NCBI GenBank assembly: GCA_013416435.1
Contig: JACCEN010000006.1
Span: 62,001-126,000, forward strand
DNA: 64,000 bases
Reading direction: 5' to 3'
Source of the DNA: Alcaligenaceae bacterium
Lineage (GTDB): Bacteria > Pseudomonadota > Gammaproteobacteria > Burkholderiales > Burkholderiaceae_B
Each line of letters starts with the position of its first letter. Position 1 is the stretch's first letter. Shown here one piece after another: positions 1-64,000 of the stretch. The notes below the pieces were generated by a model, which worked only from the letters and a program-made list of their open reading frames with translations, did no database searches and had not been told where the DNA came from. A program made the translations under genes and the position numbers.

Positions 1-303
1 ATGACTATGCAGATGCACAATCCCCCGCACCCGGGCAGTATCCTGTAGGAGGATGTCCTGCCGGAGCTTGGCCTCACCGTTACGCAGGCCGCGGAGCAAC
101 TGGGCGTGTCGCGTGTCCAGTTCTCGCGCTTCATCAATGGCCGCTCAGGCGTGACGCCCGATCTGGCCATTCGTCTGTCCAAATGGATCCCGGCGCCTAC
201 CGCTATCATGTGGCTGCAGATGCAGGCCGACTATGATCTGTGGCAGGCCGAACATTCGGGGCGGAAGCTCGAGGTTAAGCCGGCGCATGCTGTGCCGGCA
301 TAG
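1..303 (+). pseudogene. HigA-like antitoxin (HTH/XRE), interrupted by in-frame stop
   Basis: Reading from the ATG at position 1 gives an N-terminus typical of HigA antitoxins (a PHPG-S-IL motif), then TAG at 46-48, then EDVLPELGLTVTQAA and a helix-turn-helix (about residues 25-60), ending at TAG 301-303. The frame is the same before and after the stop, so this is one gene with a nonsense codon. HigA-family proteins are about 90-110 aa, bind DNA and neutralise a HigB mRNA interferase, whose gene normally lies just upstream and would be outside the window. A GTG at 106 could start a 65-aa product, but it would lack part of the HTH. Probably non-functional unless read through. Confidence 0.7.
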
Positions 304-328
304 GCAAGCAAAAGAAAACCCGCTAGAT

Positions 329-355
329 AAAGGCCGCTTAATCAAGCGGCCTTTT
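329..355. terminator. Rho-independent terminator, probably bidirectional
   Basis: Perfect 11-bp inverted repeat AAAGGCCGCTT / AAGCGGCCTTT around a 4-nt loop. It is followed by T on the plus strand and preceded by A, so it can stop transcription from the antitoxin remnant and from the minus-strand small gene to the right. Confidence 0.8.
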
Positions 356-459
356 CCTTCTCTGTCTCTTACCGAGACTAAAACGTCAACTGGACCTGCA
401 AGGCCCCCTCCTTGAAGGGGCCTCAAGCCAGTCATGTGCGGTTAACTTGAACCGACTGA

Positions 460-609
460 CTACTTTCCTGGATTATGTTGTCCGGGCTTTTGCCCGGATT
501 GGCCTTGACCGGGCTTTTGCTGCCCGCTTTGCTGCTGACCAGACTTGTTCTGGTCTTGTTGTCCGGGAGCGTGTTGCTTCCCTGGTTGGTTGGGCTGGTT
601 TTGAGGCAT
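460..609 (-). CDS. 49-aa Q/G/P/K-rich small protein
   Basis: On the minus strand an ATG (607-609) is preceded at 7 nt by TAGGAG, a strong ribosome binding site, and opens a 49-codon frame ending in TAG. The product is almost only Gln, Gly, Pro, Lys, Ser and Asn, with repeats of the type GQ-KPGQ. It has no hydrophobic core or signal peptide and is predicted to be disordered and basic. Codon use follows a repetitive motif, so the DNA is internally repetitive. The overlapping plus-strand frame (447-680) looks like its shadow. Function unknown. Similar short QPG-rich proteins are annotated in Burkholderiales, to my recollection, but I cannot check this here. Confidence 0.6.
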   Translation of the reverse strand: MPQNQPNQPGKQHAPGQQDQNKSGQQQSGQQKPGQGQSGQKPGQHNPGK

Positions 610-767
610 GGTTGACTCCTAGCGTCCCATTATCCCGGGTTGCTCTAAGAGCTGCCGGCGGGGTATGGCAACACGCTTGAGCATACGGCGTGCCTGATGG
701 GGTAGGCGCGAAGGCCTGCTCTATCGGGCAGGGATAATCGTGAGTTTGCCGGAGCGGTGTGTCTCTC

Positions 768-1289
768 TTAGTCTGAACTCAGCATGCGGGCCTCGCCAGA
801 GCATAGCGTCAAACCGACGCTGAGACGGCCGTCTTCGCGTAAAAGCAGGTGACAGCAATCGGCTTCCACATCGACGGTGATCCGGCCATTATTGTCCTGG
901 CCGGCGCCAGAGGGCATCTGGAACACGATGTGTTCATGCCATGTCACTTTGACCGTCGCAGCGTCGGCGCCATGTGAAATGACATCCTTGATTTTTATAT
1001 CAAGCGAATAGTCGGCAATGCTATCTTTACCTGCCAGTGTGCCAAAGAGCCCGCCCAGTTGCAGTATGTCGTCCTTCTCCAGCGTCACGGCCACGCTGCC
1101 TGCATGGGCGCCGTCTTTCTGAATACGGATATCGGCCTGGAAGGCGGCCCCATCGGCTATATTGGTCTTCGTCCAATCTAACATTCGTTGCGGATCGTAG
1201 GCTCGCATCAAATCTTTAGCCTCTTCGCAGATCCCGTGTAAGTATCTACGGATGTCCTCTTTCGCCAAGCCCGGCGTTGCGCTGTCCAT
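768..1289 (-). CDS. Hypothetical protein, 173 aa
   Basis: The frame starts at an ATG preceded by AAGGAGG at good spacing. The product is acidic, soluble and without signal peptide or membrane segment. Residues about 1-35 are likely helical (DIRRYLHGICEEAKDLMRAY), and the rest alternates in a beta-like pattern. I do not recognise the family; an NTF2-like fold is possible but not shown by any motif. It stands alone between two decayed stretches. Confidence 0.75.
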   Translation of the reverse strand: MDSATPGLAKEDIRRYLHGICEEAKDLMRAYDPQRMLDWTKTNIADGAAFQADIRIQKDGAHAGSVAVTLEKDDILQLGGLFGTLAGKDSIADYSLDIKIKDVISHGADAATVKVTWHEHIVFQMPSGAGQDNNGRITVDVEADCCHLLLREDGRLSVGLTLCSGEARMLSSD

Positions 1290-1477
1290 GCCATCCTCCT
1301 TGAGTGCTTTGGCATAAAGCCATCGTTCATTCTAGGACGCTGATGAAGCCGCTTCCGCCACGCTTGGTTTCAGAAGCTTACTGAAGCCGACTGGATGGCA
1401 TCTATGACAGGCTCAATGAATTGAATCTACGGCTGGCGCTTGGCGCCTCAGAACCGGTGCCGGCACCAGCCTGTCGA

Positions 1478-1597
1478 TCACCCGGCACTATGCGACCGCA
1501 TTCTTTTTCCTTTCCAGAACGCCAGTACACCAATGACGATCACCACCCAGAAGATCGAGCCCTCGTTGGACCCCATCAGGCCTGCGAACAGCTCCAT
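1478..1597 (-). CDS. Possible 39-aa single-pass membrane peptide
   Basis: Minus-strand frame from ATG 1595-1597 to TGA 1478-1480. The product has a short polar N-terminus, one hydrophobic segment (about residues 14-28, rich in I, V, F and W), then a basic tail (WKGKRMR), the positive-inside layout of a small inner-membrane protein. An in-frame ATG at 1633 would add 12 residues. The ribosome binding site is weak for either start, so this remains tentative. Confidence 0.3.
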   Translation of the reverse strand: MELFAGLMGSNEGSIFWVVIVIGVLAFWKGKRMRSHSAG

Positions 1598-1788
1598 GGC
1601 TCCATGGCCGCAGTTGCCATCTATCGCGCCCATTGCACACTCAAGAGCGCTCCAAGTCTGCGCATGCTCGCCTCCGGGCAGGACTCACTTGCACAAGTCC
1701 AGCCAGTTGCGTGCCCATCACTGCGTCGAAGTTGGGCCAAGCTTTTCCGACCAGCATATCCGGAGCCATGGCTGCGCCTTCATTGCAT

Positions 1789-1890
1789 GGCGACTCTTTG
1801 GCCAGAGCCCCCCAAACCCGCGGATTCATTACAGTTCGATGAAGTAACCACGGCTTATCCCTAGAGTTATCCACATATTCAGTGGACAAC
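1789..1890 (-). repeat. Dispersed ~100-bp element, copy A, with DnaA-box motifs
   Basis: Shares extended ungapped similarity with 3690-3786. Both copies contain CATTACAG or TATTACAG, then GAAGTA-CCACGG, then TTATCCCT and a second TTATnCACA. In this copy TTATCCACA at 1867-1875 is a perfect DnaA box and TTATCCCTA at 1855-1863 is a near match. Read on the minus strand, both copies also give similar peptides (RDKPWLLHRTVMN versus RDNPWVLQETVIN), showing common ancestry over the whole element. Confidence 0.6.
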
Positions 1891-1940
1891 TGCAGATCCA
1901 TAAAGGCCGGCGCAGCAGTCTGCGATTTCGCCTGCAGGCA

Positions 1941-2060
1941 CTACACCTGGAAACTCTGCATGCCGGCTTCCAGTTGTGCCGATTCGTTGCGCAGTGAACT
2001 CGCCATGGCGGTGTTGTCGCGCACCGTGCGGCCGTTGTCTCGTCACGGATTTGCTCCACG
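1941..2060 (-). pseudogene. C-terminal fragment of a methyl-accepting chemotaxis protein
   Basis: The minus-strand frame ending at TAG 1941-1943 reads RDNTAMASSLRNESAQLEAG followed by MQSFQV. This resembles the final helix of MCP signalling domains (NTAM-E-S-A-L--EA-QL---V--F-V). The matching upstream helix (EQIRDETT) is in a neighbouring frame, so a one-base shift separates them. Nothing of the sensor or membrane part remains nearby. This is a decayed remnant. Confidence 0.4.
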
Positions 2061-2228
2061 TCCGAAGTTCTCGGCGATGAGCCTGCTGACGTCCCCTCCC
2101 ACGTGACTAAAAGTAGCCAAATTTTTTATTGGGTGATTTCAGTTGGCTGAACGGCGCCCATCTGTACAATTTCCTGAAGGAACTCGCCAAATATGGCGAC
2201 CCGTTTCTGAAAATTGAAAGGAGCGAAT

Positions 2229-2303
2229 ATGCGATCCATTCTTTTGTGGCTGCTGGGTGTTCCAATTCCGATCATTATCTTGCTGGCATTGTTTTGGCAT
2301 TGA
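2229..2303 (+). CDS. 24-aa hydrophobic membrane peptide
   Basis: ATG at 2229 follows GAAAGGAGCGAAT, a very good ribosome binding site at proper spacing, and a 24-codon frame ends in TGA. The peptide (MRSILLWLLGVPIPIIILLA and a short end FWH) is one transmembrane helix with a VPIP kink. Peptides of this pattern recur in proteobacteria as unnamed small membrane proteins. It lies 44 bases before a multi-pass membrane protein gene on the same strand, so the two may be cotranscribed. Confidence 0.6.
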   Translation: MRSILLWLLGVPIPIIILLALFWH

Positions 2304-2347
2304 GTTTCTGGCGTGTGAGTTGTGGCTAACCATTAAAAGGACATGTC

Positions 2348-3235
2348 ATGCAAAGAACCGAATCCGCTCCAGGGTATGTACAAAATCCGAGTGTCTTAAG
2401 CGAGTCCACGCGTTCGGCAGTGTCATGGGGGGCTGTCATAGCAGGCGCTGTCATAGGCGCTGCGTTGACGGCGACCTTGATCACAGGAGGTGCCGGCCTG
2501 GGCTTCCTGGCCGCGTCGCCATGGCGCAATGATGGTGCGTCGGGCACCACGATCGCAGTCGGAACCGTGGTCTGGCTGTTCGTGACCCAGATCGTGGCCT
2601 ACGGAATTGCCGGCTACGTGGCGGGTCGGTTAAGGACGAAATGGCCGGACGCAAGGCGTGATGAAGTCTATTTCAGAGACACGGCGCATGGCTTTCTCGT
2701 CTGGGCATTAAGCTCCGTAGTGGGCCTGGCTTTACTGGGTTCCACGGCGGCTTCCGTGGTTTCGGGTACGGCCAAAGCCGGTGCCTCCATGGCCGGAGCA
2801 GGAACGGCTGCGGTTGCCGTCGCGGCGGGGCAAGCGGGCGGCGGCGGCGACAATGGTTTCTCCATCGACTACTTTGCTGATGCGTTGCTGCGCCGTACAG
2901 ATCCCGATTTGACCGATAATCAATCCGATGTACGCGGGGAAGTCACCCGGATGCTTGGCAGGAGTCTTGCGCAAGGTGAATTGTCCGACGAAGATCAGGC
3001 ATATTTGGTCAAGCTCATTTCCCAGCGTGCGGGCGTCAGCGAATCGGAAGCGCAGGCACGACTGACGCAAGTCAGGAAGGCTGCAGACGAAGTGGAAGTA
3101 AAGGCGCGAGAAATAGCGGATGAGGCTCGCAAAGCGGCGGCTACCTTTTTCCTATGGGCCTTTGCCTCGCTTTTGCTGGGCGCATTCGTCGCGAGCTTTG
3201 CAGCCACGTTCGGTGGCAGGGCCAGGGATTTATAG
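2348..3235 (+). CDS. Multi-pass membrane protein of unknown function, 295 aa
   Basis: Start ATG is preceded by AAAAGGAC. Hydrophobic segments fall at about residues 28-55 (Gly/Ala-rich), 68-92, 113-155 and 262-285. Between the third and last segments lies a soluble part (about 170-260) with an acidic helix pair and a coiled-coil-like stretch (QVRKAADEVEVKAREIADEA). This layout resembles conserved YrzE/TIGR04086-like or unnamed proteobacterial membrane proteins, but I cannot assign a family. It follows the 24-aa membrane peptide. Confidence 0.8.
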   Translation: MQRTESAPGYVQNPSVLSESTRSAVSWGAVIAGAVIGAALTATLITGGAGLGFLAASPWRNDGASGTTIAVGTVVWLFVTQIVAYGIAGYVAGRLRTKWPDARRDEVYFRDTAHGFLVWALSSVVGLALLGSTAASVVSGTAKAGASMAGAGTAAVAVAAGQAGGGGDNGFSIDYFADALLRRTDPDLTDNQSDVRGEVTRMLGRSLAQGELSDEDQAYLVKLISQRAGVSESEAQARLTQVRKAADEVEVKAREIADEARKAAATFFLWAFASLLLGAFVASFAATFGGRARDL

Positions 3236-3287
3236 CTGCAAGACCCGATCCTCTTACGTTCGCAACCATTTACTCCAGGACATTGAT

Positions 3288-3638
3288 ATGCCGTTTGAAG
3301 GAAGCTGCCATTGCGCTGCGGTGAGATTCGAAGTCGATGCCCAGCCTCCGACGCAGGCCATCAGCTGCAATTGCTCGCACTGTAGGCGCAAGGGCTTTTT
3401 GTTGTCCTTTGTCCCTGCAGAGCAATTCACTTTGCTGCAAGGCGAGGACTCGCTCGTCTCGTACCGATTCAATACCCATCAGATCGAACACCGCTTTTGC
3501 CGGCACTGCGGTACGCAGCCTTTCGCGATGGGCACGAATCCCGATGGGTCGGCGGTGCGCGCGGTGAATCTACGCTGCGTGCCGTCGATCGATCTGGGCT
3601 CGCTGGAACTTCAGCATTTTGACGGCGCAAACGCATAA
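3288..3638 (+). CDS. GFA/CENP-V family zinc protein
   Basis: 116-aa protein of the GFA fold, named after glutathione-dependent formaldehyde-activating enzyme. Zinc-binding motifs are present: GSCHC near residue 5, CNCSHCRRKG near 32 and FCRHCG near 69. Most family members are not proven formaldehyde enzymes, so the reaction is unknown. The start at 3288 is chosen because the family begins with the GSCHCGAV motif within the first residues and AGGA precedes it. An upstream in-frame extension overlaps the previous gene and is unlikely. Single gene. Confidence 0.85.
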   Translation: MPFEGSCHCAAVRFEVDAQPPTQAISCNCSHCRRKGFLLSFVPAEQFTLLQGEDSLVSYRFNTHQIEHRFCRHCGTQPFAMGTNPDGSAVRAVNLRCVPSIDLGSLELQHFDGANA

Positions 3639-3689
3639 TAGAGCCGCAAAGACACTCATTGATACGAGAGCCTGAAAAGAGGGCGGATG

Positions 3690-3786
3690 ATTCTTTGACC
3701 ACTGAACCGCAGGTCCGCGTATTTATTACAGTTTCTTGAAGTACCCACGGGTTATCCCTCGGCTTATTCACATTTTGTGGGGATAA
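3690..3786 (-). repeat. Dispersed ~100-bp element, copy B, with DnaA-box-like motifs
   Basis: Second copy of the element at 1789-1890. It contains TTATCCCTC at 3752-3760, TTATTCACA at 3764-3772 and, on the other strand, TTATCCCCACA at 3776-3786. It sits just before a broken VOC gene. The copies differ at roughly one base in five. Confidence 0.6.
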
Positions 3787-3813
3787 GTTCTACGAGGAGC
3801 TTAGAACGTTCAT

Positions 3814-4100
3814 ATGTATGCCCATATTCAGATAGGAGCAAGAGACTGGCCACGCCTCATCGACTTCTATGACCGTGTACTGGAGCCGCTCGGCTTGCAC
3901 AGAATCAACAACCGGGAATCCGCCGGGCCGGCCGGCGTCATCTGGCGTGTGCCGGAAAGACGCTGGCCGTCGTTCGTGGTGGCGCCGCCGTTCAATGGCC
4001 TGCCTGCAAACCGGACTTCTATGCGGCCTATTGCCGCGACCCCGAAGGCAATAAGCTTGCCTTCGTCTGCGCGGTGCCAGACGAAGCTGTCGTTTCTTGA
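3814..4100 (+). pseudogene. VOC (glyoxalase/bleomycin-resistance fold) protein with internal deletion
   Basis: The N-terminal half reads as a typical VOC domain (MYAHIQIGARDWPRLIDFYD and on to PFNGLPA, 3814-4008). The family's C-terminal end (PDFYAAYCRDPEGNKLAFVC, stop TGA 4098-4100) follows directly but in another frame. Intact relatives have some 30-40 residues between these parts, including the second metal-binding segment. An internal deletion that also shifted the frame explains this. The product would not fold normally. Confidence 0.75.
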
Positions 4101-4219
4101 TGCTTCTTTTTCGCTTCTTGCAGAACAAAAACGCTTGTATTGTGTGATACCGTGTCTGTGCCGGCATCCCTGTGCACGATGGCAGCCTGCAGAGCGATTA
4201 CGGCCCAGAAGGAGCGATT

Positions 4220-5638
4220 ATGGATGCAGATGCATTGATGCTTGCCCGGATTCAGTTCGGATTCACGATTTCCTTCCATATCATTTTTCCGGCCATCACC
4301 ATCGGCTTGGCAAGCTATTTGTTTGTGCTCGAGGCATGCTGGCTCAAGACGGGCAAGTCCGTTTATCGTGACCTGTATGCCTACTGGCTCAAAATCTTCG
4401 CCGTCAACTTCGCCATGGGGGTGGTATCGGGCCTGGTCATGGCTTATCAGTTCGGCACGAACTGGAGCTATTTTTCCCAGTTTGCCGGCGGCATCACAGG
4501 ACCGCTGCTCGCCTATGAAGTATTGACGGCATTTTTTCTCGAGGCCGGCTTTCTGGGTGTCATGCTTTTTGGCCTGAAAAGAGTCGGTCCGGGCCTGCAT
4601 CTGTTTGCCACCTTCATGGTCGCCCTGGGCACGCTGATTTCGGCAACATGGATACTCGCGTCCAATAGCTGGATGCAGACGCCGGCGGGCTTCGAGATCA
4701 TCGATGGACGCGCCGTCCCGGTCGATTGGGTCGCCGTCATCCTCAATCCTTCTTTCCCATACCGGCTGGTCCACATGAGCATGGCGGCGTTTCTTGCGAC
4801 GGCGCTCATGGTCGCCGCGGCGGCAGGCTGGCATCTGCTCCGTGGCAATGATAACCGGGCGGTGCGCAAAATGATGTCCATGGCGATGTGGATGCTGTTG
4901 TTTGCGGCGCCCACGCAGTTGCTCATAGGCGACTTGCACGGACTCAATACGCTGCAGCATCAGCCGGCGAAACTCGCGGCCATTGAAGGCCATTGGGAAA
5001 ACGAGCCGGGCAGGGCGGTTCCCTTTACCTTGATAGGGTGGCCGGACATGCAGGAGGAAAAAAACCACTTCGCGCTGGAGATTCCGCATGTGGGAAGCCT
5101 GCTGCTTACTCACAGTTGGGATGGGCAATTTCCGGGCTTGAAGGAGTTCGCTCCGGAAGACCGTCCAAACGCCACCGTGGTGTTCTGGACTTTCCGGCTG
5201 ATGGTCGGATTGGGCTTGCTGATGATTGCGCTCGCTGCCTGGGGCGCGTGGGCGCGATGGCGCGGCCGCCTGTTTGCTTCCCGTGCGCTGTGGCGCTTTG
5301 CGTTATACATGGGGCCTTCAGGCCTGGTTGCCATACTGGCAGGCTGGGTGACCACGGAAGTTGGGCGGCAGCCATGGATTGTGTATGGCGTCATGCGCAC
5401 CGCCGACGGCGTGAGTCCGCACGGCGCGACCGAGCTCGCAGTCACCCTGGCACTGTTCATCGTCGTATATTTCGTCTTGTTCGGCGCGGGCACCGCCTAC
5501 GTTCTGCAGCTCATAGGCAGGGGGCCGGTGCCTCAGGTCGAGGACACGCCGGAAGGCGGGCCGGGCGAGCACCGCACGCCCAGCCGTCCGCTGTCCGCGG
5601 CCGACGATACTGCGGCTGCGCTACCGAAGCAGGGGTGA
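4220..5638 (+). CDS. cioA: Cytochrome bd-type quinol oxidase subunit I, CioA type
   Basis: 472-aa inner-membrane protein. Subunit I oxidises quinol and holds hemes b558, b595 and d, reducing O2 to water without pumping protons. The heme-ligand His lies near residue 20 (SFHIIFP), the axial His near 187 (RLVHMSM), and the family motif GWVTTEVGRQPW near 378. The periplasmic Q-loop is short, typical of the cyanide-insensitive CioA/CydA branch. Start 4220 is preceded by AAGGAGCG; an earlier ATG (4172) lacks one. The gene is followed after 4 bases by cioB and then a one-base-overlapping DUF2474 gene, forming one operon. Confidence 0.95.
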   Translation: MDADALMLARIQFGFTISFHIIFPAITIGLASYLFVLEACWLKTGKSVYRDLYAYWLKIFAVNFAMGVVSGLVMAYQFGTNWSYFSQFAGGITGPLLAYEVLTAFFLEAGFLGVMLFGLKRVGPGLHLFATFMVALGTLISATWILASNSWMQTPAGFEIIDGRAVPVDWVAVILNPSFPYRLVHMSMAAFLATALMVAAAAGWHLLRGNDNRAVRKMMSMAMWMLLFAAPTQLLIGDLHGLNTLQHQPAKLAAIEGHWENEPGRAVPFTLIGWPDMQEEKNHFALEIPHVGSLLLTHSWDGQFPGLKEFAPEDRPNATVVFWTFRLMVGLGLLMIALAAWGAWARWRGRLFASRALWRFALYMGPSGLVAILAGWVTTEVGRQPWIVYGVMRTADGVSPHGATELAVTLALFIVVYFVLFGAGTAYVLQLIGRGPVPQVEDTPEGGPGEHRTPSRPLSAADDTAAALPKQG

Positions 5639-5642
5639 CATC

Positions 5643-6650
5643 ATGGGTATCGACCTGGCCCTGTTGTGGGCAATCATCATTCTCTTTGGCGTCATGATGT
5701 ACGTGGTCATGGACGGCTTCGACCTGGGAATCGGCGTCCTGTATCTTTTCGTGCCGGACAAAGACGACCGCGATGTCATGATGAACACCGTGGCCCCCGT
5801 CTGGGACGGCAACGAGACCTGGCTGGTACTGGGCGGGGCGGGTCTGCTGGCCGCTTTTCCCTTGGCTTACGCCGTGATCCTCAGTGCCTTCATGCTGCCC
5901 TTGGTCTTCATGCTGCTTGGATTGATTTTTCGGGGTGTTGCCTTCGAATTCCGGTACAAGGCCAGCGCATCCCGCAGGCACTTCTGGGACAAGGCCTTCA
6001 TTGCCGGCTCGATCACCGCGACATTCTTCCAGGGAGTAACGCTGGGCGCCTACATCGACGGCATACCGATCGCAAACGGCGCCTACGCGGGCGGCCCCCT
6101 GGACTGGCTGCGTCCCTTTCCTGTGTTTACGGGACTCGGCCTGGTCATGGCTTATACCTTGCTGGGCTGCACGTGGCTCGTCTTCAAGACCGAGGGACTC
6201 TTGCAGCGACGCATGGTGCAATTGGCCCGCCCACTGACCTTGGGGCTGCTCGTCGTGATCATCGTGCTCAGCTTGTGGACCCCCATGGCGCATCCGCACA
6301 TTGCCGATCGCTGGTTCAGCATGCCGAACCTCTTGTGGTTCGCGCCGGTGCCGGTGCTGGTCGCCCTGACGGCGTACGCCTTGCTTCGTTCGTTGCGCGA
6401 CGATCCCCACGGTAGTCCTTTCGTGCTCACGCTCATCCTGGTTTTTCTTGGGTACAGCGGGCTGGGCATCAGCCTGTGGCCCTATGTGATTCCGCCGGAC
6501 GTCAGCATATGGGATGCATCGGGCCCACCGCAAAGCCAAGGCTTCACGCTGGTGGGCGCTTTGCTGATCATACCGATGATTCTCATGTACACGGCATGGT
6601 CTTACTATGTATTCCGCGGCAAGGTGAAATCGGGCGAGGGCTACCATTGA
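5643..6650 (+). CDS. cioB: Cytochrome bd-type quinol oxidase subunit II, CioB type
   Basis: 335-aa membrane protein with about eight hydrophobic segments and the CydB N-terminal signature (YVVMDGFDLGIGVL, residues about 20-33), then NTVAPVWDGNETWLV near 48-62. It forms the structural partner of CioA in the high-affinity terminal oxidase. It starts 4 bases after cioA behind AGGGGTGACATC and its TGA overlaps the ATG of the next gene. Confidence 0.95.
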   Translation: MGIDLALLWAIIILFGVMMYVVMDGFDLGIGVLYLFVPDKDDRDVMMNTVAPVWDGNETWLVLGGAGLLAAFPLAYAVILSAFMLPLVFMLLGLIFRGVAFEFRYKASASRRHFWDKAFIAGSITATFFQGVTLGAYIDGIPIANGAYAGGPLDWLRPFPVFTGLGLVMAYTLLGCTWLVFKTEGLLQRRMVQLARPLTLGLLVVIIVLSLWTPMAHPHIADRWFSMPNLLWFAPVPVLVALTAYALLRSLRDDPHGSPFVLTLILVFLGYSGLGISLWPYVIPPDVSIWDASGPPQSQGFTLVGALLIIPMILMYTAWSYYVFRGKVKSGEGYH

Positions 6651-6811
6651 TGCACAAGCCTACCAGGGCCTCTCGCGAAAAGAGCGGATGGCCGGCGCGG
6701 CTGGCATGGCTGCTTGCGATATGGGCGGCCAGCATCGCCGTCCTGGCGATCGTCGCCTACGTTTTGCGCGTCGTCATGGAGTCACTGGGAATGACCGCCG
6801 GATCTGCCTGA
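6650..6811 (+). CDS. DUF2474 small membrane subunit of the bd oxidase
   Basis: 53-aa protein with a basic N-terminus and one transmembrane helix (about residues 18-42). The ATG shares its first base with the cioB stop (TGATG), indicating translational coupling. Short single-pass proteins at this place (DUF2474, analogous to CydX/CydP) help assemble or stabilise the oxidase. The role here is inferred from size and position. Confidence 0.85.
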   Translation: MHKPTRASREKSGWPARLAWLLAIWAASIAVLAIVAYVLRVVMESLGMTAGSA

Positions 6812-6844
6812 ACGCTTGATGAATCTTACGCTTACCGTGCCCAC

Positions 6845-8116
6845 ATGCCCGCTGATCTGACCAAAGAACAAGAACTCAGAAACGCCAAGATTTTCGCCTT
6901 GTCCCTGTTTCTCGCGGCGGCCACGACGTTCGTGATCACTTTGTTTTGTCCGCCCAATGTCTGGATACTCGGCTTGAAAGCGGTGTCCGAGGCGGCCATG
7001 GTGGGTGCGCTGGCCGACTGGTTTGCCGTCGTGGCATTGTTCAGGCGCGTCCCCATTCCTGTGGTGTCGCGCCATACGGCGATCATTCCTCGCAATCAGA
7101 CTGCCATCGCCAGCAATCTTGCTCTATTCGTGAAGGAAAAATTCCTTGACCCGGATTCGATCGTCGCGCTCATCCGGCGGCACGATCCGGCCGGCCTGAT
7201 CAGCCGATGGCTTATCGAGCGGGAAAATGCCGATCGCCTGGGCGTCTATCTGATCCGCCTATTGCAAGGCGGTTTGAAGATCACGGATGACGCCCGGATC
7301 CAGGCCTTCTTGAAAGATGCCTTCGATACCATGATCGACAGGCTGGACCTGACCAGCGCCAGCGCCACCTTGCTGGATTCCCTGACCAAGGATGGGCGCC
7401 ATCAAGAACTGCTCGACGCACTCATTCTTCGCTGTATCGACTATCTGGATGAGCCGGGCACCCGGGAGATGATCGCTGCGCAACTGGCACAATGGCTGAA
7501 GCGCAGGCACCCGATTGCGGAAAAGATTGCCCCTACCGAATGGCTTGGGGAAAACACGGCGGATCAGGTGGCCAAAATCGTCAACGACATCCTCAATGCC
7601 ATCGTGCAGGACAAAGGCCACGAACTGCGAAAGAAGTTCGATGCCTTGACGGCATCGTTCATTCTTGCGCTCAAACAAGATCCCGAGACCGCCCGCAAGG
7701 CGGAAGCCTTCAAGCAATACATCAAGAACGACGCCGTCTTCGCGGGCTATATCGAAGACATCTGGTCTTCCCTGCGCGCCTGGCTGCAGAACGACCTGAA
7801 CCGGCAGGAATCCAGCCTTCGGCTCAATCTGGGGGCGGCGGGAAGCTGGATAGGCCAGGCGATCGACAAAGACCCGGCGCTGCGGGCCTCACTGAACGGA
7901 CACATGGAAAATATCGCGCGCGCCCTAGCACCGGAGTTTTCCGAATTCCTGACCCGCCACATCCAAGATACCGTGAACGCCTGGGACGCAAGGGAGATGT
8001 CGCGCCAGATAGAATTGAATATCGGCAAGGATCTTCAATATATCCGTATCAACGGCACCTTGGTCGGGGGACTGGTAGGGCTGTTGTTGTTTCTGTTTAC
8101 CCGGCTTGTCGGTTGA
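6845..8116 (+). CDS. DUF445 family membrane-anchored protein (YjiN-like)
   Basis: 423 aa. N-terminal hydrophobic helix (about 16-35), the DUF445 signature KAVSEAAMVGALADWFAVVA (about 46-65), a long helical cytoplasmic or periplasmic body, and a C-terminal hydrophobic anchor (about 400-420). The family function is unknown. The start codon 6845 lies 33 bases after the DUF2474 gene, so it may be read from the cio operon. The stop TGA directly abuts the first palindromic repeat at 8117. Confidence 0.88.
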   Translation: MPADLTKEQELRNAKIFALSLFLAAATTFVITLFCPPNVWILGLKAVSEAAMVGALADWFAVVALFRRVPIPVVSRHTAIIPRNQTAIASNLALFVKEKFLDPDSIVALIRRHDPAGLISRWLIERENADRLGVYLIRLLQGGLKITDDARIQAFLKDAFDTMIDRLDLTSASATLLDSLTKDGRHQELLDALILRCIDYLDEPGTREMIAAQLAQWLKRRHPIAEKIAPTEWLGENTADQVAKIVNDILNAIVQDKGHELRKKFDALTASFILALKQDPETARKAEAFKQYIKNDAVFAGYIEDIWSSLRAWLQNDLNRQESSLRLNLGAAGSWIGQAIDKDPALRASLNGHMENIARALAPEFSEFLTRHIQDTVNAWDAREMSRQIELNIGKDLQYIRINGTLVGGLVGLLLFLFTRLVG

Positions 8117-8236
8117 GGGGTCAGACCCCATGCGGGGTCTGACCCCGTTCAGGGTGGCTTTCGGGTCAGACCCCGTACGGGGTCTGACCCGTCTGGGATA
8201 ACTTTTGGGGTCGGATCCCGTACGGGGTCCGACCCC
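8117..8236. repeat. Palindromic repeat cluster 1 (three copies)
   Basis: Copies at 8117-8146, 8163-8190 and 8207-8236, between the convergent DUF445 and MgtC genes. Unit: GGGGTCAGACCCC, a 4-nt centre, GGGGTCTGACCCC. The second copy has its outermost pair changed to C and G together. The third has GGGGTCGGA matched by TCCGACCCC, a paired change. The DUF445 stop codon touches the first copy. Confidence 0.95.
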
Positions 8237-8249
8237 CAGCCCACGCGTC

Positions 8250-8978
8250 TCATTCAGTCGTGCTGGCGCTCCAGAATGCCTGGCGCACGTAGGGCAGACT
8301 GCGCAGGCGATCCAGCAAGGCGTCGAGCTCATCGCCATCCACCGAAGTGGGCAGAAGAACGGCTTCGATTTCGACTTCGTCCAGGCGGGTGGCCGTGATT
8401 TCTATGTCGCGCAGAGGCAGTTTTCCGGCGTCGAAGGCGGCTTCCAGGCTGGCGCGTGCCTGATCGCGATGCGCCAGATCCGCCACGAGGCGAATCGAAT
8501 AAGTCGCCTCCACCATGGCGATGTCTATGGGCTGCCGATTGATCCGGTTGACCATCGGGCGCAGCAAGGTGTTGGCCGCGAGCACAAAGAGGGCCCCCAG
8601 AACCGCTTCGAGAAGCAGGTCGGCGCCGGCCGCGCAGCCCACCGCGGCAGAGCTCCACAAGGTGGCGGCGGTATTGATGCCGCGCACATTGCCTTCCTCG
8701 CGCATGATGACGCCGGCGCCCAGGAATCCCACGCCGGACACCACGTAAGCGAGGACGTGCAGGGGGCCGGGCGTGCCGCCGTGGATCTCATGGAATCGAA
8801 CGGCGATGTCCACGAACAGGGCCGCGCCGGTGCAGACCAGCACGTTCGTGCCTAATCCCGCCGTGCGTTGCCGGACCTGGCGCTCCAGGCCGATGGCGCC
8901 GCCCAGCAAGAAAGCCACGAGCAGGCTGGCCGTGGTGTCGATCAGCGACGCTAAACTGATGTATTGGATGCTTTGCAT
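8250..8978 (-). CDS. MgtC/SapB family membrane protein
   Basis: 242 aa. The N-terminal hydrophobic part (about 1-140) carries the MgtC signatures GGAIGLERQVRQRTAGLGTN and FLGAGVI. A soluble C-terminal ACT-like domain (about 150-240) follows. MgtC proteins restrain F1Fo-ATP synthase and support growth at low Mg2+ or inside host cells in some pathogens; whether this one does is unknown. An upstream ATG at 9002 would add 8 residues, and further upstream the frame runs into repeat DNA, so 8978 is preferred. Confidence 0.88.
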   Translation of the reverse strand: MQSIQYISLASLIDTTASLLVAFLLGGAIGLERQVRQRTAGLGTNVLVCTGAALFVDIAVRFHEIHGGTPGPLHVLAYVVSGVGFLGAGVIMREEGNVRGINTAATLWSSAAVGCAAGADLLLEAVLGALFVLAANTLLRPMVNRINRQPIDIAMVEATYSIRLVADLAHRDQARASLEAAFDAGKLPLRDIEITATRLDEVEIEAVLLPTSVDGDELDALLDRLRSLPYVRQAFWSASTTE

Positions 8979-9029
8979 CCCGCCAGCATGGCGCACGCGC
9001 ATGACAGGCTCGTGACATGGGATGGCTGA

Positions 9030-9103
9030 GGGGTCAGACCCCATGCGGGGTCTGACCCCAAGCCACCCTGAACGGGGTCAGACCCCGCGTGGGGTCTGGC
9101 CCC
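9030..9103. repeat. Palindromic repeat cluster 2 (two copies)
   Basis: Copies at 9030-9059 (centre ATGC) and 9074-9103 (centre GCGT). They lie between the start of the MgtC gene and the end of the next minus-strand gene, so both flanking genes point left. Confidence 0.93.
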
Positions 9104-9110
9104 TTCGGCC

Positions 9111-9302
9111 TCATCCCAAGTCTATGCCACGTTCCAGGGGGCTGGCCTTGGGTTGGTCATTCTTCTTTTTCGGCGAGGACTTGCGCTCCGGGCCGGAATG
9201 CGGATTGCGTTCCGGCACAGCGGTGTCGGCCTGCTTGCGTGAAGCTTTCCTGCCGGCTAGCGAAATATCGGTTTCGCCCGGTTCTATCTTGGCTTGAGCC
9301 AT
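9111..9302 (-). CDS. Hypothetical 63-aa basic protein
   Basis: ATG at 9300-9302 is preceded by AAGGAGA at good spacing. The product is hydrophilic, Lys/Pro/Ser-rich and likely disordered (for example SPKKKNDQPKAS). No family recognised. It lies downstream of an EF-hand gene on the same strand. Confidence 0.55.
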   Translation of the reverse strand: MAQAKIEPGETDISLAGRKASRKQADTAVPERNPHSGPERKSSPKKKNDQPKASPLERGIDLG

Positions 9303-9382
9303 GCTGGTCTCCTTGTTGGCGCGCACCACCGCAGCCGGCAAGGCCCATGCCTGTAAATCCTTCGTATGCCTGGCGCCCAGGG

Positions 9383-9742
9383 TCAGGGCTGCAGGTGGCC
9401 GTCCCGGTTCTGATCCTGGCGATGGAAGTCGCTCATGACCTGATCCATGAATTCCTGCCGATTCAGTTGCCCATTCTGGTTGCGGTCGACGATGGAGAAT
9501 TGTTCGCGCGTGAGCACGGTACCGGCTTCGGCATTGCTAAGGCTGCCATTTTTGTCCGTGTCGAGTTTGTCGAACGCACCCTCCATGAACTGCCGGTATT
9601 CGGCTTCGCTGACCTTGCCGTTCTTGTCAGTGTCGAGCTGATCGAAGTGCGCTTGCGTAAGGCCTTCGGGCGAGCCCTGGGCAAACGCTGCGGCCGGGCC
9701 GGCCAGGGCCAATGCGAAGGAAAGCGTGAGAAGTTTATTCAT
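9383..9742 (-). CDS. Secreted EF-hand calcium-binding protein
   Basis: 119 aa with a signal peptide (about 1-21, cut after AFA). Four EF-hand-like loops follow: DTDKNGKVSEAE (about 37-48), DTDKNGSLSNAE (about 60-71), DRNQNGQLNRQE (about 85-96) and an incomplete DQNRDGHLQ at the end. The first three keep Asp at positions 1, 3 or 5 and Glu at 12, so periplasmic Ca2+ binding is likely. It starts 14 bases after the glycine-zipper lipoprotein gene, which suggests an operon. Confidence 0.88.
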   Translation of the reverse strand: MNKLLTLSFALALAGPAAAFAQGSPEGLTQAHFDQLDTDKNGKVSEAEYRQFMEGAFDKLDTDKNGSLSNAEAGTVLTREQFSIVDRNQNGQLNRQEFMDQVMSDFHRQDQNRDGHLQP

Positions 9743-9756
9743 GACGGCGCGCTCCA

Positions 9757-10023
9757 TTATTTGCAACCCATGGTGTTGCCAAGATAGCCGCCGGCGCCGA
9801 TGCCGACCGCGGTGGCCGCTGTGCGGCCTCGTCCGCCGCCTATCGTGCTGCCCAGCAGGCCGCCGACGACCGCGCCGCCGATCGTTCCGGCAATGCAGTT
9901 GAACTCGGAATTGCGGGACTGCCCATGTGAGCCGGAGGGCGCTTGGCAAGCAGTGAGCGCGCCTATGCCGACCAGGGCGATGGCCGCCGCCATTCCCCTA
10001 CCCAGGTTATTTCTTTTCATCAT
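9757..10023 (-). CDS. Glycine-zipper outer-membrane lipoprotein
   Basis: 88 aa. Basic start, hydrophobic stretch and a lipobox LTAC (Cys at about 26), so probably cut by signal peptidase II and lipid-anchored. Residues about 45-85 form a glycine zipper (GGAVVGGLLGSTIGGGRGR and GIGAGGYLG), as in SlyB/17-kDa antigen-like envelope proteins. First gene of a pair with the EF-hand protein. The start could be either of two adjacent ATGs. Confidence 0.85.
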   Translation of the reverse strand: MMKRNNLGRGMAAAIALVGIGALTACQAPSGSHGQSRNSEFNCIAGTIGGAVVGGLLGSTIGGGRGRTAATAVGIGAGGYLGNTMGCK

Positions 10024-10107
10024 TGTCCACCCTTGGAATCATTGCTTTGTTCTTGAAAATTGCACAGCCGACATTCACGTTCAAGAGAATGCCGCCACTG
10101 GTCTTCG

Positions 10108-10137
10108 GGGGTCAGACCCCATGTGGGGTCTGACCCC
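10108..10137. repeat. Palindromic repeat, single copy
   Basis: One full copy with centre ATGT, between two minus-strand genes (MarR regulator end and lipoprotein start). Confidence 0.93.
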
Positions 10138-10179
10138 ACGCCAGCATACGGATTATAGTCGTGCCAAGGCGCTGCAAGT

Positions 10180-10683
10180 TCATTCGGCTGCAGGTCGACG
10201 GCGTGCTTTTTCATGCTGCGCATGCTGCAGCAACTGATCGGCTTGGCGGGTGAGCTTGTCGAGAGTTTGTTCGAAGGCTTTGAGTTCTTCAGGCGTGAGC
10301 GTGGCGGTGAGCTGCTTCTGCCGTGCCAGGCTTAGCGGCACACCTTGTTCGTAGACGCGTCGGCCTGTTGTCGTCAAGCTGATCAGGCTGCGGCGCCCAT
10401 CATCGGGGCAAGGTCGCGAGCGCAGCAGTTTTCTTTCGATGAGCTCCGACACGGCCCGGCTGACCTGGCTTTTGTCGTACCGGCAGAAATCGGCAATGGC
10501 CTGTATGGAGTCCGGCGCATGATTCGCCAGATATATCAGCACGCGCCACTGCCGCACGGACAGAGCCAGCTGAGCTTCCAGCAGGACCTCGACGCCCCGG
10601 TTCAAGCGCTGGCTGAGAACCAGCAGGCGATGAGCGAGCAGTTGTTCGGTCGGATAGACGACAGGCATATATTTAACGAACAT
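10180..10683 (-). CDS. MarR family transcriptional regulator
   Basis: 167 aa. Winged HTH of the MarR type: helix VRQWRVLIYLANH (about 43-55), recognition region YDKSQVSRAVSELIERKLL (about 72-90) and wing residues CPDDGRRSLISLT. The C-terminal helices would form the dimer. It sits upstream of and divergent from nrdJ, separated by 95 bases, so it may control itself or nrdJ; this is inferred only from position. A second in-frame ATG at 10668 is possible. Confidence 0.9.
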   Translation of the reverse strand: MFVKYMPVVYPTEQLLAHRLLVLSQRLNRGVEVLLEAQLALSVRQWRVLIYLANHAPDSIQAIADFCRYDKSQVSRAVSELIERKLLRSRPCPDDGRRSLISLTTTGRRVYEQGVPLSLARQKQLTATLTPEELKAFEQTLDKLTRQADQLLQHAQHEKARRRPAAE

Positions 10684-10778
10684 CAAGGGTTGCGTTCATT
10701 GGTTATGATATCTTTTTAAAGGGAATACACCTATGTCCGCTTGCCGATTCGCGCGGGCATAACGTACAGGATTACATT

Positions 10779-13631
10779 ATGCAACACATGGAAAGCACAG
10801 CCATCGCATTGGCGGAGCCGCAGGCCATTTCCACCGAGGTCCTCATCGAGAAGTACGCAAAAGGCGGTGAGTCCAGCATCGACGAAGTACGTGCCCGGGT
10901 CGCCCGTGCCCTGGCCCAGGTCGAAGAACCGGCCGAAAGGAAGAAGTTCTCCGAGGAATTCCTCTGGGCCATGAAGCATGGCTTCATCCCGGCAGGGCGG
11001 GTCAACAGCGCGGCGGGCACCGACCTGCAAAGCACGCTCATCAACTGCTTCGTTCAACCGGTCGGCGACTCCATCACCGAAGAGGTCGACAACAAGCCCG
11101 GGATCTATACCGCGCTGGCTCAGGCAGCGGAAACCATGAGGCGCGGCGGCGGCGTGGGGTATAACTTTTCGGCAATCCGCCCCAAAGGAGCACGAGTCAA
11201 GGGAACGGGCAGCAGCGCATCCGGCCCGCTTTCCTATATGCGCGTCTTCGATCGCTCTTGCGAAACCGTGGAGTCGGCGGGTGCGCGGCGGGGCGCTCAG
11301 ATGGCGGTTGTCAATGTCACTCACCCCGACGTCATGGAGTTCATCACGGCCAAGCAGGAGCGCGGCCAATTGAACAACTTCAACGTGTCGGTGGGAGTGA
11401 CGGACGACTTCATGCGCGCCGTCGAAGAAGACGGCATGTTCGAGCTCGTGCATTCCACGGAGCCGAATGAAGACTTGACGTCCCAGGGCGCCTATTTGCG
11501 CGCCGACGGCATGTGGGTGTATCGCCAGGTAAGGGCGCGCGAGGTCTGGGATCTCATCATGCAAAGCACCTATGCGGCGGCCGAGCCCGGCATCCTCTAC
11601 CTGGACCGGATCAATGCGGAGAACAATCTGTCGTATTGCGAGTCCATCGAGGCCACGAACCCTTGCGGCGAACAGCCGCTGCCCGATTACGGATGCTGCT
11701 GCCTGGGCAGCCTGAATCTCACCGCGTACGTGTCCAACCCTTTCAGCGATGCGGCCGCGTTCGACTTCAACACCATGCGCAAGGCAACGAAGCTGGCCGT
11801 GCGCATGCTGGACAACGTGCTCATCGCCACTAAGTGGCCGCTGGAAGAACAGCAGCGCGAAGCGGATGCCAAGCGGCGGCTCGGCCTGGGCTTCACTGGT
11901 CTGGGCGACACGCTCATCATGCTGGGCCTGCGCTATGATTCTGAAGAAGGCCGAAGCCTGGCCGCCGACATGGCGCGCGAGATGCGGGATGCCGCCTACG
12001 AGGCCTCGGTTGAACTCGCGAAAGAGCGCGGGGCCTTTCCGCTGCTGAACGCCGACGAATACCTGAAGGGCGGCTTCGCGTCGCGTTTGCCCGATGCACT
12101 GAAGCGCGCCATAAAGAAGCATGGCATCCGGAATTCACATCTGACGTCCATCGCGCCCACCGGCACGATTTCGCTGGCATTTGCCGATAATGCGTCCAAT
12201 GGCATCGAGCCCGCTTTTTCGTGGTTCTATACGCGCACCAAGCGCATGCCCGATGGCAGCAAAAAAGATTACATCGTCGAAGATCATGCCTATCGGGTCT
12301 ATCACGCGATGGGCGGCGACACGGAAAAGCTGCCCGAGGCTTTCGTCTCGGCCCTGGAGATCTCCGCCATTGATCATATGCTGATGGTAGCCGCCGTGGC
12401 CCCTTATGTGGATGCCGCGATTTCCAAGACCGTCAATGTGCCGGAGGACTATCCGTACGACGACTTCAAGGATTTGTATTTGCAGGCATGGCACAAGGGC
12501 CTGAAGGGCATCACGACCTATCGCCCCAACTCCATCCTTGGCGCGGTGCTGTCCGTGACACCTGAAGCGCCGGCCAGTGCGCCTCAGCCCATCATACTGT
12601 CCGAGCAGGACAAGCGCCTGGTCCTGACCGAGGTGGCGAAGTCTCCGCCTCTGGCCTCGCTGCGCTGGCCTTCTCGTCCGACGCTGCCCGCGGGGGCGGC
12701 GGGATGGGTGAGCGAAACCATCCATTCGCCGCAAGGCGAGTTCGCGGTCGTCGTTGCAGACAAGGACAAGGTGCCGTTCGAGGTATGGGTGCTGGGCGGG
12801 CAGCCGCCGCGCGGCCTGGACGCGATCGCCAAAACACTGTCCAGCGACATGCGCGCCAACGACCGTGGCTGGCTGCGCAAGAAGTTGTCGGTCCTGGCGC
12901 ATGCATACGGCGACGGCTTCCAGATGCCCATGCCGCCTTCGGGCGACCTGGTCCAGGTGCCCAGCGCGACGGCGGCTTTCGCCAGGCTGGTGGAATGGCG
13001 CTATAACGACCTGGGCGCTCTGGCGGTGCGCGACGATGACCCCACGCCGGTGCTCAACGCGCTTTTCGCCCCCCGGGAGCCCAAGACGGGCACGGATGGA
13101 ACCCTGGCCTGGGTGGCCGACGTCCGCAATCCTTCCACGGACGACGATTTCGTGCTCATGCTGAAAGAGCTGCAGATGCCCGACGGCAGCCGCCGCCCTT
13201 ACAGCATGTGGCTGACCGGGGCGCATCCGGTTGCGCTCGATGGGTTGTGCAAGCTGCTCAGCCTGGACATGCGAGTCATCGATCCGGCCTGGATCGGCAT
13301 GAAGCTGCGCAAGTTGCTGAATTACGCGGAACCGCGCGGCGACTTTCTTGCACGCGTGCCGGGCAGCGAAAAGCAGGCGAATTATCCTTCCACCGTGGCG
13401 TATATCGCGCGGTTGGTGATCCATCGCTACGCGATGCTGGGCATCCTGACGGAAGAGGGCATGCCGATCAACGCCATGGGGGTGGTCGCCGACGAACCCG
13501 TGCGCCAGCATATCGCCGCCAGCCCGACCATGGTCGGCAAGCGCTGCACCGAATGCGGCAATCACGCGGTCATCAAGAAAGACGGATGCGAATTCTGCAC
13601 CGTGTGCGGTGCCATCGGGGCCTGCGGCTAA
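10779..13631 (+). CDS. nrdJ: Adenosylcobalamin-dependent (class II) ribonucleoside-diphosphate reductase
   Basis: 950 aa. Reduces ribonucleotides to deoxyribonucleotides with a B12-generated radical, independent of oxygen. Seen: an N-terminal active-site Cys in LINCFVQPV, GGGVGYNFSAIRPKGA, the thiyl-radical motif NPCGEQ (about 298) and the C-terminal zinc pair CTECG and CTVCGAIGACG. The region after about 620 is an extension of repeated alpha/beta units typical of the long proteobacterial NrdJ. No cobalamin riboswitch is visible upstream. Long minus-strand frames over this gene (10731-12122, 12135-13565) are shadows. Confidence 0.93.
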   Translation: MQHMESTAIALAEPQAISTEVLIEKYAKGGESSIDEVRARVARALAQVEEPAERKKFSEEFLWAMKHGFIPAGRVNSAAGTDLQSTLINCFVQPVGDSITEEVDNKPGIYTALAQAAETMRRGGGVGYNFSAIRPKGARVKGTGSSASGPLSYMRVFDRSCETVESAGARRGAQMAVVNVTHPDVMEFITAKQERGQLNNFNVSVGVTDDFMRAVEEDGMFELVHSTEPNEDLTSQGAYLRADGMWVYRQVRAREVWDLIMQSTYAAAEPGILYLDRINAENNLSYCESIEATNPCGEQPLPDYGCCCLGSLNLTAYVSNPFSDAAAFDFNTMRKATKLAVRMLDNVLIATKWPLEEQQREADAKRRLGLGFTGLGDTLIMLGLRYDSEEGRSLAADMAREMRDAAYEASVELAKERGAFPLLNADEYLKGGFASRLPDALKRAIKKHGIRNSHLTSIAPTGTISLAFADNASNGIEPAFSWFYTRTKRMPDGSKKDYIVEDHAYRVYHAMGGDTEKLPEAFVSALEISAIDHMLMVAAVAPYVDAAISKTVNVPEDYPYDDFKDLYLQAWHKGLKGITTYRPNSILGAVLSVTPEAPASAPQPIILSEQDKRLVLTEVAKSPPLASLRWPSRPTLPAGAAGWVSETIHSPQGEFAVVVADKDKVPFEVWVLGGQPPRGLDAIAKTLSSDMRANDRGWLRKKLSVLAHAYGDGFQMPMPPSGDLVQVPSATAAFARLVEWRYNDLGALAVRDDDPTPVLNALFAPREPKTGTDGTLAWVADVRNPSTDDDFVLMLKELQMPDGSRRPYSMWLTGAHPVALDGLCKLLSLDMRVIDPAWIGMKLRKLLNYAEPRGDFLARVPGSEKQANYPSTVAYIARLVIHRYAMLGILTEEGMPINAMGVVADEPVRQHIAASPTMVGKRCTECGNHAVIKKDGCEFCTVCGAIGACG

Positions 13632-13645
13632 GCAGCGGTGGCGCT

Positions 13646-13675
13646 GGGGTCAGACCCCGTACGGGGTCTGACCCC
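13646..13675. repeat. Palindromic repeat, single copy
   Basis: Full copy with the self-complementary centre GTAC, between the convergent nrdJ and the 113-aa gene. It is a perfect 30-bp palindrome. Confidence 0.95.
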
Positions 13676-13677
13676 TT

Positions 13678-14019
13678 TCAATGCCTGGTGGTCTGGTTGC
13701 TGCGGTTCAGCAATCTGACCAGGGCCTGCTTGAGGCCGCTGGAAAATATCGGCACCAGTTGAGTCTGGCCGGCGGCGTTCACGAAAGATTTGATCTCGAT
13801 GAACTGATCATTGAAGGCTGTGGTCCTGCGGGCATTCTTTGCGTATGCCTGCAGCAGCTTGTTGGCAGCGGCCTGGGCCTGGAAAACGCGGGCGTCGAGC
13901 TGCGCGCCGTTCAGGTTCGCATAGTGTTCCACCACGCGCTCCATGTCGTCCAGGAAGAGGGCGAGCGCATGGTCTCCTGTGCAGTCGGCTCTTTCATAGC
14001 CCCAGGGTGGTGTTGTCAT
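13678..14019 (-). CDS. Hypothetical protein, 113 aa; paralogue of its upstream neighbour
   Basis: Soluble, helical protein without signal peptide. Its pattern (ALALFLDDMERVVEHYANL, then FQAQAAANKLLQAYAKN, then TAFNDQFIEI) lines up with that of the next gene upstream (14044-14457), so the two look like tandem paralogues. No known family recognised. Third gene of a minus-strand set 14911 to 13678 and 24 bases from the second. Its end is 2 bases from a palindromic repeat. Confidence 0.7.
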   Translation of the reverse strand: MTTPPWGYERADCTGDHALALFLDDMERVVEHYANLNGAQLDARVFQAQAAANKLLQAYAKNARRTTAFNDQFIEIKSFVNAAGQTQLVPIFSSGLKQALVRLLNRSNQTTRH

Positions 14020-14043
14020 ATGGGTTCCCGCGGCGTGCGCCGC

Positions 14044-14457
14044 TCAGTTGAGGGTGCTGCGCGCGCGCTCGTCCGCCTGGACTTGCAGGATCAGGCTTTC
14101 CAGATGAGGAGACGTTTCCAGGGCCAGCACTGCTTCGCCCGGGGCTTCTTCGTTTTCCTCTAGATGCAGGGTGATGTTCTGGCCTTCAAAAGCGGTGGGA
14201 TTCGCCTGGATTTGAACGTACTGCTTCAGCAGGCGATCAACGGCCTTCTGAGCTTCTTGGAGCTGGACGGGAAGCGGGGACCCGGCATGCAGCTGGAATT
14301 GCTGCTCGATTGTCTTGGCGAGGTCCCAGCTGAAAAACAACAAGGCGTTCTGGCCGTGGCATTCAGGGTGCAGGAAACCCCAGGATTCTTGAGTGCTTGT
14401 AGTCAATGAGTATTTATTAACGGTAGGGCGCGCTGCGGCGCTTGATGGTTTTCCCAT
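14044..14457 (-). CDS. Hypothetical protein, up to 137 aa; paralogue of its downstream neighbour
   Basis: Contains ALLFFSWDLAKTIEQQFQL, LQEAQKAVDRLLKQYVQI and TAFEGQNITLHLE, matching the pattern of the 113-aa protein at 13678-14019. The C-terminal part is acidic. The start at 14457 would overlap the upstream secreted-protein gene by 41 bases; a TTG near 14405 is an alternative that removes the overlap. Function unknown. The spacing suggests cotranscription with both neighbours. Confidence 0.65.
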   Translation of the reverse strand: MGKPSSAAARPTVNKYSLTTSTQESWGFLHPECHGQNALLFFSWDLAKTIEQQFQLHAGSPLPVQLQEAQKAVDRLLKQYVQIQANPTAFEGQNITLHLEENEEAPGEAVLALETSPHLESLILQVQADERARSTLN

Positions 14458-14911
14458 CGAAAGTGTAGATATCGATTTTATCCCGTTTTTGACTGGGAGT
14501 CTGCAGAGTGAACAGCCGGCCCTTGGCCGACACTTTGATATGTTCGGAGCAGGAGCCGAATTCCGGCGTGACGGTATAGCCCGATTTTTCCAGGACTACC
14601 CAGCGGTAGCTGACGGGGCAGCCGTTGTTGCCGCTGTTGACCGAGACCAGGGCGACCTGCGCCTTGGGCGTGCTGAAGGCATAGGTGATATTGAGTATGC
14701 CCCGTACGGGCGGGTCGACGTCATTGTCGTCGACCCGCAAGCGGGATTCGTATATGTATTCGCTGGTGGCGATATTGAGCGTGCCATAGGGCGTGTCCAG
14801 AATCATACGGGACGGGCTGACAGGCCAGGTAGGCACCGAATTGGCCGATGCCGCCGAGCAGAGCGCAACAAGCGCTACTGCGCTCAGGCGACGAACGTAT
14901 CGAAAGACCAT
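14417..14911 (-). CDS. Secreted hypothetical protein, 164 aa
   Basis: Signal peptide at about 1-23 (RRLSAVALVALCSAASANS). The mature part is beta-rich and has two cysteines about 20 residues apart (NNGCPVSY and FGSCSEH) that could form a disulfide. It ends in a basic tail (TIKRRSAPYR). No family recognised. First gene of a three-gene minus-strand locus with two paralogous cytoplasmic proteins. Confidence 0.7.
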   Translation of the reverse strand: MVFRYVRRLSAVALVALCSAASANSVPTWPVSPSRMILDTPYGTLNIATSEYIYESRLRVDDNDVDPPVRGILNITYAFSTPKAQVALVSVNSGNNGCPVSYRWVVLEKSGYTVTPEFGSCSEHIKVSAKGRLFTLQTPSQKRDKIDIYTFDGKTIKRRSAPYR

Positions 14912-15055
14912 GATGGTTCCAAATCTTTCAGTAGAGCTATGCTGGCGGAACGATGTTACGAGTCGTGGGGGCTCGTGCGCCGAGTGTAAAGACCATTACA
15001 TTTCATTTTGTCGATGCGTGCAAGCGTTTGTTCCTTTTTATCCTGAATTTTCCTG

Positions 15056-15253
15056 CTATTTGCTGGTAAATGTCAAATAAATCAATGCCATAGATATCAG
15101 GAAAAAGTAGGTGACGGCGCCTGCCATCAGGCTGCGGCCAATCAACCTTAACAGGCCTCCGGAATTCTTTTGTGACGAGGCGAGACGTCGTTTTCCCCAC
15201 CACCAGCTCGCGGCAATGGCCAGCATGCTCAATAGAATGATCCAGGTCTTCAT
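15056..15253 (-). CDS. Small two-pass membrane protein, 65 aa
   Basis: Start ATG at 15251-15253 follows GCGGAA. Hydrophobic segments at about 3-19 and 43-62 are separated by a basic loop (GKRRLASSQK). A longer frame from 15319 has an unlikely N-terminus. Function unknown; it stands alone. Confidence 0.6.
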   Translation of the reverse strand: MKTWIILLSMLAIAASWWWGKRRLASSQKNSGGLLRLIGRSLMAGAVTYFFLISMALIYLTFTSK

Positions 15254-15508
15254 TTCCGCATTGTAACGGCCGTCGGGAGTGGCTGGAAGAAAGTTGCGTA
15301 AGGCTTGCGTAAGTTTCAAATTGTATTTCTATGGCAAGGCGGGGTAAAGAAGACGTCGCAACAGGCCCAGATATATCGTCACCGGATATAGCAGGGTCAG
15401 TTAAATATCGTGGGTAGATGTCGTTTTACGATGAATTGGCGAAAGACCAAGCAAGTGGACTGCGGCAATCCTGTCGCATCACCCTCAATGCAATAAAGGA
15501 GATGAAGG

Positions 15509-16873
15509 ATGGAAGACAGCAAAAAATCAAGCGCTCTGGGCTCGGACGGCAATCGTCGCCGCTCGCTGTTGAAGATGGGTGCCGCCGGCGCTGTCGGCGG
15601 AGCCCTGTTGCCAGGGGCAAGCGGCATGGCGATGGCCGCCGAAGAGAAAAAGCCGGTTGGGAACTATCCGGCCGGTGCGCAGGGCGACTCGGTATTCATC
15701 GGCTTGACCCTGGACATTACCGGCCCCTATTCCGCTCAGGGCGCCGACCAGCAGAAGGGTTATGAGCTGGCCGTGGAACAGATCAATGCCGGGGCCGAGG
15801 AGATCAGGAAGATTTCCCCGCTGACGAAGAAAGGCGTGCTGGGCAAGACGGTGAAGATGGCGGTCGCGGACGCGGAAACGAAACCGAATACGGCCGTCCA
15901 GGCGGCCAGCCGCTTCATCCACGACAACAAGGCCATGATGATTTCGGGCAGCACCAGCAGCGCCGTCGCCATCGCCCTGCAGAAAGTCTGCGACCGTGAA
16001 CGCACCATCTACCTGCCGGCGATCAGCGGCTCGAACGAGACCACGGGCGTCGATTGCCAGCGCTATGGGTTCCGCCTTTGCTACTTCGCCTACCCGGCAT
16101 GCAAGGCGATTGCTCCGGTGCTTTCCAAGGCGATGGGCAAGGACCGCAAGGCGGTGTACCTGGTTCCCGACTATACCTATGGCCACACCACCTATGATTC
16201 GATGAAGGAATTCACCGAAAAAGAAGGCTGGAAGACGGTGGGGTCGCAGGTCCATCCGCTGGGTGCCAAGGACTACAGCTCCTTCCTGATCAACATCGCC
16301 AACAGCGGTGCGGACACGCTGGTCGTGATCGCCTATGGCGCGGATGCCGCCAATTCGATCAAGCAGGCCAAGCAGTTTGGACTGCTCGACAAGATGAATA
16401 TCGTGGTGCCGTACATGTCTGCCTTCCTGGAAAAGGAGATCGGCCCCGAAATCATGCAGGGCGTCTATGGCGCGACCGGCTTCTGGTGGACGCTCGAGGA
16501 CAAGTACCCGATTGCCAAGGATTTCGTGGCGGCGTTCGAGAAGAAGTTCAAGGCCAAGCCGCGTGATTCCGCGTATATCGCCTATCTGCAGACCGCGCTG
16601 TGGGCTGATGCGTGCGAGCGTGCCGGCTCTTTCTATCCGCCGGACGTGGTCAAGGCCTACGAGGCCGAAGAGGTCCGCCACGGCCCCGTTGGCGATGTCA
16701 CCTTCCGTGCTGCCGACCACCAGGGCGTCATCAACTTCCCCATCGTTCGGGGCAAGAAGCCGGCGGACATGAAGAATCCCGACGACTATTTCGAGATCGT
16801 CGAAGTCGTGGATGGCAAGGGCGCTTTGCCGGATCCCGGCCTGCTCGGCTGCAAGCTGGGCGCCTACATCTAG
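15509..16873 (+). CDS. Branched-chain amino acid/urea-type ABC transporter substrate-binding protein, Tat-exported
   Basis: 454 aa. The N-terminus has NRRRSLLKMG followed by a hydrophobic stretch, a twin-arginine signal, unusual among substrate-binding proteins of this class but known for some. The mature part is a periplasmic-binding-protein type 1 domain (Peripla_BP_6): VFIGLTLDITGPYSAQG, GSTSSAVAIALQKV and AKDYSSFLINI. Ligand unknown: amino acid, amide or urea-like. AAAGGAGATGAAGG precedes the start. First gene of a four-gene importer operon (15509-20327). Confidence 0.9.
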   Translation: MEDSKKSSALGSDGNRRRSLLKMGAAGAVGGALLPGASGMAMAAEEKKPVGNYPAGAQGDSVFIGLTLDITGPYSAQGADQQKGYELAVEQINAGAEEIRKISPLTKKGVLGKTVKMAVADAETKPNTAVQAASRFIHDNKAMMISGSTSSAVAIALQKVCDRERTIYLPAISGSNETTGVDCQRYGFRLCYFAYPACKAIAPVLSKAMGKDRKAVYLVPDYTYGHTTYDSMKEFTEKEGWKTVGSQVHPLGAKDYSSFLINIANSGADTLVVIAYGADAANSIKQAKQFGLLDKMNIVVPYMSAFLEKEIGPEIMQGVYGATGFWWTLEDKYPIAKDFVAAFEKKFKAKPRDSAYIAYLQTALWADACERAGSFYPPDVVKAYEAEEVRHGPVGDVTFRAADHQGVINFPIVRGKKPADMKNPDDYFEIVEVVDGKGALPDPGLLGCKLGAYI

Positions 16874-16928
16874 GCGCGGCAGCGAAATAGTCCGAGACGA
16901 TCAATCAGAACAGAAAGGAGGACTCTGG

Positions 16929-17804
16929 ATGCCGAGCATGTCGTTATTCTTATCGCAGTTGTTCAATGGGCTCGCCACGGGCCTGTTGCTGGCGCTCATC
17001 AGTACAGGCCTGACCATCATCTACGGCACGCTCGGCGTGGTCAATTTCGCGCATGGGGCCTTGTTTGTCGTGGGGTCCTATGCGGGATTCACCGCTTACT
17101 CCATGACCGGATCGTTCCTGGCGGCAATTGCCGCCGGAGCGGCGATGGCCCTGTTCGTGGGCCTGGTCATCGAACGCGGCATCATGCGCATGTATTACCA
17201 GAGGCCCGCCGAAGACCAGATTCTGGTCACCTTCGGCATAGGGATCATACTGGTCGAGCTCGTGCGGTCCATTTATGGCGGCATCAGCTTGTCGGTTCCC
17301 ACGCCCGAATGGGGACAGGGCATCGCGCAGATCGGTTCGCTCATTTATCCCTTGTATCGGCTGCAGGCGCTTTTCATCGCGGCCGGGACGCTGGCGGTGC
17401 TGTATTTCGTCCTGTATCGCACCAGCCTGGGCCTGATCGTCCGCGCGGGCATCGAAGATGCGCAGATGGTTAACGTGCTGGGCATCAACGTGAAGCGCAC
17501 CTTTCTGCTCGTCTTCGGGATCGGCGCCATGGCGGCGGGCTATGCGGGGGTGATCGATTCACCCATTGTCACCCTGTCGCCCGACATGGGGCACCGCATA
17601 CTGGTCGACTCCTTCGTTGTCGTCGTGATCGGCGGCGTGGGTTCTTTTCCCGGCGCCATCATCGGAGGCATCATCGCGGGCGAGATCCTCAGCCTGACCT
17701 CCATCTTCAATCCCGCCTACTCCCATGTCATGCTCTTTGTCGTCATGGCGCTGGTTCTCATCTTCCGGCCGCAAGGGCTGATGGGGCAGGAGGGCAGAGA
17801 ATAA
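16929..17804 (+). CDS. ABC transporter permease, LivH type
   Basis: 291-aa inner-membrane permease with about eight helices. It carries the LivH motifs GLTIIYGTLGVVNFAHGALF (about 30-49) and VVVIGGVGSFPGAIIGGIIA (about 230-249), the loop that contacts the ATPase. Start 16929 is chosen because AAAGGAGGA lies 6-8 bases before it; an upstream frame start overlaps the previous gene. Its TAA overlaps the next ATG. Confidence 0.92.
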   Translation: MPSMSLFLSQLFNGLATGLLLALISTGLTIIYGTLGVVNFAHGALFVVGSYAGFTAYSMTGSFLAAIAAGAAMALFVGLVIERGIMRMYYQRPAEDQILVTFGIGIILVELVRSIYGGISLSVPTPEWGQGIAQIGSLIYPLYRLQALFIAAGTLAVLYFVLYRTSLGLIVRAGIEDAQMVNVLGINVKRTFLLVFGIGAMAAGYAGVIDSPIVTLSPDMGHRILVDSFVVVVIGGVGSFPGAIIGGIIAGEILSLTSIFNPAYSHVMLFVVMALVLIFRPQGLMGQEGRE

Positions 17805-19636
17805 TGACTACGCATCCATCATTCGCACGCCGGCAAGCCGGCGAAATCCTGGTCGGACTATGCCTCGTGGCGGCGCCTTTCGTGCTGCCCCACCTGGGCA
17901 TGAGCGCCGACCTGCTGACCCGCATCCTGATATGGGGATTGTTCGGACTGGGCTTTGACCTGCTGTTCGGGTATACGGGGCTGCTGTCCTTCGGGCAGTC
18001 GGCATTCTATGGCGTGGGTGGGTTTGTGACCGCCTATCTTCTGACCTCGGGCATCGTTCCCCATATGCTGATTGCCTTGCTGGTCGGCACGGTGATCGCC
18101 GCTCTGGCCGGCCTGTGCATTGGCTATCTGACCCTGAGGCGCACCGGCATCTACTTTGCCATGAGCACCCTGGCATTCGGGGAAATGTTCTATTTCCTCG
18201 AGAACTCGGCCTTCAAGACCTACACCGGCGGCGAGAACGGCATCGCCGGCGTGCCGCCGCCCGTGATAGAGCTGGGATTCACCACCATCCATATTTCAAG
18301 CGGGTGGCCCATGTACTGGTTCGTGGCTTTGTTCTTCTTCCTGGGCTTCGTGGTGGCGCGGCGCATCGTGCGCTCTCCTTTCGGCGCAGTGCTCAAGGCG
18401 ATACGCGGCAATCCCAAGCGCGCCATGGCGCTGGGCCATGCCATCCAGGGCTACAAGCTTACGGTGTTTGTCATCGCCGCGGCCTATGGCGGCCTGGCGG
18501 GCGGTTTGCTGGGCGTGTTCCAGTCCTACATGCCGCCCGATGCCTTCTCGCTCGATACCTCGGCACAACTGGTCATTCAGACCGTGATGGGGGGTGCCGG
18601 TACCTTGCTTGGGCCGTTGCTGGGCGCCACGATATGGCTGTACCTGTACGAAGGGCTGCAGCAGCTTGCCAATATAGGCGCCTATTGGAAGCTGATACTG
18701 GGCGTGGTGTTCGTGGTTCTGGTGACGGTATTTCGCCATGGCGTGGCGGGCGGTTTCCTCGATTACGCCAAGCGTCGGCGCCATTCCACCCGCGAGGTCG
18801 ATATCGAAGCCGATCCGGATGCGATGGCGCAGCTGAGCATCGTGGCGCCCGATTCCAGCGCCTCGCCCGGCGCGCCGGTACTGGAGGCCCGGGGCATCAC
18901 CAAGCGCTACGGAGGCCTGACGGCGGTGAGCGGTGTGGACTTTTCCTTGTCCGAAGGCGAGATGCGAGGGGTGATCGGGCCCAATGGCGCCGGCAAGTCC
19001 ACATTCTTTGCGATGCTGGCCGGCGAGCTTCCAACCACGGAGGGGCAGGTGTATTTCCGGGGACAGGAGATCACGGGCATCGGCGTCACGGCAGTATGCC
19101 AACTAGGGATGAGCAAGAGCTATCAGATCAATCAGTTGTTCGAGGCGCTGACAGTTCGCCAGAACACCATGATCCCGGTCCTGGCGCGGCGGCGCGGCAA
19201 GTTCCGCACCGACATGCTGCGCGGTCTGCACAATACGGAAGGGCTCGATGAGCAGGTCAACGCAGCGATCGAGCTCGTGGGGCTGACGCACCAGGCGGAT
19301 ACGCTGGTGTCCGAACTGCCCTATGGAGAAAAGCGGCGGCTGGAAATCGGCCTGGCCCTTGCCACGGGTGCCAACGTGCTGTTGTTCGATGAGCCTTTGG
19401 CCGGTCTGGGACCTGAGGAAAGAGTGCTGGTCGTTGCCTTGCTCAAGTCCATACGCAAGGGGCGCAGCATGGTGATCGTGGAACATGATATGGACGCGAT
19501 GTTTGAACTGGCCGAGCGGATCACCGTGTTGTATGAGGGCCGCAAGCTGGCTGAAGGCACGCCCGACGAAATCCGGGCCAATCCGGCGGTCCAGGCTGCC
19601 TACCTAGGGGGGATGGACGAGCATGAGTCTGCTTGA
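17804..19636 (+). CDS. Fused ABC permease-ATPase, LivM-LivG type
   Basis: 610 aa joining two usual subunits. Residues about 1-325 are a LivM-like permease (LLFGYTGLLSFGQSAFYGVG near 46-65). After a linker, residues about 362-605 are a LivG-like ATPase with Walker A GPNGAGKST (about 395), signature LPYGEKRRLEI, Walker B VLLFDEPLAGL and the H-loop VEHDM. The fusion fixes a 1:1 ratio of this permease half to this ATPase half. It overlaps livH by one base and livF by 14 bases. Confidence 0.93.
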   Translation: MTTHPSFARRQAGEILVGLCLVAAPFVLPHLGMSADLLTRILIWGLFGLGFDLLFGYTGLLSFGQSAFYGVGGFVTAYLLTSGIVPHMLIALLVGTVIAALAGLCIGYLTLRRTGIYFAMSTLAFGEMFYFLENSAFKTYTGGENGIAGVPPPVIELGFTTIHISSGWPMYWFVALFFFLGFVVARRIVRSPFGAVLKAIRGNPKRAMALGHAIQGYKLTVFVIAAAYGGLAGGLLGVFQSYMPPDAFSLDTSAQLVIQTVMGGAGTLLGPLLGATIWLYLYEGLQQLANIGAYWKLILGVVFVVLVTVFRHGVAGGFLDYAKRRRHSTREVDIEADPDAMAQLSIVAPDSSASPGAPVLEARGITKRYGGLTAVSGVDFSLSEGEMRGVIGPNGAGKSTFFAMLAGELPTTEGQVYFRGQEITGIGVTAVCQLGMSKSYQINQLFEALTVRQNTMIPVLARRRGKFRTDMLRGLHNTEGLDEQVNAAIELVGLTHQADTLVSELPYGEKRRLEIGLALATGANVLLFDEPLAGLGPEERVLVVALLKSIRKGRSMVIVEHDMDAMFELAERITVLYEGRKLAEGTPDEIRANPAVQAAYLGGMDEHESA

Positions 19637-20327
19637 GGTCGACAAAATCAACAGTTACTACGGTGACTCCCACATTCTGTTCGATGTGTCGCTGCGCGTC
19701 GAAGAGCACGAGGTGGTGGCGCTGCTGGGGCGCAACGGAGCGGGCAAGAGCACGACGCTCAAGTCCTTGATGGGAATGGTGCAGCCCAAGAGCGGCCGCA
19801 TTCTCCACAACGGAGCCGAAGTCCAGCATCTTTCGCCTTTTCAGCTCGCTCGGCGAGGCATACAACTGGTGCCCGAAGAGCGGCGCATCTTTGGGCAGAT
19901 CACCGTCCAGGAGAATCTGCAGTTGGCCGCCATGACGGCCCGGGAGGCGCGCTCGCTGGAGGAAATCTATGAAACCTTCCCGAGGCTGGCCGAACGCAAG
20001 CGCAATCGCGGCAAGCAGTTGTCGGGCGGCGAGCAACAGATGCTGGCGATTGCGCGCGCCATGATACGCAACGCGAGCATCATCATGCTGGATGAGCCGT
20101 TCGAAGGGTTGGCGCCGCTCATCGTCCGCGATCTGATGGAGGTCTGCCGGCAATTGGCCGACAGCGGCCACACCATCGTGATCGTCGAGCAGAACGTGCG
20201 GGCTGCGCTGTCGCTGGCGGACCGCTGTTATCTCATCAACAACGGCCACATGGTGTACGAGGGAACGCCCGCACAGCTGCATGCCGACAACTCGGTGATC
20301 GAGAAGTATCTGGGAGTGAAGGTATAA
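19623..20327 (+). CDS. ABC transporter ATPase, LivF type
   Basis: 234 aa. Walker A GRNGAGKST (about 37-45), signature LSGGEQQML, Walker B IIMLDEPFEGL, H-loop IVEQN. It pairs with the ATPase half of the upstream fusion protein to power uptake of the ligand bound by the Tat-exported receptor. Starts inside the end of the fusion gene (14-base overlap), so the genes are translationally coupled. Confidence 0.93.
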   Translation: MSLLEVDKINSYYGDSHILFDVSLRVEEHEVVALLGRNGAGKSTTLKSLMGMVQPKSGRILHNGAEVQHLSPFQLARRGIQLVPEERRIFGQITVQENLQLAAMTAREARSLEEIYETFPRLAERKRNRGKQLSGGEQQMLAIARAMIRNASIIMLDEPFEGLAPLIVRDLMEVCRQLADSGHTIVIVEQNVRAALSLADRCYLINNGHMVYEGTPAQLHADNSVIEKYLGVKV

Positions 20328-20342
20328 GGCGTTAAAATGCGG

Positions 20343-20393
20343 GGTCGCGGCGGTGAGCGCCGCGACCGAAGGTGCATGAGTGTCGACCTTCGG
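20343..20393 (+). promoter_or_regulatory. Two overlapping hairpins upstream of ribA
   Basis: Hairpin 1 (20343-20367) is a perfect 10-bp GC stem, GGTCGCGGCG / CGCCGCGACC, with a 5-nt loop. Hairpin 2 (20366-20393) is CCGAAGGT / ACCTTCGG around 12 nt. They share two bases, so both cannot be complete at once. No T-run follows the first, so it is not a classic terminator. It may be an RNA processing or attenuation element between the importer operon and ribA. Confidence 0.4.
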
Positions 20394-20419
20394 CCTATTC
20401 AAGTCTCGAGGTTTCACCT

Positions 20420-21088
20420 ATGCAGTCGCAACATGATGCTGACGCGGGCAGTCCAGTAAACGCGGCAGATTCCGATGGCAAGCCGGCGGCGGGCTATCAG
20501 CTCGATTACGTCACATCCAGCAAGCTGCCCACGCCCTGGGCCACATTCGCCATCCATGTGTTCGTCGATCCAGGCACGGGCAAGGAGCATCTTGCACTCA
20601 CGCTTGGCGACGTCGGCGATGGGCTTCCCGTATTGGCGCGCGTGCATTCCGAATGCCTGACGGGCGATGCGCTGTTCAGCCAGCGCTGCGATTGCGGCGC
20701 GCAGCTGGAAGCGGCGATGCAGGCCATTGCCGCGGAAGGGCGGGGCGCCATTCTTTACTTGCGGCAGGAAGGACGAGGCATCGGTTTGATCAACAAGATA
20801 CGCGCCTACAATCTCCAGGACGCAGGCGCCGATACCGTCGAGGCCAACGAACGGCTCGGGTTTCCGGCCGACATGCGGCGCTACGATCTATGCAAGCCCA
20901 TGCTCGAACACTTTGGCATATTTTCGCTGCGGCTCATGACCAACAATCCCCGCAAGGTACGGGCGATGGAGAAAATCGGCGTGCAAGTAGCGGAACGGCT
21001 ACCTCTGCAGGTAAACCGCAATCCCCATAACGAGGCCTACCTGAGCACCAAGGCGGTCAAGCTCGGGCATTGGCTGAAAAGAGAATAG
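20420..21088 (+). CDS. ribA: GTP cyclohydrolase II
   Basis: 222 aa, the first step of riboflavin synthesis (GTP to 2,5-diamino-6-ribosylamino-pyrimidinone 5'-phosphate, formate and pyrophosphate). Seen: [10 protein letters not shown] and the zinc cysteines in SQRCDCG, the catalytic region [14 protein letters not shown], and MTNNPRKV near the C-terminus. The first ~30 residues before LDYV are a variable extension. Start 20420 has GAGG at 8 bases; an earlier ATG (20372) lies within hairpin 2. Stand-alone RibA without a RibB domain. Confidence 0.92.
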
Positions 21089-21093
21089 AGGAA

Positions 21094-21246
21094 GGGGCCA
21101 GACCCACTCGGGGTCCGACCCCACACTGGAAATGGGGTCAGACCCCGTACGGGGTCTGACCCCTGGCCTGCCGGAGATGGGGGTCCGGCCCCTGGCCTGA
21201 TGTGTTGCCGGAGACGGGGGTCAGACCCCCTATGGGGTCTGACCCC
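21094..21246. repeat. Palindromic repeat cluster 3 (three copies and a half copy)
   Basis: Copies at 21094-21122 (diverged), 21134-21163 (centre GTAC) and 21217-21246, with a half copy near 21178, between convergent ribA and dbpA. The diverged first copy has several unpaired changes, as expected for an old copy. Confidence 0.93.
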
Positions 21247-21255
21247 TCATTCCCC

Positions 21256-22677
21256 TCAGACTTCCGCCATGAAGCGCATTTTGAAGCGGCGCCCTTTTAT
21301 GCTGCCGTTGCTGAGCTTTGCATAGGCCTGGCGGGCGATGCCGCGGTCCAGCGCGACGAAGCTGACGAATTCGAGGATGTTGATCTTGCCGACATGGCTG
21401 CCGTCGACGCCCGCATCCTTGGTCAGGGCGCCAAGCAGGTCGCCGGCGCGCAGCTTGTCTTTCTTGCCGCCCTGTATGCACAAGGTCACCATCGGCGCCC
21501 GCAGCCTGCCGCCGGCTGCGGCCTTGAGCGACTTGATCTTGCCCCAGGCCAGTGGCTGGCGCTGGTATTCCTCTATCCGTTGAGCGCGATGCATCTCGTT
21601 GGGGGCGCAGAGGCTCAGCGCGAGACCGGTGGCGTCGCCACGGCCGCTGCGACCGATGCGGTGAACGTGCACTTCCGGATCGGGCGTGAGTTCCACGTTT
21701 ACCACCGCATCGAGCCCATCGATGTCCAGCCCTCGGGCGGCGACGTCCGTAGCCACCAGCACCGAACAGCTTTGGTTGGCGAACTGAATCAGCACATCTT
21801 CGCGTTCGCGCTGTTCCAGGTCGCCGTGCAGCGCCAAGGCGCTGAAGCCGCGCCCGACCAGGTACTCGGCCAGCTCGCGGCAGGCTGCCTTGGTATTGCA
21901 GAATGCGAGGGTCGAGACCGGATGGTAATGTTCCAGCAGTTGCGCGACCGCAGCCATGCGGCGCTCGGGTTCGATCTCGTAGAAGGTCTGGTTGATCTTG
22001 CCCGCTTCATGCAGGGACTCTGTCCGGACCTCTTCCGGCTCCATCAGGAAGGGCGCGCTGGCGTGGCGAATATCGTCGGCATAGGTGGCGGAAAACAGCA
22101 GCGTCTGGCGATTTCCCGGGCAGGCGCTAACGAGACGGCTGACATCCTCGTAGAATCCCATGTCCAGCATGCGATCGGCTTCGTCCAGCACCAGAGTGCG
22201 GACTTCCGAAAGATCCAGGGTGCCCCGGTTGACATGGTCCAGCAAGCGGCCGGGCGTACCCACTACGATATGGGCGCCGAATTTCAGGGACTCGTTTTGC
22301 GGTCTGGCGGCGGTGCCGCCGCAAAGTGTCAGGACTTTGATGTTGCCAAGCGCACGCGCCAGTTTTCTCAGCTCGGTCGCGACCTGCTCTGCCAGTTCGC
22401 GTGTCGGGCAAATGACCAAGCCTTGTACTTGGAGTCTTGCGGGATCAAGCCGATTGACGACGCCCAGGCCGAATGCGGCGGTCTTGCCGCTGCCCGTCTT
22501 GGCTTGGGCGATGAGGTCGCGTCCCTGCAGGACGAGCGGCAGGCTTTTGGCCTGTATGTCCGTCATGGACTGATAGCCCATGAGCGCCAGGTTATCGAGG
22601 ACGGCGGAAGACAGCGGCAGGGATGAAAAAGAGAGGGAGGCGGTCACGGTGCGATGAGGAAATTCCAAGGCCCTCAT
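21256..22677 (-). CDS. dbpA: DEAD-box ATP-dependent RNA helicase, DbpA type
   Basis: 473 aa. Motifs in order: Q-motif GYQSMTDIQAKSLPLV, Walker A AKTGSGKT, PTRELAEQV, TPGRLLDH, DEAD in VLDEADRMLDMGF, SAT, then HGDLEQRERE, ATDVAARGLDI and HRIGRSGR. The C-terminal RNA-binding domain (TLCIQGGKKDKLRAGDLLGA and following) is the DbpA-specific module that recognises hairpin 92 of 23S rRNA, so a role in large-subunit assembly is expected. The start could be 22677 or a GTG at 22647, nearer the family's usual N-terminus. Confidence 0.93.
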   Translation of the reverse strand: MRALEFPHRTVTASLSFSSLPLSSAVLDNLALMGYQSMTDIQAKSLPLVLQGRDLIAQAKTGSGKTAAFGLGVVNRLDPARLQVQGLVICPTRELAEQVATELRKLARALGNIKVLTLCGGTAARPQNESLKFGAHIVVGTPGRLLDHVNRGTLDLSEVRTLVLDEADRMLDMGFYEDVSRLVSACPGNRQTLLFSATYADDIRHASAPFLMEPEEVRTESLHEAGKINQTFYEIEPERRMAAVAQLLEHYHPVSTLAFCNTKAACRELAEYLVGRGFSALALHGDLEQREREDVLIQFANQSCSVLVATDVAARGLDIDGLDAVVNVELTPDPEVHVHRIGRSGRGDATGLALSLCAPNEMHRAQRIEEYQRQPLAWGKIKSLKAAAGGRLRAPMVTLCIQGGKKDKLRAGDLLGALTKDAGVDGSHVGKINILEFVSFVALDRGIARQAYAKLSNGSIKGRRFKMRFMAEV

Positions 22678-22711
22678 TGTAGCGCCATGACCGTTCCGGC
22701 CCTCAGGCTGC

Positions 22712-23356
22712 TCAGGCGGCTTCCGTCTCGGCCTCGAAGCTGCGGGTGGCAACGGCCTTGATGCAGGTTTCCGCAGTTTCAAAAGCCTTGCTGCGGTTAT
22801 CGGGGCCCATATCGGTTCCTTCGGCACGTACGACGCGGATGTCCGTGACGCCGAAGAATCCGAAAACGGTCTTCAGATAGCTTTCCTGGTGTTCCATGGC
22901 CTGGCCGGCTTCGCTCGTGGAGTAGATGCCGCCGCGGCTCAGTGCGGCAATGATGGTTTTGCCGCCGGCAAGTCCCACGGGGCCGTTCTCGGTGTACTTG
23001 AAGGTGCGTCCCGCCTGGGCCAGGCGATCGATCCATGCTTTCAATTGGCTGGGAATGGCGAAGTTGTACAGTGGGGCGCCGATGACGATGACGTCGGCCG
23101 CCAGGAACTGGGACACCAGCGTTTCGGAAAGCGCGTTTTCGCGTTGCTGCGCTTCGCTCAGCGCGGCGTCGGACGGGGGCAGGCGAAAGCCCATGGCATC
23201 ACTGGAAAAGTGGCTGGGCGTCTCGACCGACAAGTCCAGGTATTCGACCTGCGTATCGGGGTTCTCGCGCAGCCATTGCGCGACGACGTCCTTGGTCAGT
23301 TTGCGGGAAACGGAATTGGCGCCGTTGATGCTTGAATCTACGTGCAGAAGTTTCAT
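22712..23356 (-). CDS. azoR: FMN-dependent NADH:quinone/azo reductase
   Basis: 214-aa flavodoxin-fold enzyme. Phosphate-binding loop [14 protein letters not shown] (about 8-21), the FMN site [17 protein letters not shown] (about 94-110) and SRGGIYS (about 140). AzoR enzymes reduce quinones and azo dyes with two NADH-derived electrons and defend against thiol stress. CTGGAG precedes the start. Divergent from a LysR regulator 127 bases away, the usual layout for a regulator and its target. Confidence 0.93.
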
Positions 23357-23397
23357 GAATTTCTCCAGAATGGGTTCAAAATGTTGCGATGGAGAAA

Positions 23398-23425
23398 TTA
23401 TCGATTAATCCCAACGTGTTGATAA
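23398..23425. promoter_or_regulatory. Candidate LysR operator between azoR and its regulator
   Basis: Inverted repeat TTATC (23398-23402) and GATAA (23421-23425), 18 nt apart, in the 127-base divergent gap. The neighbouring CGATTAATC adds partial symmetry. Position and spacing fit a LysR-type recognition region, but the match is short. Confidence 0.3.
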
Positions 23426-23483
23426 GTGCCCTAAAACGTATTAGATTGTCCTATTCATAAGGCCAATAAAGGGATAGAGGGAC

Positions 23484-24383
23484 ATGCAGGATTTGAACGA
23501 CATGCTGTACTTCGCCGAAGTCGTCAATCATGGCAGCTTCGCCGCGGCGGCGCGGGCGCTGGGCATACCCAAATCGCGCTTGTCCCGCCGCGTCGCCAAG
23601 CTGGAGGAAGACCTGGGGTTGCGGCTGTTGCAGCGGACGACACGCAAACTGTCCCTGACCACGGCCGGTGAACTCTTCTATCGCCATTGCGACGCCATGC
23701 GCGATGAAGCCCGCGCGGCCGCCGCTGCCGTGGCGCAGGTACAAAGCGAGCCGCGCGGCATCATACGCGTGGTCTGTCCGGTCACTCTGGCGCAAACGGT
23801 GGTCGGGCCAATTCTGCCGGAATATCAGGTCGCGCATCCGCAGGTGCATGTGCACATGCAGGTCAGCAACCGTGTGGTGGACCTGATCGAAGAGGGTGTG
23901 GACGTCGCGTTGCGGGTACGCGGCACGGTTGCCGACAGTGGCAGCATGGTAGTCAAGCATCTGGGCACATCGATAGGCCTGCTGGTAGCAAGCCCGCAGC
24001 AGTTGCAGCGGCAAGGCCGGCCCGAGCAGCCCAGCGACCTGACGTTGATGGATTCGGTCGCAATGTCGGTGCGCGATGGCCGGGCATACTGGAAGCTGTT
24101 CGGCCCCAATGGCGCGCAATACGTGGTGACGCACCGCCCGCGCTTCGTGGCGGACGACCTCCTTACGCTGAAATTCGCGATCATGGGTGGCATGGGAATA
24201 GGCGTGCTGCCCGACTACATGTGCCACGAAGAAATCTCGAGCGGCCGGCTGATGCCGGTTTTCAACGACTGGGCGCCTGAGCCGGGCATCGTGCATGCCG
24301 TATTCGGTTCACGGCGCGGGCTGGTGCCGGCGGTGCGCTCTTTTCTGGATTTCCTGGGCGATCGCCTGGCGCCATGGCGCTAG
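23484..24383 (+). CDS. LysR family transcriptional regulator
   Basis: 299 aa. Winged HTH at about 1-60 (FAAAARALGIPKSRLSRRVAKLE) and a periplasmic-binding-like effector domain at about 90-290. Member of the group with the start LNDMLYFAEVV that often controls adjacent oxidoreductases (DhcR/YafC-like). Divergent to azoR, so probably its regulator. Ends before a repeat cluster. Confidence 0.9.
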   Translation: MQDLNDMLYFAEVVNHGSFAAAARALGIPKSRLSRRVAKLEEDLGLRLLQRTTRKLSLTTAGELFYRHCDAMRDEARAAAAAVAQVQSEPRGIIRVVCPVTLAQTVVGPILPEYQVAHPQVHVHMQVSNRVVDLIEEGVDVALRVRGTVADSGSMVVKHLGTSIGLLVASPQQLQRQGRPEQPSDLTLMDSVAMSVRDGRAYWKLFGPNGAQYVVTHRPRFVADDLLTLKFAIMGGMGIGVLPDYMCHEEISSGRLMPVFNDWAPEPGIVHAVFGSRRGLVPAVRSFLDFLGDRLAPWR

Positions 24384-24390
24384 GCGGGGT

Positions 24391-24483
24391 GGGGTCAGAC
24401 CCCGCACGGGGTCTGACCCCTGAAGCGCGGATTGCCGGGGTCAGACCCTATAGGGTCTGACCCCTCCTATAGGTCTGACCCCT
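24391..24483. repeat. Palindromic repeat cluster 4 (two copies and a half copy)
   Basis: Copies at 24391-24420 (centre GCAC) and 24437-24464, plus a half copy at about 24466-24483. Between convergent LysR and glycosyltransferase genes. The second copy is shortened symmetrically, losing one C and one G around the centre, so the palindrome is kept. Confidence 0.93.
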
Positions 24484-24484
24484 C

Positions 24485-26032
24485 CTAGCATTGCTCGCCG
24501 GGCGGGATGATGCCCCAATTCAGGTCGATCAAGGGGCTTTTTTCCGATGACCATCGAAGGTCGATACGGCCTTGTATCGGCGCCGCGGCATGAAGCGCCT
24601 TCAGGACAGGATCAGGTTCGCCGCGGGTTTCATGGCTGTACACCACCATGGCGCCGCAGGCGAGGGGCCTGGATTCGTCGAGCCAGGGCGATTCTTCGAG
24701 TTTCCCGTTGATGAATACCTGGGTGCTCATCCCGCGATGGATGGCGATGTTGCCGCCGAGCCAGGTGTCCGATGCCACCAGCGTCATTGGAACTTGCGGC
24801 ACGTGCTGCTGCCAGATGTCGTTCAATTGCTGCGAGATGGTGGCGCCCGGAAAAGTCGAGCGCGTATCGCGGCCCGTGTGCCAGGCCAAGGGGCCGCGGG
24901 CAAGCGCGTAGCCGGCCGCGATGAGCACATGCACGGCAATGCACAAGACGGCGATGCGGCGCAGATTGATCCGCTCGTCGCCGCGCATCCACCACAGCAA
25001 ATAGAAGCCGTAGAGTATGAAGAACGTCGTTCCCCATGACGCCACCAGCCTGGTTCCCAGCACGGCGGAGATCAGCATCGTGGAGAGCACGGGCGCGAGG
25101 CCGATCCAGAGCAGGAAGGAGCGGTCCCAATCGGTAAACTGCGCGCCGTAGCGCTCCGCCGCCTTTGCACGCACGCCATGGCTGCGCTGGTCCCAAAAAT
25201 ACCAGGCCAGCCATGCCACCAGCATGGGGCTCAAGCGGGCAAGCTGGTCCAGCGCGAAACTCAGCAAATGCTTGAGCGCCTGTAGATGGCCTCCCGCTTC
25301 GAGCGAGTTGTCGGCGTAGCGCAAGGGCATGAACGCATTGGCCGCCAGCCAATAAAGATGAGGCGACACGGTGATTGCAAAGGTCAGCAGGGCGAGGGCA
25401 AGGCCTTTCAGGTTGCGCGCATCACGAAAGCTGCCCTGCCGGAGCATGAACAGGAAAAAAGCCGCGAACTGAATGACGGCGCTGTACTTGGTCTGGATCG
25501 ATAGCCCGGAAACCAGGCCCAGCCACGCCCAGGCGCTCAATTTGTGGAATCTCAAGGCGCGGTAAAGCAGCCATGTGCTCGCCGCCACAGACCACAATTG
25601 AGCTGTGTTGTGGTTATAGATGGTGCCGCGCAATGAAAAATAAATGCTGACCGAAACCAGCATCATGGCCATGAAGGCTTTGCGCGGGGTGGTGAATTCG
25701 CGTCCGAGCAGCCACAGAAACCAGAGCGCAAGCGCGGACATCAGTTGTCCCGCAAAGAAGGGCAGCCACACCGGACGGCCGAAAATCTGCGTCAGGAAGT
25801 ACATGAGCCACGAGGGCGCAGGCGGATGCTTGGTATAGCCCAATTCCAGGCTGGATGCCCAGACGAGTTCTTCCAGGCCGTCGAGATCCGGCGCTTGGTG
25901 ACTGATTCCGCATAGCAGCGTCCACAGCACCACCATGCCGGCCAGATAAAGCGCGACTTGGAGATCGAGTCCACTGGCTGACACGCCGGAGTGCCGCGGC
26001 GTGTCGCCGGGATGGAAGGTGCGCGTCGTCAT
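24485..26032 (-). CDS. Glycosyltransferase family 39 (ArnT/PMT-like) membrane protein
   Basis: 515 aa with about ten hydrophobic segments and a soluble C-terminal part (about 400-515). An acidic first periplasmic loop (DLDGLEELVWASSLELGYTK, about 43-62) is typical of GT-C enzymes that move a sugar from a polyprenyl-phosphate donor; the ArnT/PMT relation is clear but acceptor and sugar are unknown. Start 26032 forms an ATGA overlap with the OPT transporter stop, so translation is coupled. Confidence 0.85.
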   Translation of the reverse strand: MTTRTFHPGDTPRHSGVSASGLDLQVALYLAGMVVLWTLLCGISHQAPDLDGLEELVWASSLELGYTKHPPAPSWLMYFLTQIFGRPVWLPFFAGQLMSALALWFLWLLGREFTTPRKAFMAMMLVSVSIYFSLRGTIYNHNTAQLWSVAASTWLLYRALRFHKLSAWAWLGLVSGLSIQTKYSAVIQFAAFFLFMLRQGSFRDARNLKGLALALLTFAITVSPHLYWLAANAFMPLRYADNSLEAGGHLQALKHLLSFALDQLARLSPMLVAWLAWYFWDQRSHGVRAKAAERYGAQFTDWDRSFLLWIGLAPVLSTMLISAVLGTRLVASWGTTFFILYGFYLLWWMRGDERINLRRIAVLCIAVHVLIAAGYALARGPLAWHTGRDTRSTFPGATISQQLNDIWQQHVPQVPMTLVASDTWLGGNIAIHRGMSTQVFINGKLEESPWLDESRPLACGAMVVYSHETRGEPDPVLKALHAAAPIQGRIDLRWSSEKSPLIDLNWGIIPPGEQC

Positions 26033-28047
26033 GGCCGGAGGGCGCGCTTGATGAAAATGAAGCACATGCCTACGAACGCGATCAGTCCGACGAGCTTCGC
26101 GGTCGGGATGAACTCGGGGCCGGCCAGCGCCAAAGGCGCATCGCTGCCACCCGAACCCACCGAGACGACGATGATCATTGCCAGGGCGACGCCGACCAGG
26201 CTCTCACCGACGATCAGGCCCGACGCAAAAAGCGTTCCTTTGCGCTCAGCCTGCTCCAGCCTCGGTGCCGCGTCTTCGCCGGTCTTGCTTGCGGAAGCCC
26301 GGACGCGCTTCTTCACGAACCACGAAATGAGCGTGCCGACGAACAGAGCAGTAACGATGGATGGCGGAAGGTACAGACCCATGGCAACCGCCAGGGACGG
26401 CAACCGCAGTGTGCGGGTGGAACGGGCAAGGACCGTGTCCAGAATGATGACGGCAATGCCGCCGCCGACGCCGATCAGGATGTAGGACCAATCCAGGGTA
26501 TGCGCGAACAGGCCATTGGCGATGGTGATCATGAGCGTGGCTTGCGGCGCGGCCAGCGCCTGCGACGGGTCCATGTCCGCGCGCGGCAGGGCGCCGATGA
26601 AACCGTAGGCATTGTACAGGAGCTCCAGCACGGGCGGAATGGCCAGCGCGCCCACCACGCAGCCGATGATCAACGCCGCTTGCTGCTTCCAGGGCGTGGC
26701 ATGCACCAGCCAGCCTGTTTTCAGGTCTTGAAGATTGTCGTTGGAAATCGCGGCGATGGCCACCACGACGGAGGCGCAGAAAATGGCTAGGGCGGTGAAG
26801 AACCGAACGTGCTGTTCGTTGTCGAGCATGTCCTGCGCCTGCCCGATGCCGATGAAGATCATCGAGACGGCCAGAATGGAGATGACGGCAATGCCCGATA
26901 TTGGACTGGTGGACGACCCCACGAGCCCCGCCATGTAGCCGCAGGCGGCGGCCACCAGAAAGCCCAGCAGGAAGGACAGCAAGGTGCCCGCCACGACCAG
27001 TGTCCAGGCCATCGACGCCGGCAGATCCGAGTCCGCCACGAAGGAGTAGAAGGTGGCCATCAGCAGGACGATCATCAGGATGGTGGTCCGCAGCAAGGTC
27101 CGGGGAGACAGATCGGTATCGGTGCGTGCGACGCTGCTGGACCCGGGGCCGCTTCTCAGTACCGACAAGGAAATGCGCATGCCTTCGTACATCGGCTTGA
27201 TCAAGGTGAGCAAGGTCCAGATTGCCGCAACCGCGATCATGCCTGCGCCGATGAGGCGGACCTTGGATACCCAGATGTCGGTGGCGAAAGCAGCAAGAGT
27301 GGCGCCTTCCGGCATGGGGGTGAGGGTGGTGAGCCAGGGGACGGCGACGCCCCAGGAAAGGAACACACCGAACAGCATGGCGATGCCGCCGGTGATGCCC
27401 ACGAGATAGCCTGCGCCGACAAGGGCGAAAGAAAAGCCGATCGGCAGTTGGAAGATGGCGCGCCCGGCGCTGAACCAATAGCCTGCGCCATCCGATGCAA
27501 GCTTGAAGCCGTTGGCCACCAAGCTGAATATGCCGGCCAGCGCGCTGCCGGCGAGGATGTCGCGCAGGCCCTGCGCTTTCCGCTTGCCGGACGTTTCTTC
27601 ATCGGTGTGGCCGGCGCGCAGGATTTCAGCTGCCGCGACGCCTTCGGGATAGGGAAGTTCGCTTTTGACGACCAGGGCGTGCCGCAACGGTACGGTGAAC
27701 ACCACGCCCAGGATGCCGCCGCAGGCGCAGATCATGGCGGTTTCCAGCAAGGGAAAGCCTTGCCAGTATCCCATCATCAGCAGCGCCGGCAGGACGAAGA
27801 TAATGGCCGAGAGCGTCCCGGCTGCGGAGGCCTGCGTTTGAACGATGTTGTTCTCAAGGATATTGGAATCCTTGAAGGCGCGCAGCAGCGTCATGGAAAT
27901 GACGGCGGCAGGTATCGACGAGGCGAACGTCAGGCCGACCTTGAGTCCGAGATAGACGTTGGACGCTGTAAAGACAAGGGTGATGATGGCGCCGAGGATG
28001 ATACCCCGCAGGGTGAGTTCTCTGAGCGACGTGGCGGTGGCGGGCAT
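26029..28047 (-). CDS. OPT family oligopeptide/metal-chelate transporter
   Basis: 672 aa with about 14-16 hydrophobic segments. OPT signatures: TLRGIILGAIITLVFTASNVY (partly, about 11-31), GLTFASSIPAAVISM and a Gly-rich repeated core. Prokaryotic OPT proteins import peptides or metal-chelate complexes with protons; the substrate is not predictable. Coupled to the GT39 gene by ATGA overlap. Start 28047 follows the family's usual short N-terminus. Confidence 0.88.
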   Translation of the reverse strand: MPATATSLRELTLRGIILGAIITLVFTASNVYLGLKVGLTFASSIPAAVISMTLLRAFKDSNILENNIVQTQASAAGTLSAIIFVLPALLMMGYWQGFPLLETAMICACGGILGVVFTVPLRHALVVKSELPYPEGVAAAEILRAGHTDEETSGKRKAQGLRDILAGSALAGIFSLVANGFKLASDGAGYWFSAGRAIFQLPIGFSFALVGAGYLVGITGGIAMLFGVFLSWGVAVPWLTTLTPMPEGATLAAFATDIWVSKVRLIGAGMIAVAAIWTLLTLIKPMYEGMRISLSVLRSGPGSSSVARTDTDLSPRTLLRTTILMIVLLMATFYSFVADSDLPASMAWTLVVAGTLLSFLLGFLVAAACGYMAGLVGSSTSPISGIAVISILAVSMIFIGIGQAQDMLDNEQHVRFFTALAIFCASVVVAIAAISNDNLQDLKTGWLVHATPWKQQAALIIGCVVGALAIPPVLELLYNAYGFIGALPRADMDPSQALAAPQATLMITIANGLFAHTLDWSYILIGVGGGIAVIILDTVLARSTRTLRLPSLAVAMGLYLPPSIVTALFVGTLISWFVKKRVRASASKTGEDAAPRLEQAERKGTLFASGLIVGESLVGVALAMIIVVSVGSGGSDAPLALAGPEFIPTAKLVGLIAFVGMCFIFIKRALRP

Positions 28048-28129
28048 TGTAGGCGTATCGAGTGCGTGATAAAAAGACGGGGACTGCGCATGCCGGAGCA
28101 TGCGCCGATTCGGACTGCGGCAAACAAAA

Positions 28130-28154
28130 CGAATTGTAACTGCAGTTCTTAATT
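28130..28154 (+). promoter_or_regulatory. Symmetric sequence upstream of nirK
   Basis: A perfect 10-bp palindrome AACTGCAGTT lies inside GAATT and AATTC flanks, about 25-50 bases before the nirK start. It could be an operator. It does not match the FNR/NnrR pattern TTGAT-N4-ATCAA, which I did not find here. Confidence 0.25.
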
Positions 28155-28178
28155 CAACGTAGCAAGGAAGGAAGAATC

Positions 28179-29591
28179 ATGGGGATTGTGTTGAGCCATA
28201 CCTTTAGACGGCTATGCCTGTTTCTAATGGCGGCCGTATTGTATGCGGTGGGTAGCGCTGCATGGGCGGCACACGAATCGCATGCCGCCGCGTCGGTCAC
28301 GTATACGCCGGACATCACTTTTACTCTGCGCACCAATATCGCAGACGGCAAGCTCGTGTTCGTGGGCGATGCCGGCACCATAAAGGGCAAAGTGAATCCC
28401 GACCTCCAGGTACCGGAAAACGCCGTGGTCCAGATCAACCTCATCAACGGCGATGGCGCCATTCACGACATTGCCGTGCCTGAATTCTCCGCCAAGTCCG
28501 ACAACCTGACGGGCAAGGGGGCATCGACCGCCATCGTCTTCCGCGCCAACAAGAATGGCGTGTTCGAATACTTATGCACCCTGCCCGGCCACAAGGCGGC
28601 GGGCATGTTCGGCAAGCTGATCGTAGGCGAACCCATACAGCAGGCCGAAAGCCAGGGTCTGGACATCGCCCAGGATCCCACCGCTGTCGGCGAACCGGTC
28701 GGCAAGCGTGAGCCCAAGCACATCACCTTCGATCTGGAAACCACGGAAGTCGTGGGCCAGCTGGCGGAAGGCAGCACCTACAAGTACTGGACGTTCAATG
28801 ACAAGGTTCCCGGTCCTTTCCTGCGCATCCGGGTCGGTGACACGGTAACCGTGAACGTCGCCAACGCGAAGGACTCCTCCCATATCCACTCGGTCGATTT
28901 CCATGCGGTGACGGGCCCCGGTGGCGGCGCGGCGGTAACGCAGGTGCCTCCAGGGCAAACCAAGAGCTTTACCTTCAAGGCGCTGCATCCCGGCTTGTAC
29001 GTGTACCACTGCGCAACGCCCATGGTCGCGCAGCACATCACCAATGGCATGTACGGCATGGTGCTGGTCGAGCCTGAAGAAGGCTTGTCCAAAGTCGATC
29101 GCGAGTTCTATGTCATGCAGGGTGAGCTCTATACCGCACAGAAGCATGGTTCGCTCGGCCTGCAAGAGTTCTCGCTTGAAAAGCTGCTGGACGAAAAGCC
29201 CGAGCACCTGATGTTCAACGGGACCATGGGCGCGCTGTCCGATAAATACAAGCTGAAGGCCGAGGTCGGCGAAACCGTGCGCATTTTCTTCGGCGTGGGC
29301 GGCCCCAACCTGACGTCCAGCTTCCACGTCATCGGCGAAGTGTTCGATCGCGTCTACAACCAGGGCTCCTTGACCAGCCCCCCGCTGACCGACGTGCAGA
29401 CCACCACCGTGGCACCGGGCGGCGCGACCATGGTGGAGTTCAAGGTCGACGTGCCGGGCAACTATATTCTGGTCGACCATGCCCTGTCGCGCGTCGAAAA
29501 AGGCTTGTCCGGCATACTGTCCGTGACCGGCAAGGAAGACCACTCCATCTTCCATTCCAAAGAACCCATTGATCCGAACTCCGGCCATTAA
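28179..29591 (+). CDS. nirK: Copper nitrite reductase with extra N-terminal cupredoxin domain
   Basis: 470 aa, periplasmic, signal peptide about 1-31. Reduces nitrite to nitric oxide in denitrification. Residues about 40-150 form an added cupredoxin with a full type 1 copper set: His96, Cys133, His138 and Met143. The NirK core follows: type 1 ligands His237, Cys278, His286, Met291; type 2 ligands His242, His277, His434; catalytic Asp240 and His383. This N-terminally tethered layout is known from Hyphomicrobium-type NirK. AAGGAAGGAAGAATC gives a strong ribosome site. It stands alone, with no norB, nirV or NO-sensing regulator next to it. Confidence 0.95.
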   Translation: MGIVLSHTFRRLCLFLMAAVLYAVGSAAWAAHESHAAASVTYTPDITFTLRTNIADGKLVFVGDAGTIKGKVNPDLQVPENAVVQINLINGDGAIHDIAVPEFSAKSDNLTGKGASTAIVFRANKNGVFEYLCTLPGHKAAGMFGKLIVGEPIQQAESQGLDIAQDPTAVGEPVGKREPKHITFDLETTEVVGQLAEGSTYKYWTFNDKVPGPFLRIRVGDTVTVNVANAKDSSHIHSVDFHAVTGPGGGAAVTQVPPGQTKSFTFKALHPGLYVYHCATPMVAQHITNGMYGMVLVEPEEGLSKVDREFYVMQGELYTAQKHGSLGLQEFSLEKLLDEKPEHLMFNGTMGALSDKYKLKAEVGETVRIFFGVGGPNLTSSFHVIGEVFDRVYNQGSLTSPPLTDVQTTTVAPGGATMVEFKVDVPGNYILVDHALSRVEKGLSGILSVTGKEDHSIFHSKEPIDPNSGH

Positions 29592-29597
29592 TGGATA

Positions 29598-29743
29598 GGG
29601 TCAGACCTGATGGGGTCTGACCCTGCCTCTGTTCCTGGGGTCAGACCCCGTACGGGGTCTGACCCCTCAACACGCTTCAGGTGTTCCTGGATTCGGAGCC
29701 CGCGCTTATTTCTGGGGTCAGACCCCCTACGGGGTCTGACCCC
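29598..29743. repeat. Palindromic repeat cluster 5 (three copies)
   Basis: Copies at 29598-29623 (shortened, outer pair A and T), 29637-29666 (centre GTAC) and 29714-29743 (centre CTAC). Between two plus-strand genes, nirK and the stress-domain membrane protein. Confidence 0.93.
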
Positions 29744-29811
29744 TCAACATGCTTCAGGCACAAAGATTGCTGCCGCTCCGTGGAGGGCTTATGCCGCACC
29801 AGGAGCATCGT

Positions 29812-30342
29812 ATGGTATGGAATGTTTTGTTTGGCGAACGCTCGACGACGAAAATCGCCGCGGTCTTTGACACCGAGCAAGGCGCAGCCACAGCCGCAGC
29901 GGCGATTCATTCCAACGCTCATCTGCAGGCCGCCCAGATCCGCCTGATAAAGCCGTACGAAAAGGATTACGCCAAGAAAATCGAACCCGAGCCGCAAGGC
30001 ATCGTGCGCACCGCGTTGCGTGCGCATCTGTTGCTTGGCGTGGCGGGGGCGGTGATCGCCATTGTCGGCTGGGGATTGCTGTATCTCATCGGAATCATGG
30101 CGATCACGTCCACGCCGCTGGGCAGTCTTGCCGTCTTCGTCTTCTTCGGTGCGATCGCGGGCATGCTGCTGGGCGGGCTCGTGACCGCCAGGCCCGACCA
30201 CCAACTGGTCATACAGCGCGTGCAGACCGCAACGCAGGAAGGAAGATGGTCCTTGCTGATACATCCACGAACGCCCAGGCAGTGCGACGATGTAATGGCT
30301 GCCTTGTCAGGCATCGATGCCGAGGTCACGCGCAGTGTCTGA
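29812..30342 (+). CDS. Membrane protein with YflT-like (general stress 17M) N-terminus
   Basis: 176 aa. The N-terminal part (KIAAVFDTEQGAATAAAAIH, about 12-31) resembles the ferredoxin-like domain that brings paired residues together in heat-induced YflT-like proteins. Two hydrophobic segments follow (about 80-105 and 112-135, the latter Gly-rich: GMLLGGLV). Two starts have ribosome sites: 29812 (AGGAG) and 29791 (GGAGG). Function unknown. Convergent with the globin gene. Confidence 0.7.
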   Translation: MVWNVLFGERSTTKIAAVFDTEQGAATAAAAIHSNAHLQAAQIRLIKPYEKDYAKKIEPEPQGIVRTALRAHLLLGVAGAVIAIVGWGLLYLIGIMAITSTPLGSLAVFVFFGAIAGMLLGGLVTARPDHQLVIQRVQTATQEGRWSLLIHPRTPRQCDDVMAALSGIDAEVTRSV

Positions 30343-30375
30343 AGCGCCTTGAGTGCATCGGCCGCCATGCGGCGA

Positions 30376-30780
30376 TCATTCTTCCCGATTGCGCATCCAA
30401 TCGGCGGTGTGCCGGAAGGAGGGCAGCAGGTGTTGCCGCAGCGCTTCGTCCACGTCGATATCGATCATGGCCTGGTCCATGCATGCAACCCACTGGTCCC
30501 GTTCCGGGGTTCCGATAGAGAACGGCAGATGCCTGGCCCTGAGCATGGGATGACCGACCCGATCCATATAATACGAAGGACCACCCAGCCAGCCGCAAAG
30601 AAACCAGAACAAGCGTTCTCTGGCATGGCTCAGATCGGGACCATGAGCGGCGCGCAGGGCGGCGTACCGAGGCTCGAGGTCCATCAGATCGTAGAAGCGC
30701 TCGACCAGGGCAAGCACGCGGTCTTCGCCGCCCAGCCACTCGTAAGGCGTATCGAAAGTTTGTTTGGCTTGGTTTTCCAT
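30376..30780 (-). CDS. Group II truncated hemoglobin
   Basis: 134 aa. Family pattern: GGEDRVLALVERFYDLMD (about 17-34), LFWFLCGWLGGPSYYMDRVG, and the proximal heme ligand His84 within RARHLPF. Group II (GlbO-like) globins bind O2 or NO and take part in oxygen handling or NO detoxification. Close to nirK (1 kb), which produces NO; this functional link is an inference. Confidence 0.9.
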   Translation of the reverse strand: MENQAKQTFDTPYEWLGGEDRVLALVERFYDLMDLEPRYAALRAAHGPDLSHARERLFWFLCGWLGGPSYYMDRVGHPMLRARHLPFSIGTPERDQWVACMDQAMIDIDVDEALRQHLLPSFRHTADWMRNREE

Positions 30781-30803
30781 GGCCGGAAGTATAGCGTCAG
30801 GCG

Positions 30804-30876
30804 AGGGTCAGACCCCGTATGGGGCCTGACCCTTTCCACCTTAGCCGGGGTCAGACCCCGTATGGGGTCTGACCCC
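30804..30876. repeat. Palindromic repeat cluster 6 (two copies)
   Basis: Copies at 30804-30832 (outer pair A and T, one C for T change inside) and 30847-30876 (centre GTAT), between two minus-strand genes. The metE stop codon begins one base after the second copy. Confidence 0.93.
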
Positions 30877-30877
30877 C

Positions 30878-33160
30878 CTAGGCCTGGCGCAAGGTTTGCG
30901 CCGCCGCCACCATGTTCTTCAGCGCCGGAATCACTTCGGCCCAGGCGCGGGTCTTCAGGCCGCAATCCGGATTCACCCAAAGCCGTTCCGCGGGGATGCG
31001 CTGGCTCGCCTTCTTCATGAGTTCGACGATGTGCTCCTGCGTCGGGATATTGGGCGAGTGGATGTCATAGACACCGGGGCCGATCTCGTTCGGATAATTG
31101 AAATTGTCGAACGCATCCAGCAGCTCCATGTCCGAGCGCGAGGTCTCGATGGTGATGACATCCGCGTCCATGTCCGCGATCGAGGCGATGATGTCGTTGA
31201 ACTCCGAATAGCACATATGCGTATGGATCTGAGTGTCATCCTTGACGCCGTTCGCCGTGATGCGGAATGATTCCACCGCCCAGTCCAGGTATTCCAGCCA
31301 TTGCGATTTGCGCAGGGGCAGGCCTTCGCGCAGCGCCGCTTCGTCGATCTGAATGACATGCACGCCGGCTTTTTCCAGATCCAGCACCTCCTGGCGGATG
31401 GCCAGTGCCAATTGGAAGCATGACACGGAACGAGGCTGGTCGTCGCGCACGAACGACCAGTTCAGGATGGTGACGGGTCCGGTCAACATGCCCTTCATGG
31501 GTTTCTGCGTCAGCGTCTGGGCATAGGTGATCCATTCGACCGTCATGGCCTTGGGACGGGTAATGTCGCCGAACAGAATAGGCGGCTTCACGCAGCGCGA
31601 GCCATAGGACTGGACCCAGCCGAACTGGCTGAAGGCATAGCCTTCCAGCTGCTCGCCGAAGTATTCCACCATGTCGTTGCGCTCTGCTTCGCCATGCACC
31701 AGTACGTCCAGGCCCAGAGCTTCCTGCTCGCGGACCGAGCGTGCAATCTCGGCTTGCATGGCATCTTTGTATGCCGCCGGATCGAGATCCCCCTTGCGGA
31801 ACTGCTGGCGAGCCTGGCGGATTTCAGCCGTCTGCGGGAAGGATCCGATGGTGGTCGTGGGGAAGGCGGGCAGCCTGAGCAGCTCGGCCTGCTTCTCCGC
31901 GCGCTGGGAGTACGGGCTTTTACGCCTGCCCAGGGCGGCATCGATGCCGGCAAGCGCTGCCTTGACTTCGGGCTTGTTCACGCGTGGCGAATTGCGGCGG
32001 GAGGCGATGGCCGCCTGGTTCGCCTGGAGTTCCGGCTGGACCGAAGCGCGGCCGGTATTGAGCGCGCGAGCCAGCAGCTTGATTTCGTCGAGCTTCTGCA
32101 GGGCAAACGCGAGCCAGGACCGGATGTCGGCATCGAGCGCCGTTTCGCTGTCCAGGTCCACCGGAACGTGCAGCAGCGAGCACGAAGGGGCGATCCACAA
32201 GCGGGCGCCGAGCTTCGCATGTATGGGTTCAAGCAGGTCCAGCACCCGGTTGAGATCGGTCTTCCAGATATTGCGGCCGTTGACCACTCCGAGGGAAAGC
32301 ACTTTGTCGCCGGGCAGGGCGGCGATGGCGGGCTGGATGTCCGCCGCGCCATTGATGGCGTCGATGTGCAGGCCCTGCACCGGCAGGGCGCAGGCCAGGG
32401 GCAGGTTTTCCAGCAGTTGGCCGAAATAAGTGGCCAGCAGTATCTTGATCTTGCCGGTGTCCAGAGCCTGGTAAGCGGAGGCATAGGCTTGCTTCCACGC
32501 CGGTTCCAGTTCCGTGACCAGCGCGGGTTCGTCGATTTGCACCCACTCCGCACCGCGGGAAGCGAGTTCTTCCAGCAGCTTCACATAGACGGGCAGCAGA
32601 CGAGGCAGGAGATCGAGGCGACTGGAGCCGTCCTTGGCCTTGCCGATGAACAGATAACTGAGGGGGCCGAGAATCACCGGCTTGGCCGAGATCCCGAGTT
32701 CACGCGCCTCGTCGAGCTGCGCCACGAGACGGGATGCATCCAGCGAAAAGCTGGTGGACGCGCTGAATTCCGGCACGATGTAGTGGTAGTTGGTATCGAA
32801 CCACTTGGTCATTTCGCCGGCCTGTACGCCATGGCTGCAACCGCAGTCGCCATGAGATGCCGAGCGGCCGCGCGCCACGCGGAAGTAATTGTCCAGCGCA
32901 TCTCCCTGGAAGTCCTGTACTCGCTCGGGCAGATTGCCCAGCGTGAAGCTCATGTCTAGAACCTGGTCGTAGAAAGAGAAGTCGCCCACGGGCAGCAAGT
33001 CCAGTCCTTGCTGCTTGCTCCAGTGCGTCTTGCGCAATTCGCGTGCTGTTTCCCGGAGCGCATCGCGACTGGATTTGCCGTTCCAGTATGCTTCCAGCGC
33101 AAATTTGAGTTCGCGGCGTGCGCCGATACGGGGAAAGCCCAGATTGTGTGTCGTTACCAT
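30878..33160 (-). CDS. metE: Cobalamin-independent methionine synthase
   Basis: 760 aa, full length. Transfers a methyl group from 5-methyltetrahydropteroyl-triglutamate to homocysteine. N-terminal half-barrel starts [14 protein letters not shown]. The C-terminal catalytic barrel has [22 protein letters not shown] (zinc-site His, Glu and Cys region), [13 protein letters not shown] and NPDCGLKTR (zinc Cys). Divergent from a metR-like LysR gene 110 bases away, which probably activates it. Confidence 0.95.
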
Positions 33161-33213
33161 GTCTTGTCATTCATTCTGATCGATAGAAATCGCCATGGTA
33201 GGATGAACAAATC

Positions 33214-33238
33214 ATGAAATAAAATGGTATTGTTTCAT
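33214..33238. promoter_or_regulatory. Inverted repeat in the metE-metR gap, candidate MetR site
   Basis: ATGAAA (33214-33219) and TTTCAT (33233-33238) are 13 nt apart in the AT-rich divergent gap. The half sites contain the TGAA/TTCA of the MetR consensus, though the spacing is longer than the usual five bases. A second symmetric motif, TTCA-TAAAT-TGAA, lies at about 33256-33268 with reversed order. Confidence 0.35.
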
Positions 33239-33270
33239 CGATCGATTATATTTTTTCATAAATTGAAGCC

Positions 33271-34200
33271 ATGCTCGAACGCATCCACCTGGCCATACTC
33301 CGAGAAGTCCGTCGGCAAGGCACGCTCACCGCCGCTGCGGATATTCTTTGCCTGACGCAATCGGCGTTGAGCCATACCGTGAAGAAGCTGGAAGACCAGA
33401 TGGGAACGGCGATCTGGATACGCGAAGGAAGAAAGCTGAGGCTGACGCAGGCAGGCGAGTATCTGCTCAGTGTTGCCGAGCGCGTATTGCCGCAGCTGGA
33501 ACATGCGGAAGGAAGAGTGCGCCAGTATGCACAAGGAGAACGGGGCACCCTTCGGATCGGCATGGAATGCCATCCCTGCTACCAATGGCTGCTGAAGGTC
33601 GTCGCGCCTTATCTTGCAAAATGGCCGGACGTCGATGTAGACGTCAAGCAGAAATTCCAGTTCGGCGGCATCGGGGCGCTGTTCGGCTACGAGATCGACC
33701 TGCTGGTCACGCCTGACCCGCTATACCGGAGCGGGCTGCGCTACGAACCAGTTTTTGATTACGAGCAGGTCCTGGTGGCGGCGGCAAACCATCCGCTGGC
33801 GGCGGCCGAGCATGTCGAGCCCAGGCAGTTGGCCGATCAGGTCTTGATCACCTATCCCGTGGCAATCGACAGGCTGGATATCTATGCCCAGTTCCTCATG
33901 CCGGCCGGCATCATGCCGCGACGGCACAAGGCAATCGAAACCACGGACATCATGCTGCAGATGGTCGAAAGCGGGCGCGGCGTGGCGGCACTGCCACGCT
34001 GGCTCGTCGAGGAATACCAGGAAAAGATGGACTTGCGGGCCATTCGGCTGGGGACTGAAGGTATTGCCAAGCAAATATTCCTGGGCGCGCGCGTGGCCGA
34101 CCGCGATATCGATTATCTGGAGTCGTTCATCGACATGGCACGCAACGGCAAGAAGGAGGGGTCAGACCCCGTACGGGGTCTGACCCCGGCCAAGTCATGA
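33271..34200 (+). CDS. metR: LysR-type regulator, MetR-like
   Basis: 309 aa. HTH at about 1-60 (TLTAAADILCLTQSALSHTVKKLE) and an effector domain with GTLRIGMECHPCYQWLLKV (about 91-109), the segment typical of MetR proteins that sense homocysteine. Divergent from metE. The last 14 residues (EGSDPVRGLTPAKS) are encoded by a palindromic repeat (34158-34187), so the natural C-terminus has been extended by repeat DNA. Confidence 0.9.
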   Translation: MLERIHLAILREVRRQGTLTAAADILCLTQSALSHTVKKLEDQMGTAIWIREGRKLRLTQAGEYLLSVAERVLPQLEHAEGRVRQYAQGERGTLRIGMECHPCYQWLLKVVAPYLAKWPDVDVDVKQKFQFGGIGALFGYEIDLLVTPDPLYRSGLRYEPVFDYEQVLVAAANHPLAAAEHVEPRQLADQVLITYPVAIDRLDIYAQFLMPAGIMPRRHKAIETTDIMLQMVESGRGVAALPRWLVEEYQEKMDLRAIRLGTEGIAKQIFLGARVADRDIDYLESFIDMARNGKKEGSDPVRGLTPAKS

Positions 34201-34295
34201 GGCTCTTTGGGGTCAGACCCCGCATGGGGTCTGACCCCTGGGCCCAACGGTCTTGAGGTTCTTTTGGGGTCAGACCCCGTACGGGGTCTGACCCC
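34158..34295. repeat. Palindromic repeat cluster 7 (three copies)
   Basis: Copies at 34158-34187 (centre GTAC, inside the 3' end of metR), 34209-34238 (centre GCAT) and 34266-34295 (centre GTAC). They lie between convergent metR and the NYN gene, whose stop is 2 bases from the last copy. Confidence 0.95.
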
Positions 34296-34297
34296 TC

Positions 34298-35191
34298 CTA
34301 CCTGCGGGGGGTACGCATGTTGCGCCGGCGCCGGCGGGGTTTGACTGCCGGTTCCACGGGTTCGGGGCGGAATACATAAGTGCCGGATTTTTCGTCGCGG
34401 CCCAGCGTCAGTTGGCCGCGCGCCTGGGCTTCTTCGAGCAGGTTTCCGAACGCCTTGAACCCGTAGTAGCTTTCGCTGAAATCGGGCTTGCGGCGCTTGA
34501 TCGCCTGCTTCAGGGTGGAGGCCCAGATCTTTCCGCTTTCGCCGCGTTCCGACAGCAGCGCATCGAAGGTATCGACGGCCATGGCGACGGCGACGTCCTT
34601 GAGGGTGGCCGTATCTTCCGTTGCCCGGACGGCGCTGTCGTTGTCGGGTGCCGTTTCGGGCGTCTCTTCGGCGGGGGCCTCGTGCCGTCTGGTGCGCGGG
34701 CTCTTGCTTGGCGCCGTCCGTACCAGGTCGTCGTAGAAAATGAATTCGTCGCAATTGGCCACGAGCAAGTCGGACGTGGACTGTTTGACGCCGACGCCGA
34801 TGACCTGTTTTGCGTTTTCGCGCAGCTTGGACACCAGCGGCGAAAAATCGGAATCGCCGCTGATGATGACGAAGGTGTTGACGTGCGATTTGGTATAGCA
34901 GAGGTCCAGTGCGTCTACCACGAGACGGATGTCGGCCGAGTTTTTACCGGACTGTCGCAAGTGCGGAATTTCGATGAGCTCGAAATTGGCCTCGTGCATG
35001 GACGACTTGAAGCCCTTGTAGCGCTCCCAGTCGCAATACGCCTTCTTGACAACGATGTTGCCTTTGAGCAGAAGCCGTTCGAGCACGGGCTTGATATCGA
35101 ATTTTTCGTATTGCGCGTCTCGCACGCCCAGCGCGACGTTCTCGAAGTCGCAGAACAGGGCCATGCTGACGTTGTCGGGACTGGATGCCAT
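34298..35191 (-). CDS. NYN-domain (PIN-like) protein with C-terminal OST-HTH/LOTUS domain
   Basis: 297 aa. Residues about 8-165 form an NYN nuclease-like fold with acidic residues in LFCDFENVAL, SADIRLVVDAL and ISGDSDFSPLV, the expected metal site of a putative RNase. Residues about 200-270 (TLKDVAVAMAVDTFDALLSE and SYYGFKAFGNLLEEA) fit an OST-HTH RNA-binding module. The tail is very basic (KPRRRRRNMRTPRR). Probably acts on RNA; substrate unknown. Confidence 0.88.
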   Translation of the reverse strand: MASSPDNVSMALFCDFENVALGVRDAQYEKFDIKPVLERLLLKGNIVVKKAYCDWERYKGFKSSMHEANFELIEIPHLRQSGKNSADIRLVVDALDLCYTKSHVNTFVIISGDSDFSPLVSKLRENAKQVIGVGVKQSTSDLLVANCDEFIFYDDLVRTAPSKSPRTRRHEAPAEETPETAPDNDSAVRATEDTATLKDVAVAMAVDTFDALLSERGESGKIWASTLKQAIKRRKPDFSESYYGFKAFGNLLEEAQARGQLTLGRDEKSGTYVFRPEPVEPAVKPRRRRRNMRTPRR

Positions 35192-35274
35192 GATGCTGCT
35201 CCGGGTGACGGGTCTGCATCTATGATACAGAAGAAGCAGCGCCCGTCACGGCGCATTGCCTGATGGCGGACAGG

Positions 35275-36213
35275 CTATTTCATGGCGGTCAGCAAGCTGT
35301 CGGTGATGTGCTTCAGATTGTTGAGGCCGCCACCCATGACATACCAGCCGTTCGGGTCCACGTAATAGACTTTTCCTTCTTTGTAGGCGCGCGTCTGGTT
35401 GAGTTCGGGGTGCTTGGCCAATGTGTCCGCAGCAGTTTTTTCGCCATTGTTGATGGCGCCGCGATCCAGCACGATCAGCCAGTCAGGGTCTGCCTTGACG
35501 ATGTCCGAAATGGTTTGCGCCCGTTTTTCGGCGGCTGCCTTGGCTTCAGGAGAACCCGGCTCCGGGCGCGGCTGCGCCGGTGCGTTGGGGGCTTTCGCGG
35601 GCAGGACGGATTCCGTGCCGGTGAGTTCGTAGGCGTATCCGAATCGGTCGCCCGGCGCATGCGCCATGACGTTGCCTTTCATGACAAAGAGGAAGGCCGA
35701 CTTCTTGCCTTTGTTGATGCGGCGTAGTTCTTCCACATTCTTTTCTATCGAGGCAATGGCGGCTTCGGCCTGGGCTTTCTTGTCGAATGCCGATGCCAGT
35801 GCCAGGTTGGCGGTCTTGAAAGAGCCAAGAAAGTTTGCGGGGTCGCTCGCAAAGCTTACCGTGGGGGCTGTTTTCTGAAGTTCGGGAATGGCTTTCGCCG
35901 AACGGCCGCCGGCGATGATCAAGTCGGGCTGGAGCTTTTGCAGTACAGGATAGTCCGGCTCGAACAAGGTGCCGACTACCGGAGCCTGGTTGAATTTTTC
36001 GAGATCGCCTTGGTAGACCGATTTTGGAACGCCCGCGACAGGGATGCCCAAAGTGTTGAGGCTATCCAGCGCAGCCAGATCGAAAGTGACGATTTTCTTG
36101 GGCGTATCCGCCAGTTTCAGAGAACCCTCGCTATGGGCGAGTTCGAAAGCGGCGACCGGGAAGGAAAAAACAAGGGCGCTGCCCAGTGTGATCAGACGAG
36201 TAGAGAGATTCAC
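35275..36213 (-). CDS. Ferric-siderophore ABC transporter substrate-binding protein (FatB/YclQ/CeuE-like)
   Basis: 312 aa with a signal peptide (about 1-22). Class III binding protein joined by a long helix: KIVTFDLAALDSLNTLGIPV near 40-59, LQPDLIIAGGRS near 92-103, DWLIVLDRG near 243. Expected to bind a ferric catecholate or similar siderophore in the periplasm. No permease or ATPase gene adjoins it. A Fur-like box lies 23 bases upstream. Confidence 0.9.
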   Translation of the reverse strand: MNLSTRLITLGSALVFSFPVAAFELAHSEGSLKLADTPKKIVTFDLAALDSLNTLGIPVAGVPKSVYQGDLEKFNQAPVVGTLFEPDYPVLQKLQPDLIIAGGRSAKAIPELQKTAPTVSFASDPANFLGSFKTANLALASAFDKKAQAEAAIASIEKNVEELRRINKGKKSAFLFVMKGNVMAHAPGDRFGYAYELTGTESVLPAKAPNAPAQPRPEPGSPEAKAAAEKRAQTISDIVKADPDWLIVLDRGAINNGEKTAADTLAKHPELNQTRAYKEGKVYYVDPNGWYVMGGGLNNLKHITDSLLTAMK

Positions 36214-36235
36214 GTAGTATTCCAGCTTGTTATTG

Positions 36236-36256
36236 AATGAAAATAGTTCTCATTAT
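36236..36256 (-). promoter_or_regulatory. Fur box upstream of the siderophore-binding protein
   Basis: On the minus strand the sequence reads ATAATGAGAACTATTTTCATT, a good match to the AATGAGAAT-n-ATTCTCATT form of the Fur site. It lies just before the gene start, so iron repression is expected. Confidence 0.7.
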
Positions 36257-36287
36257 ATTGCTAATCGCGAGCCATGGGTATGGAACG

Positions 36288-38297
36288 TCAAAGCGTCCCG
36301 GGGGCTGTTCCCTTGAGGCAATAACGATTGCGTCCAGCCTGTTTCGCCTCGTACATCGCCGCGTCGGCGAGCGTCATCAAGGTATCGATGTCATCGCTAT
36401 GATCGGGAAACAGCGCGATGCCGATGCTCACCTGCACTGCCAGGAGCTGGCCCATCACGGGCAATGGCGCTTGCAGGCTTTCCAGAATCTTGCGTGCGAC
36501 GGCGCCGGCGGATTCGGCGGCGTCGATCTTGGCAAGGAGAATCACGAATTCATCGCCGCCTTGCCGGGATACCGTATCCGTGGCGCGCACCGCCTGCCGT
36601 AGACGCTGGGCAACGCCTTTCAAGAGCTCGTCGCCTCCATCATGTCCGTAGACATCATTGACATGCTTGAAGTGATCCAGGTCCAGGAACATCAAGCCCA
36701 CTTTGTACTGATTGCGTCCGGCCTCTTTCAGAGCTTGGCCAAGACGCTCCATCAACAGGCGGCGGTTCGGCAGATCCGTGAGGGGATCGTGGTAGGCCAG
36801 GCGACGGATCTCTTCTTGATAGGCCTTGATGTCGGTCATGTCGCGAAACGAAACGACCGCCCCCATCAGCTCGTCGTCGCTGGTAAGGGGCGCAGCGGTC
36901 ACGCCGACCGGAAAGGCCGTCCCGTCTTTGCGGTAGAAGGTTTCGTCTTCGTTGCGGTAGCGTTTCCCGGTGCCGGCTGCGGCCTGGATGGGATGCGAAT
37001 CCGAGGGGGCCGGCGGCGCGCCTGCGCCGGGCGGACGAAAAATCGTACCGGCGCTCTGGCCCAGCATCTCTTGCCGGCGCCAGCCCAGCAGCCGCTCGGC
37101 TTCGGGGTTGGCTTCCACCACGCGGGCCTGTCTATCGAGCACGACCAGGCCCTCTCCCAGATATTGCGTAATTTCCTGGTGCCGCCGGTTGTAGCGCTCG
37201 ATGGCGCGGCGCAGATGCCTTTGATTTACCACCGTTTGGGAGACATACGCGGCAAGCAGCATCAAGAACGCGAGGCCGGCGATATATATCGTTCTGATGA
37301 GGTCATCTGCGACGATGCTGGCAGAGGGTATCGTGGCAAGCGGAACCAGCGACACCACCTTCCAGAAGTATTCACCCTTGGAAAGGCCGGTGCCCGGGGC
37401 ATGGAGCTCGTCCTTGTGTGTCAGACGCATCGTGCCATAAGTGAACAGTCCTGCTTCTTTGTCCATCCAGTGGCCGGTTTCCGCGGCATTGAACGCTTGC
37501 CAGGCTGCCGGGTGACGGCGAGCAAATGCAGCCGGGTTCTTCAGCATGAATTCCCAGGAATGAGCCGGATCGGGCGAGGCCAGCCAATTGCCGTCTGAGC
37601 TGAGCAGCATGGCTTGCGAGTAGTCGTCCTTCATCAACTGGCGGAACCGGTCTATCATGGTTTGCCCATACAGATTGAGCATCATGATGCCACGGCGCTC
37701 GCCGCCGGGCGTGAACAGCGGGGTACCGAAGCGGATCGTGGGGTTGTAGGGCCGCTCGACCTGTCCGTTTTCCATGTTCAGGTCCAGCGGCGACACATAG
37801 ACTTCCCCGCGTTCCTGGCGCAAGGCGGCGGACACGAAATACTGGTCGCTTTTGTTTTGCAGGGTATCGGCGGGAACTTCCACGGGGAGGCCGCCGCGTT
37901 GATCCACACGGATGACTTCCATGCCGGAGGCGTCCAGGTAGCTGATCTTGTGATAGATTCCCTTCTCGCGGGAAATCGTGCTGAACAGGTTGGCGGACCG
38001 CTCTATCGCCAGGTCGCTGGGGTCGGCGGCCAGCGCACGCATGGTGGGAACATTGGCCAGAGTGAGCAGATCGGATGCGATCATGTCGAATCGGTAGCCC
38101 AGGATGCTTGCCGTCTTCGCAACTTTCGCCTGTTCCTGTACTTTCAGCTCCTGAAGCTCGCGTTCGGCCTGGAAAAACGTCAATGCCTGCACGATCGCAG
38201 TGAACGCAAGGGCCGCCAAAAGATAGCCGATCAGAAAAAGCTTGATGGTCTCCAGCTTGACTGCTGACGTGCGCGGGCTTGGTGCCGGCTCTTGCAT
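36288..38297 (-). CDS. Diguanylate cyclase with extracytoplasmic sensor and PAS domain
   Basis: 669 aa. Order: transmembrane helix (about 17-37), periplasmic dCache-like sensor (about 40-310), second helix (about 322-342), PAS (about 365-495), GGDEF (about 500-660) with an intact GGDEF motif near 580 and an RxxD inhibitory site (RATD) before it. It should make c-di-GMP and be feedback-inhibited. No EAL domain. Start 38297 has AAAGG at proper distance; ATG 38333 is possible. Divergent from a second c-di-GMP gene. Confidence 0.9.
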   Translation of the reverse strand: MQEPAPSPRTSAVKLETIKLFLIGYLLAALAFTAIVQALTFFQAERELQELKVQEQAKVAKTASILGYRFDMIASDLLTLANVPTMRALAADPSDLAIERSANLFSTISREKGIYHKISYLDASGMEVIRVDQRGGLPVEVPADTLQNKSDQYFVSAALRQERGEVYVSPLDLNMENGQVERPYNPTIRFGTPLFTPGGERRGIMMLNLYGQTMIDRFRQLMKDDYSQAMLLSSDGNWLASPDPAHSWEFMLKNPAAFARRHPAAWQAFNAAETGHWMDKEAGLFTYGTMRLTHKDELHAPGTGLSKGEYFWKVVSLVPLATIPSASIVADDLIRTIYIAGLAFLMLLAAYVSQTVVNQRHLRRAIERYNRRHQEITQYLGEGLVVLDRQARVVEANPEAERLLGWRRQEMLGQSAGTIFRPPGAGAPPAPSDSHPIQAAAGTGKRYRNEDETFYRKDGTAFPVGVTAAPLTSDDELMGAVVSFRDMTDIKAYQEEIRRLAYHDPLTDLPNRRLLMERLGQALKEAGRNQYKVGLMFLDLDHFKHVNDVYGHDGGDELLKGVAQRLRQAVRATDTVSRQGGDEFVILLAKIDAAESAGAVARKILESLQAPLPVMGQLLAVQVSIGIALFPDHSDDIDTLMTLADAAMYEAKQAGRNRYCLKGTAPGTL

Positions 38298-38470
38298 TGC
38301 ATGCCTTTCGTCGTTGATTGCCTTGGTTTTCATGCTCCGACATTCTACTGCAGCAGGGCGGGCGCCTGCCAGGCGCCATGTCGTCGGATTGGTTATGATG
38401 CAGTCAGCAAGCCCATGAGAAGCACGCCTGTCCGCAAGCGGTAGGGCATCACGCCGCAGAACTGGCCAAC

Positions 38471-41400
38471 ATGAAGACAGCAAGCAAATCAGTTTTCGCA
38501 ACGATCATCGTCGCGGTCGCGATCGTGAATATATTCATGATCGGCCTGCTCGCGCTTGCCCTGGATACCGCACGCGAGCGCAAAGAAGCCGAAGTCCGCA
38601 CCACGGTGGAGAACCTTGCGCTGCTGCTCGATCAGAATGTCATGGGCGCGGTGAACCAGATCGATTTCTACCTGAGAGAAATACAGGTCTACCTCGAGCG
38701 GGAACTGAGAACATCGGGTGCGCTGGACGAATCATCGCTGAATCAGCTGCTGCGCGCCAACGGCAATCTGGTTTCGGAAGTCGTCGAATTGCGGGTCATG
38801 GACGCATCAGGTGCCGTACGGTTCGGGCAAGCGGCCTTGCGCGACGCCACGTCCAGCTACGGCGATCGCGATTTCTTCAAACGACACGAAGCCAATCCCC
38901 AGGCCGGCACTCAGGCGAGCCGCTTGCTGCAAGGGCGCGGCCCCAATGCATGGGTGCATATATTTTCACGCCGCTACAATCATCCCGATGGCAGTTTTGC
39001 CGGCGTGGTCGCGGCGGCTGTGCCGGCAAGCTACTTCCAGGGCCTGCTTTCCGGCCTGAATCTGGGGCCGCATGGCATTGCATTGATGCGCGACCTAGAC
39101 ATGGCCTTGATCGCAAGGCATCCGCCGGTGTCGTCGCGCGCGGGCCAGGTCGGCGCGGTGGGCGGATCCATAGAGCTCGCACAGCTGCTGCGATCGGGCG
39201 CGGCGTCCGGCACCTTCTACAGCGAGAAGACGGCGGACGGCATTACGCGCACCGATGCCTATCGGCGGCTTTCGGCAATGCCCGCGTTCGTTGTGGTCGG
39301 CCTGGGCGAAAGCGATTATTTGCTTCAATGGCATGACGACGTCAAAAAGGCGTTCATTCTGGCGGGGCTGTTTCTTTGCTTTTCGCTCGTTTTTTCCTGG
39401 GTGCTGTGGCGGCTGATCAGCTCCAGGGAAGGCGCTACGCTGCGTAGCCAGACTCTGCTCCAGCACGCCAGCGATGGCATTCATATCCTGGATCTTGAAG
39501 GCCATCTTCTGGAAGCCAACGATGCCTTCCGCAAGATGCTGGGCTACGAGGCCGACGAGATCGCCGGCATGCATGCCTCTTGCTGGAGCCACACCACGTC
39601 GGCTTATGATGCACGCAATATCGTCGATCGCCTGCTGGGCACCAAGGACGTCTCTTCCATAGAGACCACCTTTCGGCGCAAGGACGGCCATATCTATCCG
39701 GTAGAAATCACATCCAGCATCGTCGACCTGGAAGGGCAGCAGGTGATTTTCAGTTCCGCCCGCGATATTACCGAGCGGAAGAAGACCGAGGACACCCTGC
39801 GCATCACCGCCACCGCTTTCGAGTCGCAGTTCGGGATGCTCATCACCGATGCCGACAAGGTGATTCTGCAGGTCAACAAGGCGTTTTCGGAGATTACCGG
39901 ATATTCGTCCGACGAGGTCGTCGGCCTCACTCCCAGTCTTCTGAGTTCGGGCAGGCACGATGCGGATTTTTATTTCCGGATGTGGTCCGACATCATCCAG
40001 CGGGGAGCTTGGCATGGCGAGGTCTGGAACAAGCGCAAGAATGGCGAGATCTACCCGCAGCAGCTGTCTATCGGGGCCGTGAAGGACAACAAAGGAAAAA
40101 TTACCCATTACGTTGCCACCCTGATGGACATCACCGCGCGCAAGGTATCGGAAGAGAGAGCCAGGACACTGGCGTATTACGATCCGCTTACCAAGCTGCC
40201 CAATCGGCGCCTGCTGATGGAACGGCTCGATCATGCGCTGCGGGCGTCTGAGCGCCACAAGAGCAAGGGGGCGCTGCTGTTTGTCGATCTGGACAATTTC
40301 AAAGCCGTCAACGATACCGCGGGCCATCAAGAGGGCGATCGGCTCCTGGAACATGCCGCCGAGCGGCTCTTGGCATGCGTCGGGCAAGGAGACACCGTGG
40401 CAAGGCTGGCCGGCGACGAATTCGTGGTGATACTGGACGGGCTGAGCGAACAGGGAATCGAAGCAGCCACCCAGGCGCGGACCGTGGCGGCAGAGATGTC
40501 CGAGGCGCTCAGCAAGCCTTATGCACTCGGCAGCATGGAATACCGCGGTTCGGCCAGCATCGGGATCACCCTGTTCGGCGGCCACCCGGAAAGCATAGAG
40601 GAGCCTCTGAAAAGGGCGGACCTGGCCGTCCATCAGGCCAAGGCGTCGGGCCGGAACAAGGTGCAGTTCTTCGATCCCCACATGCAGGCCCAGGTGAAGG
40701 CGCGCGTCGAACTCGAAGGAGCCCTGCGCATGGCACTGGAGAAATCGCAGTTTTCGCTTTTCTTCCAGCCGCAGGTCACCGGTACCCGTAGGATCACCGG
40801 CGCCGAAGTGCTATTGCGTTGGCATCATCCCGAGAAGGGCATGATTTCGCCGGCTCGGTTTATTCCGCTGGCCGAGGAAACCGGCTTGATCATCCCTTTG
40901 GGCCGATGGGTGCTGGAACAGGCATGTGCCCAGTTGGCGATCTGGAAACAGGATCCGCAGATGTCGCAGCTGGCTTTGTGCGTGAATGTCAGTGCCAACC
41001 AGATCCGGCAGGATACTTTCGTTTCAGACGTATTGCGCATCCTGGACAACACGGGCGCCGATCCGCATCGCCTTAATCTCGAGCTTACCGAGAGCTCGCT
41101 GGTGACCGAGGTCGAGAGCGTGATCGCAAAAATGGACGTTCTGAAGGCCAGGGGCGTTTGTTTTTCACTGGACGATTTCGGCACGGGCTATTCGTCTCTG
41201 GCATACCTGAAGCGGCTCCCGCTGGATCAACTGAAAATTGACCAGGGATTCGTGCGCGATATTCTGATCGATCCGAACGATGCCGAGATCGCCAAGATGA
41301 CCATTGTTCTGGCGGGCAGCCTGGGTATTTCAGTCGTCGCGGAAGGGGTGGAAACAGAATCGCAGCGGCAATTCCTTGAAAAGCACGGCTGCCATAGCTA

Positions 41401-41476
41401 TCAAGGCTATCTGTTCGGGGCGCCCATGCCTCTTGAGGATTTCGAGCATCTGTTTTCCACCGCGTCCCGCCATTGA
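38471..41476 (+). CDS. Cache-PAS-PAS-GGDEF-EAL c-di-GMP protein
   Basis: 1001 aa. Transmembrane helix (about 8-30), Cache sensor (about 40-280), second helix (about 293-315), two PAS domains (about 325-445 and 450-570), GGDEF-type domain with AGDEF at about 647, EAL-type domain with EVL at about 779 and the conserved DDFGTGYSSL and KIDQGFV. Both signature motifs deviate by one residue; both variants are known in active enzymes, so activity is possible. Divergent from the cyclase at 36288-38297. Confidence 0.9.
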   Translation: MKTASKSVFATIIVAVAIVNIFMIGLLALALDTARERKEAEVRTTVENLALLLDQNVMGAVNQIDFYLREIQVYLERELRTSGALDESSLNQLLRANGNLVSEVVELRVMDASGAVRFGQAALRDATSSYGDRDFFKRHEANPQAGTQASRLLQGRGPNAWVHIFSRRYNHPDGSFAGVVAAAVPASYFQGLLSGLNLGPHGIALMRDLDMALIARHPPVSSRAGQVGAVGGSIELAQLLRSGAASGTFYSEKTADGITRTDAYRRLSAMPAFVVVGLGESDYLLQWHDDVKKAFILAGLFLCFSLVFSWVLWRLISSREGATLRSQTLLQHASDGIHILDLEGHLLEANDAFRKMLGYEADEIAGMHASCWSHTTSAYDARNIVDRLLGTKDVSSIETTFRRKDGHIYPVEITSSIVDLEGQQVIFSSARDITERKKTEDTLRITATAFESQFGMLITDADKVILQVNKAFSEITGYSSDEVVGLTPSLLSSGRHDADFYFRMWSDIIQRGAWHGEVWNKRKNGEIYPQQLSIGAVKDNKGKITHYVATLMDITARKVSEERARTLAYYDPLTKLPNRRLLMERLDHALRASERHKSKGALLFVDLDNFKAVNDTAGHQEGDRLLEHAAERLLACVGQGDTVARLAGDEFVVILDGLSEQGIEAATQARTVAAEMSEALSKPYALGSMEYRGSASIGITLFGGHPESIEEPLKRADLAVHQAKASGRNKVQFFDPHMQAQVKARVELEGALRMALEKSQFSLFFQPQVTGTRRITGAEVLLRWHHPEKGMISPARFIPLAEETGLIIPLGRWVLEQACAQLAIWKQDPQMSQLALCVNVSANQIRQDTFVSDVLRILDNTGADPHRLNLELTESSLVTEVESVIAKMDVLKARGVCFSLDDFGTGYSSLAYLKRLPLDQLKIDQGFVRDILIDPNDAEIAKMTIVLAGSLGISVVAEGVETESQRQFLEKHGCHSYQGYLFGAPMPLEDFEHLFSTASRH

Positions 41477-41517
41477 GCCGCCGCCGTCACGGTGGCGGCC
41501 CATGGCCACGGCTTGGG

Positions 41518-42525
41518 CTATTGCTTCTTCAGGCCCGCGGATTCGACCAGGGCATGATTCGCTTCAAACTCATCGGCGATCTGCTTGGCGAAATCTTCAG
41601 GCGTACCGGGCGCCGCGATATTGCTGCTGTCGGACATCAGTTTCTGAATCTCGGGGCTGTTCACGACGGCGTTGATTTCTTTATTGAGCCGCTGCAGGAT
41701 GTCCTGAGACAGGCCGGCCGGCGCGAAAAAGCCGAATACCGACATCATGTTTGCCTTGCCGTAGCCGAGCTCGGTGAAGGTGGGTACGTCGGGCAGGAAG
41801 GCGACACGGGCCGGTGCGGCGATGGCCAGCGGCCGAAGCGCGCCTTCCTGGATATGCGAGGTCACGGAGGGGCTGACGTTCATGGAAGCCACTTCGAATT
41901 GGGCACCCAAGGCATCGTTGATTTGCTGCCCGCTACCCTTGTACGGAATATGGGTGAGCTGGACGCCGCCCAGTTTCTGGAACTGCTCCATCATCAAATG
42001 CCCGAGCGAACCGGAGCCGGACGTGGCCCAACGCAAGCTTCCAGGCTCGCTCTTGGCGGCTTTCAGAAGGTCGTCGACATTCGAGCCTTTGAATGACTTG
42101 GTTCCCAGCAGTACCACGGGCGACACCATGACGCGTGCGACGGGAAGCAGGTCTTTCTGCGGATCGTATTGAACCGGATTGAAGATGGGAGACAGTGAGA
42201 GAGGGCTGACGGCGGAGAAGGACAAGGTATAGCCATCGGGCTTGGCCTTGGCCAGGTCGGCCATGCCGATGGTGCCGCCGGCTCCGCCTTTGTTTTCGAC
42301 GACGAAAGTCGCTTTCAGGCGTTCGCCCAGCTTTTCCGAAATAGCGCGCCCGATGACGTCGCTTACCCCACCCGCCGCATAAGGGATGATGATGCGCACC
42401 GGCCGCTCGGGCCACGCTGCATCGGCAGCGAAAGCGGTCGTTGCCGGTGCGGCCAGCAAGGCGGCCAGGGCGGCGCCGGCCGCGAAGGCACGGCGGAATG
42501 TTGCGGTTGCCGATGGAAGATTCAT
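41518..42525 (-). CDS. Bug-family tripartite tricarboxylate transporter receptor (TctC-like)
   Basis: 335 aa, periplasmic, signal peptide about 1-33. Signatures: WPERPVRIIIPYAAGGVSDV (about 38-57), VVENKGGAGG, GYTL and HIPYKGSGQ. Such receptors bind carboxylates or other small molecules and are hugely expanded in Bordetella and relatives; most lack adjacent tctA/tctB, as here. Ligand unknown. AAGGAGA precedes the start. Confidence 0.93.
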   Translation of the reverse strand: MNLPSATATFRRAFAAGAALAALLAAPATTAFAADAAWPERPVRIIIPYAAGGVSDVIGRAISEKLGERLKATFVVENKGGAGGTIGMADLAKAKPDGYTLSFSAVSPLSLSPIFNPVQYDPQKDLLPVARVMVSPVVLLGTKSFKGSNVDDLLKAAKSEPGSLRWATSGSGSLGHLMMEQFQKLGGVQLTHIPYKGSGQQINDALGAQFEVASMNVSPSVTSHIQEGALRPLAIAAPARVAFLPDVPTFTELGYGKANMMSVFGFFAPAGLSQDILQRLNKEINAVVNSPEIQKLMSDSSNIAAPGTPEDFAKQIADEFEANHALVESAGLKKQ

Positions 42526-42623
42526 CGTGAAAGTCTCCTTGTATTATTGGGATTCTTGGTTATGTGGTTGATCGAAGCGACAGTGTTGCGCAAGGCGGCG
42601 ATAAAGACAAGGCGGCGCGGCGT

Positions 42624-44207
42624 CTACCTGAATTTGGCGATGAGGGCGGCAAATTGCGCGACCTCCATGGGACGGGCCAGCGCATAGCCTTGTCCGTAGC
42701 GCACGCCCGCCGCTGCCAGCAACCGCGCTTGTTCCGCGGTTTCGATGCCCTCGGCAACCGTTTGAGCGTCGACGGCGCGAGCAATGTTGACGATCTCGGG
42801 GATCAGATTGGAGCGTACCGTGGCGTCTTCGAGTTCGTAGATGAACGAGCGGTCTATCTTCAACAGGTCTGGGGACAGCTTGGTGACGGACTGCAGATTG
42901 GAGTATCCCGTGCCGAAGTCGTCCACGGCGATGAGAAAGCCTTGCTCCTTCAACCGCTGGACTTCGGAAATCAGTTGGCTGGACAGGCTGTGTTCGGTGA
43001 TCTCGATACAGATCTCCAGATCAGATCTTCCAGCGGCCCGCAACGCATTCGTCAGGACGGGAATCAGTTCGTCCGGGCGCACGCTCTTTGGAAAATAGTT
43101 CAGGGCGACACTGAACCGGCCGTCCCAGGCGGGAAGGTATGCCGCCAGCTCACGGATCGCCTTTCTGGTGACGGCGTGATCGAGCCGATATTCCAGGCCG
43201 GCGCCAAGGACGGCCGGGATCATCTTGTCGGGCATCCACAGCTGCTTGCCTTCCTTCATCCGCGCCAATACCTCGCAGCCGATGGGGCGCAAAGTCTTCA
43301 AGTCGAACACGGGCTGATAGACCAGCGACAGATGGGCTTCATTGCACAGGAAACCGATGCGGTTGCGCAGATCGCGCAGCTTCGTCACATAAGGGGCGAT
43401 CGTGCCGACGGCCAGGGCCGTGATCAGCAGCGAGGCGGCAAGCAGCGCGGGAAGCAGCATGCCGTTCTGCCTGGCTACCGTCATCAGGCTGCGCTGTGTC
43501 TGCAATACCATGTCGAGGCCGGGCGCGGCTGTGGAAAGCTCGTAGCCCAGTCCGCGCAGTTCGAAGTCGGAACGCTCCAGCCGGCCCGCGCGCTCATGCA
43601 TGCCTGCGAGTGTTTCGGGATCGACGGCTGCGCTGAGCAAGGCCAGGCCGTCCGCGGTGCGTAGCCAGGCGGCATCGGCGCTGGCGTAGATGCCGCCGGT
43701 GGCGTAGGGACTGATGACCACATTGAAGGGTGGGCGCTGTATGATGACGGCCGCGAACCTCTTGTCGGCCATCGTCAGGGGGACGCCGTTCAGCAGTTCC
43801 ATACCGGTGCGCGAGACATGAACGGGATAATCGCCCTTGATCGGGATCGCAAGACGGCCCAGGGCGGTCGAACAAATAAGCCGTCGGTCTGCATCCAGCA
43901 GGCCGATCTCGCGTATGTAGCGGGCCAGCAAAAGATGGGTATTAAGATGCAACAGGTCTTCGTCGCTGCAATCCAGCTTGTCGTGCGTGGTCAGGTGACC
44001 AAGCAGTTCGCTGCTTTCAGCACTGATCGCCTGGAAGATCCGCATCGCGTCGCCATGCCGTTGAGCGACCTGGTTTTTGTCCAGCCATGCCGTGATGATC
44101 ACCGCGACCAGCGCGAGCGAGACGGCAGTCAGTATCCCGGCCCCATATATGAAAACCTTCGGCCTTTCAGCTATCTTCAGAAGCAACCAGTAGCGTGCTT
44201 TGTGCAA
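42624..44207 (-). CDS. EAL-domain c-di-GMP phosphodiesterase with CSS-type sensor
   Basis: 527 aa. Two membrane helices (about 20-42 and 240-262) frame a periplasmic domain with conserved cysteines in LDCSDEDL and LICSTALG, the CSS-motif region whose disulfide state controls such enzymes. The cytoplasmic EAL domain (about 270-525) has EVL in place of EAL (about 313), EITEHSL, VDDFGTGYSNL and KIDRSFI. Probably degrades c-di-GMP. Convergent with nothing; its start faces a repeat cluster and the divergent oligopeptidase gene. Confidence 0.9.
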   Translation of the reverse strand: MHKARYWLLLKIAERPKVFIYGAGILTAVSLALVAVIITAWLDKNQVAQRHGDAMRIFQAISAESSELLGHLTTHDKLDCSDEDLLHLNTHLLLARYIREIGLLDADRRLICSTALGRLAIPIKGDYPVHVSRTGMELLNGVPLTMADKRFAAVIIQRPPFNVVISPYATGGIYASADAAWLRTADGLALLSAAVDPETLAGMHERAGRLERSDFELRGLGYELSTAAPGLDMVLQTQRSLMTVARQNGMLLPALLAASLLITALAVGTIAPYVTKLRDLRNRIGFLCNEAHLSLVYQPVFDLKTLRPIGCEVLARMKEGKQLWMPDKMIPAVLGAGLEYRLDHAVTRKAIRELAAYLPAWDGRFSVALNYFPKSVRPDELIPVLTNALRAAGRSDLEICIEITEHSLSSQLISEVQRLKEQGFLIAVDDFGTGYSNLQSVTKLSPDLLKIDRSFIYELEDATVRSNLIPEIVNIARAVDAQTVAEGIETAEQARLLAAAGVRYGQGYALARPMEVAQFAALIAKFR

Positions 44208-44317
44208 ATGGGTCTTCCCGGCCCTCGACAGGCGGCAGTGGTCGGATCACGGGTCATGCAATGACGATCGAATTAGATTATGTATATAAACGATGAAATG
44301 CGCCAGTTCGCGCCAGA

Positions 44318-44451
44318 GGGGTCAGACCCCGTACGGGGTTTGACCCCAACGTCCATCAGTTTGCGCCAGAGGAGGGGTCAGACCCCATACGGGGTCTGAC
44401 CCCAACGCTCGTCGCCATGGCGGGGTCGGACCCCGCATGGGGTCTGACCCC
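44318..44451. repeat. Palindromic repeat cluster 8 (three copies)
   Basis: Copies at 44318-44347, 44374-44403 (centre ATAC) and 44422-44451 (centre GCAT). This is the only cluster between divergent genes (EAL protein and oligopeptidase B), filling much of the shared upstream region. Confidence 0.93.
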
Positions 44452-44498
44452 AAGCTGCGCTACAGTATCAAAGATCCCCAACTTATTTCTTCCTCTCC

Positions 44499-46613
44499 AT
44501 GTCCTTAGCTCCATTGTCCGCATCCGCCGCCCCCTGGCCTGAAGTCTCCGTTCCTGTTGCACGGCGCCTGGATCATGAGATCCGGCAGCTTGGGCGCGTG
44601 CGTGTCGATTCCTATGCCTGGATGAAATATATCCCGCCGTCCGGTTCGCGCACCTTGGAATCGCTGCCGCCGCCTTTGCGTGAGCATCTGGAGGCCGAGA
44701 TGGCGTATGCGCAGGACGTTTTACGTCCGCTGGAGGCCGACGCGGTGTGGTTCTACGAGCACATGGCGCAGCGAGCTCCCGAGATCAGCGAACCGCTGCC
44801 TGCATCGTCCAAGGGCTGGCGCTACGATTTCAAGCTGCCCGCGGGCCGGGCGCATCGGATTTTTTCCCGCGTAGGTCCGGGCGGGGACACGCAATTGCTG
44901 TTTGATGAAGGCGCGCGTGCGGACGGCCATGCCTATTATCGCGCCACCGACCACCAGCCCAGCCTCGATGATCGCTACTTTGCATGGGCGGAAGACGTGA
45001 TCGGAGATGATCGTCACCGCATTTGTGTCCTTGACATGACCAGCGGCGTCGTCCGCACCGTGGTTCAGGCCGATGCCTTTGGCTACGGCGGCTTCACCTT
45101 TTCGCCATCGTCCCGCTATCTGTTCTGGATATGGCGCGATGCGCACAGCCGGCCGACACGCCTGTACCGCTCACCGGTCGAAGGCGGCGTAGCGGTGCTG
45201 GTCTACGAGGAGCATGATCCGGCCATTTTCATGCAAGTGGCCCGTACGGCCGCCAATGGCTTTGTCGCGTTGACGCTGGCCGGTCCCGATACAAGCGAGG
45301 TCCATTTGATCGCGGCCGAAGCAGAGACCGCTCCGCTGCGGCTCGTGCGGCCGCGCCGGCGCGGCGTCCGCTACGAGATAAACGAATGGAACGATACGCT
45401 GCTGATGCTGACGGATGCCGACGACGCCACGGACCGCAAGCTGCTTGATATCGACCCTGCGAGCTTTGCCGTCCGGCGCGTGCGCGTACCGCATCGCGCC
45501 AACACGCCCATCGTTGCCATCCTGCCTTTTGCCGATATGCTGGTGCGGCTCGAGCGGGCGGACGGCCTGCCTCGTTTGGTGCTGATGCGTCCCGACGGCA
45601 GCGAAACGTTCGTCGGCTTCGATGAACCGGCCTATGTCATCGAGCTTGCGCCCTCGCAACCGTATGATGCACGGCGGCTGCGTATTGTGCATCAGGCCCC
45701 GGCCGGCCCGCCGCGCTGGCTGGACATCGACTTCGCCAACGGCTCATGCACCGTGGTGGGGCAGGAACGCCTGAGCGGTTTTGACCCCGAGGCTTACCAG
45801 GTTGAACGCCTGCATGCCACGGCACCCGACGGCGAAACCGTGCCCATCACGATGCTGTCCCGCAAGGACGTACGGGCGGACGCACCGCTGCCCCTGCTGC
45901 TGACGGGATATGGCGCTTATGGCATAGCCTGCGAGCCTCGCTTTTCCCTGGCGGCCACCGCGCTGGTGGATGCCGGTTTCCGCTATGCCATTGCGCACGT
46001 GCGAGGCGGATCCGAGAAAGGCCGGCGTTGGTATCAGGACGGATGCCGGGAGAAGAAACGGAATTCGATGACCGATTTCATAGCCTGCGCGCGGCACTTG
46101 CAGGACAGCGGCTACGCGGCGCCTGGAAAGATCGTGGCCCATGGTGTGTCGGCCGGCGGGCTGCTCGTTAGCGGCGCCATGAATATCGCCCCGACATTAT
46201 GGGCGGGCGTGATCGCGCAAGTACCTTTCGTCGATATGCTCAACACCATGAGCGACGCGGATCACCCCTTGGTGCCGCTGCTGCGCCCTGACTGGGGCGA
46301 TCCGCTTTCGGACCCGCATGCGTACGATCACATGGCGGCTCTTTCGCCTTACGAAAATGTGAGGCGGGCCGCTTATCCGCCCGTACTGTGCACCGCCGGC
46401 CTGAAGGACGACCGCGTCCCTTACTGGGAGCCGGCGAAGCTGGTGGCGAACATCCGGCATCATTCCACCAGCGGCAACCCGGCCGTGCTGCGCCTGAATC
46501 CCGACAGCGGCCATCAGGAAAGCGATGACCAGAACAGCGAATTCGCGCAGGCGGCATTGTTCTGGGCGTTCGCCCTGCATTGTGTGGGGGGTCAGACCCC
46601 GCACGGGGTCTGA
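44499..46613 (+). CDS. Prolyl-oligopeptidase family serine peptidase, oligopeptidase B-like
   Basis: 704 aa. N-terminal beta-propeller (about 70-420) and C-terminal alpha/beta-hydrolase domain (about 430-695). The catalytic triad is visible: Ser in HGVSAGG, Asp in GLKDDRVPYWEP and His in DSGHQES. Oligopeptidase B cuts short peptides after Arg or Lys in the cytoplasm. The final residues GQTPHGV and the TGA stop come from a palindromic repeat (46588-46617), replacing the native end. Confidence 0.9.
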   Translation: MSLAPLSASAAPWPEVSVPVARRLDHEIRQLGRVRVDSYAWMKYIPPSGSRTLESLPPPLREHLEAEMAYAQDVLRPLEADAVWFYEHMAQRAPEISEPLPASSKGWRYDFKLPAGRAHRIFSRVGPGGDTQLLFDEGARADGHAYYRATDHQPSLDDRYFAWAEDVIGDDRHRICVLDMTSGVVRTVVQADAFGYGGFTFSPSSRYLFWIWRDAHSRPTRLYRSPVEGGVAVLVYEEHDPAIFMQVARTAANGFVALTLAGPDTSEVHLIAAEAETAPLRLVRPRRRGVRYEINEWNDTLLMLTDADDATDRKLLDIDPASFAVRRVRVPHRANTPIVAILPFADMLVRLERADGLPRLVLMRPDGSETFVGFDEPAYVIELAPSQPYDARRLRIVHQAPAGPPRWLDIDFANGSCTVVGQERLSGFDPEAYQVERLHATAPDGETVPITMLSRKDVRADAPLPLLLTGYGAYGIACEPRFSLAATALVDAGFRYAIAHVRGGSEKGRRWYQDGCREKKRNSMTDFIACARHLQDSGYAAPGKIVAHGVSAGGLLVSGAMNIAPTLWAGVIAQVPFVDMLNTMSDADHPLVPLLRPDWGDPLSDPHAYDHMAALSPYENVRRAAYPPVLCTAGLKDDRVPYWEPAKLVANIRHHSTSGNPAVLRLNPDSGHQESDDQNSEFAQAALFWAFALHCVGGQTPHGV

Positions 46614-46763
46614 CCCCATGCTGAAATGTCGGCGGCTCGATTGAGGGGTCAGACCCCGCATGGGGTCTGACCCCATGCCACCGATTGGGGGGTCAGACCC
46701 TGCGGCGGGTCTGACCCCATGTCGCCGATTGAAGGGGTCAGACCCCATACGGGGTCTGACCCC
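46588..46763. repeat. Palindromic repeat cluster 9 (four copies)
   Basis: Copies at 46588-46617, 46645-46674, 46689-46718 and 46734-46763. The first encodes the end and stop of the oligopeptidase gene, and the last encodes the end and stop of the convergent MFS gene (GQTPYGV). The repeat thus forms the 3' end of both genes. Confidence 0.95.
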
Positions 46764-48045
46764 GTGCCTGGCCTTTTGTTCGCACAAAAGACCGCAAGGA
46801 ACAAACCGCCGATACGATGAGGGCCGGGATGGCGGTGACGGCAATCGCGCGTGTCATTTGCCCGCCGAATACCCAGTCGGAAAGCGTGCCGGCCAGCAAC
46901 GGACCGCTGGCGCCGAATACGGAGACGACAAAACTCCATATCGCGAAGCTGCGCGCCCTGAGGAAAGCGGGGGCGAGATCCTGCAGCATGGTGGGAACCA
47001 GCGCATTGGCCGTGCTGGTCACGAATAGCGCCACGCCCACGATGACGAAGGCGTGGTCGAGCATCCCCACCGTGGCCAGCGCCAGCACCACCGGCGCCGC
47101 GATCAGCGCGCAGACACCCATGATCAGTGGGCGTACCGCCGGGCCCAGGCGTTGCGCGAGCGCCCGGTCGAGCAGGCCGGCGATGGGCAGGCAGCCGACG
47201 CTGGTCATCAGGACGATCAATCCCATGGCATGGCCGATCTGGCCGGGCGCGGCATGGAATCTGCGTTCCAGCGCCAGGGCAATCAACTGGCTGATCGCCT
47301 GTACGGCAATCACCAGACAGCCGGCCGCTCCGACGAATAAGCCGATGGACTGCCGTCGCTCCCAAAGAAAACGTCTCAACGAAGTATCAGCCGCGAGATC
47401 TGTATTGCCCATGCGCCGGGGAGGATCCGCGGTCAGTGTGCAGAGCACCAGCAGAGGTGCGCCGGCAAGGGAAAGCAGCAGGAATGCGCTGCGCCAGGGC
47501 TCGATCGGCAAGGGAATCAAGTCCGCGGCGGACGAAAGCAGGGCGCCGCTGAAATAAAATCCCCCGCTCGCGCCTGCTGATACCAGCGCGGCGAAACTCA
47601 AGTTGGCCAGCACGCGATGTCGTTCCGGTGCTAGGTCTGGAATCATCGAATATACCAGCGGCACCATCGCGAACTCGGTGATGCCCGCTGCCGAACGGCC
47701 GATGAAGAACAGCGGAAAATTGGGCGCGAGCGCGCTCAGTACCATCATGGCGGTCGAAGCCAGAATGAGACACAGCAGCACCCGTTTGCGGGAAAATCGG
47801 TCCGCGAAACGGGCAAGCGGTACGGCAAGCGCGCTTCCGACCAGCACGCCGGCCAGTCCTTGCAGCGCGCCCAGGGCGGCATCGCCGACGCCAAAGCTCT
47901 TCTGTATGGCGGAAAGCGATATGGCCTGCAGGCCCATATCGCTCATTTGTACGCCGGCGGTAATGCCCAGAAAAGCAACGGTGAAGAGGCCCTGCGCAGT
48001 CCAGCGATCGGGTGCGCGGTGGCACGCTTCATTTGAAACCGTCAT
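46738..48045 (-). CDS. MFS transporter, probably siderophore-related
   Basis: 435 aa with 12 predicted helices and the MFS loop LARFADRFSRKRVLL (about 77-91). It starts 18 bases after the TonB-dependent receptor gene, so both are in one iron-regulated unit. It may carry the siderophore across the inner membrane (as RhtX/FptX do) or export it; the direction is not decided by sequence. The last residues (GQTPYGV) and stop come from a palindromic repeat. Confidence 0.87.
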   Translation of the reverse strand: MTVSNEACHRAPDRWTAQGLFTVAFLGITAGVQMSDMGLQAISLSAIQKSFGVGDAALGALQGLAGVLVGSALAVPLARFADRFSRKRVLLCLILASTAMMVLSALAPNFPLFFIGRSAAGITEFAMVPLVYSMIPDLAPERHRVLANLSFAALVSAGASGGFYFSGALLSSAADLIPLPIEPWRSAFLLLSLAGAPLLVLCTLTADPPRRMGNTDLAADTSLRRFLWERRQSIGLFVGAAGCLVIAVQAISQLIALALERRFHAAPGQIGHAMGLIVLMTSVGCLPIAGLLDRALAQRLGPAVRPLIMGVCALIAAPVVLALATVGMLDHAFVIVGVALFVTSTANALVPTMLQDLAPAFLRARSFAIWSFVVSVFGASGPLLAGTLSDWVFGGQMTRAIAVTAIPALIVSAVCSLRSFVRTKGQARGQTPYGV

Positions 48046-48063
48046 GTATCGGAATGCGGCCTG

Positions 48064-50148
48064 CTACCATTGATAGGAAAGTTGCAGATCGATCGTCCTG
48101 CCGCCTCCGTAGTAGCAATAGAAGTCGCAACCGGATACATAGGTTTTGTCGGTAAGGTTGCGGGCATTCAGTTGCAAGGTCCAGTCCCGGTTGAACTGGT
48201 ATTGCATCATCAGATCCAGCAACGTGTGGCTGGCGATGCGCTCGCCGGGGTAATAGCGTTCGTCTTCGGTCGAGCCGTTGTAGCGCGCGCCTGCCGCCAC
48301 TGTCAGCCGGTTGCTGTTCTGCAGGTTGAAGCGATGGCTGATCCACAGGCTGGCCTGGTGTTTGGGAATCAGCGGTGTGCGAATGGTCTGGGCCGCGGTG
48401 ATGTCCTGGCGCGAATGATTGTGGGTGTACGAGGCCTTCATCGCTGTGTTTGGCGTGATGTTGAAATCGCCTTGCAATTCCACGCCCTTGTTGGTGCGCT
48501 TACCGCTTTGCGACTGGATATTGGACGCGTCCGAAATCAGTGCGTTCTTTTCCTCGATATCGAAATAGGCAAGTGTCAGGGTACCGTCCAGCCACGAGGG
48601 CTCGAGCTTCAGGCCGACTTCCGTCTGCTTTGCCTCATAGGGCTGGTAGGTGTTGCCATAGCCGTCGACGCCGGCGACGGGCTTGAACGATTCCGAATAG
48701 CTGATGTAGGGCGAGACGCCATAGTCGCTGATGTACATGGCGCCAACGTTGACGCTGTTGCGGCTCACGTCGTAGCTGGTATCGGCACCGCTGATGTTGC
48801 CGTGGCTCTTGGCGCGGTCGTGGCGAATGCCGGCATTGAAGTTCCAGTTCTTGCCCACCCGCAATTGGGCGGAGGCATAGACGCCCAGCTGCTTGGAGTG
48901 CAGATCGTAGGGCGTGGCATTTACTGTGAACGGCGCGCCGTAAACGGGCGCGAACATGTCCAGATTCGGGACCAGGCCAAAGCCGTTGTTCTGGCCGGAG
49001 GTGTCCGATTTCAGATAGTCGAAGCCGACGGTGGGCAGCAGCTCGATGTTGTCGCTCAAGCGCAGCTTGCCGCTGACCCGATTGTCGATATAGTGGTTCC
49101 GGGTGCTGCCGTCCGTGAAGGTATAGCCGCGCAGGAGCTCGCGGTTGCCGTCCGAGCCATAGGCGAACACATTCTTCTGATCGATGCTCAGGCGCGAGAA
49201 CTTGTAGTTCTGCGTGAAGGTCCAGTCGTCGGAGATCTCATGGCTCAACAACCACCCGGCACTGACCTGCGTGCGCTTGAGCCGGTCGAAATCGGGCTCG
49301 CCGGCATTTAGGCGGCGATCGATCATGCCGTAGGGCGTACCGATGATGGTGCCGTAAGCAGGCAGAAAGCCGTTGGTGGGGCGGCCGTCTTCGTGCTGGA
49401 TGCTGGTCAGCAGCGTCAGCGACGTACGGTCGCCGATATCGAAGGTCACGCTGGGGGCCAGGTAATAGCTCTTCATGTCCGTATGCCGCTGCATGCCGTC
49501 CTCGCGGCGCGCCTGGGCGACGATGCGGTAGTAGACGGTGCCGTCGTCATTGGCGATGCCGTTGTAGTCGATGCCCAGCCCCATGCGCTTGCGATAGCCC
49601 AATTCCGCGTTCATCAGCAGGGCTTCTTCTTTGTGGGGCCGCTTGGTCACCAGGTTGACCACGCCGCCGGCTTCGGATGCCCCGAAAATCAGCGAGTTCG
49701 GTCCCTTGAGCACTTCTACGGATTCGACCCCGAAGAGCTCGGGCTTCCAGACAAAATATCCGTTCGGGGTAGTGGGCGTGCCGTCCAGCGAGATGGAAGC
49801 GTCGAAACCACGGATCTTGAACCATTCCACCTTGTTGTCCGCGCCGAACGGTTCGCTGAGGATGCCTGCCTGGTAATGCAGGGCTTGATCCAGCTTGCGC
49901 GCGCCTTGGTCCTCGATGTCTTTGCGATTCAGCACTGCGCTGGAGTTCGGAGCGTAGAAGTCGAGGCTTTGCAGATCGCCGACGGTTCCGACGACGGTCA
50001 CGGTGTTCAGGGTCTGGATGGAAGAGGCATTTGTTCCCGATGTCGATGCGGCGTTGGTCTCTTGCGCATGGCCTGGTGCCGCCAGCATGATTCCGCTTGT
50101 TATCGCCAAGACCGCCCAAGCATAAGTTGGATAGGTCGTTTCTCGCAT
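48064..50148 (-). CDS. TonB-dependent siderophore receptor
   Basis: 694 aa outer-membrane receptor. Signal peptide about 1-28, a TonB-box-like TVTVVGT near 50-56, plug domain (about 65-180, with GFDASISLDGTPTTPNGYF and VEVLKGPNSLIFG), and a 22-strand barrel to the end with terminal aromatic residue (LSYQW). Ligand probably a hydroxamate or mixed siderophore; not decided. A Fur box lies upstream, and an MFS gene follows. Confidence 0.93.
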   Translation of the reverse strand: MRETTYPTYAWAVLAITSGIMLAAPGHAQETNAASTSGTNASSIQTLNTVTVVGTVGDLQSLDFYAPNSSAVLNRKDIEDQGARKLDQALHYQAGILSEPFGADNKVEWFKIRGFDASISLDGTPTTPNGYFVWKPELFGVESVEVLKGPNSLIFGASEAGGVVNLVTKRPHKEEALLMNAELGYRKRMGLGIDYNGIANDDGTVYYRIVAQARREDGMQRHTDMKSYYLAPSVTFDIGDRTSLTLLTSIQHEDGRPTNGFLPAYGTIIGTPYGMIDRRLNAGEPDFDRLKRTQVSAGWLLSHEISDDWTFTQNYKFSRLSIDQKNVFAYGSDGNRELLRGYTFTDGSTRNHYIDNRVSGKLRLSDNIELLPTVGFDYLKSDTSGQNNGFGLVPNLDMFAPVYGAPFTVNATPYDLHSKQLGVYASAQLRVGKNWNFNAGIRHDRAKSHGNISGADTSYDVSRNSVNVGAMYISDYGVSPYISYSESFKPVAGVDGYGNTYQPYEAKQTEVGLKLEPSWLDGTLTLAYFDIEEKNALISDASNIQSQSGKRTNKGVELQGDFNITPNTAMKASYTHNHSRQDITAAQTIRTPLIPKHQASLWISHRFNLQNSNRLTVAAGARYNGSTEDERYYPGERIASHTLLDLMMQYQFNRDWTLQLNARNLTDKTYVSGCDFYCYYGGGRTIDLQLSYQW

Positions 50149-50235
50149 GTTGTTTTTCTCCGTAGTCGGTTGTGGGGCAAATGCTGACGTTCCAGAACCT
50201 GATGGACCGAAGCGGCCGGTAACGGATTTTAATTG

Positions 50236-50256
50236 AATTGAGAATTATTCTCGAAT
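50236..50256 (-). promoter_or_regulatory. Fur box upstream of the TonB receptor
   Basis: AATTGAGAATTATTCTCGAAT is a near-perfect Fur palindrome (GAGAATTATTCTC core). It lies about 90 bases upstream of the receptor start, in the gap shared with the divergent MHYT-GGDEF-EAL gene. Confidence 0.75.
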
Positions 50257-50444
50257 TTGTTTCAATTTTCCCCTTGGAATGTGACCATCCCGCCACGCGG
50301 ATCAGTGGCTTGGCAGCCACGCTGCACGGCGCATGATATGCAGCCGGTGGTGGAGCTTCGATGCCGGGTGAAGTATGCTCGTCACCAGCACGGACAGCCA
50401 AACATCATTCACAAATTGCCCGCAGGCCGCCAGGACTCCACTTT

Positions 50445-52520
50445 ATGCTTCAAAGTAGTTACAACACCGTTCTGGTGGTTTTCTCTTTTCTGGTCGCCAT
50501 CCTTGCGTCATATACCGCATTGAGCATGGCGAGCCAGATCACCAAGACCAGCGGCAGGGCGGCCGGCTGGTGGCTGGGCGGCGGCGCCTTTGCCATGGGC
50601 CTGGGCATCTGGTCTATGCATTTCATCGGCATGCTGGCTTTCAGCTTGCCGATAGAACTGGGCTACGATGCCTGGCTTACCGTGCTTTCGCTGCTGGTGG
50701 CCATTGCTTCCTCTGCCTTCGCCCTGTGGGTAGCCTGCCGCCGCAGGCTGACCATGCCACGCCTTTGCGCGGGCGCCGTCATCATGGGACTGGGTGTGGC
50801 CGGCATGCACTATCTGGGCATGGAAGCCATGATGATGATGCCCCGCATCGTCTATGACCCCGCCTGGTTCGCATTGTCGTTGATCATCGCCGTCAGCGCC
50901 TCGGGCGCCGCTCTCTGGATCACCTCTTACCTGGGACGCCGGGCCTCGTACCGCGCCACCCTGAAAATCATCGCTTCCGTGGTCATGGGCTGCGCCATCG
51001 TCGGGATGCACTATAGCGGCATGCAGGCCGCGCAATTTCCGATAGGCAGCATATGCGGAGCCGCCAACGTGGGCGTCGACACTCACTGGCTATCCATTCT
51101 GGTCGCCATGGTGACGATTGCCGTGCTTGCCATCGCCCTGATCATCACCATGCTGGACAGCCGGCACGCCTCTCATACCGGCGCGCTGCACCTTTCACTG
51201 CATGAGGCCAACAAGGCGCTGGAACACATGGCCTTGCACGATGCGCTGACCCGGCTGCCCAACCGCGCCCTGCTCGAAGACCGCATCGAGCAGGCCAGGC
51301 AAACGGCACTGCGCAACAAGACCCGCTTTACCTTGCTCTTCATGGACCTGGACGGATTCAAGGCGGTGAATGACGCATACGGCCATGCTGTCGGCGACGC
51401 GCTCCTGATCGAGACGGCCCAAAGGATCAAGGCAGGCATTCGCGGAGAGGACACCGTGGCCCGCTTCGGGGGCGATGAGTTCGTGGTGCTTAGCCAGATC
51501 GGCGATGCCGAGGACGTCGCCACCTTGGCCTCCAAGGTCGTCGAAATCATTTCCAAGCCGTACAGCATACAAGGATTCGAACTGCGTCTTTCCACCAGCA
51601 TCGGCATTGCCATCTATCCCGAAGACGGGCTGGACGCTCAAGCCTTGCTGATCAACGCGGATGCCGCCATGTATTACCGCAAAGACGTGGGGCGCAATGG
51701 GTATTCATTCTTCGACCCTTCGATGAACGCCAACGCGGAAGAGCATCTGCAACTGGTGCAGGACCTGCACCAGGCCGTGGACCGAAATGAACTGGTCTTG
51801 CACTACCAGCCCAAGTACGACGATCCGGATGGCCCGATCAAGGGCGCCGAGGCCCTGGTGCGCTGGCTGCATCCGCGACGCGGCTTGGTCATGCCCGATC
51901 TCTTCATACCCACGGCGGAAAAAACCGGATTGATCATGGACATCGACAAGTGGGTGCTGAATGAAGCATGCAGGCAGCTCAAGGTATGGCGAGGGCAGGG
52001 GCATGACTGGACTGTGTCGGTGAATCTCTCGCCGCTGCAGTTCGCCCACGCCGACCTGATCGAGACGGTCAGGGCCACCATCGAGCGGCATGAGCTCCCG
52101 CCCGAATTCCTGACATTGGAGATCACGGAGTCCACTGCCATGCGTAATGTGGACGACAGCATGGACATCCTCGAGCAGCTGGATGAGCTGGGTGTGAAGA
52201 TTTCGATTGATGATTTCGGCACCGGGTATTCCAGCCTGCTTTATCTCAAGCGGCTGCCCGCCAGCGAGCTAAAGATCGACCGGGGGTTCATCAGCGAGCT
52301 GGTGCGTGACACCGAAGACGCGGCCATCGTGTCGGCCATCATCGCCCTGGGCAAGGCGCTGCAACTGAAGATCGTAGCCGAAGGCGTCGAGACCCAGGAC
52401 CAATTGGATTTTCTGAATGAACTGGGCTGCGATTCTCAACAGGGCTATCTGCTTGGGCGCCCAGTACCCGCAGCAGAGTTTGCCTGCCAGAATGCATTTG
52501 ATGCGGTCAAGCTCAGCTAG
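50445..52520 (+). CDS. MHYT-GGDEF-EAL c-di-GMP protein
   Basis: 691 aa. N-terminal MHYT sensor with seven membrane helices (about 8-245) and three motif copies MHFIGML, MHYLGME and MHYSGMQ, which in this family are thought to bind a metal and sense O2, CO or NO. GGDEF domain with intact GGDEF at about 342, EAL domain with intact EAL at about 468 and IDDFGTGYSSL. Could be a cyclase, a phosphodiesterase, or both. Start 50445 is preceded by AGGA; longer starts give a non-family N-terminus. Confidence 0.92.
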   Translation: MLQSSYNTVLVVFSFLVAILASYTALSMASQITKTSGRAAGWWLGGGAFAMGLGIWSMHFIGMLAFSLPIELGYDAWLTVLSLLVAIASSAFALWVACRRRLTMPRLCAGAVIMGLGVAGMHYLGMEAMMMMPRIVYDPAWFALSLIIAVSASGAALWITSYLGRRASYRATLKIIASVVMGCAIVGMHYSGMQAAQFPIGSICGAANVGVDTHWLSILVAMVTIAVLAIALIITMLDSRHASHTGALHLSLHEANKALEHMALHDALTRLPNRALLEDRIEQARQTALRNKTRFTLLFMDLDGFKAVNDAYGHAVGDALLIETAQRIKAGIRGEDTVARFGGDEFVVLSQIGDAEDVATLASKVVEIISKPYSIQGFELRLSTSIGIAIYPEDGLDAQALLINADAAMYYRKDVGRNGYSFFDPSMNANAEEHLQLVQDLHQAVDRNELVLHYQPKYDDPDGPIKGAEALVRWLHPRRGLVMPDLFIPTAEKTGLIMDIDKWVLNEACRQLKVWRGQGHDWTVSVNLSPLQFAHADLIETVRATIERHELPPEFLTLEITESTAMRNVDDSMDILEQLDELGVKISIDDFGTGYSSLLYLKRLPASELKIDRGFISELVRDTEDAAIVSAIIALGKALQLKIVAEGVETQDQLDFLNELGCDSQQGYLLGRPVPAAEFACQNAFDAVKLS

Positions 52521-52627
52521 GCCGGCATCAATTCATGCTGGGCCGCCCGAATAGTGGGTCTTGGCTCAATGCGGTTGGAATGGTGTGATTAACCGAGTGT
52601 GATGAATGCGCTGATCCCTTGAAAATG

Positions 52628-52659
52628 GGGAAGAGCCCAAAAAAATAGCCAACTTTTGA
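52628..52659 (-). terminator. Minus-strand Rho-independent terminator, probably of the tmRNA gene
   Basis: Perfect 10-bp inverted repeat AATAGCCAAC / GTTGGCTATT with a 6-nt loop. On the minus strand it is followed by a run of seven T. It lies about 40 bases after the tmRNA-like 3' end on the same strand, the place expected for the ssrA terminator. Confidence 0.8.
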
Positions 52660-52697
52660 GTTGGCTATTGTTTAACTTATTGGCTTTATTGGAAATT

Positions 52698-52745
52698 CTG
52701 GTGGTGGAACACGGAACCGAACCCGCGTCCGTAATCCGAACTAAA
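52698..52745 (-). other. tmRNA (ssrA) 3'-end fragment, island attachment footprint
   Basis: On the minus strand the sequence contains GGACGCGGGTTCGGTTCC and then ends in CCACCACCA. GGACGCGGGTTC is the characteristic start of the T-arm of tmRNA, and the 3' end of that RNA is CCA. Only the end is present; the T-stem is imperfect, so this copy is probably not part of a working gene. Islands often insert at the ssrA 3' end, leaving such a duplicate at one side. The other copy would lie beyond the window. A tRNA end is an alternative. Confidence 0.55.
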
Positions 52746-52782
52746 TAGTAACGCCTTGGCCTTGGGGACGTGGATTCGATGA

Positions 52783-52983
52783 TTTGGCCAAAATCGTCCT
52801 GCGCTGCAACTGGGCTTCTTGGGTAACGCGATCCGCAGCGACGACTGGGCCATTCCGCACATTGGCCTGAGCAGTCTCGGGGAAATCGTCGGCTGGGCGC
52901 GCCCAGACGAGTTTCCGCCAAGGAACATGCGGACGAGCAAGGGGCTTCGGGCGCTCGGCTACAGTGTGAGGATTGGCGTTTGA
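52783..52983 (+). pseudogene. Remnant open frame, C-terminal end of an unknown protein
   Basis: The frame from 52783 to TGA 52981-52983 has no start codon. It reads as coherent protein (for example GLSSLGEIVGWARPDEFPP and GLRALGYSVRIGV). It probably is the last 60-odd residues of a gene cut when the island formed or inserted. Family not recognised. Confidence 0.35.
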
Positions 52984-53116
52984 TCTGCGGCCGTGGGCGG
53001 CGCCCGCAAGGTCCCGATCAGCCCGCTGCCGTCGTCGCCGGATCGGGCCATCCCGGCCATCGCCCTTGAAGATTTGAGTCACATCAATCGGCCAGCAGGT
53101 CGCTGGATGTTGACTC

Positions 53117-53144
53117 TTGACTTTCTGCATGTTAGGCGCAAAAT
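53117..53144 (+). promoter_or_regulatory. Candidate promoter of the stress island operon
   Basis: TTGACT (53117-53122) and CAAAAT (53139-53144), 16 bases apart, about 65 bases before the HTH gene start. This resembles a sigma-70 promoter with a weak -10. A CTTGAA near 53068 could suggest sigma-32, but I see no matching -10. Confidence 0.25.
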
Positions 53145-53209
53145 CTTGCAAAGTCTTGCACGAATTTCTTCGAGCGAGGCCGCGTGACGGCGGAACTTGT
53201 GGGGGTGGT

Positions 53210-53490
53210 ATGACAGCGCGCCAGCAGGCGATCTTCACACTCGACGAGTTGGCTACTACTTAAAGGTCGGCAAGCGAACGCTCTACCGGCTCGCCGCGCA
53301 CCGGGAGATTCCGGCCTTCAAGGTCGGCGGGACGTGGCGGTTTCGTCAAAGTGAAATCGATCAATGGATCAATGATCAGATCCAAGCAAGCAGAAAGAAG
53401 GAGGTGATACGCACAGATGAGCAGCCAAAGTCAGCGGAACACTCCGTGTCGTCTGGGCGCGCTGTCCGTCGCCGCAGGCAAACGGAGTGA
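53210..53490 (+). pseudogene. Excisionase-family HTH DNA-binding gene of tLST, frameshifted
   Basis: The expected start is ATG 53210 (behind GGGGGTGGT) and gives MTARQQAIFTLDELA, then stops at TAA 53261. The rest, YLKVGKRTLYRLAAHREIPA followed by FKVGGTWRFR, is in another frame from 53257 to 53490. One base is missing at about 53255-53256, where relatives have one more residue in ELA-x-YLKV. The MerR/excisionase-like helix-turn-helix itself is intact. Unless this is a sequencing error, the first tLST gene is broken. A GTG/ATG start at 53197 in the second frame would give a different N-terminus. Confidence 0.75.
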
Positions 53491-53525
53491 GCGAGAGTCT
53501 TCAATTTTTCTTCTGGAGGTGTGAC

Positions 53526-54095
53526 ATGGACATTGATTTCAAGAAGTTGGCTCCCTGGAACTGGTTCAAAAAGGAGCAGGAAGAACAACAGAGCACTGCC
53601 TCGCTGCCGGTGCAGCGCAATGACCTGCCGGTGGCGGGTGGGCCCGTCAGTCCCATCCTGCAATTGCATCGCGAGATCGATCGCCTGTTCGACGACGCGT
53701 TTCGAGGCTTCGGTTTCCCGACGCTGGCCATGCCACGCTGGCCGTCGGAGTGGCCGGGCCTGCTGAAACCGGCGCTGGACATCCAGGAGACCGACAAGCA
53801 GTACAAGATCGCCCTGGAAGTGCCCGGCGTCGAGGAAAAAAACATCCAGATCACGCTCGACAACGACGTGCTGCTGGTGCGCGGTGAAAAGCGTCAGGAG
53901 CAGGAAACGAAAGAAGGCGGTTTCCACCGGGTGGAGCGCTCCTACGGCAGCTTTCAGCGCGCTCTGAACCTGCCGGCCGATGCCAACCAGGACACGATCA
54001 AGGCCGCTTTCAAGAACGGCGTGCTCACGATCACGATGGAAAAGCGCGAGGCCAGTACGCCCAAGCAGGGGCGCTCGATCCCGATCAACGGCTGA
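53526..54095 (+). CDS. hsp20: Small heat shock protein of tLST (sHsp20)
   Basis: 189 aa. N-terminal arm (about 1-75), alpha-crystallin domain (about 80-165, from LDIQETDKQYKIALEVPGVE to LPADANQDTIKAAFKNGVLT), and a C-terminal I-P-I motif (RSIPING) for oligomer contacts. Holds unfolding proteins for later refolding by the disaggregase encoded next. Start 53526 is preceded by GGAGGT; an earlier frame start overlaps the HTH gene. Confidence 0.93.
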   Translation: MDIDFKKLAPWNWFKKEQEEQQSTASLPVQRNDLPVAGGPVSPILQLHREIDRLFDDAFRGFGFPTLAMPRWPSEWPGLLKPALDIQETDKQYKIALEVPGVEEKNIQITLDNDVLLVRGEKRQEQETKEGGFHRVERSYGSFQRALNLPADANQDTIKAAFKNGVLTITMEKREASTPKQGRSIPING

Positions 54096-54188
54096 CGCGG
54101 GGCAGCGCGTTTTTCTCAAAAACCACAAAGAGATGAGGCACCGTGATCGGCGGTGCCTCGTCAGATCAATCTTTACAGGAGCATCAGC

Positions 54189-57038
54189 ATGGCCAGAAAA
54201 CAATGCCAAGTCTGCGGCCAGCCCGCCACGGTGCGGGTGGAAGCCAATCTCAATGGTCGCCACAGCACCATGCTGTTGTGTGACGATCACTATCGCCAAC
54301 TGGTGCGCCAGCAAAAGCGCACCGTCTCACCGCTGGAAGCCTTGTTCGGCTCGCGCAGCGGGCTGTTCGAAGACTTCCTTGGCAGCGACTTCTTCCGCAT
54401 CGGTGACGACGCACCGTCCATGGCGGCCGATACCGACGAGGTCGTCGATGCCTCGTTCGGCGAACCCGCCCCGGCCGGTACGGGCACCGCGCGCCGTCGC
54501 GGCAGTGGGCTCGCCAGCCGTATCAGCGAACAGTCCGAGGCCCTATTGCAGGAGGCCGCCCGACACGCTGCAGAGTTCGGGCGCGCCGAAGTCGATACCG
54601 AACACCTGCTGCTGGCGCTATCCGACAGCGACGTGGTCAAGACCATCCTGGGGCAGTTCAAGATCAAGGTCGATGACCTCAAGCGACAGATCGAATCCGA
54701 AGCCAAGCGCGGCGACAAGCCGTTCGAGGGCGAGATCGGCGTGTCGCCCCGGGTCAAGGACGCGCTCAGCCGTGCTTTCATGGCCTCCAACGAACTCGGC
54801 CACTCTTATGTCGGGCCGGAGCATTTCCTGATCGGGCTCGCCGAGGAAGGCGAAGGTTTGGCGGCCAACCTGCTGCGCCGTTACGGCCTCACGCCGCAAG
54901 CGCTGCGCCAGCAGGTAAGCAAGGTGGTCGGCAAAGGGGCCGAGGACGGCCGTGCCGAGACGCCGACCAATACGCCGGAACTCGACAAGTATTCGCGCGA
55001 CCTCACCAAGATGGCGCGCGAGGGCAAGCTCGATCCGGTCATCGGCCGCGCGCAGGAGATCGAGACGACCATCGAAGTGCTGGCCCGGCGCAAGAAGAAC
55101 AACCCGGTGCTGATCGGCGAACCCGGCGTCGGCAAGACCGCCATCGTCGAAGGGCTGGCGCAGCGCATGGTCGCAGGCGAAGTGCCCGAAACGCTGCGTG
55201 ACAAGCGCCTGGTCGAACTCAACATCAATGCCATGGTGGCCGGCGCCAAGTACCGCGGCGAGTTCGAGGAGCGCGTGCTGAAGGTGCTCAAGGAAGTGAC
55301 CGAGCACCAGGGGGAGCTGATTCTCTTCATCGACGAGGTGCACACCATCGTCGGTGCCGGCCAAGGTGGCGGCGAAGGCGGGCTGGACGTGGCCAACGTC
55401 TTCAAGCCGATGATGGCGCGCGGCGAGCTGAACCTGATCGGCGCCACCACGCTCAACGAGTATCAGAAGTACATCGAAAAGGATGCCGCGCTGGAGCGTC
55501 GCTTCCAGCCGGTGATGGTGCCCGAGCCGACGGTAGCGCAGACCATGATGATCCTGCGCGGCCTGCGCGACACCTTCGAGGCGCACCACAAGGTCAGCAT
55601 CACCGAGGATGCGATCATCGCCGCCGCCGAGTTGTCGGACCGCTACGTCACCGCGCGCTTTTTGCCTGACAAGGCCATCGACCTGCTCGACCAGGCGGCC
55701 GCACGCGTGAAGCTGTCGGCCACGGCCCGCCCGGTGGCGGTGCAAGAGCTGGAGTCCGAACTGCACCAGCTGCGGCGTGAGCAGGACTATGTGGCCTCGC
55801 GCAAGCAGTACGACAAGGCCGCCGAGCTGGGCAAGCGCATCGAGGCCAAGGAGACTGAACTCAAGAAGCTCGTCGAGGAATGGGAACGCGAGCGCGCCTC
55901 GGGCAGCGCCGAGGTCAAGGCCGAGCATGTCGCGCAGATCGTCTCGCGCCTTACCGGCATTCCGGTCAACGAGCTGACGGTGGAAGAACGCGAGAAGCTG
56001 CTGCATCTGGAGCAGCGGCTGCACGAGCGCCTGGTGGGCCAGGACGAAGCGGTGCGCGCGGTGGCCGATGCCGTGCGGTTGTCGCGCGCGGGCCTGCGCG
56101 AAGGCAGCAAGCCGGTGGCCACCTTCCTGTTCCTCGGGCCGACCGGCGTGGGCAAGACCGAGCTCGCCAAGGCGCTGGCCGAGTCCATCTATGGCGATGA
56201 AGGTGCGCTGCTGCGCATCGACATGTCCGAGTACGGGGAACGCCATACCGTGGCACGCCTGGTGGGCGCGCCTCCGGGTTATGTGGGCTATGACGAGGGC
56301 GGCCAGCTCACCGAGAAGGTGCGTCGCAAGCCCTACAGCGTGTTGCTGCTGGACGAGATCGAGAAGGCTCACCCCGACGTCTACAACATCCTGCTGCAGG
56401 TGTTCGACGACGGGCGGCTCACCGACGGCAAGGGCCGGGTGGTGGATTTCACCAATACCATCATCATCGCCACCTCGAACTTGGGCTCGGACATCATCCA
56501 GCGTCGGCTGAAGGCCCGTGGCGCCGCCGGCGAGGAATACGAGAAGACCAAGTCCGAGGTGATGGACGTGCTGCGCGGGCATTTCCGCCCCGAGTTCCTC
56601 AACCGCATCGATGAAATCATCGTCTTCCATGCGCTGGGCAAGGAGGAGATCCGCCATATCGTCGGCCTGCAGCTCGATCGCGTGGCGCGCAACGCCGCCA
56701 GCCAGGGCGTGACGCTGACCTTCGATCAGACCTTGATCGATCACTTCGCGGAGGAAGGCTACAAGCCCGAGTTCGGCGCGCGTGAGCTCAAGCGGCTGAT
56801 CCGCAGCGAGCTGGAGACGGCACTGGCGCGCGAGATGCTGGGTGGCGGTATCGGCAAGGCCGATCACGCCAGCGCCCGCTGGGACGACAAGGCCGAACGC
56901 GTCGTCTTCGAGCGCAAGGAGCCTCCCGCGCAGCCGGCCGAGCCTGAAAAGCCCGATGCCGCGAACGTGGCCGAGGCACCGCCGAACGGCGAGAGCAAGG
57001 CTACGCGCAAGAAGAAGTCAGCGGGCGGCGAATCTTGA
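54189..57038 (+). CDS. clpK: Stand-alone disaggregase ClpG/ClpK (Hsp100)
   Basis: 949 aa, the family length. Zinc-finger-like N-terminus with Cys6, Cys9, Cys31 and His34, then a Clp N-domain (about 110-245), AAA1 with GEPGVGKT (Walker A) and [10 protein letters not shown] (Walker B), a short coiled-coil middle domain (about 515-570), AAA2 with GPTGVGKTE and [12 protein letters not shown], and a charged C-terminal tail (ending [13 protein letters not shown]). ClpG-type proteins dissolve aggregates without DnaK and confer heat resistance. AGGAG precedes ATG 54189. The longer frame from 54153 is not supported. Intact. Confidence 0.95.
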
Positions 57039-57054
57039 GCGATGGGAGGCTGTC

Positions 57055-58338
57055 GTGTCCGACCCCAACGGGCTGACATGGGCAGCCACCCTCGTGTCGC
57101 TGGCGGTCGCTATCCCCACAGCGGGGCACGCGGTCATCTACAAGCGTGACCCTCGATCGGCCACGCTGTGGGTTCTGCTGATCACCTTGTTGCCGCTGGG
57201 CGGTTCGCTGCTGTATGGGCTGTTCGGCATCAACCGTTACCAGCGGCGGGCGCGGCGGCGCTTCCCGGGGGCAGATCCTGCTGTTCGGCAGGACCTCTCG
57301 CCCACGATGCCCGAGGCTGTATCGCCGCCGCTTGCCGGTCTGGCCCACCTGGTGGGACGCGCCACCGGCCAGTCGCTGACCGGCGGCAACCGCATCGAGC
57401 CGCTTGTCGATGGCGAGCAGGCCTACCCGGCCATGCTCGCCGCCATCGAATCGGCGCGGTACAGCGTCGCCTTGGCCTCGTACATCTTCGACAGCCAAGG
57501 CATCGGGGCGCAGTTCGTCGATGCGCTGCGCCGGGCTCATGAGCGCGGCGTGCAAGTGCGGGTGCTGATCGACGACGTGTATGCCCGCTGGACGCCCCGC
57601 AGCGCCTACCGCGCCTTGCAGCGCGCCGGCGTTCCGGCGGCGACGTTCAACCCGACGTTGATTCCCGCGCGCCTGCATGCCGCGCATCTGCGCAATCACC
57701 GCAAGCTGCTGGTGATCGATGGCGAGACGGGTTTCACCGGCGGCATGAACATCTCCGGTCCGTATTGGCGACCCGATGCGCCGGGCCAGGCCTGTCACGA
57801 TTTGCACTTTCGTCTGCGCGGGCCGGTGGTAGAGCATCTGATGCGGAGCTTCACCGATGATTGGTGCGATACCACGGGCGAGCGGCTCAGCAAGGGTTAC
57901 TGGGGCGAACCGCCCGTAACGGCTGATGAGCCGGGAACCAGTTGGGCGCGCGGCATCGAGGCCGGTCCCGATGAGGCTCTGGACCGGATGCGCTGGACCT
58001 TCATGGGCGCTTTGAGCGCCGCGAAGCATTCGGTGCGCATTTGGACACCTTACTTCGTCCCCGATCAGCCGATGATCGCGGCGCTGAGCACGGCTGCGTT
58101 GCGCGGCGTGCGTATCGACGTGCTGACGCCCGCAAACGGTGACCATCCCACGGTGCAATGGGCCGCGCGCCCCCACTACTGGCAGGTGCTGGAGCACGGT
58201 GTGCGCATCTTCGAACGGCCTGGCCCGTTCGACCACAGCAAGCTGATGCTGGTAGACGGCAAGTGGTGCTGCCTGGGTTCGGCCAATTGGGATGCACGCA
58301 GCCTGCGCCTGAACTTCGAGTTCAATGTGGAGGTGTAA
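57055..58338 (+). CDS. Cardiolipin synthase-like phospholipase D protein, C-terminally truncated by a stop
   Basis: 427 aa as read from GTG 57055 (GGGAGG before it). Two N-terminal membrane helices (about 8-25, 37-55), then two PLD domains with catalytic HxK motifs: NHRKLLVID (about 214) and DHSKLMLVD (about 394). Joins two phosphatidylglycerol molecules into cardiolipin, which may steady the membrane in heat. TAA at 58336 cuts the last ~48 residues, which continue in the same frame to TAG 58483. Both active sites are present, so partial activity is possible. Confidence 0.88.
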   Translation: MSDPNGLTWAATLVSLAVAIPTAGHAVIYKRDPRSATLWVLLITLLPLGGSLLYGLFGINRYQRRARRRFPGADPAVRQDLSPTMPEAVSPPLAGLAHLVGRATGQSLTGGNRIEPLVDGEQAYPAMLAAIESARYSVALASYIFDSQGIGAQFVDALRRAHERGVQVRVLIDDVYARWTPRSAYRALQRAGVPAATFNPTLIPARLHAAHLRNHRKLLVIDGETGFTGGMNISGPYWRPDAPGQACHDLHFRLRGPVVEHLMRSFTDDWCDTTGERLSKGYWGEPPVTADEPGTSWARGIEAGPDEALDRMRWTFMGALSAAKHSVRIWTPYFVPDQPMIAALSTAALRGVRIDVLTPANGDHPTVQWAARPHYWQVLEHGVRIFERPGPFDHSKLMLVDGKWCCLGSANWDARSLRLNFEFNVEV

Positions 58339-58485
58339 GACACCGCGTTGTCTACGCGGCTGTCATCCCTTTTTGATGCCGCCCGTGATGCGGCGGACGA
58401 GATATCGGCGATGGCGTTGCGCGCCCGCCCGCTGGCCATCCGCTTGCGCGACGGGGTGGCCCGTCTGTTCACCCCCATTCTCTAG
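58339..58485 (+). pseudogene. Detached C-terminal end of the PLD/cardiolipin synthase gene
   Basis: Same frame as the upstream gene after its TAA. It reads DTALSTRLSSLFDAARDAAD and continues to ARLFTPIL before TAG. This looks like the amphipathic C-terminal end of cardiolipin synthases. It lacks its own start codon and would be made only by readthrough. Confidence 0.6.
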
Positions 58486-58512
58486 CGACACGACTTGCGA
58501 GGAACATTGCCC

Positions 58513-59184
58513 ATGGAAAAGAAAGATCAATGGAACATTGGCTACTGGATCGTCGCCGGCCTGTTGCTGCTGACGCTGCAGAACTACTGGCAGGCGGCCA
58601 AGACGGTCGAGCCTGTACCCTACAGCGAATTCGAGAAAGCGCTGGCCGAGGGGCGCGTCGCCGAGGTGCTGGTGTCGGACCGCACGGTGACCGGGCGCCT
58701 GAAATCGCCGGACAGCCGGGGCAAGACCACCATCGTGGCCACCCGCGTCGAGCCCGATCTCGCCGAGCGGCTGTCGAAGTACGACGTGCCCTATGCGCGG
58801 GTGGTGGAAAGCACCTGGCTACGTGATGTGCTGTCCTGGATTCTGCCGGCGGTAGCCTTCTTTGGCGTCTGGTTCTTCCTGTTCCGCCGCGTCGCCGAGA
58901 AGCAGGGCATGGGCGGCTTCCTGAGCATCGGCAAGAGCCGCGCCAAGGTGTTCATGGAGAAGAACACCGGCGTCACCTTTGCCGATGTGGCGGGTGTGGA
59001 TGAAGCCAAGGCCGAGCTGGTCGAGATCGTCGATTTTCTGAAGAACCCGCAGGACTACGGTCGTCTCGGCGCGAGCATCCCGAAAGGTGTGTTGCTGGTG
59101 GACCGGCCCGGCACGGGCAAGACCCTGCTGGCCAAGGCCGTGGCGGGCGAGGCCGGGGTCACCCATAAGGAGCGTCACCTTTGA
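58513..59184 (+). pseudogene. ftsH: Truncated FtsH AAA protease (N-terminal third only)
   Basis: 223 aa from ATG 58513, where full FtsH is about 600-650. Present: first membrane helix (about 8-26), periplasmic FtsH domain, second helix (about 104-125), [16 protein letters not shown] and a Walker A with a changed residue ([10 protein letters not shown] instead of LVGPPGTGKT). The frame then leaves the family after AVAGEAGV and ends in THKERHL. Walker B, SRH and the HEXXH zinc site are absent, so there is no protease or ATPase activity. It could at most act as a membrane partner of the chromosomal FtsH. Stop overlaps the next start as TTGA. Confidence 0.88.
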
Positions 59185-61988
59185 ACGAGACTCCTCAAAT
59201 CTCAGCCCGACACTGTGGCCAGATTAACCAGAATGCCCATTTTGGCAGTTGGCATCTCGATCTTGGCTCGCAACTCCTCACTTGCTCCGATGAAGCCTGC
59301 CGCGTGCTCGGCCTGGATGTTGGTGCGCCAATAGCCTTCGAGCGATTCCTGCAGTGCATTCACCCTGAAGACCGCCCCCTCTTCGATAGGGCATGGGATG
59401 CTGCCATGTGCGGAAAGTCCCTTGATCTGCGGTATCGCATCGTCAGCGGAGGGCAGGTTCGCTGGATACACCTGCGGACAACATTCAAGGGCGACGCCTC
59501 TGGTCGGCCCATAGCGGCAGACGGGACGGTAGAGGACATCACCGATCTCAAGAGGGTCGAGCAGGCGCTGTACTCTATGCGCCTACAGCGAGAAGAGTTG
59601 GCCAGCCACGTTCCCGGTATGCTTTACCAATACCGTCTTCGTCCGGACGGCAGCTCGCACTTCCCTTATGCCAGCGCGAAGATACGGGAAATATACGGGG
59701 TTGCACCGGAGGATGTTGTCGAAGATGCCACTCCTGTGTTCGCGGCGCTCCATCCTGAAGACCGCGACCGTGTGCATGAAACCATACAGACGTCGGGGCA
59801 GTCACTCGCGCTTTGGCATGACGAGTACCGGGTGCAGTTTCCAGACGGTCGGGTGATCTGGGTCGAAGGCGAGGCGTCGCCTGAAGCCATGCCTGATGGG
59901 AGCATCCTCTGGCACGGCTATATCCATGATGTCACCTCACGCAGAAGATCCGCGGAAGAGCTTCGCCTTGCGGCTAAAGTTTTTGAGCACGCAGGAGAGG
60001 GCATCCTCGTTACGGACGCTCAAGGCCACATTGTCAACGTCAATCGGGCGTTTTCCGTGATCACTGGTTATGCGCGGGAGGAAGTAATGGGTCAGACACC
60101 TCGTCTGCTCGAGTCCGATCGCTATGACGATGAGTTCTATCAGACCGTTTGGCAGGCTCTGCGTGAGCACGACTATTGGCACGGAGAGCTCTGGTGCCGA
60201 CGCAAGAACGGCAGTCAGTTTGCCGCGCTGCTGACGATCAGTGCAGTCCCGGATATGCGGGGCAATATCGAGCATTACGCAGCCATGTTTTCCGACATCA
60301 CAGCGCTGAAGGAGAACCAGCAACAGCTTGAACGCGTTGCTCATTACGACCTGCTCACCGGCTTGCCCAATCGACTATTGCTTGGAGACCGCCTTAAGCA
60401 GGCCATTCGTCAGACACGTCGGCGTGGCATGCACCTGGCGGTTGTCTTCATCGATCTGGATGGATTCAAGAAGGTCAACGACCAGCACGGCCACGGAGTC
60501 GGCGACAAATTGCTTTCCGTCCTGTCCAGGCGTATGACGCAGGTGTTGCGCGAAGACGATACCTTGGCCCGTCTTGGTGGTGATGAATTTGTCGCTGTTC
60601 TGGTCGACCTGCCGGATATTTCCATCAGCGTACCGATTCTCGATCGCTTGATCGAGGTGGCTGCACAGCCCGTACCGATTGGTGACGCACTGTGCGAGGT
60701 GAGCGCGAGTATCGGTGTGAGCTACTACCCGCAAGGCGAAGATATCGACGCCGACCAACTGCTGCGGCAGGCAGATCAGGCTATGTATCGTGCCAAGCAA
60801 GCCGGCAAGAATCGATATCACGTTTTCGATACGGAGAAGGATCGTACGCTGCGCACCCGTCACGAAGGATTTGACAGCATAGAGAATGCACTTGCCAATG
60901 GGCAGTTTCTGCTTTATTTCCAACCTAAGGTCAACATGCGCACCGGTGAGGTGCTGGGCGCCGAAGCCTTGATCCGCTGGCAACATCCGACGCGTGGCTT
61001 GTTATCTCCTGCCTCCTTCATACCCATCATTGAGAACCATCCGCTCGGGATTGCCGTGGGGAAATGGACCATCGAGGCTGCGCTGACCCAGATCGAAGTT
61101 TGGCGCAAGGCCGGCCTTCATGTCCCGATCAGCGTGAATATCGGTGCGCGGCACTTGCTGCAACCGGACTTCATCATGCATCTACGGGGTATGTTGTCAC
61201 GACATCCCGGCGCCCAGCCGCAAGACCTTGAACTGGAAATCCTCGAAACCAGCGCCGTGGAGGACTTCGTTCAAGTGTCTCAGTTGATGGCGCTGTGCGA
61301 GAGGATGGGATTGCGTTTTGCCCTCGACGATTTCGGCAGCGGCTATTCATCGCTGACCTATCTGAAGCGCCTGCCCGCGCATCTGCTCAAGATCGACCAA
61401 GGTTTTATACGCGACATGCTCGAGGATCCGGACGATATCGCCATCCTGGATGCGCTACTGGCACTGGCAAGGTCGTTTGGCAGGAACTGCATCGCGGAGG
61501 GAGTCGAATCCATTCAGCATGGTGAAATGCTGCTGCGTATGGGATGCGAGTGGGGCCAGGGTTATGCCATCGGGCATCCGATGCCGGCGCATGAATTCGA
61601 GCAATGGCTACACACCTGGCAGGTACCCTTATCCTGGAAGGGATTCAAACCTGACAGTCGCTCCGCGCTGCCCGTGCCGTTCACATACGCCGACCACCGG
61701 GTCTGGATTTCCCAGATGATCGACTATCTGTCAGGTAAGACCCAAGTGCCGCCTCAACCCGAAGCACTCCAATACTGGCGGGATCAAAGTGGCCGCCCTA
61801 CGTTCTTCGGCAAGGATCCTGATGATCAGGTCGATGTCCTGCATCAGAGCATCCAGCAGTTAGCGCACACCCTGAGTGAAATGAAAAATGCCGGCCGTGT
61901 CGAGGCATTGAGGGCTGGCATCGACAAGTTGCAACATATGCAGGCGGATCTGCTGGGATTGCTGCCGCCAGACCAGAAGCCGGATTGA
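59181..61988 (+). CDS. PAS-PAS-PAS-GGDEF-EAL c-di-GMP protein within the stress island
   Basis: 935 aa, soluble, no membrane helix. Three PAS-type regions (about 10-120, 130-260, 265-385), GGDEF domain with intact GGDEF near 465, EAL domain with intact EAL near 593 plus [10 protein letters not shown] and KIDQGFI, and a C-terminal extra part (about 815-935) with HWRD-like QYWRDQSG. It starts with TTG 59181, overlapping the ftsH' stop, with AAGGAG 8 bases before, so it is translated by coupling. Not part of the standard tLST gene set that I know. Probably arrived with the event that cut ftsH. Confidence 0.92.
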
Positions 61989-62171
61989 TGCCATGCATGG
62001 GACAAAGGGTTGACGTGCAAGAGGCTGATCCACCCATCGGCGGCGCCACGGGCGCGCAGGACATTATGCGCTGGGTGGCTTCGCAATTGCCTCGGCAATC
62101 CAGGTGTAATCGAGTCGTCTTCTCGGACTCCCCGTTCCATTAACGTTTCATTGAAAGAGAGAGCAACGCTT
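61989..62171 (+). other. Gap between the c-di-GMP gene and psiE
   Basis: 183 bases. A 41-codon frame from GTG near 62014 (VQEADPPIGGATGAQDIMRW) looks protein-like but has no ribosome site and matches nothing I recognise. It may be a remnant of a tLST gene lost between ftsH and psiE. Confidence 0.35.
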
Positions 62172-62642
62172 ATGCATAAAGAATCTGGCCACACGGCCCT
62201 TGACGAGATGCGCTCCCAGTGGCGGTTGATGACGGTTTACGAGCGCTTCGAGCAGGTTGTTGCCATCACGCTGTCGGGCGTCATGTCGATGGTGATTGTG
62301 ATTTCGCTGATTCAGTTGATTCGGCTCGTCTTCACGCTGCTCGTCATGGATACACTGAATCCACTGGATCATAAGGTTTTTCAGCTGGTATTCGGTGCCA
62401 CCATGACGCTGCTGATCGCGATGGAATTCAAACATTCGATCGTCAAAGTGGCGCTGCGTAAGGAAAGCATCATCCAGGTCAAGACCGTCATTCTGATCGC
62501 GATCCTGGCACTGGCCCGCAAGTTCATCATCCTTGACCCCGACGTTGATCCTGCCAAAGTGGCCGCCCTGTCGGGGACGATACTGGCCTTGGGTCTGACC
62601 TATTGGCTCATGCGTGAACGCGACGACCGGAAGAGCGAGTGA
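62172..62642 (+). CDS. psiE: PsiE family membrane protein of tLST
   Basis: 156 aa with four hydrophobic segments (about 24-52, 66-88, 101-117, 131-147) and the family pattern FEQVVAITLSGVMSMVIVIS and MEFKHSIVKVALR. PsiE is phosphate-starvation inducible in E. coli; its biochemical role is unknown, and a copy is standard in tLST islands. Start 62172 is chosen because earlier starts add a non-family N-terminus. Next gene follows after 7 bases. Confidence 0.92.
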   Translation: MHKESGHTALDEMRSQWRLMTVYERFEQVVAITLSGVMSMVIVISLIQLIRLVFTLLVMDTLNPLDHKVFQLVFGATMTLLIAMEFKHSIVKVALRKESIIQVKTVILIAILALARKFIILDPDVDPAKVAALSGTILALGLTYWLMRERDDRKSE

Positions 62643-62649
62643 TTGGACC

Positions 62650-63615
62650 ATGGCTCTTTATAGTCTAGACGGTCGACACGATGCCAGGTCGAGGCACCGC
62701 TGGCTCAATCGCTTTCAAACCGTGCTGCTGGTTTTGACCCTGGTGGTAATCGCGGCTGCCGCTGGCAGTCTGCTGTTCGGCGAGAATGGCCTTTGGCTGG
62801 CACTGGCAACATGCGCATTGACCCTGCTGATCGAACCTGTCGCCGCCTCCGCGATGACCTTGCGCCTGTATGGCTCCCGTCCCTTGCGTCGTGATGAAAC
62901 CCCCGTAATCTGGTCGTTGCTGCGAGCGCTTACAGCGCGCGCCGGGTTGCCGAACACGCCGGTTCCGTACTATGTGCCCAGCGGCATCGTCAATGCCTTT
63001 GCCACCGGCTCCAGGCGCCTTGCCTCCATTGCCCTCACTGATGGCCTGCTCCGCAGCCTGAGTATCCGGGAACTGCAAGCCGTGCTGGCGCATGAAGTCG
63101 CGCACATCGCTCAAGAAGATCTTCGTGTCATGGGCTTGGCCGATTCGATCAGCCGGCTCACGAACCTGCTGGCGTTGTTGGGTCAGGTCGCGCTCCTGAT
63201 CAGCATGCCAGCCCTGCTGGTCGGTGAAGCAGAAATTAACTGGATTGGCTTACTGTTGTTGGCCGCTTCGCCGCAACTGGCACTGCTCGCACAGTTGGGT
63301 CTGTCACGCGTGCGAGAGTTCGATGCCGACCGGATGGCAGTAGAGCTGACGGGGGATCCGCACGGGCTCGCCTCGGCGCTGGCGAAGATCGAGCGGGTGA
63401 GCCGCTCGTGGCGCGCCTGGTTGTTGCCCGGCTGGGGGAATCCCGAACCGTCCTGGTTGCGCACGCATTCGGCGACAGAGGATCGTATCGCGCGCCTGAT
63501 GGCGTTGGCGCCTCAGCCATCGCAGACCCTGCCGTTCCAAACGGATTATCTCGTGCCAAGGTCGTTCGCCCCGATGCGCCCACCACGCCGGGGCCTGAGC
63601 GGCCTTTCGCGCTAA
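62650..63615 (+). CDS. M48 family metallopeptidase, HtpX-like
   Basis: 321 aa. Hydrophobic segments at about 20-60, then the zinc motif HEVAH (about 147-151) and third ligand Glu in REFDADRMAVELTG, followed by two more hydrophobic segments between them (about 180-215). HtpX-type proteases degrade misfolded membrane proteins at the inner membrane. In tLST it complements the disaggregase by clearing envelope damage. Start 62650 avoids overlap with psiE; an ATG at 62614 inside psiE is also possible. Confidence 0.9.
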   Translation: MALYSLDGRHDARSRHRWLNRFQTVLLVLTLVVIAAAAGSLLFGENGLWLALATCALTLLIEPVAASAMTLRLYGSRPLRRDETPVIWSLLRALTARAGLPNTPVPYYVPSGIVNAFATGSRRLASIALTDGLLRSLSIRELQAVLAHEVAHIAQEDLRVMGLADSISRLTNLLALLGQVALLISMPALLVGEAEINWIGLLLLAASPQLALLAQLGLSRVREFDADRMAVELTGDPHGLASALAKIERVSRSWRAWLLPGWGNPEPSWLRTHSATEDRIARLMALAPQPSQTLPFQTDYLVPRSFAPMRPPRRGLSGLSR

Positions 63616-63638
63616 ATCACTCGAAAGGAGCCTCCGTC

Positions 63639-64000
63639 ATGTCTTACCCCGGTCCTTACCAACAACGCCCAGCTCCGGATCATTTCGTCCGGCGGTGGCT
63701 CTTCATCACTGCGTGCGTTGCCGCACTCATGCTGTTCTGGCAGTTCCTGCCCGCCATCGAGGCCTGGTTCAGCCCGCGCCAAGCCGCTGAGCGCACCGTC
63801 ACGCCGCGTGGCGATCTGGCCGCTGACGAACAGGCCACCATTGAACTGTTCGAGAAATCCCGGGCATCGGTGGTCTACATCACGACGTCCCAACTGGTAC
63901 GAGATGTCTGGACGCGCAACGTCTTTTCCGTGCCGCGCGGGACGGGTTCGGGTTTCATCTGGGATGACGCCGGTCATGTCGTTACCAACTTTCATGTGAT
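63639..64000 (+). CDS. degP: DegP/HtrA-like serine protease, 3' end outside the window
   Basis: Partial, first ~120 residues. Start has AAAGGAG at 8 bases. One N-terminal membrane helix (about 20-38) anchors it, then the protease domain begins (ASVVYITT near 76) with GTGSGFIWDDAGHVVTNFHV, which holds the catalytic His. The Asp, Ser and any PDZ domain lie beyond the window. It is the usual last gene of tLST modules. Confidence 0.88.
   Translation, partial: MSYPGPYQQRPAPDHFVRRWLFITACVAALMLFWQFLPAIEAWFSPRQAAERTVTPRGDLAADEQATIELFEKSRASVVYITTSQLVRDVWTRNVFSVPRGTGSGFIWDDAGHVVTNFHV

Follow-up and report, generated by a model that had tools for sequence, protein, structure and literature searches.

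Does a cupredoxin domain fused to the N-terminus of a copper nitrite reductase (NirK) feed electrons to the enzyme, or does it serve another purpose? What tethered donors contribute to NirK is still debated, and the evidence on N-terminal cupredoxins comes from enzymes of two strains of a single species. The question is posed here by an open reading frame (28179-29591, plus strand) in a 64,000-nucleotide stretch of DNA (the window; contig C46, 62001-126000) from an Alcaligenaceae draft genome of 55 contigs, absences from which are not final. The frame starts with ATG, spans 470 codons from ATG to stop and encodes a 470-amino acid NirK. With a probability of about 0.87, we take its product to be a periplasmic nitrite reductase of the Hyphomicrobium denitrificans type, in which the tether would be a working type 1 (T1) copper donor domain and the NO formed would be cleared by cNOR and qNOR enzymes encoded elsewhere. 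The gene is laid out as follows.

28179..29591, plus strand: whole gene, NirK with N-terminal cupredoxin (open reading frame; TIGR02376 above cut-off; match to 6tfd and 2dv6 over residues 35-465)
28179..28268, plus strand: probable Sec-type signal region, residues 1-30 (by eye: RR, a hydrophobic stretch, and AWA ahead of residue 31)
28299..28634, plus strand: tethered cupredoxin, residues 41-152, with ligands His96, Cys133, His138 and Met143 (PF00127, PF13473; fold match 6tfd)
28302..28304, plus strand: codon of Tyr42, at the place of His27 of the H. denitrificans enzyme by structure-based alignment (from fold-alignment ranges; a gapless alignment gives Thr43)
28635..28709, plus strand: linker, residues 153-177 (the gap between both domain matches)
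28710..29564, plus strand: NirK core, residues 178-462 (TIGR02376 at 163-461; fold match 6the)

Both copper modules score above their curated cut-offs, in agreement with the sequence-only reading, which had described a NirK with an N-terminal tethered cupredoxin. In Pfam, the tether matches PF00127 (Copper-bind; 45.8 against a cut-off of 21.2) and PF13473 (Cupredoxin_1; 44.7 against 27) at about residues 70-149, and the core matches multicopper-oxidase domains at about residues 196-301; the NCBIfam model of copper nitrite reductase, TIGR02376, scores 347.6 bits, above its cut-off of 296.3. No cytochrome c match was found in Pfam behind the core of the window protein, and the chain stops soon after the core. 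Alignment to 6tfd, with the residues named in PMC7201279, places the core T1 ligands at His237, Cys278, His286 and Met291, the type 2 (T2) ligands at His242, His277 and His434, and AspCAT and HisCAT at Asp240 and His383, so that the core is complete; the four tether ligands likewise stand at the positions that had been claimed for them. In fact, every one of the 13 copper and catalytic residues (tether, core T1, T2, AspCAT and HisCAT) is invariant among the 111 tethered NirKs aligned, a set that comprises the window protein, 30 copies from genomes of the same family (one genome twice) and 80 named loci, with some genomes present in both sets and the rows consequently not all independent. HisCAT lies within SSFHVIG (residues 380-386), which follows the pattern SSFH(V/I/P) given as the signature of clade II NirKs (PMC13086519). 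Removal of the tether along with the signal region is disfavored by position: the domain begins at about residue 41 and the signal region, judged by eye, ends at about residue 30, and the tether thus appears to lie clear of it.

Among solved structures, phmmer retrieves 6tfd (E 3.6e-161, residues 35-465) and also 2dv6, both of them H. denitrificans enzymes (HdNiR), while Foldseek returns 2dv6, 6tfd and 6tfo as the top matches of an AlphaFold2 monomer model of the whole protein (40 sequences; mean pLDDT 77.5). The core superposes on 6the with a Z of 39.8 and an rmsd of 1.6 Å over 293 residues (VIA). The whole model compared with 2dv6 gives a Z of 39.4 and an rmsd of 10.1 Å over 406 residues (VIA), and the domain arrangement is therefore not set by the monomer model. 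Modeled alone (pLDDT 86.8), the tether is predicted to fold onto the cupredoxin of the three-domain NirK 6tfd (Z 21.1, 1.4 Å, 110 residues, 49% identity), with the next family at Z 13.8, a prediction that supports the domain assignment.

The window protein shares its domain order and its copper and catalytic residues with the H. denitrificans NirKs (2dv6, 6tfd, 6tfo), to which it is approximately 55-59% identical; the second-sphere residue Glu76 of those enzymes is replaced by Asp92, an aspartate in 111 of 111 aligned proteins. The four-domain heme-cupredoxin-NirK of Bradyrhizobium sp. ORS 375 (6the) has a similar core fold, but the window protein lacks the heme domain. The core fold and the possession of a tethered redox partner are also common to the Ralstonia pickettii NirK (3ziy), in which, however, the tether is a C-terminal cytochrome c. 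Pold et al. 2024 (PMC10999283) describe clade 1e of the NirK phylogeny as akin to the enzymes of H. denitrificans and Bradyrhizobium ORS 375, and the window protein would belong to it as judged by sequence similarity rather than by placement in that tree. NirKs encoded on two Deinococcus plasmids (L161, L162) also consist of an N-terminal cupredoxin followed by a core, the latter 63% identical to that of the window protein, but differ in the N-terminal peptide; one of these genes adjoins an Rrf2-type regulator.

The suggestion that tethered electron donors are rare in NirK did not survive a wider search. Of the 268 genomes of the GTDB family, 105 match at 1e-30 and 30 hold a full-length NirK with an N-terminal cupredoxin; an even draw of the phylum gave 20 matches at 1e-70 in 398 genomes, four of them (own genome included) over the tether. 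The crystal structure of such an enzyme (2dv6) dates from 2007, and PMC13324648 puts the share of nirK denitrifiers with extended enzymes at roughly 30% or more. A scan of genome contigs found 110 relatives, of which 80 were kept, with hosts that include Alcaligenaceae, Oxalobacteraceae, Comamonadaceae, Nitrosospira, Marinobacter, Stutzerimonas, Halomonadaceae, Lysobacter and others; on plasmids, coverage of at least 80% was seen in 2 of 63 matching records, both from Deinococcus. The window NirK is thus a new member of an already known family. Its closest partner is the protein of Parapusillimonas granuli, with which it groups in the tree (support 100/100) and whose genome is the genus sibling (91% identity). 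On whether the tether arose once, a tree of the core requires four changes of the tether label, of which the starred branches force only one; owing to a very long outgroup branch (7.84), the root of this tree carries no meaning. One relative (G211) carries two tethered NirK genes on one contig (L068, L069), 82% and 75% identical to that of the window, the second of which groups with Castellaniella-type genes in the tree.

The tether is the most constrained part of the protein. Against the copy in P. granuli LMG 24012 (G187), dN/dS is 0.018 for the tether, 0.061 for the core, 0.39 for the signal region and 0.085 for the whole gene; a chance open reading frame or antisense artefact is excluded by these ratios together with the domain matches, and the values for tether and core show that the gene is no relic either. 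The latter point bears on the idea that the gene is a redundant leftover, its work done by a second NirK of the same genome and its nor neighbor and FNR box gone through decay. The second NirK does exist, and neither an FNR box nor a nor neighbor accompanies the window nirK (see below); given the low dN/dS and the retention of every ligand and of a promoter element, however, we regard decay as highly improbable.

Once expressed, exported, loaded with copper and assembled into a presumed hexamer, the enzyme would accept an electron from a periplasmic donor at the type 1 copper of the tether, which would pass it to the core type 1 copper (that of the neighboring subunit in HdNiR) and on to the type 2 site, where this clade II/1e NirK would catalyze the reaction NO2- + e- + 2H+ -> NO + H2O. 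Pulse radiolysis of HdNiR, in which the tether copper receives electrons before the core does (as retold in PMC7201279), is consistent with such a path. In HdNiR crystals, by contrast, the tether copper lies approximately 24 Å from the core T1Cu, a distance described as too great for transfer to be effective, and the enzyme of strain 1NES1 shows low activity (PMC7201279), for which reasons the tether may not be mainly a donor. It could instead be a genuine copper domain with a mainly structural or regulatory role, building the hexamer while its N-terminal peptide caps the T2 site, so that a free donor would feed the core T1Cu directly and the cap would protect the T2 copper from reduction without nitrite. 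The HdNiR hexamer with its 24 Å gap, in which the N-terminal peptide covers the T2Cu (PMC7201279), agrees with this proposal, as does the description of tethered NirKs as resistant to reductive inactivation (PMC13324648), and the stronger constraint on the tether than on the core would suit either an interface or a donor. Four copper ligands intact in every aligned protein would nevertheless be needless for a purely structural domain, and together with the radiolysis they make this alternative rather unlikely in our view.

The N-terminal peptide is also where the window protein departs from HdNiR. In the latter (Hd1NES1), His27 of this peptide anchors nitrite via water molecules and may complete a path for electrons that follows the strand 30-36 (PMC7201279). 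None of the 111 tethered NirKs has a histidine at residues 41-45, and anchoring by a His27 counterpart is thus not found among them; some histidine does occur within the 14 residues before Asp45 in 61 of the 111, and a substitute is accordingly possible. Residue 42 is tyrosine in 90 of the 111, and residue 43 is varied (R 35, T 27, K 14). Fold alignments of the tether pair model residue 11 with 6tfd residue 26 and model residue 12 with residue 24 of 2dv6 (His24, the equivalent of His27), and the full model pairs residue 14 with 6tfo residue 29; since model residue 12 is Tyr42, the tyrosine would fall on the place of His27, in pairings that are deduced from the end points that VIA prints. The gapless alignment to 6tfd instead puts Thr43 there. 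The tyrosine is also present in a distant relative (L165, 54%), and the Deinococcus proteins have neither this tyrosine nor His27. A gate tyrosine near the T2Cu, Tyr323, is known from the linker of RpNiR (PMC13324648). We therefore raise, as a tentative and on balance unlikely proposal, that in the beta- and gammaproteobacterial tethered NirKs a conserved Tyr42 replaces His27 and caps and gates the T2 copper in the manner of RpNiR Tyr323. If so, a tyrosine latch would have arisen convergently in NirKs tethered at opposite ends, and both the nitrite anchoring by His27 and the electron path along the strand, as published, would be peculiar to Hyphomicrobium.

The expectation that NO is handled elsewhere in the genome was borne out by a genome-wide search for norB. 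Six COX1-family genes are present, two of which are NO reductases by their layout: a NorB inside a norCBQD cluster on contig C2, and a 766-amino acid qNOR with a NorB cytochrome-like domain on contig C24, adjoining a hemerythrin gene. The second NirK (L001:1057-2538, contig C3) scores 528.9 bits with TIGR02376 and carries a C-terminal cytochrome c (PF13442 at 417-488); it has the R. pickettii layout, yet its motif TRPHL is that of clade I. The genome thus holds two differently wired NirKs, one fused to a cupredoxin and one to a cytochrome. A second, more distant NirK is likewise found in 23 of the 30 tethered-NirK genomes of the family, and two NirKs of different clades were reported earlier for Pusillimonas sp. 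T7-7 (PMC4770552). The four molybdopterin oxidoreductase matches correspond to a formate dehydrogenase, a NuoG-sized protein, a fusion of an assimilatory-type enzyme with a flavoprotein reductase, and a formate dehydrogenase-N, so that neither Nar nor Nap was found in the draft genome; NirS was not found there either, and NosZ yielded only sub-cut-off matches to cupredoxin stretches. The gene content would accordingly support the conversion of nitrite to N2O only. On contig C7, a molybdopterin oxidoreductase with a C-terminal flavohemoprotein-type reductase (L057) is perhaps an assimilatory nitrate reductase.

The NorC of the C2 cluster (L059:8737-9600) is itself unusual in layout, with 287 amino acids and two CXXCH motifs (at 57 and 194); solved NorC chains have 146-150 amino acids and match only approximately residues 13-137 of it. 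Two such motifs also occur in 20 NorC homologues near tethered nirK genes (several loci duplicated), and no paper on a two-heme NorC was found by title in the literature searched. An obligate pairing with tethered NirK was considered and rejected: two-heme NorC occurs in only 15 of 30 tethered-NirK genomes and in 9 of 238 others, one of which (G130) has a fragmented tethered NirK (Fisher 8.9e-11, uncorrected for relatedness).

Around the window nirK, the genes closest at hand are the following.

26029..28101, minus strand: OPT-family transporter, divergent, 77 bp from nirK (PF03169, 361 bits)
29749..30342, plus strand: 197-amino acid membrane-like protein, the downstream neighbor (no Pfam or NCBIfam match)
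30376..30780, minus strand: truncated hemoglobin, a possible NO scavenger, 785 bp downstream of nirK (PF01152, 130.5 bits)

Of 96 relative loci, 7 have an OPT transporter close to tethered nirK and 18 the membrane-like protein, a conserved downstream neighbor (some duplicates in each count); the truncated hemoglobin is linked to tethered nirK in 0 of the 96. As the sequence-only reading had stated, no nor gene is found among the listed neighbors in the window. Elsewhere, norC lies within 10 kb in 16 of 80 named loci and a qNOR in three more, in a set where many stretches end at contig edges. Stutzerimonas loci have nirK and then norCBQD directly, as is also described for Stutzerimonas members of clade 1e (PMC13086519). 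In Pollutimonas and Candidimonas (L080-L083), nirK has the same location in the genome, close to LysR, helicase and transporter genes shared with the window, and norCBQD sits in between, whereas the norCBQD of the window genome is on another contig. Just behind the window nirK, among other places, lies an intergenic palindrome, GGGGTCAGACCCC-GTAC-GGGGTCTGACCCC, found at 29633-29745, 30800-30878, 34154-34297 and elsewhere in the window, often paired at gene ends (11 copies in 19 kb); its half-sites, GGGTCAGACCC, number 45 in the 64 kb, both strands counted.

The second part of the claimed isolation, the lack of an FNR-type box, also holds: no FNR-like site with fewer than four mismatches is present in the 500 bp upstream of the window nirK. 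Such a box (at most one mismatch, TTG and CAA intact, starts estimated) occurs in 37 of 79 named upstream regions, compared with 0.6 in shuffles; the 79 are those of the 80 loci with enough sequence, and several Stutzerimonas loci among them are near copies. What the gene does have upstream is a conserved element.

28132..28145, plus strand: conserved upstream element AATTGTAACTGCAG (the same element stands upstream of nirK in close relatives)

This element is probably the -10/start region of the nirK promoter. Close relatives also carry the 14-bp element, AATTGTAAGCGCAG, ahead of their nirK genes. In its AATTGTANNNGCAG form it has a single match in the genome, at nirK itself, and revealed no regulon. 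L004, L008 and L013 have an FNR box with 1, 0 and 1 mismatches, respectively, that starts exactly 38 bp upstream of the element, close to the distance that one would expect at a promoter activated by FNR. The window shows 7 mismatches there and P. granuli 9, and the Pollutimonas and Candidimonas loci L006, L007, L010 and L011 likewise lack the box; L009, L011 and L012 have no good promoter element (4-6 mismatches), and that of L013 is weak (4). The box is probably missing because control has been lost or replaced. Because sister genera have norCBQD or the box, the isolation of the window nirK is a state of its lineage rather than a property of the enzyme. The neighboring truncated hemoglobin possibly acts as a scavenger of NO.

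The cytochrome-fused nirK on contig C3 has a Crp/Fnr-family gene next to it and, at -80, a site TTGTTCTGCAGCAA, so the two nirK genes are apparently under different control. From this follows a possible division of labor, conceivable if still short of probable, in which the window NirK works mainly where FNR is silent (in the presence of oxygen, or constitutively), nitrite detoxification being one example, and the cytochrome-fused NirK serves anaerobic respiration. The box is absent exactly where L004, L008 and L013 have it while the promoter element stays, and the missing Nar, Nap, NirS and NosZ of the draft genome would suit such a role; Pollutimonas relatives, however, are without the box and yet have norCBQD adjoining.

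With the function of such tethers under debate, the window NirK, read as an H. denitrificans-type enzyme with a probable donor domain, is a useful addition to the family. A large branch of tethered NirKs keeps every copper ligand and yet is without the residue that is central to the published mechanism, and a single genome that encodes one NirK fused to a cupredoxin and another fused to a cytochrome is a natural experiment on the purpose of the tether.
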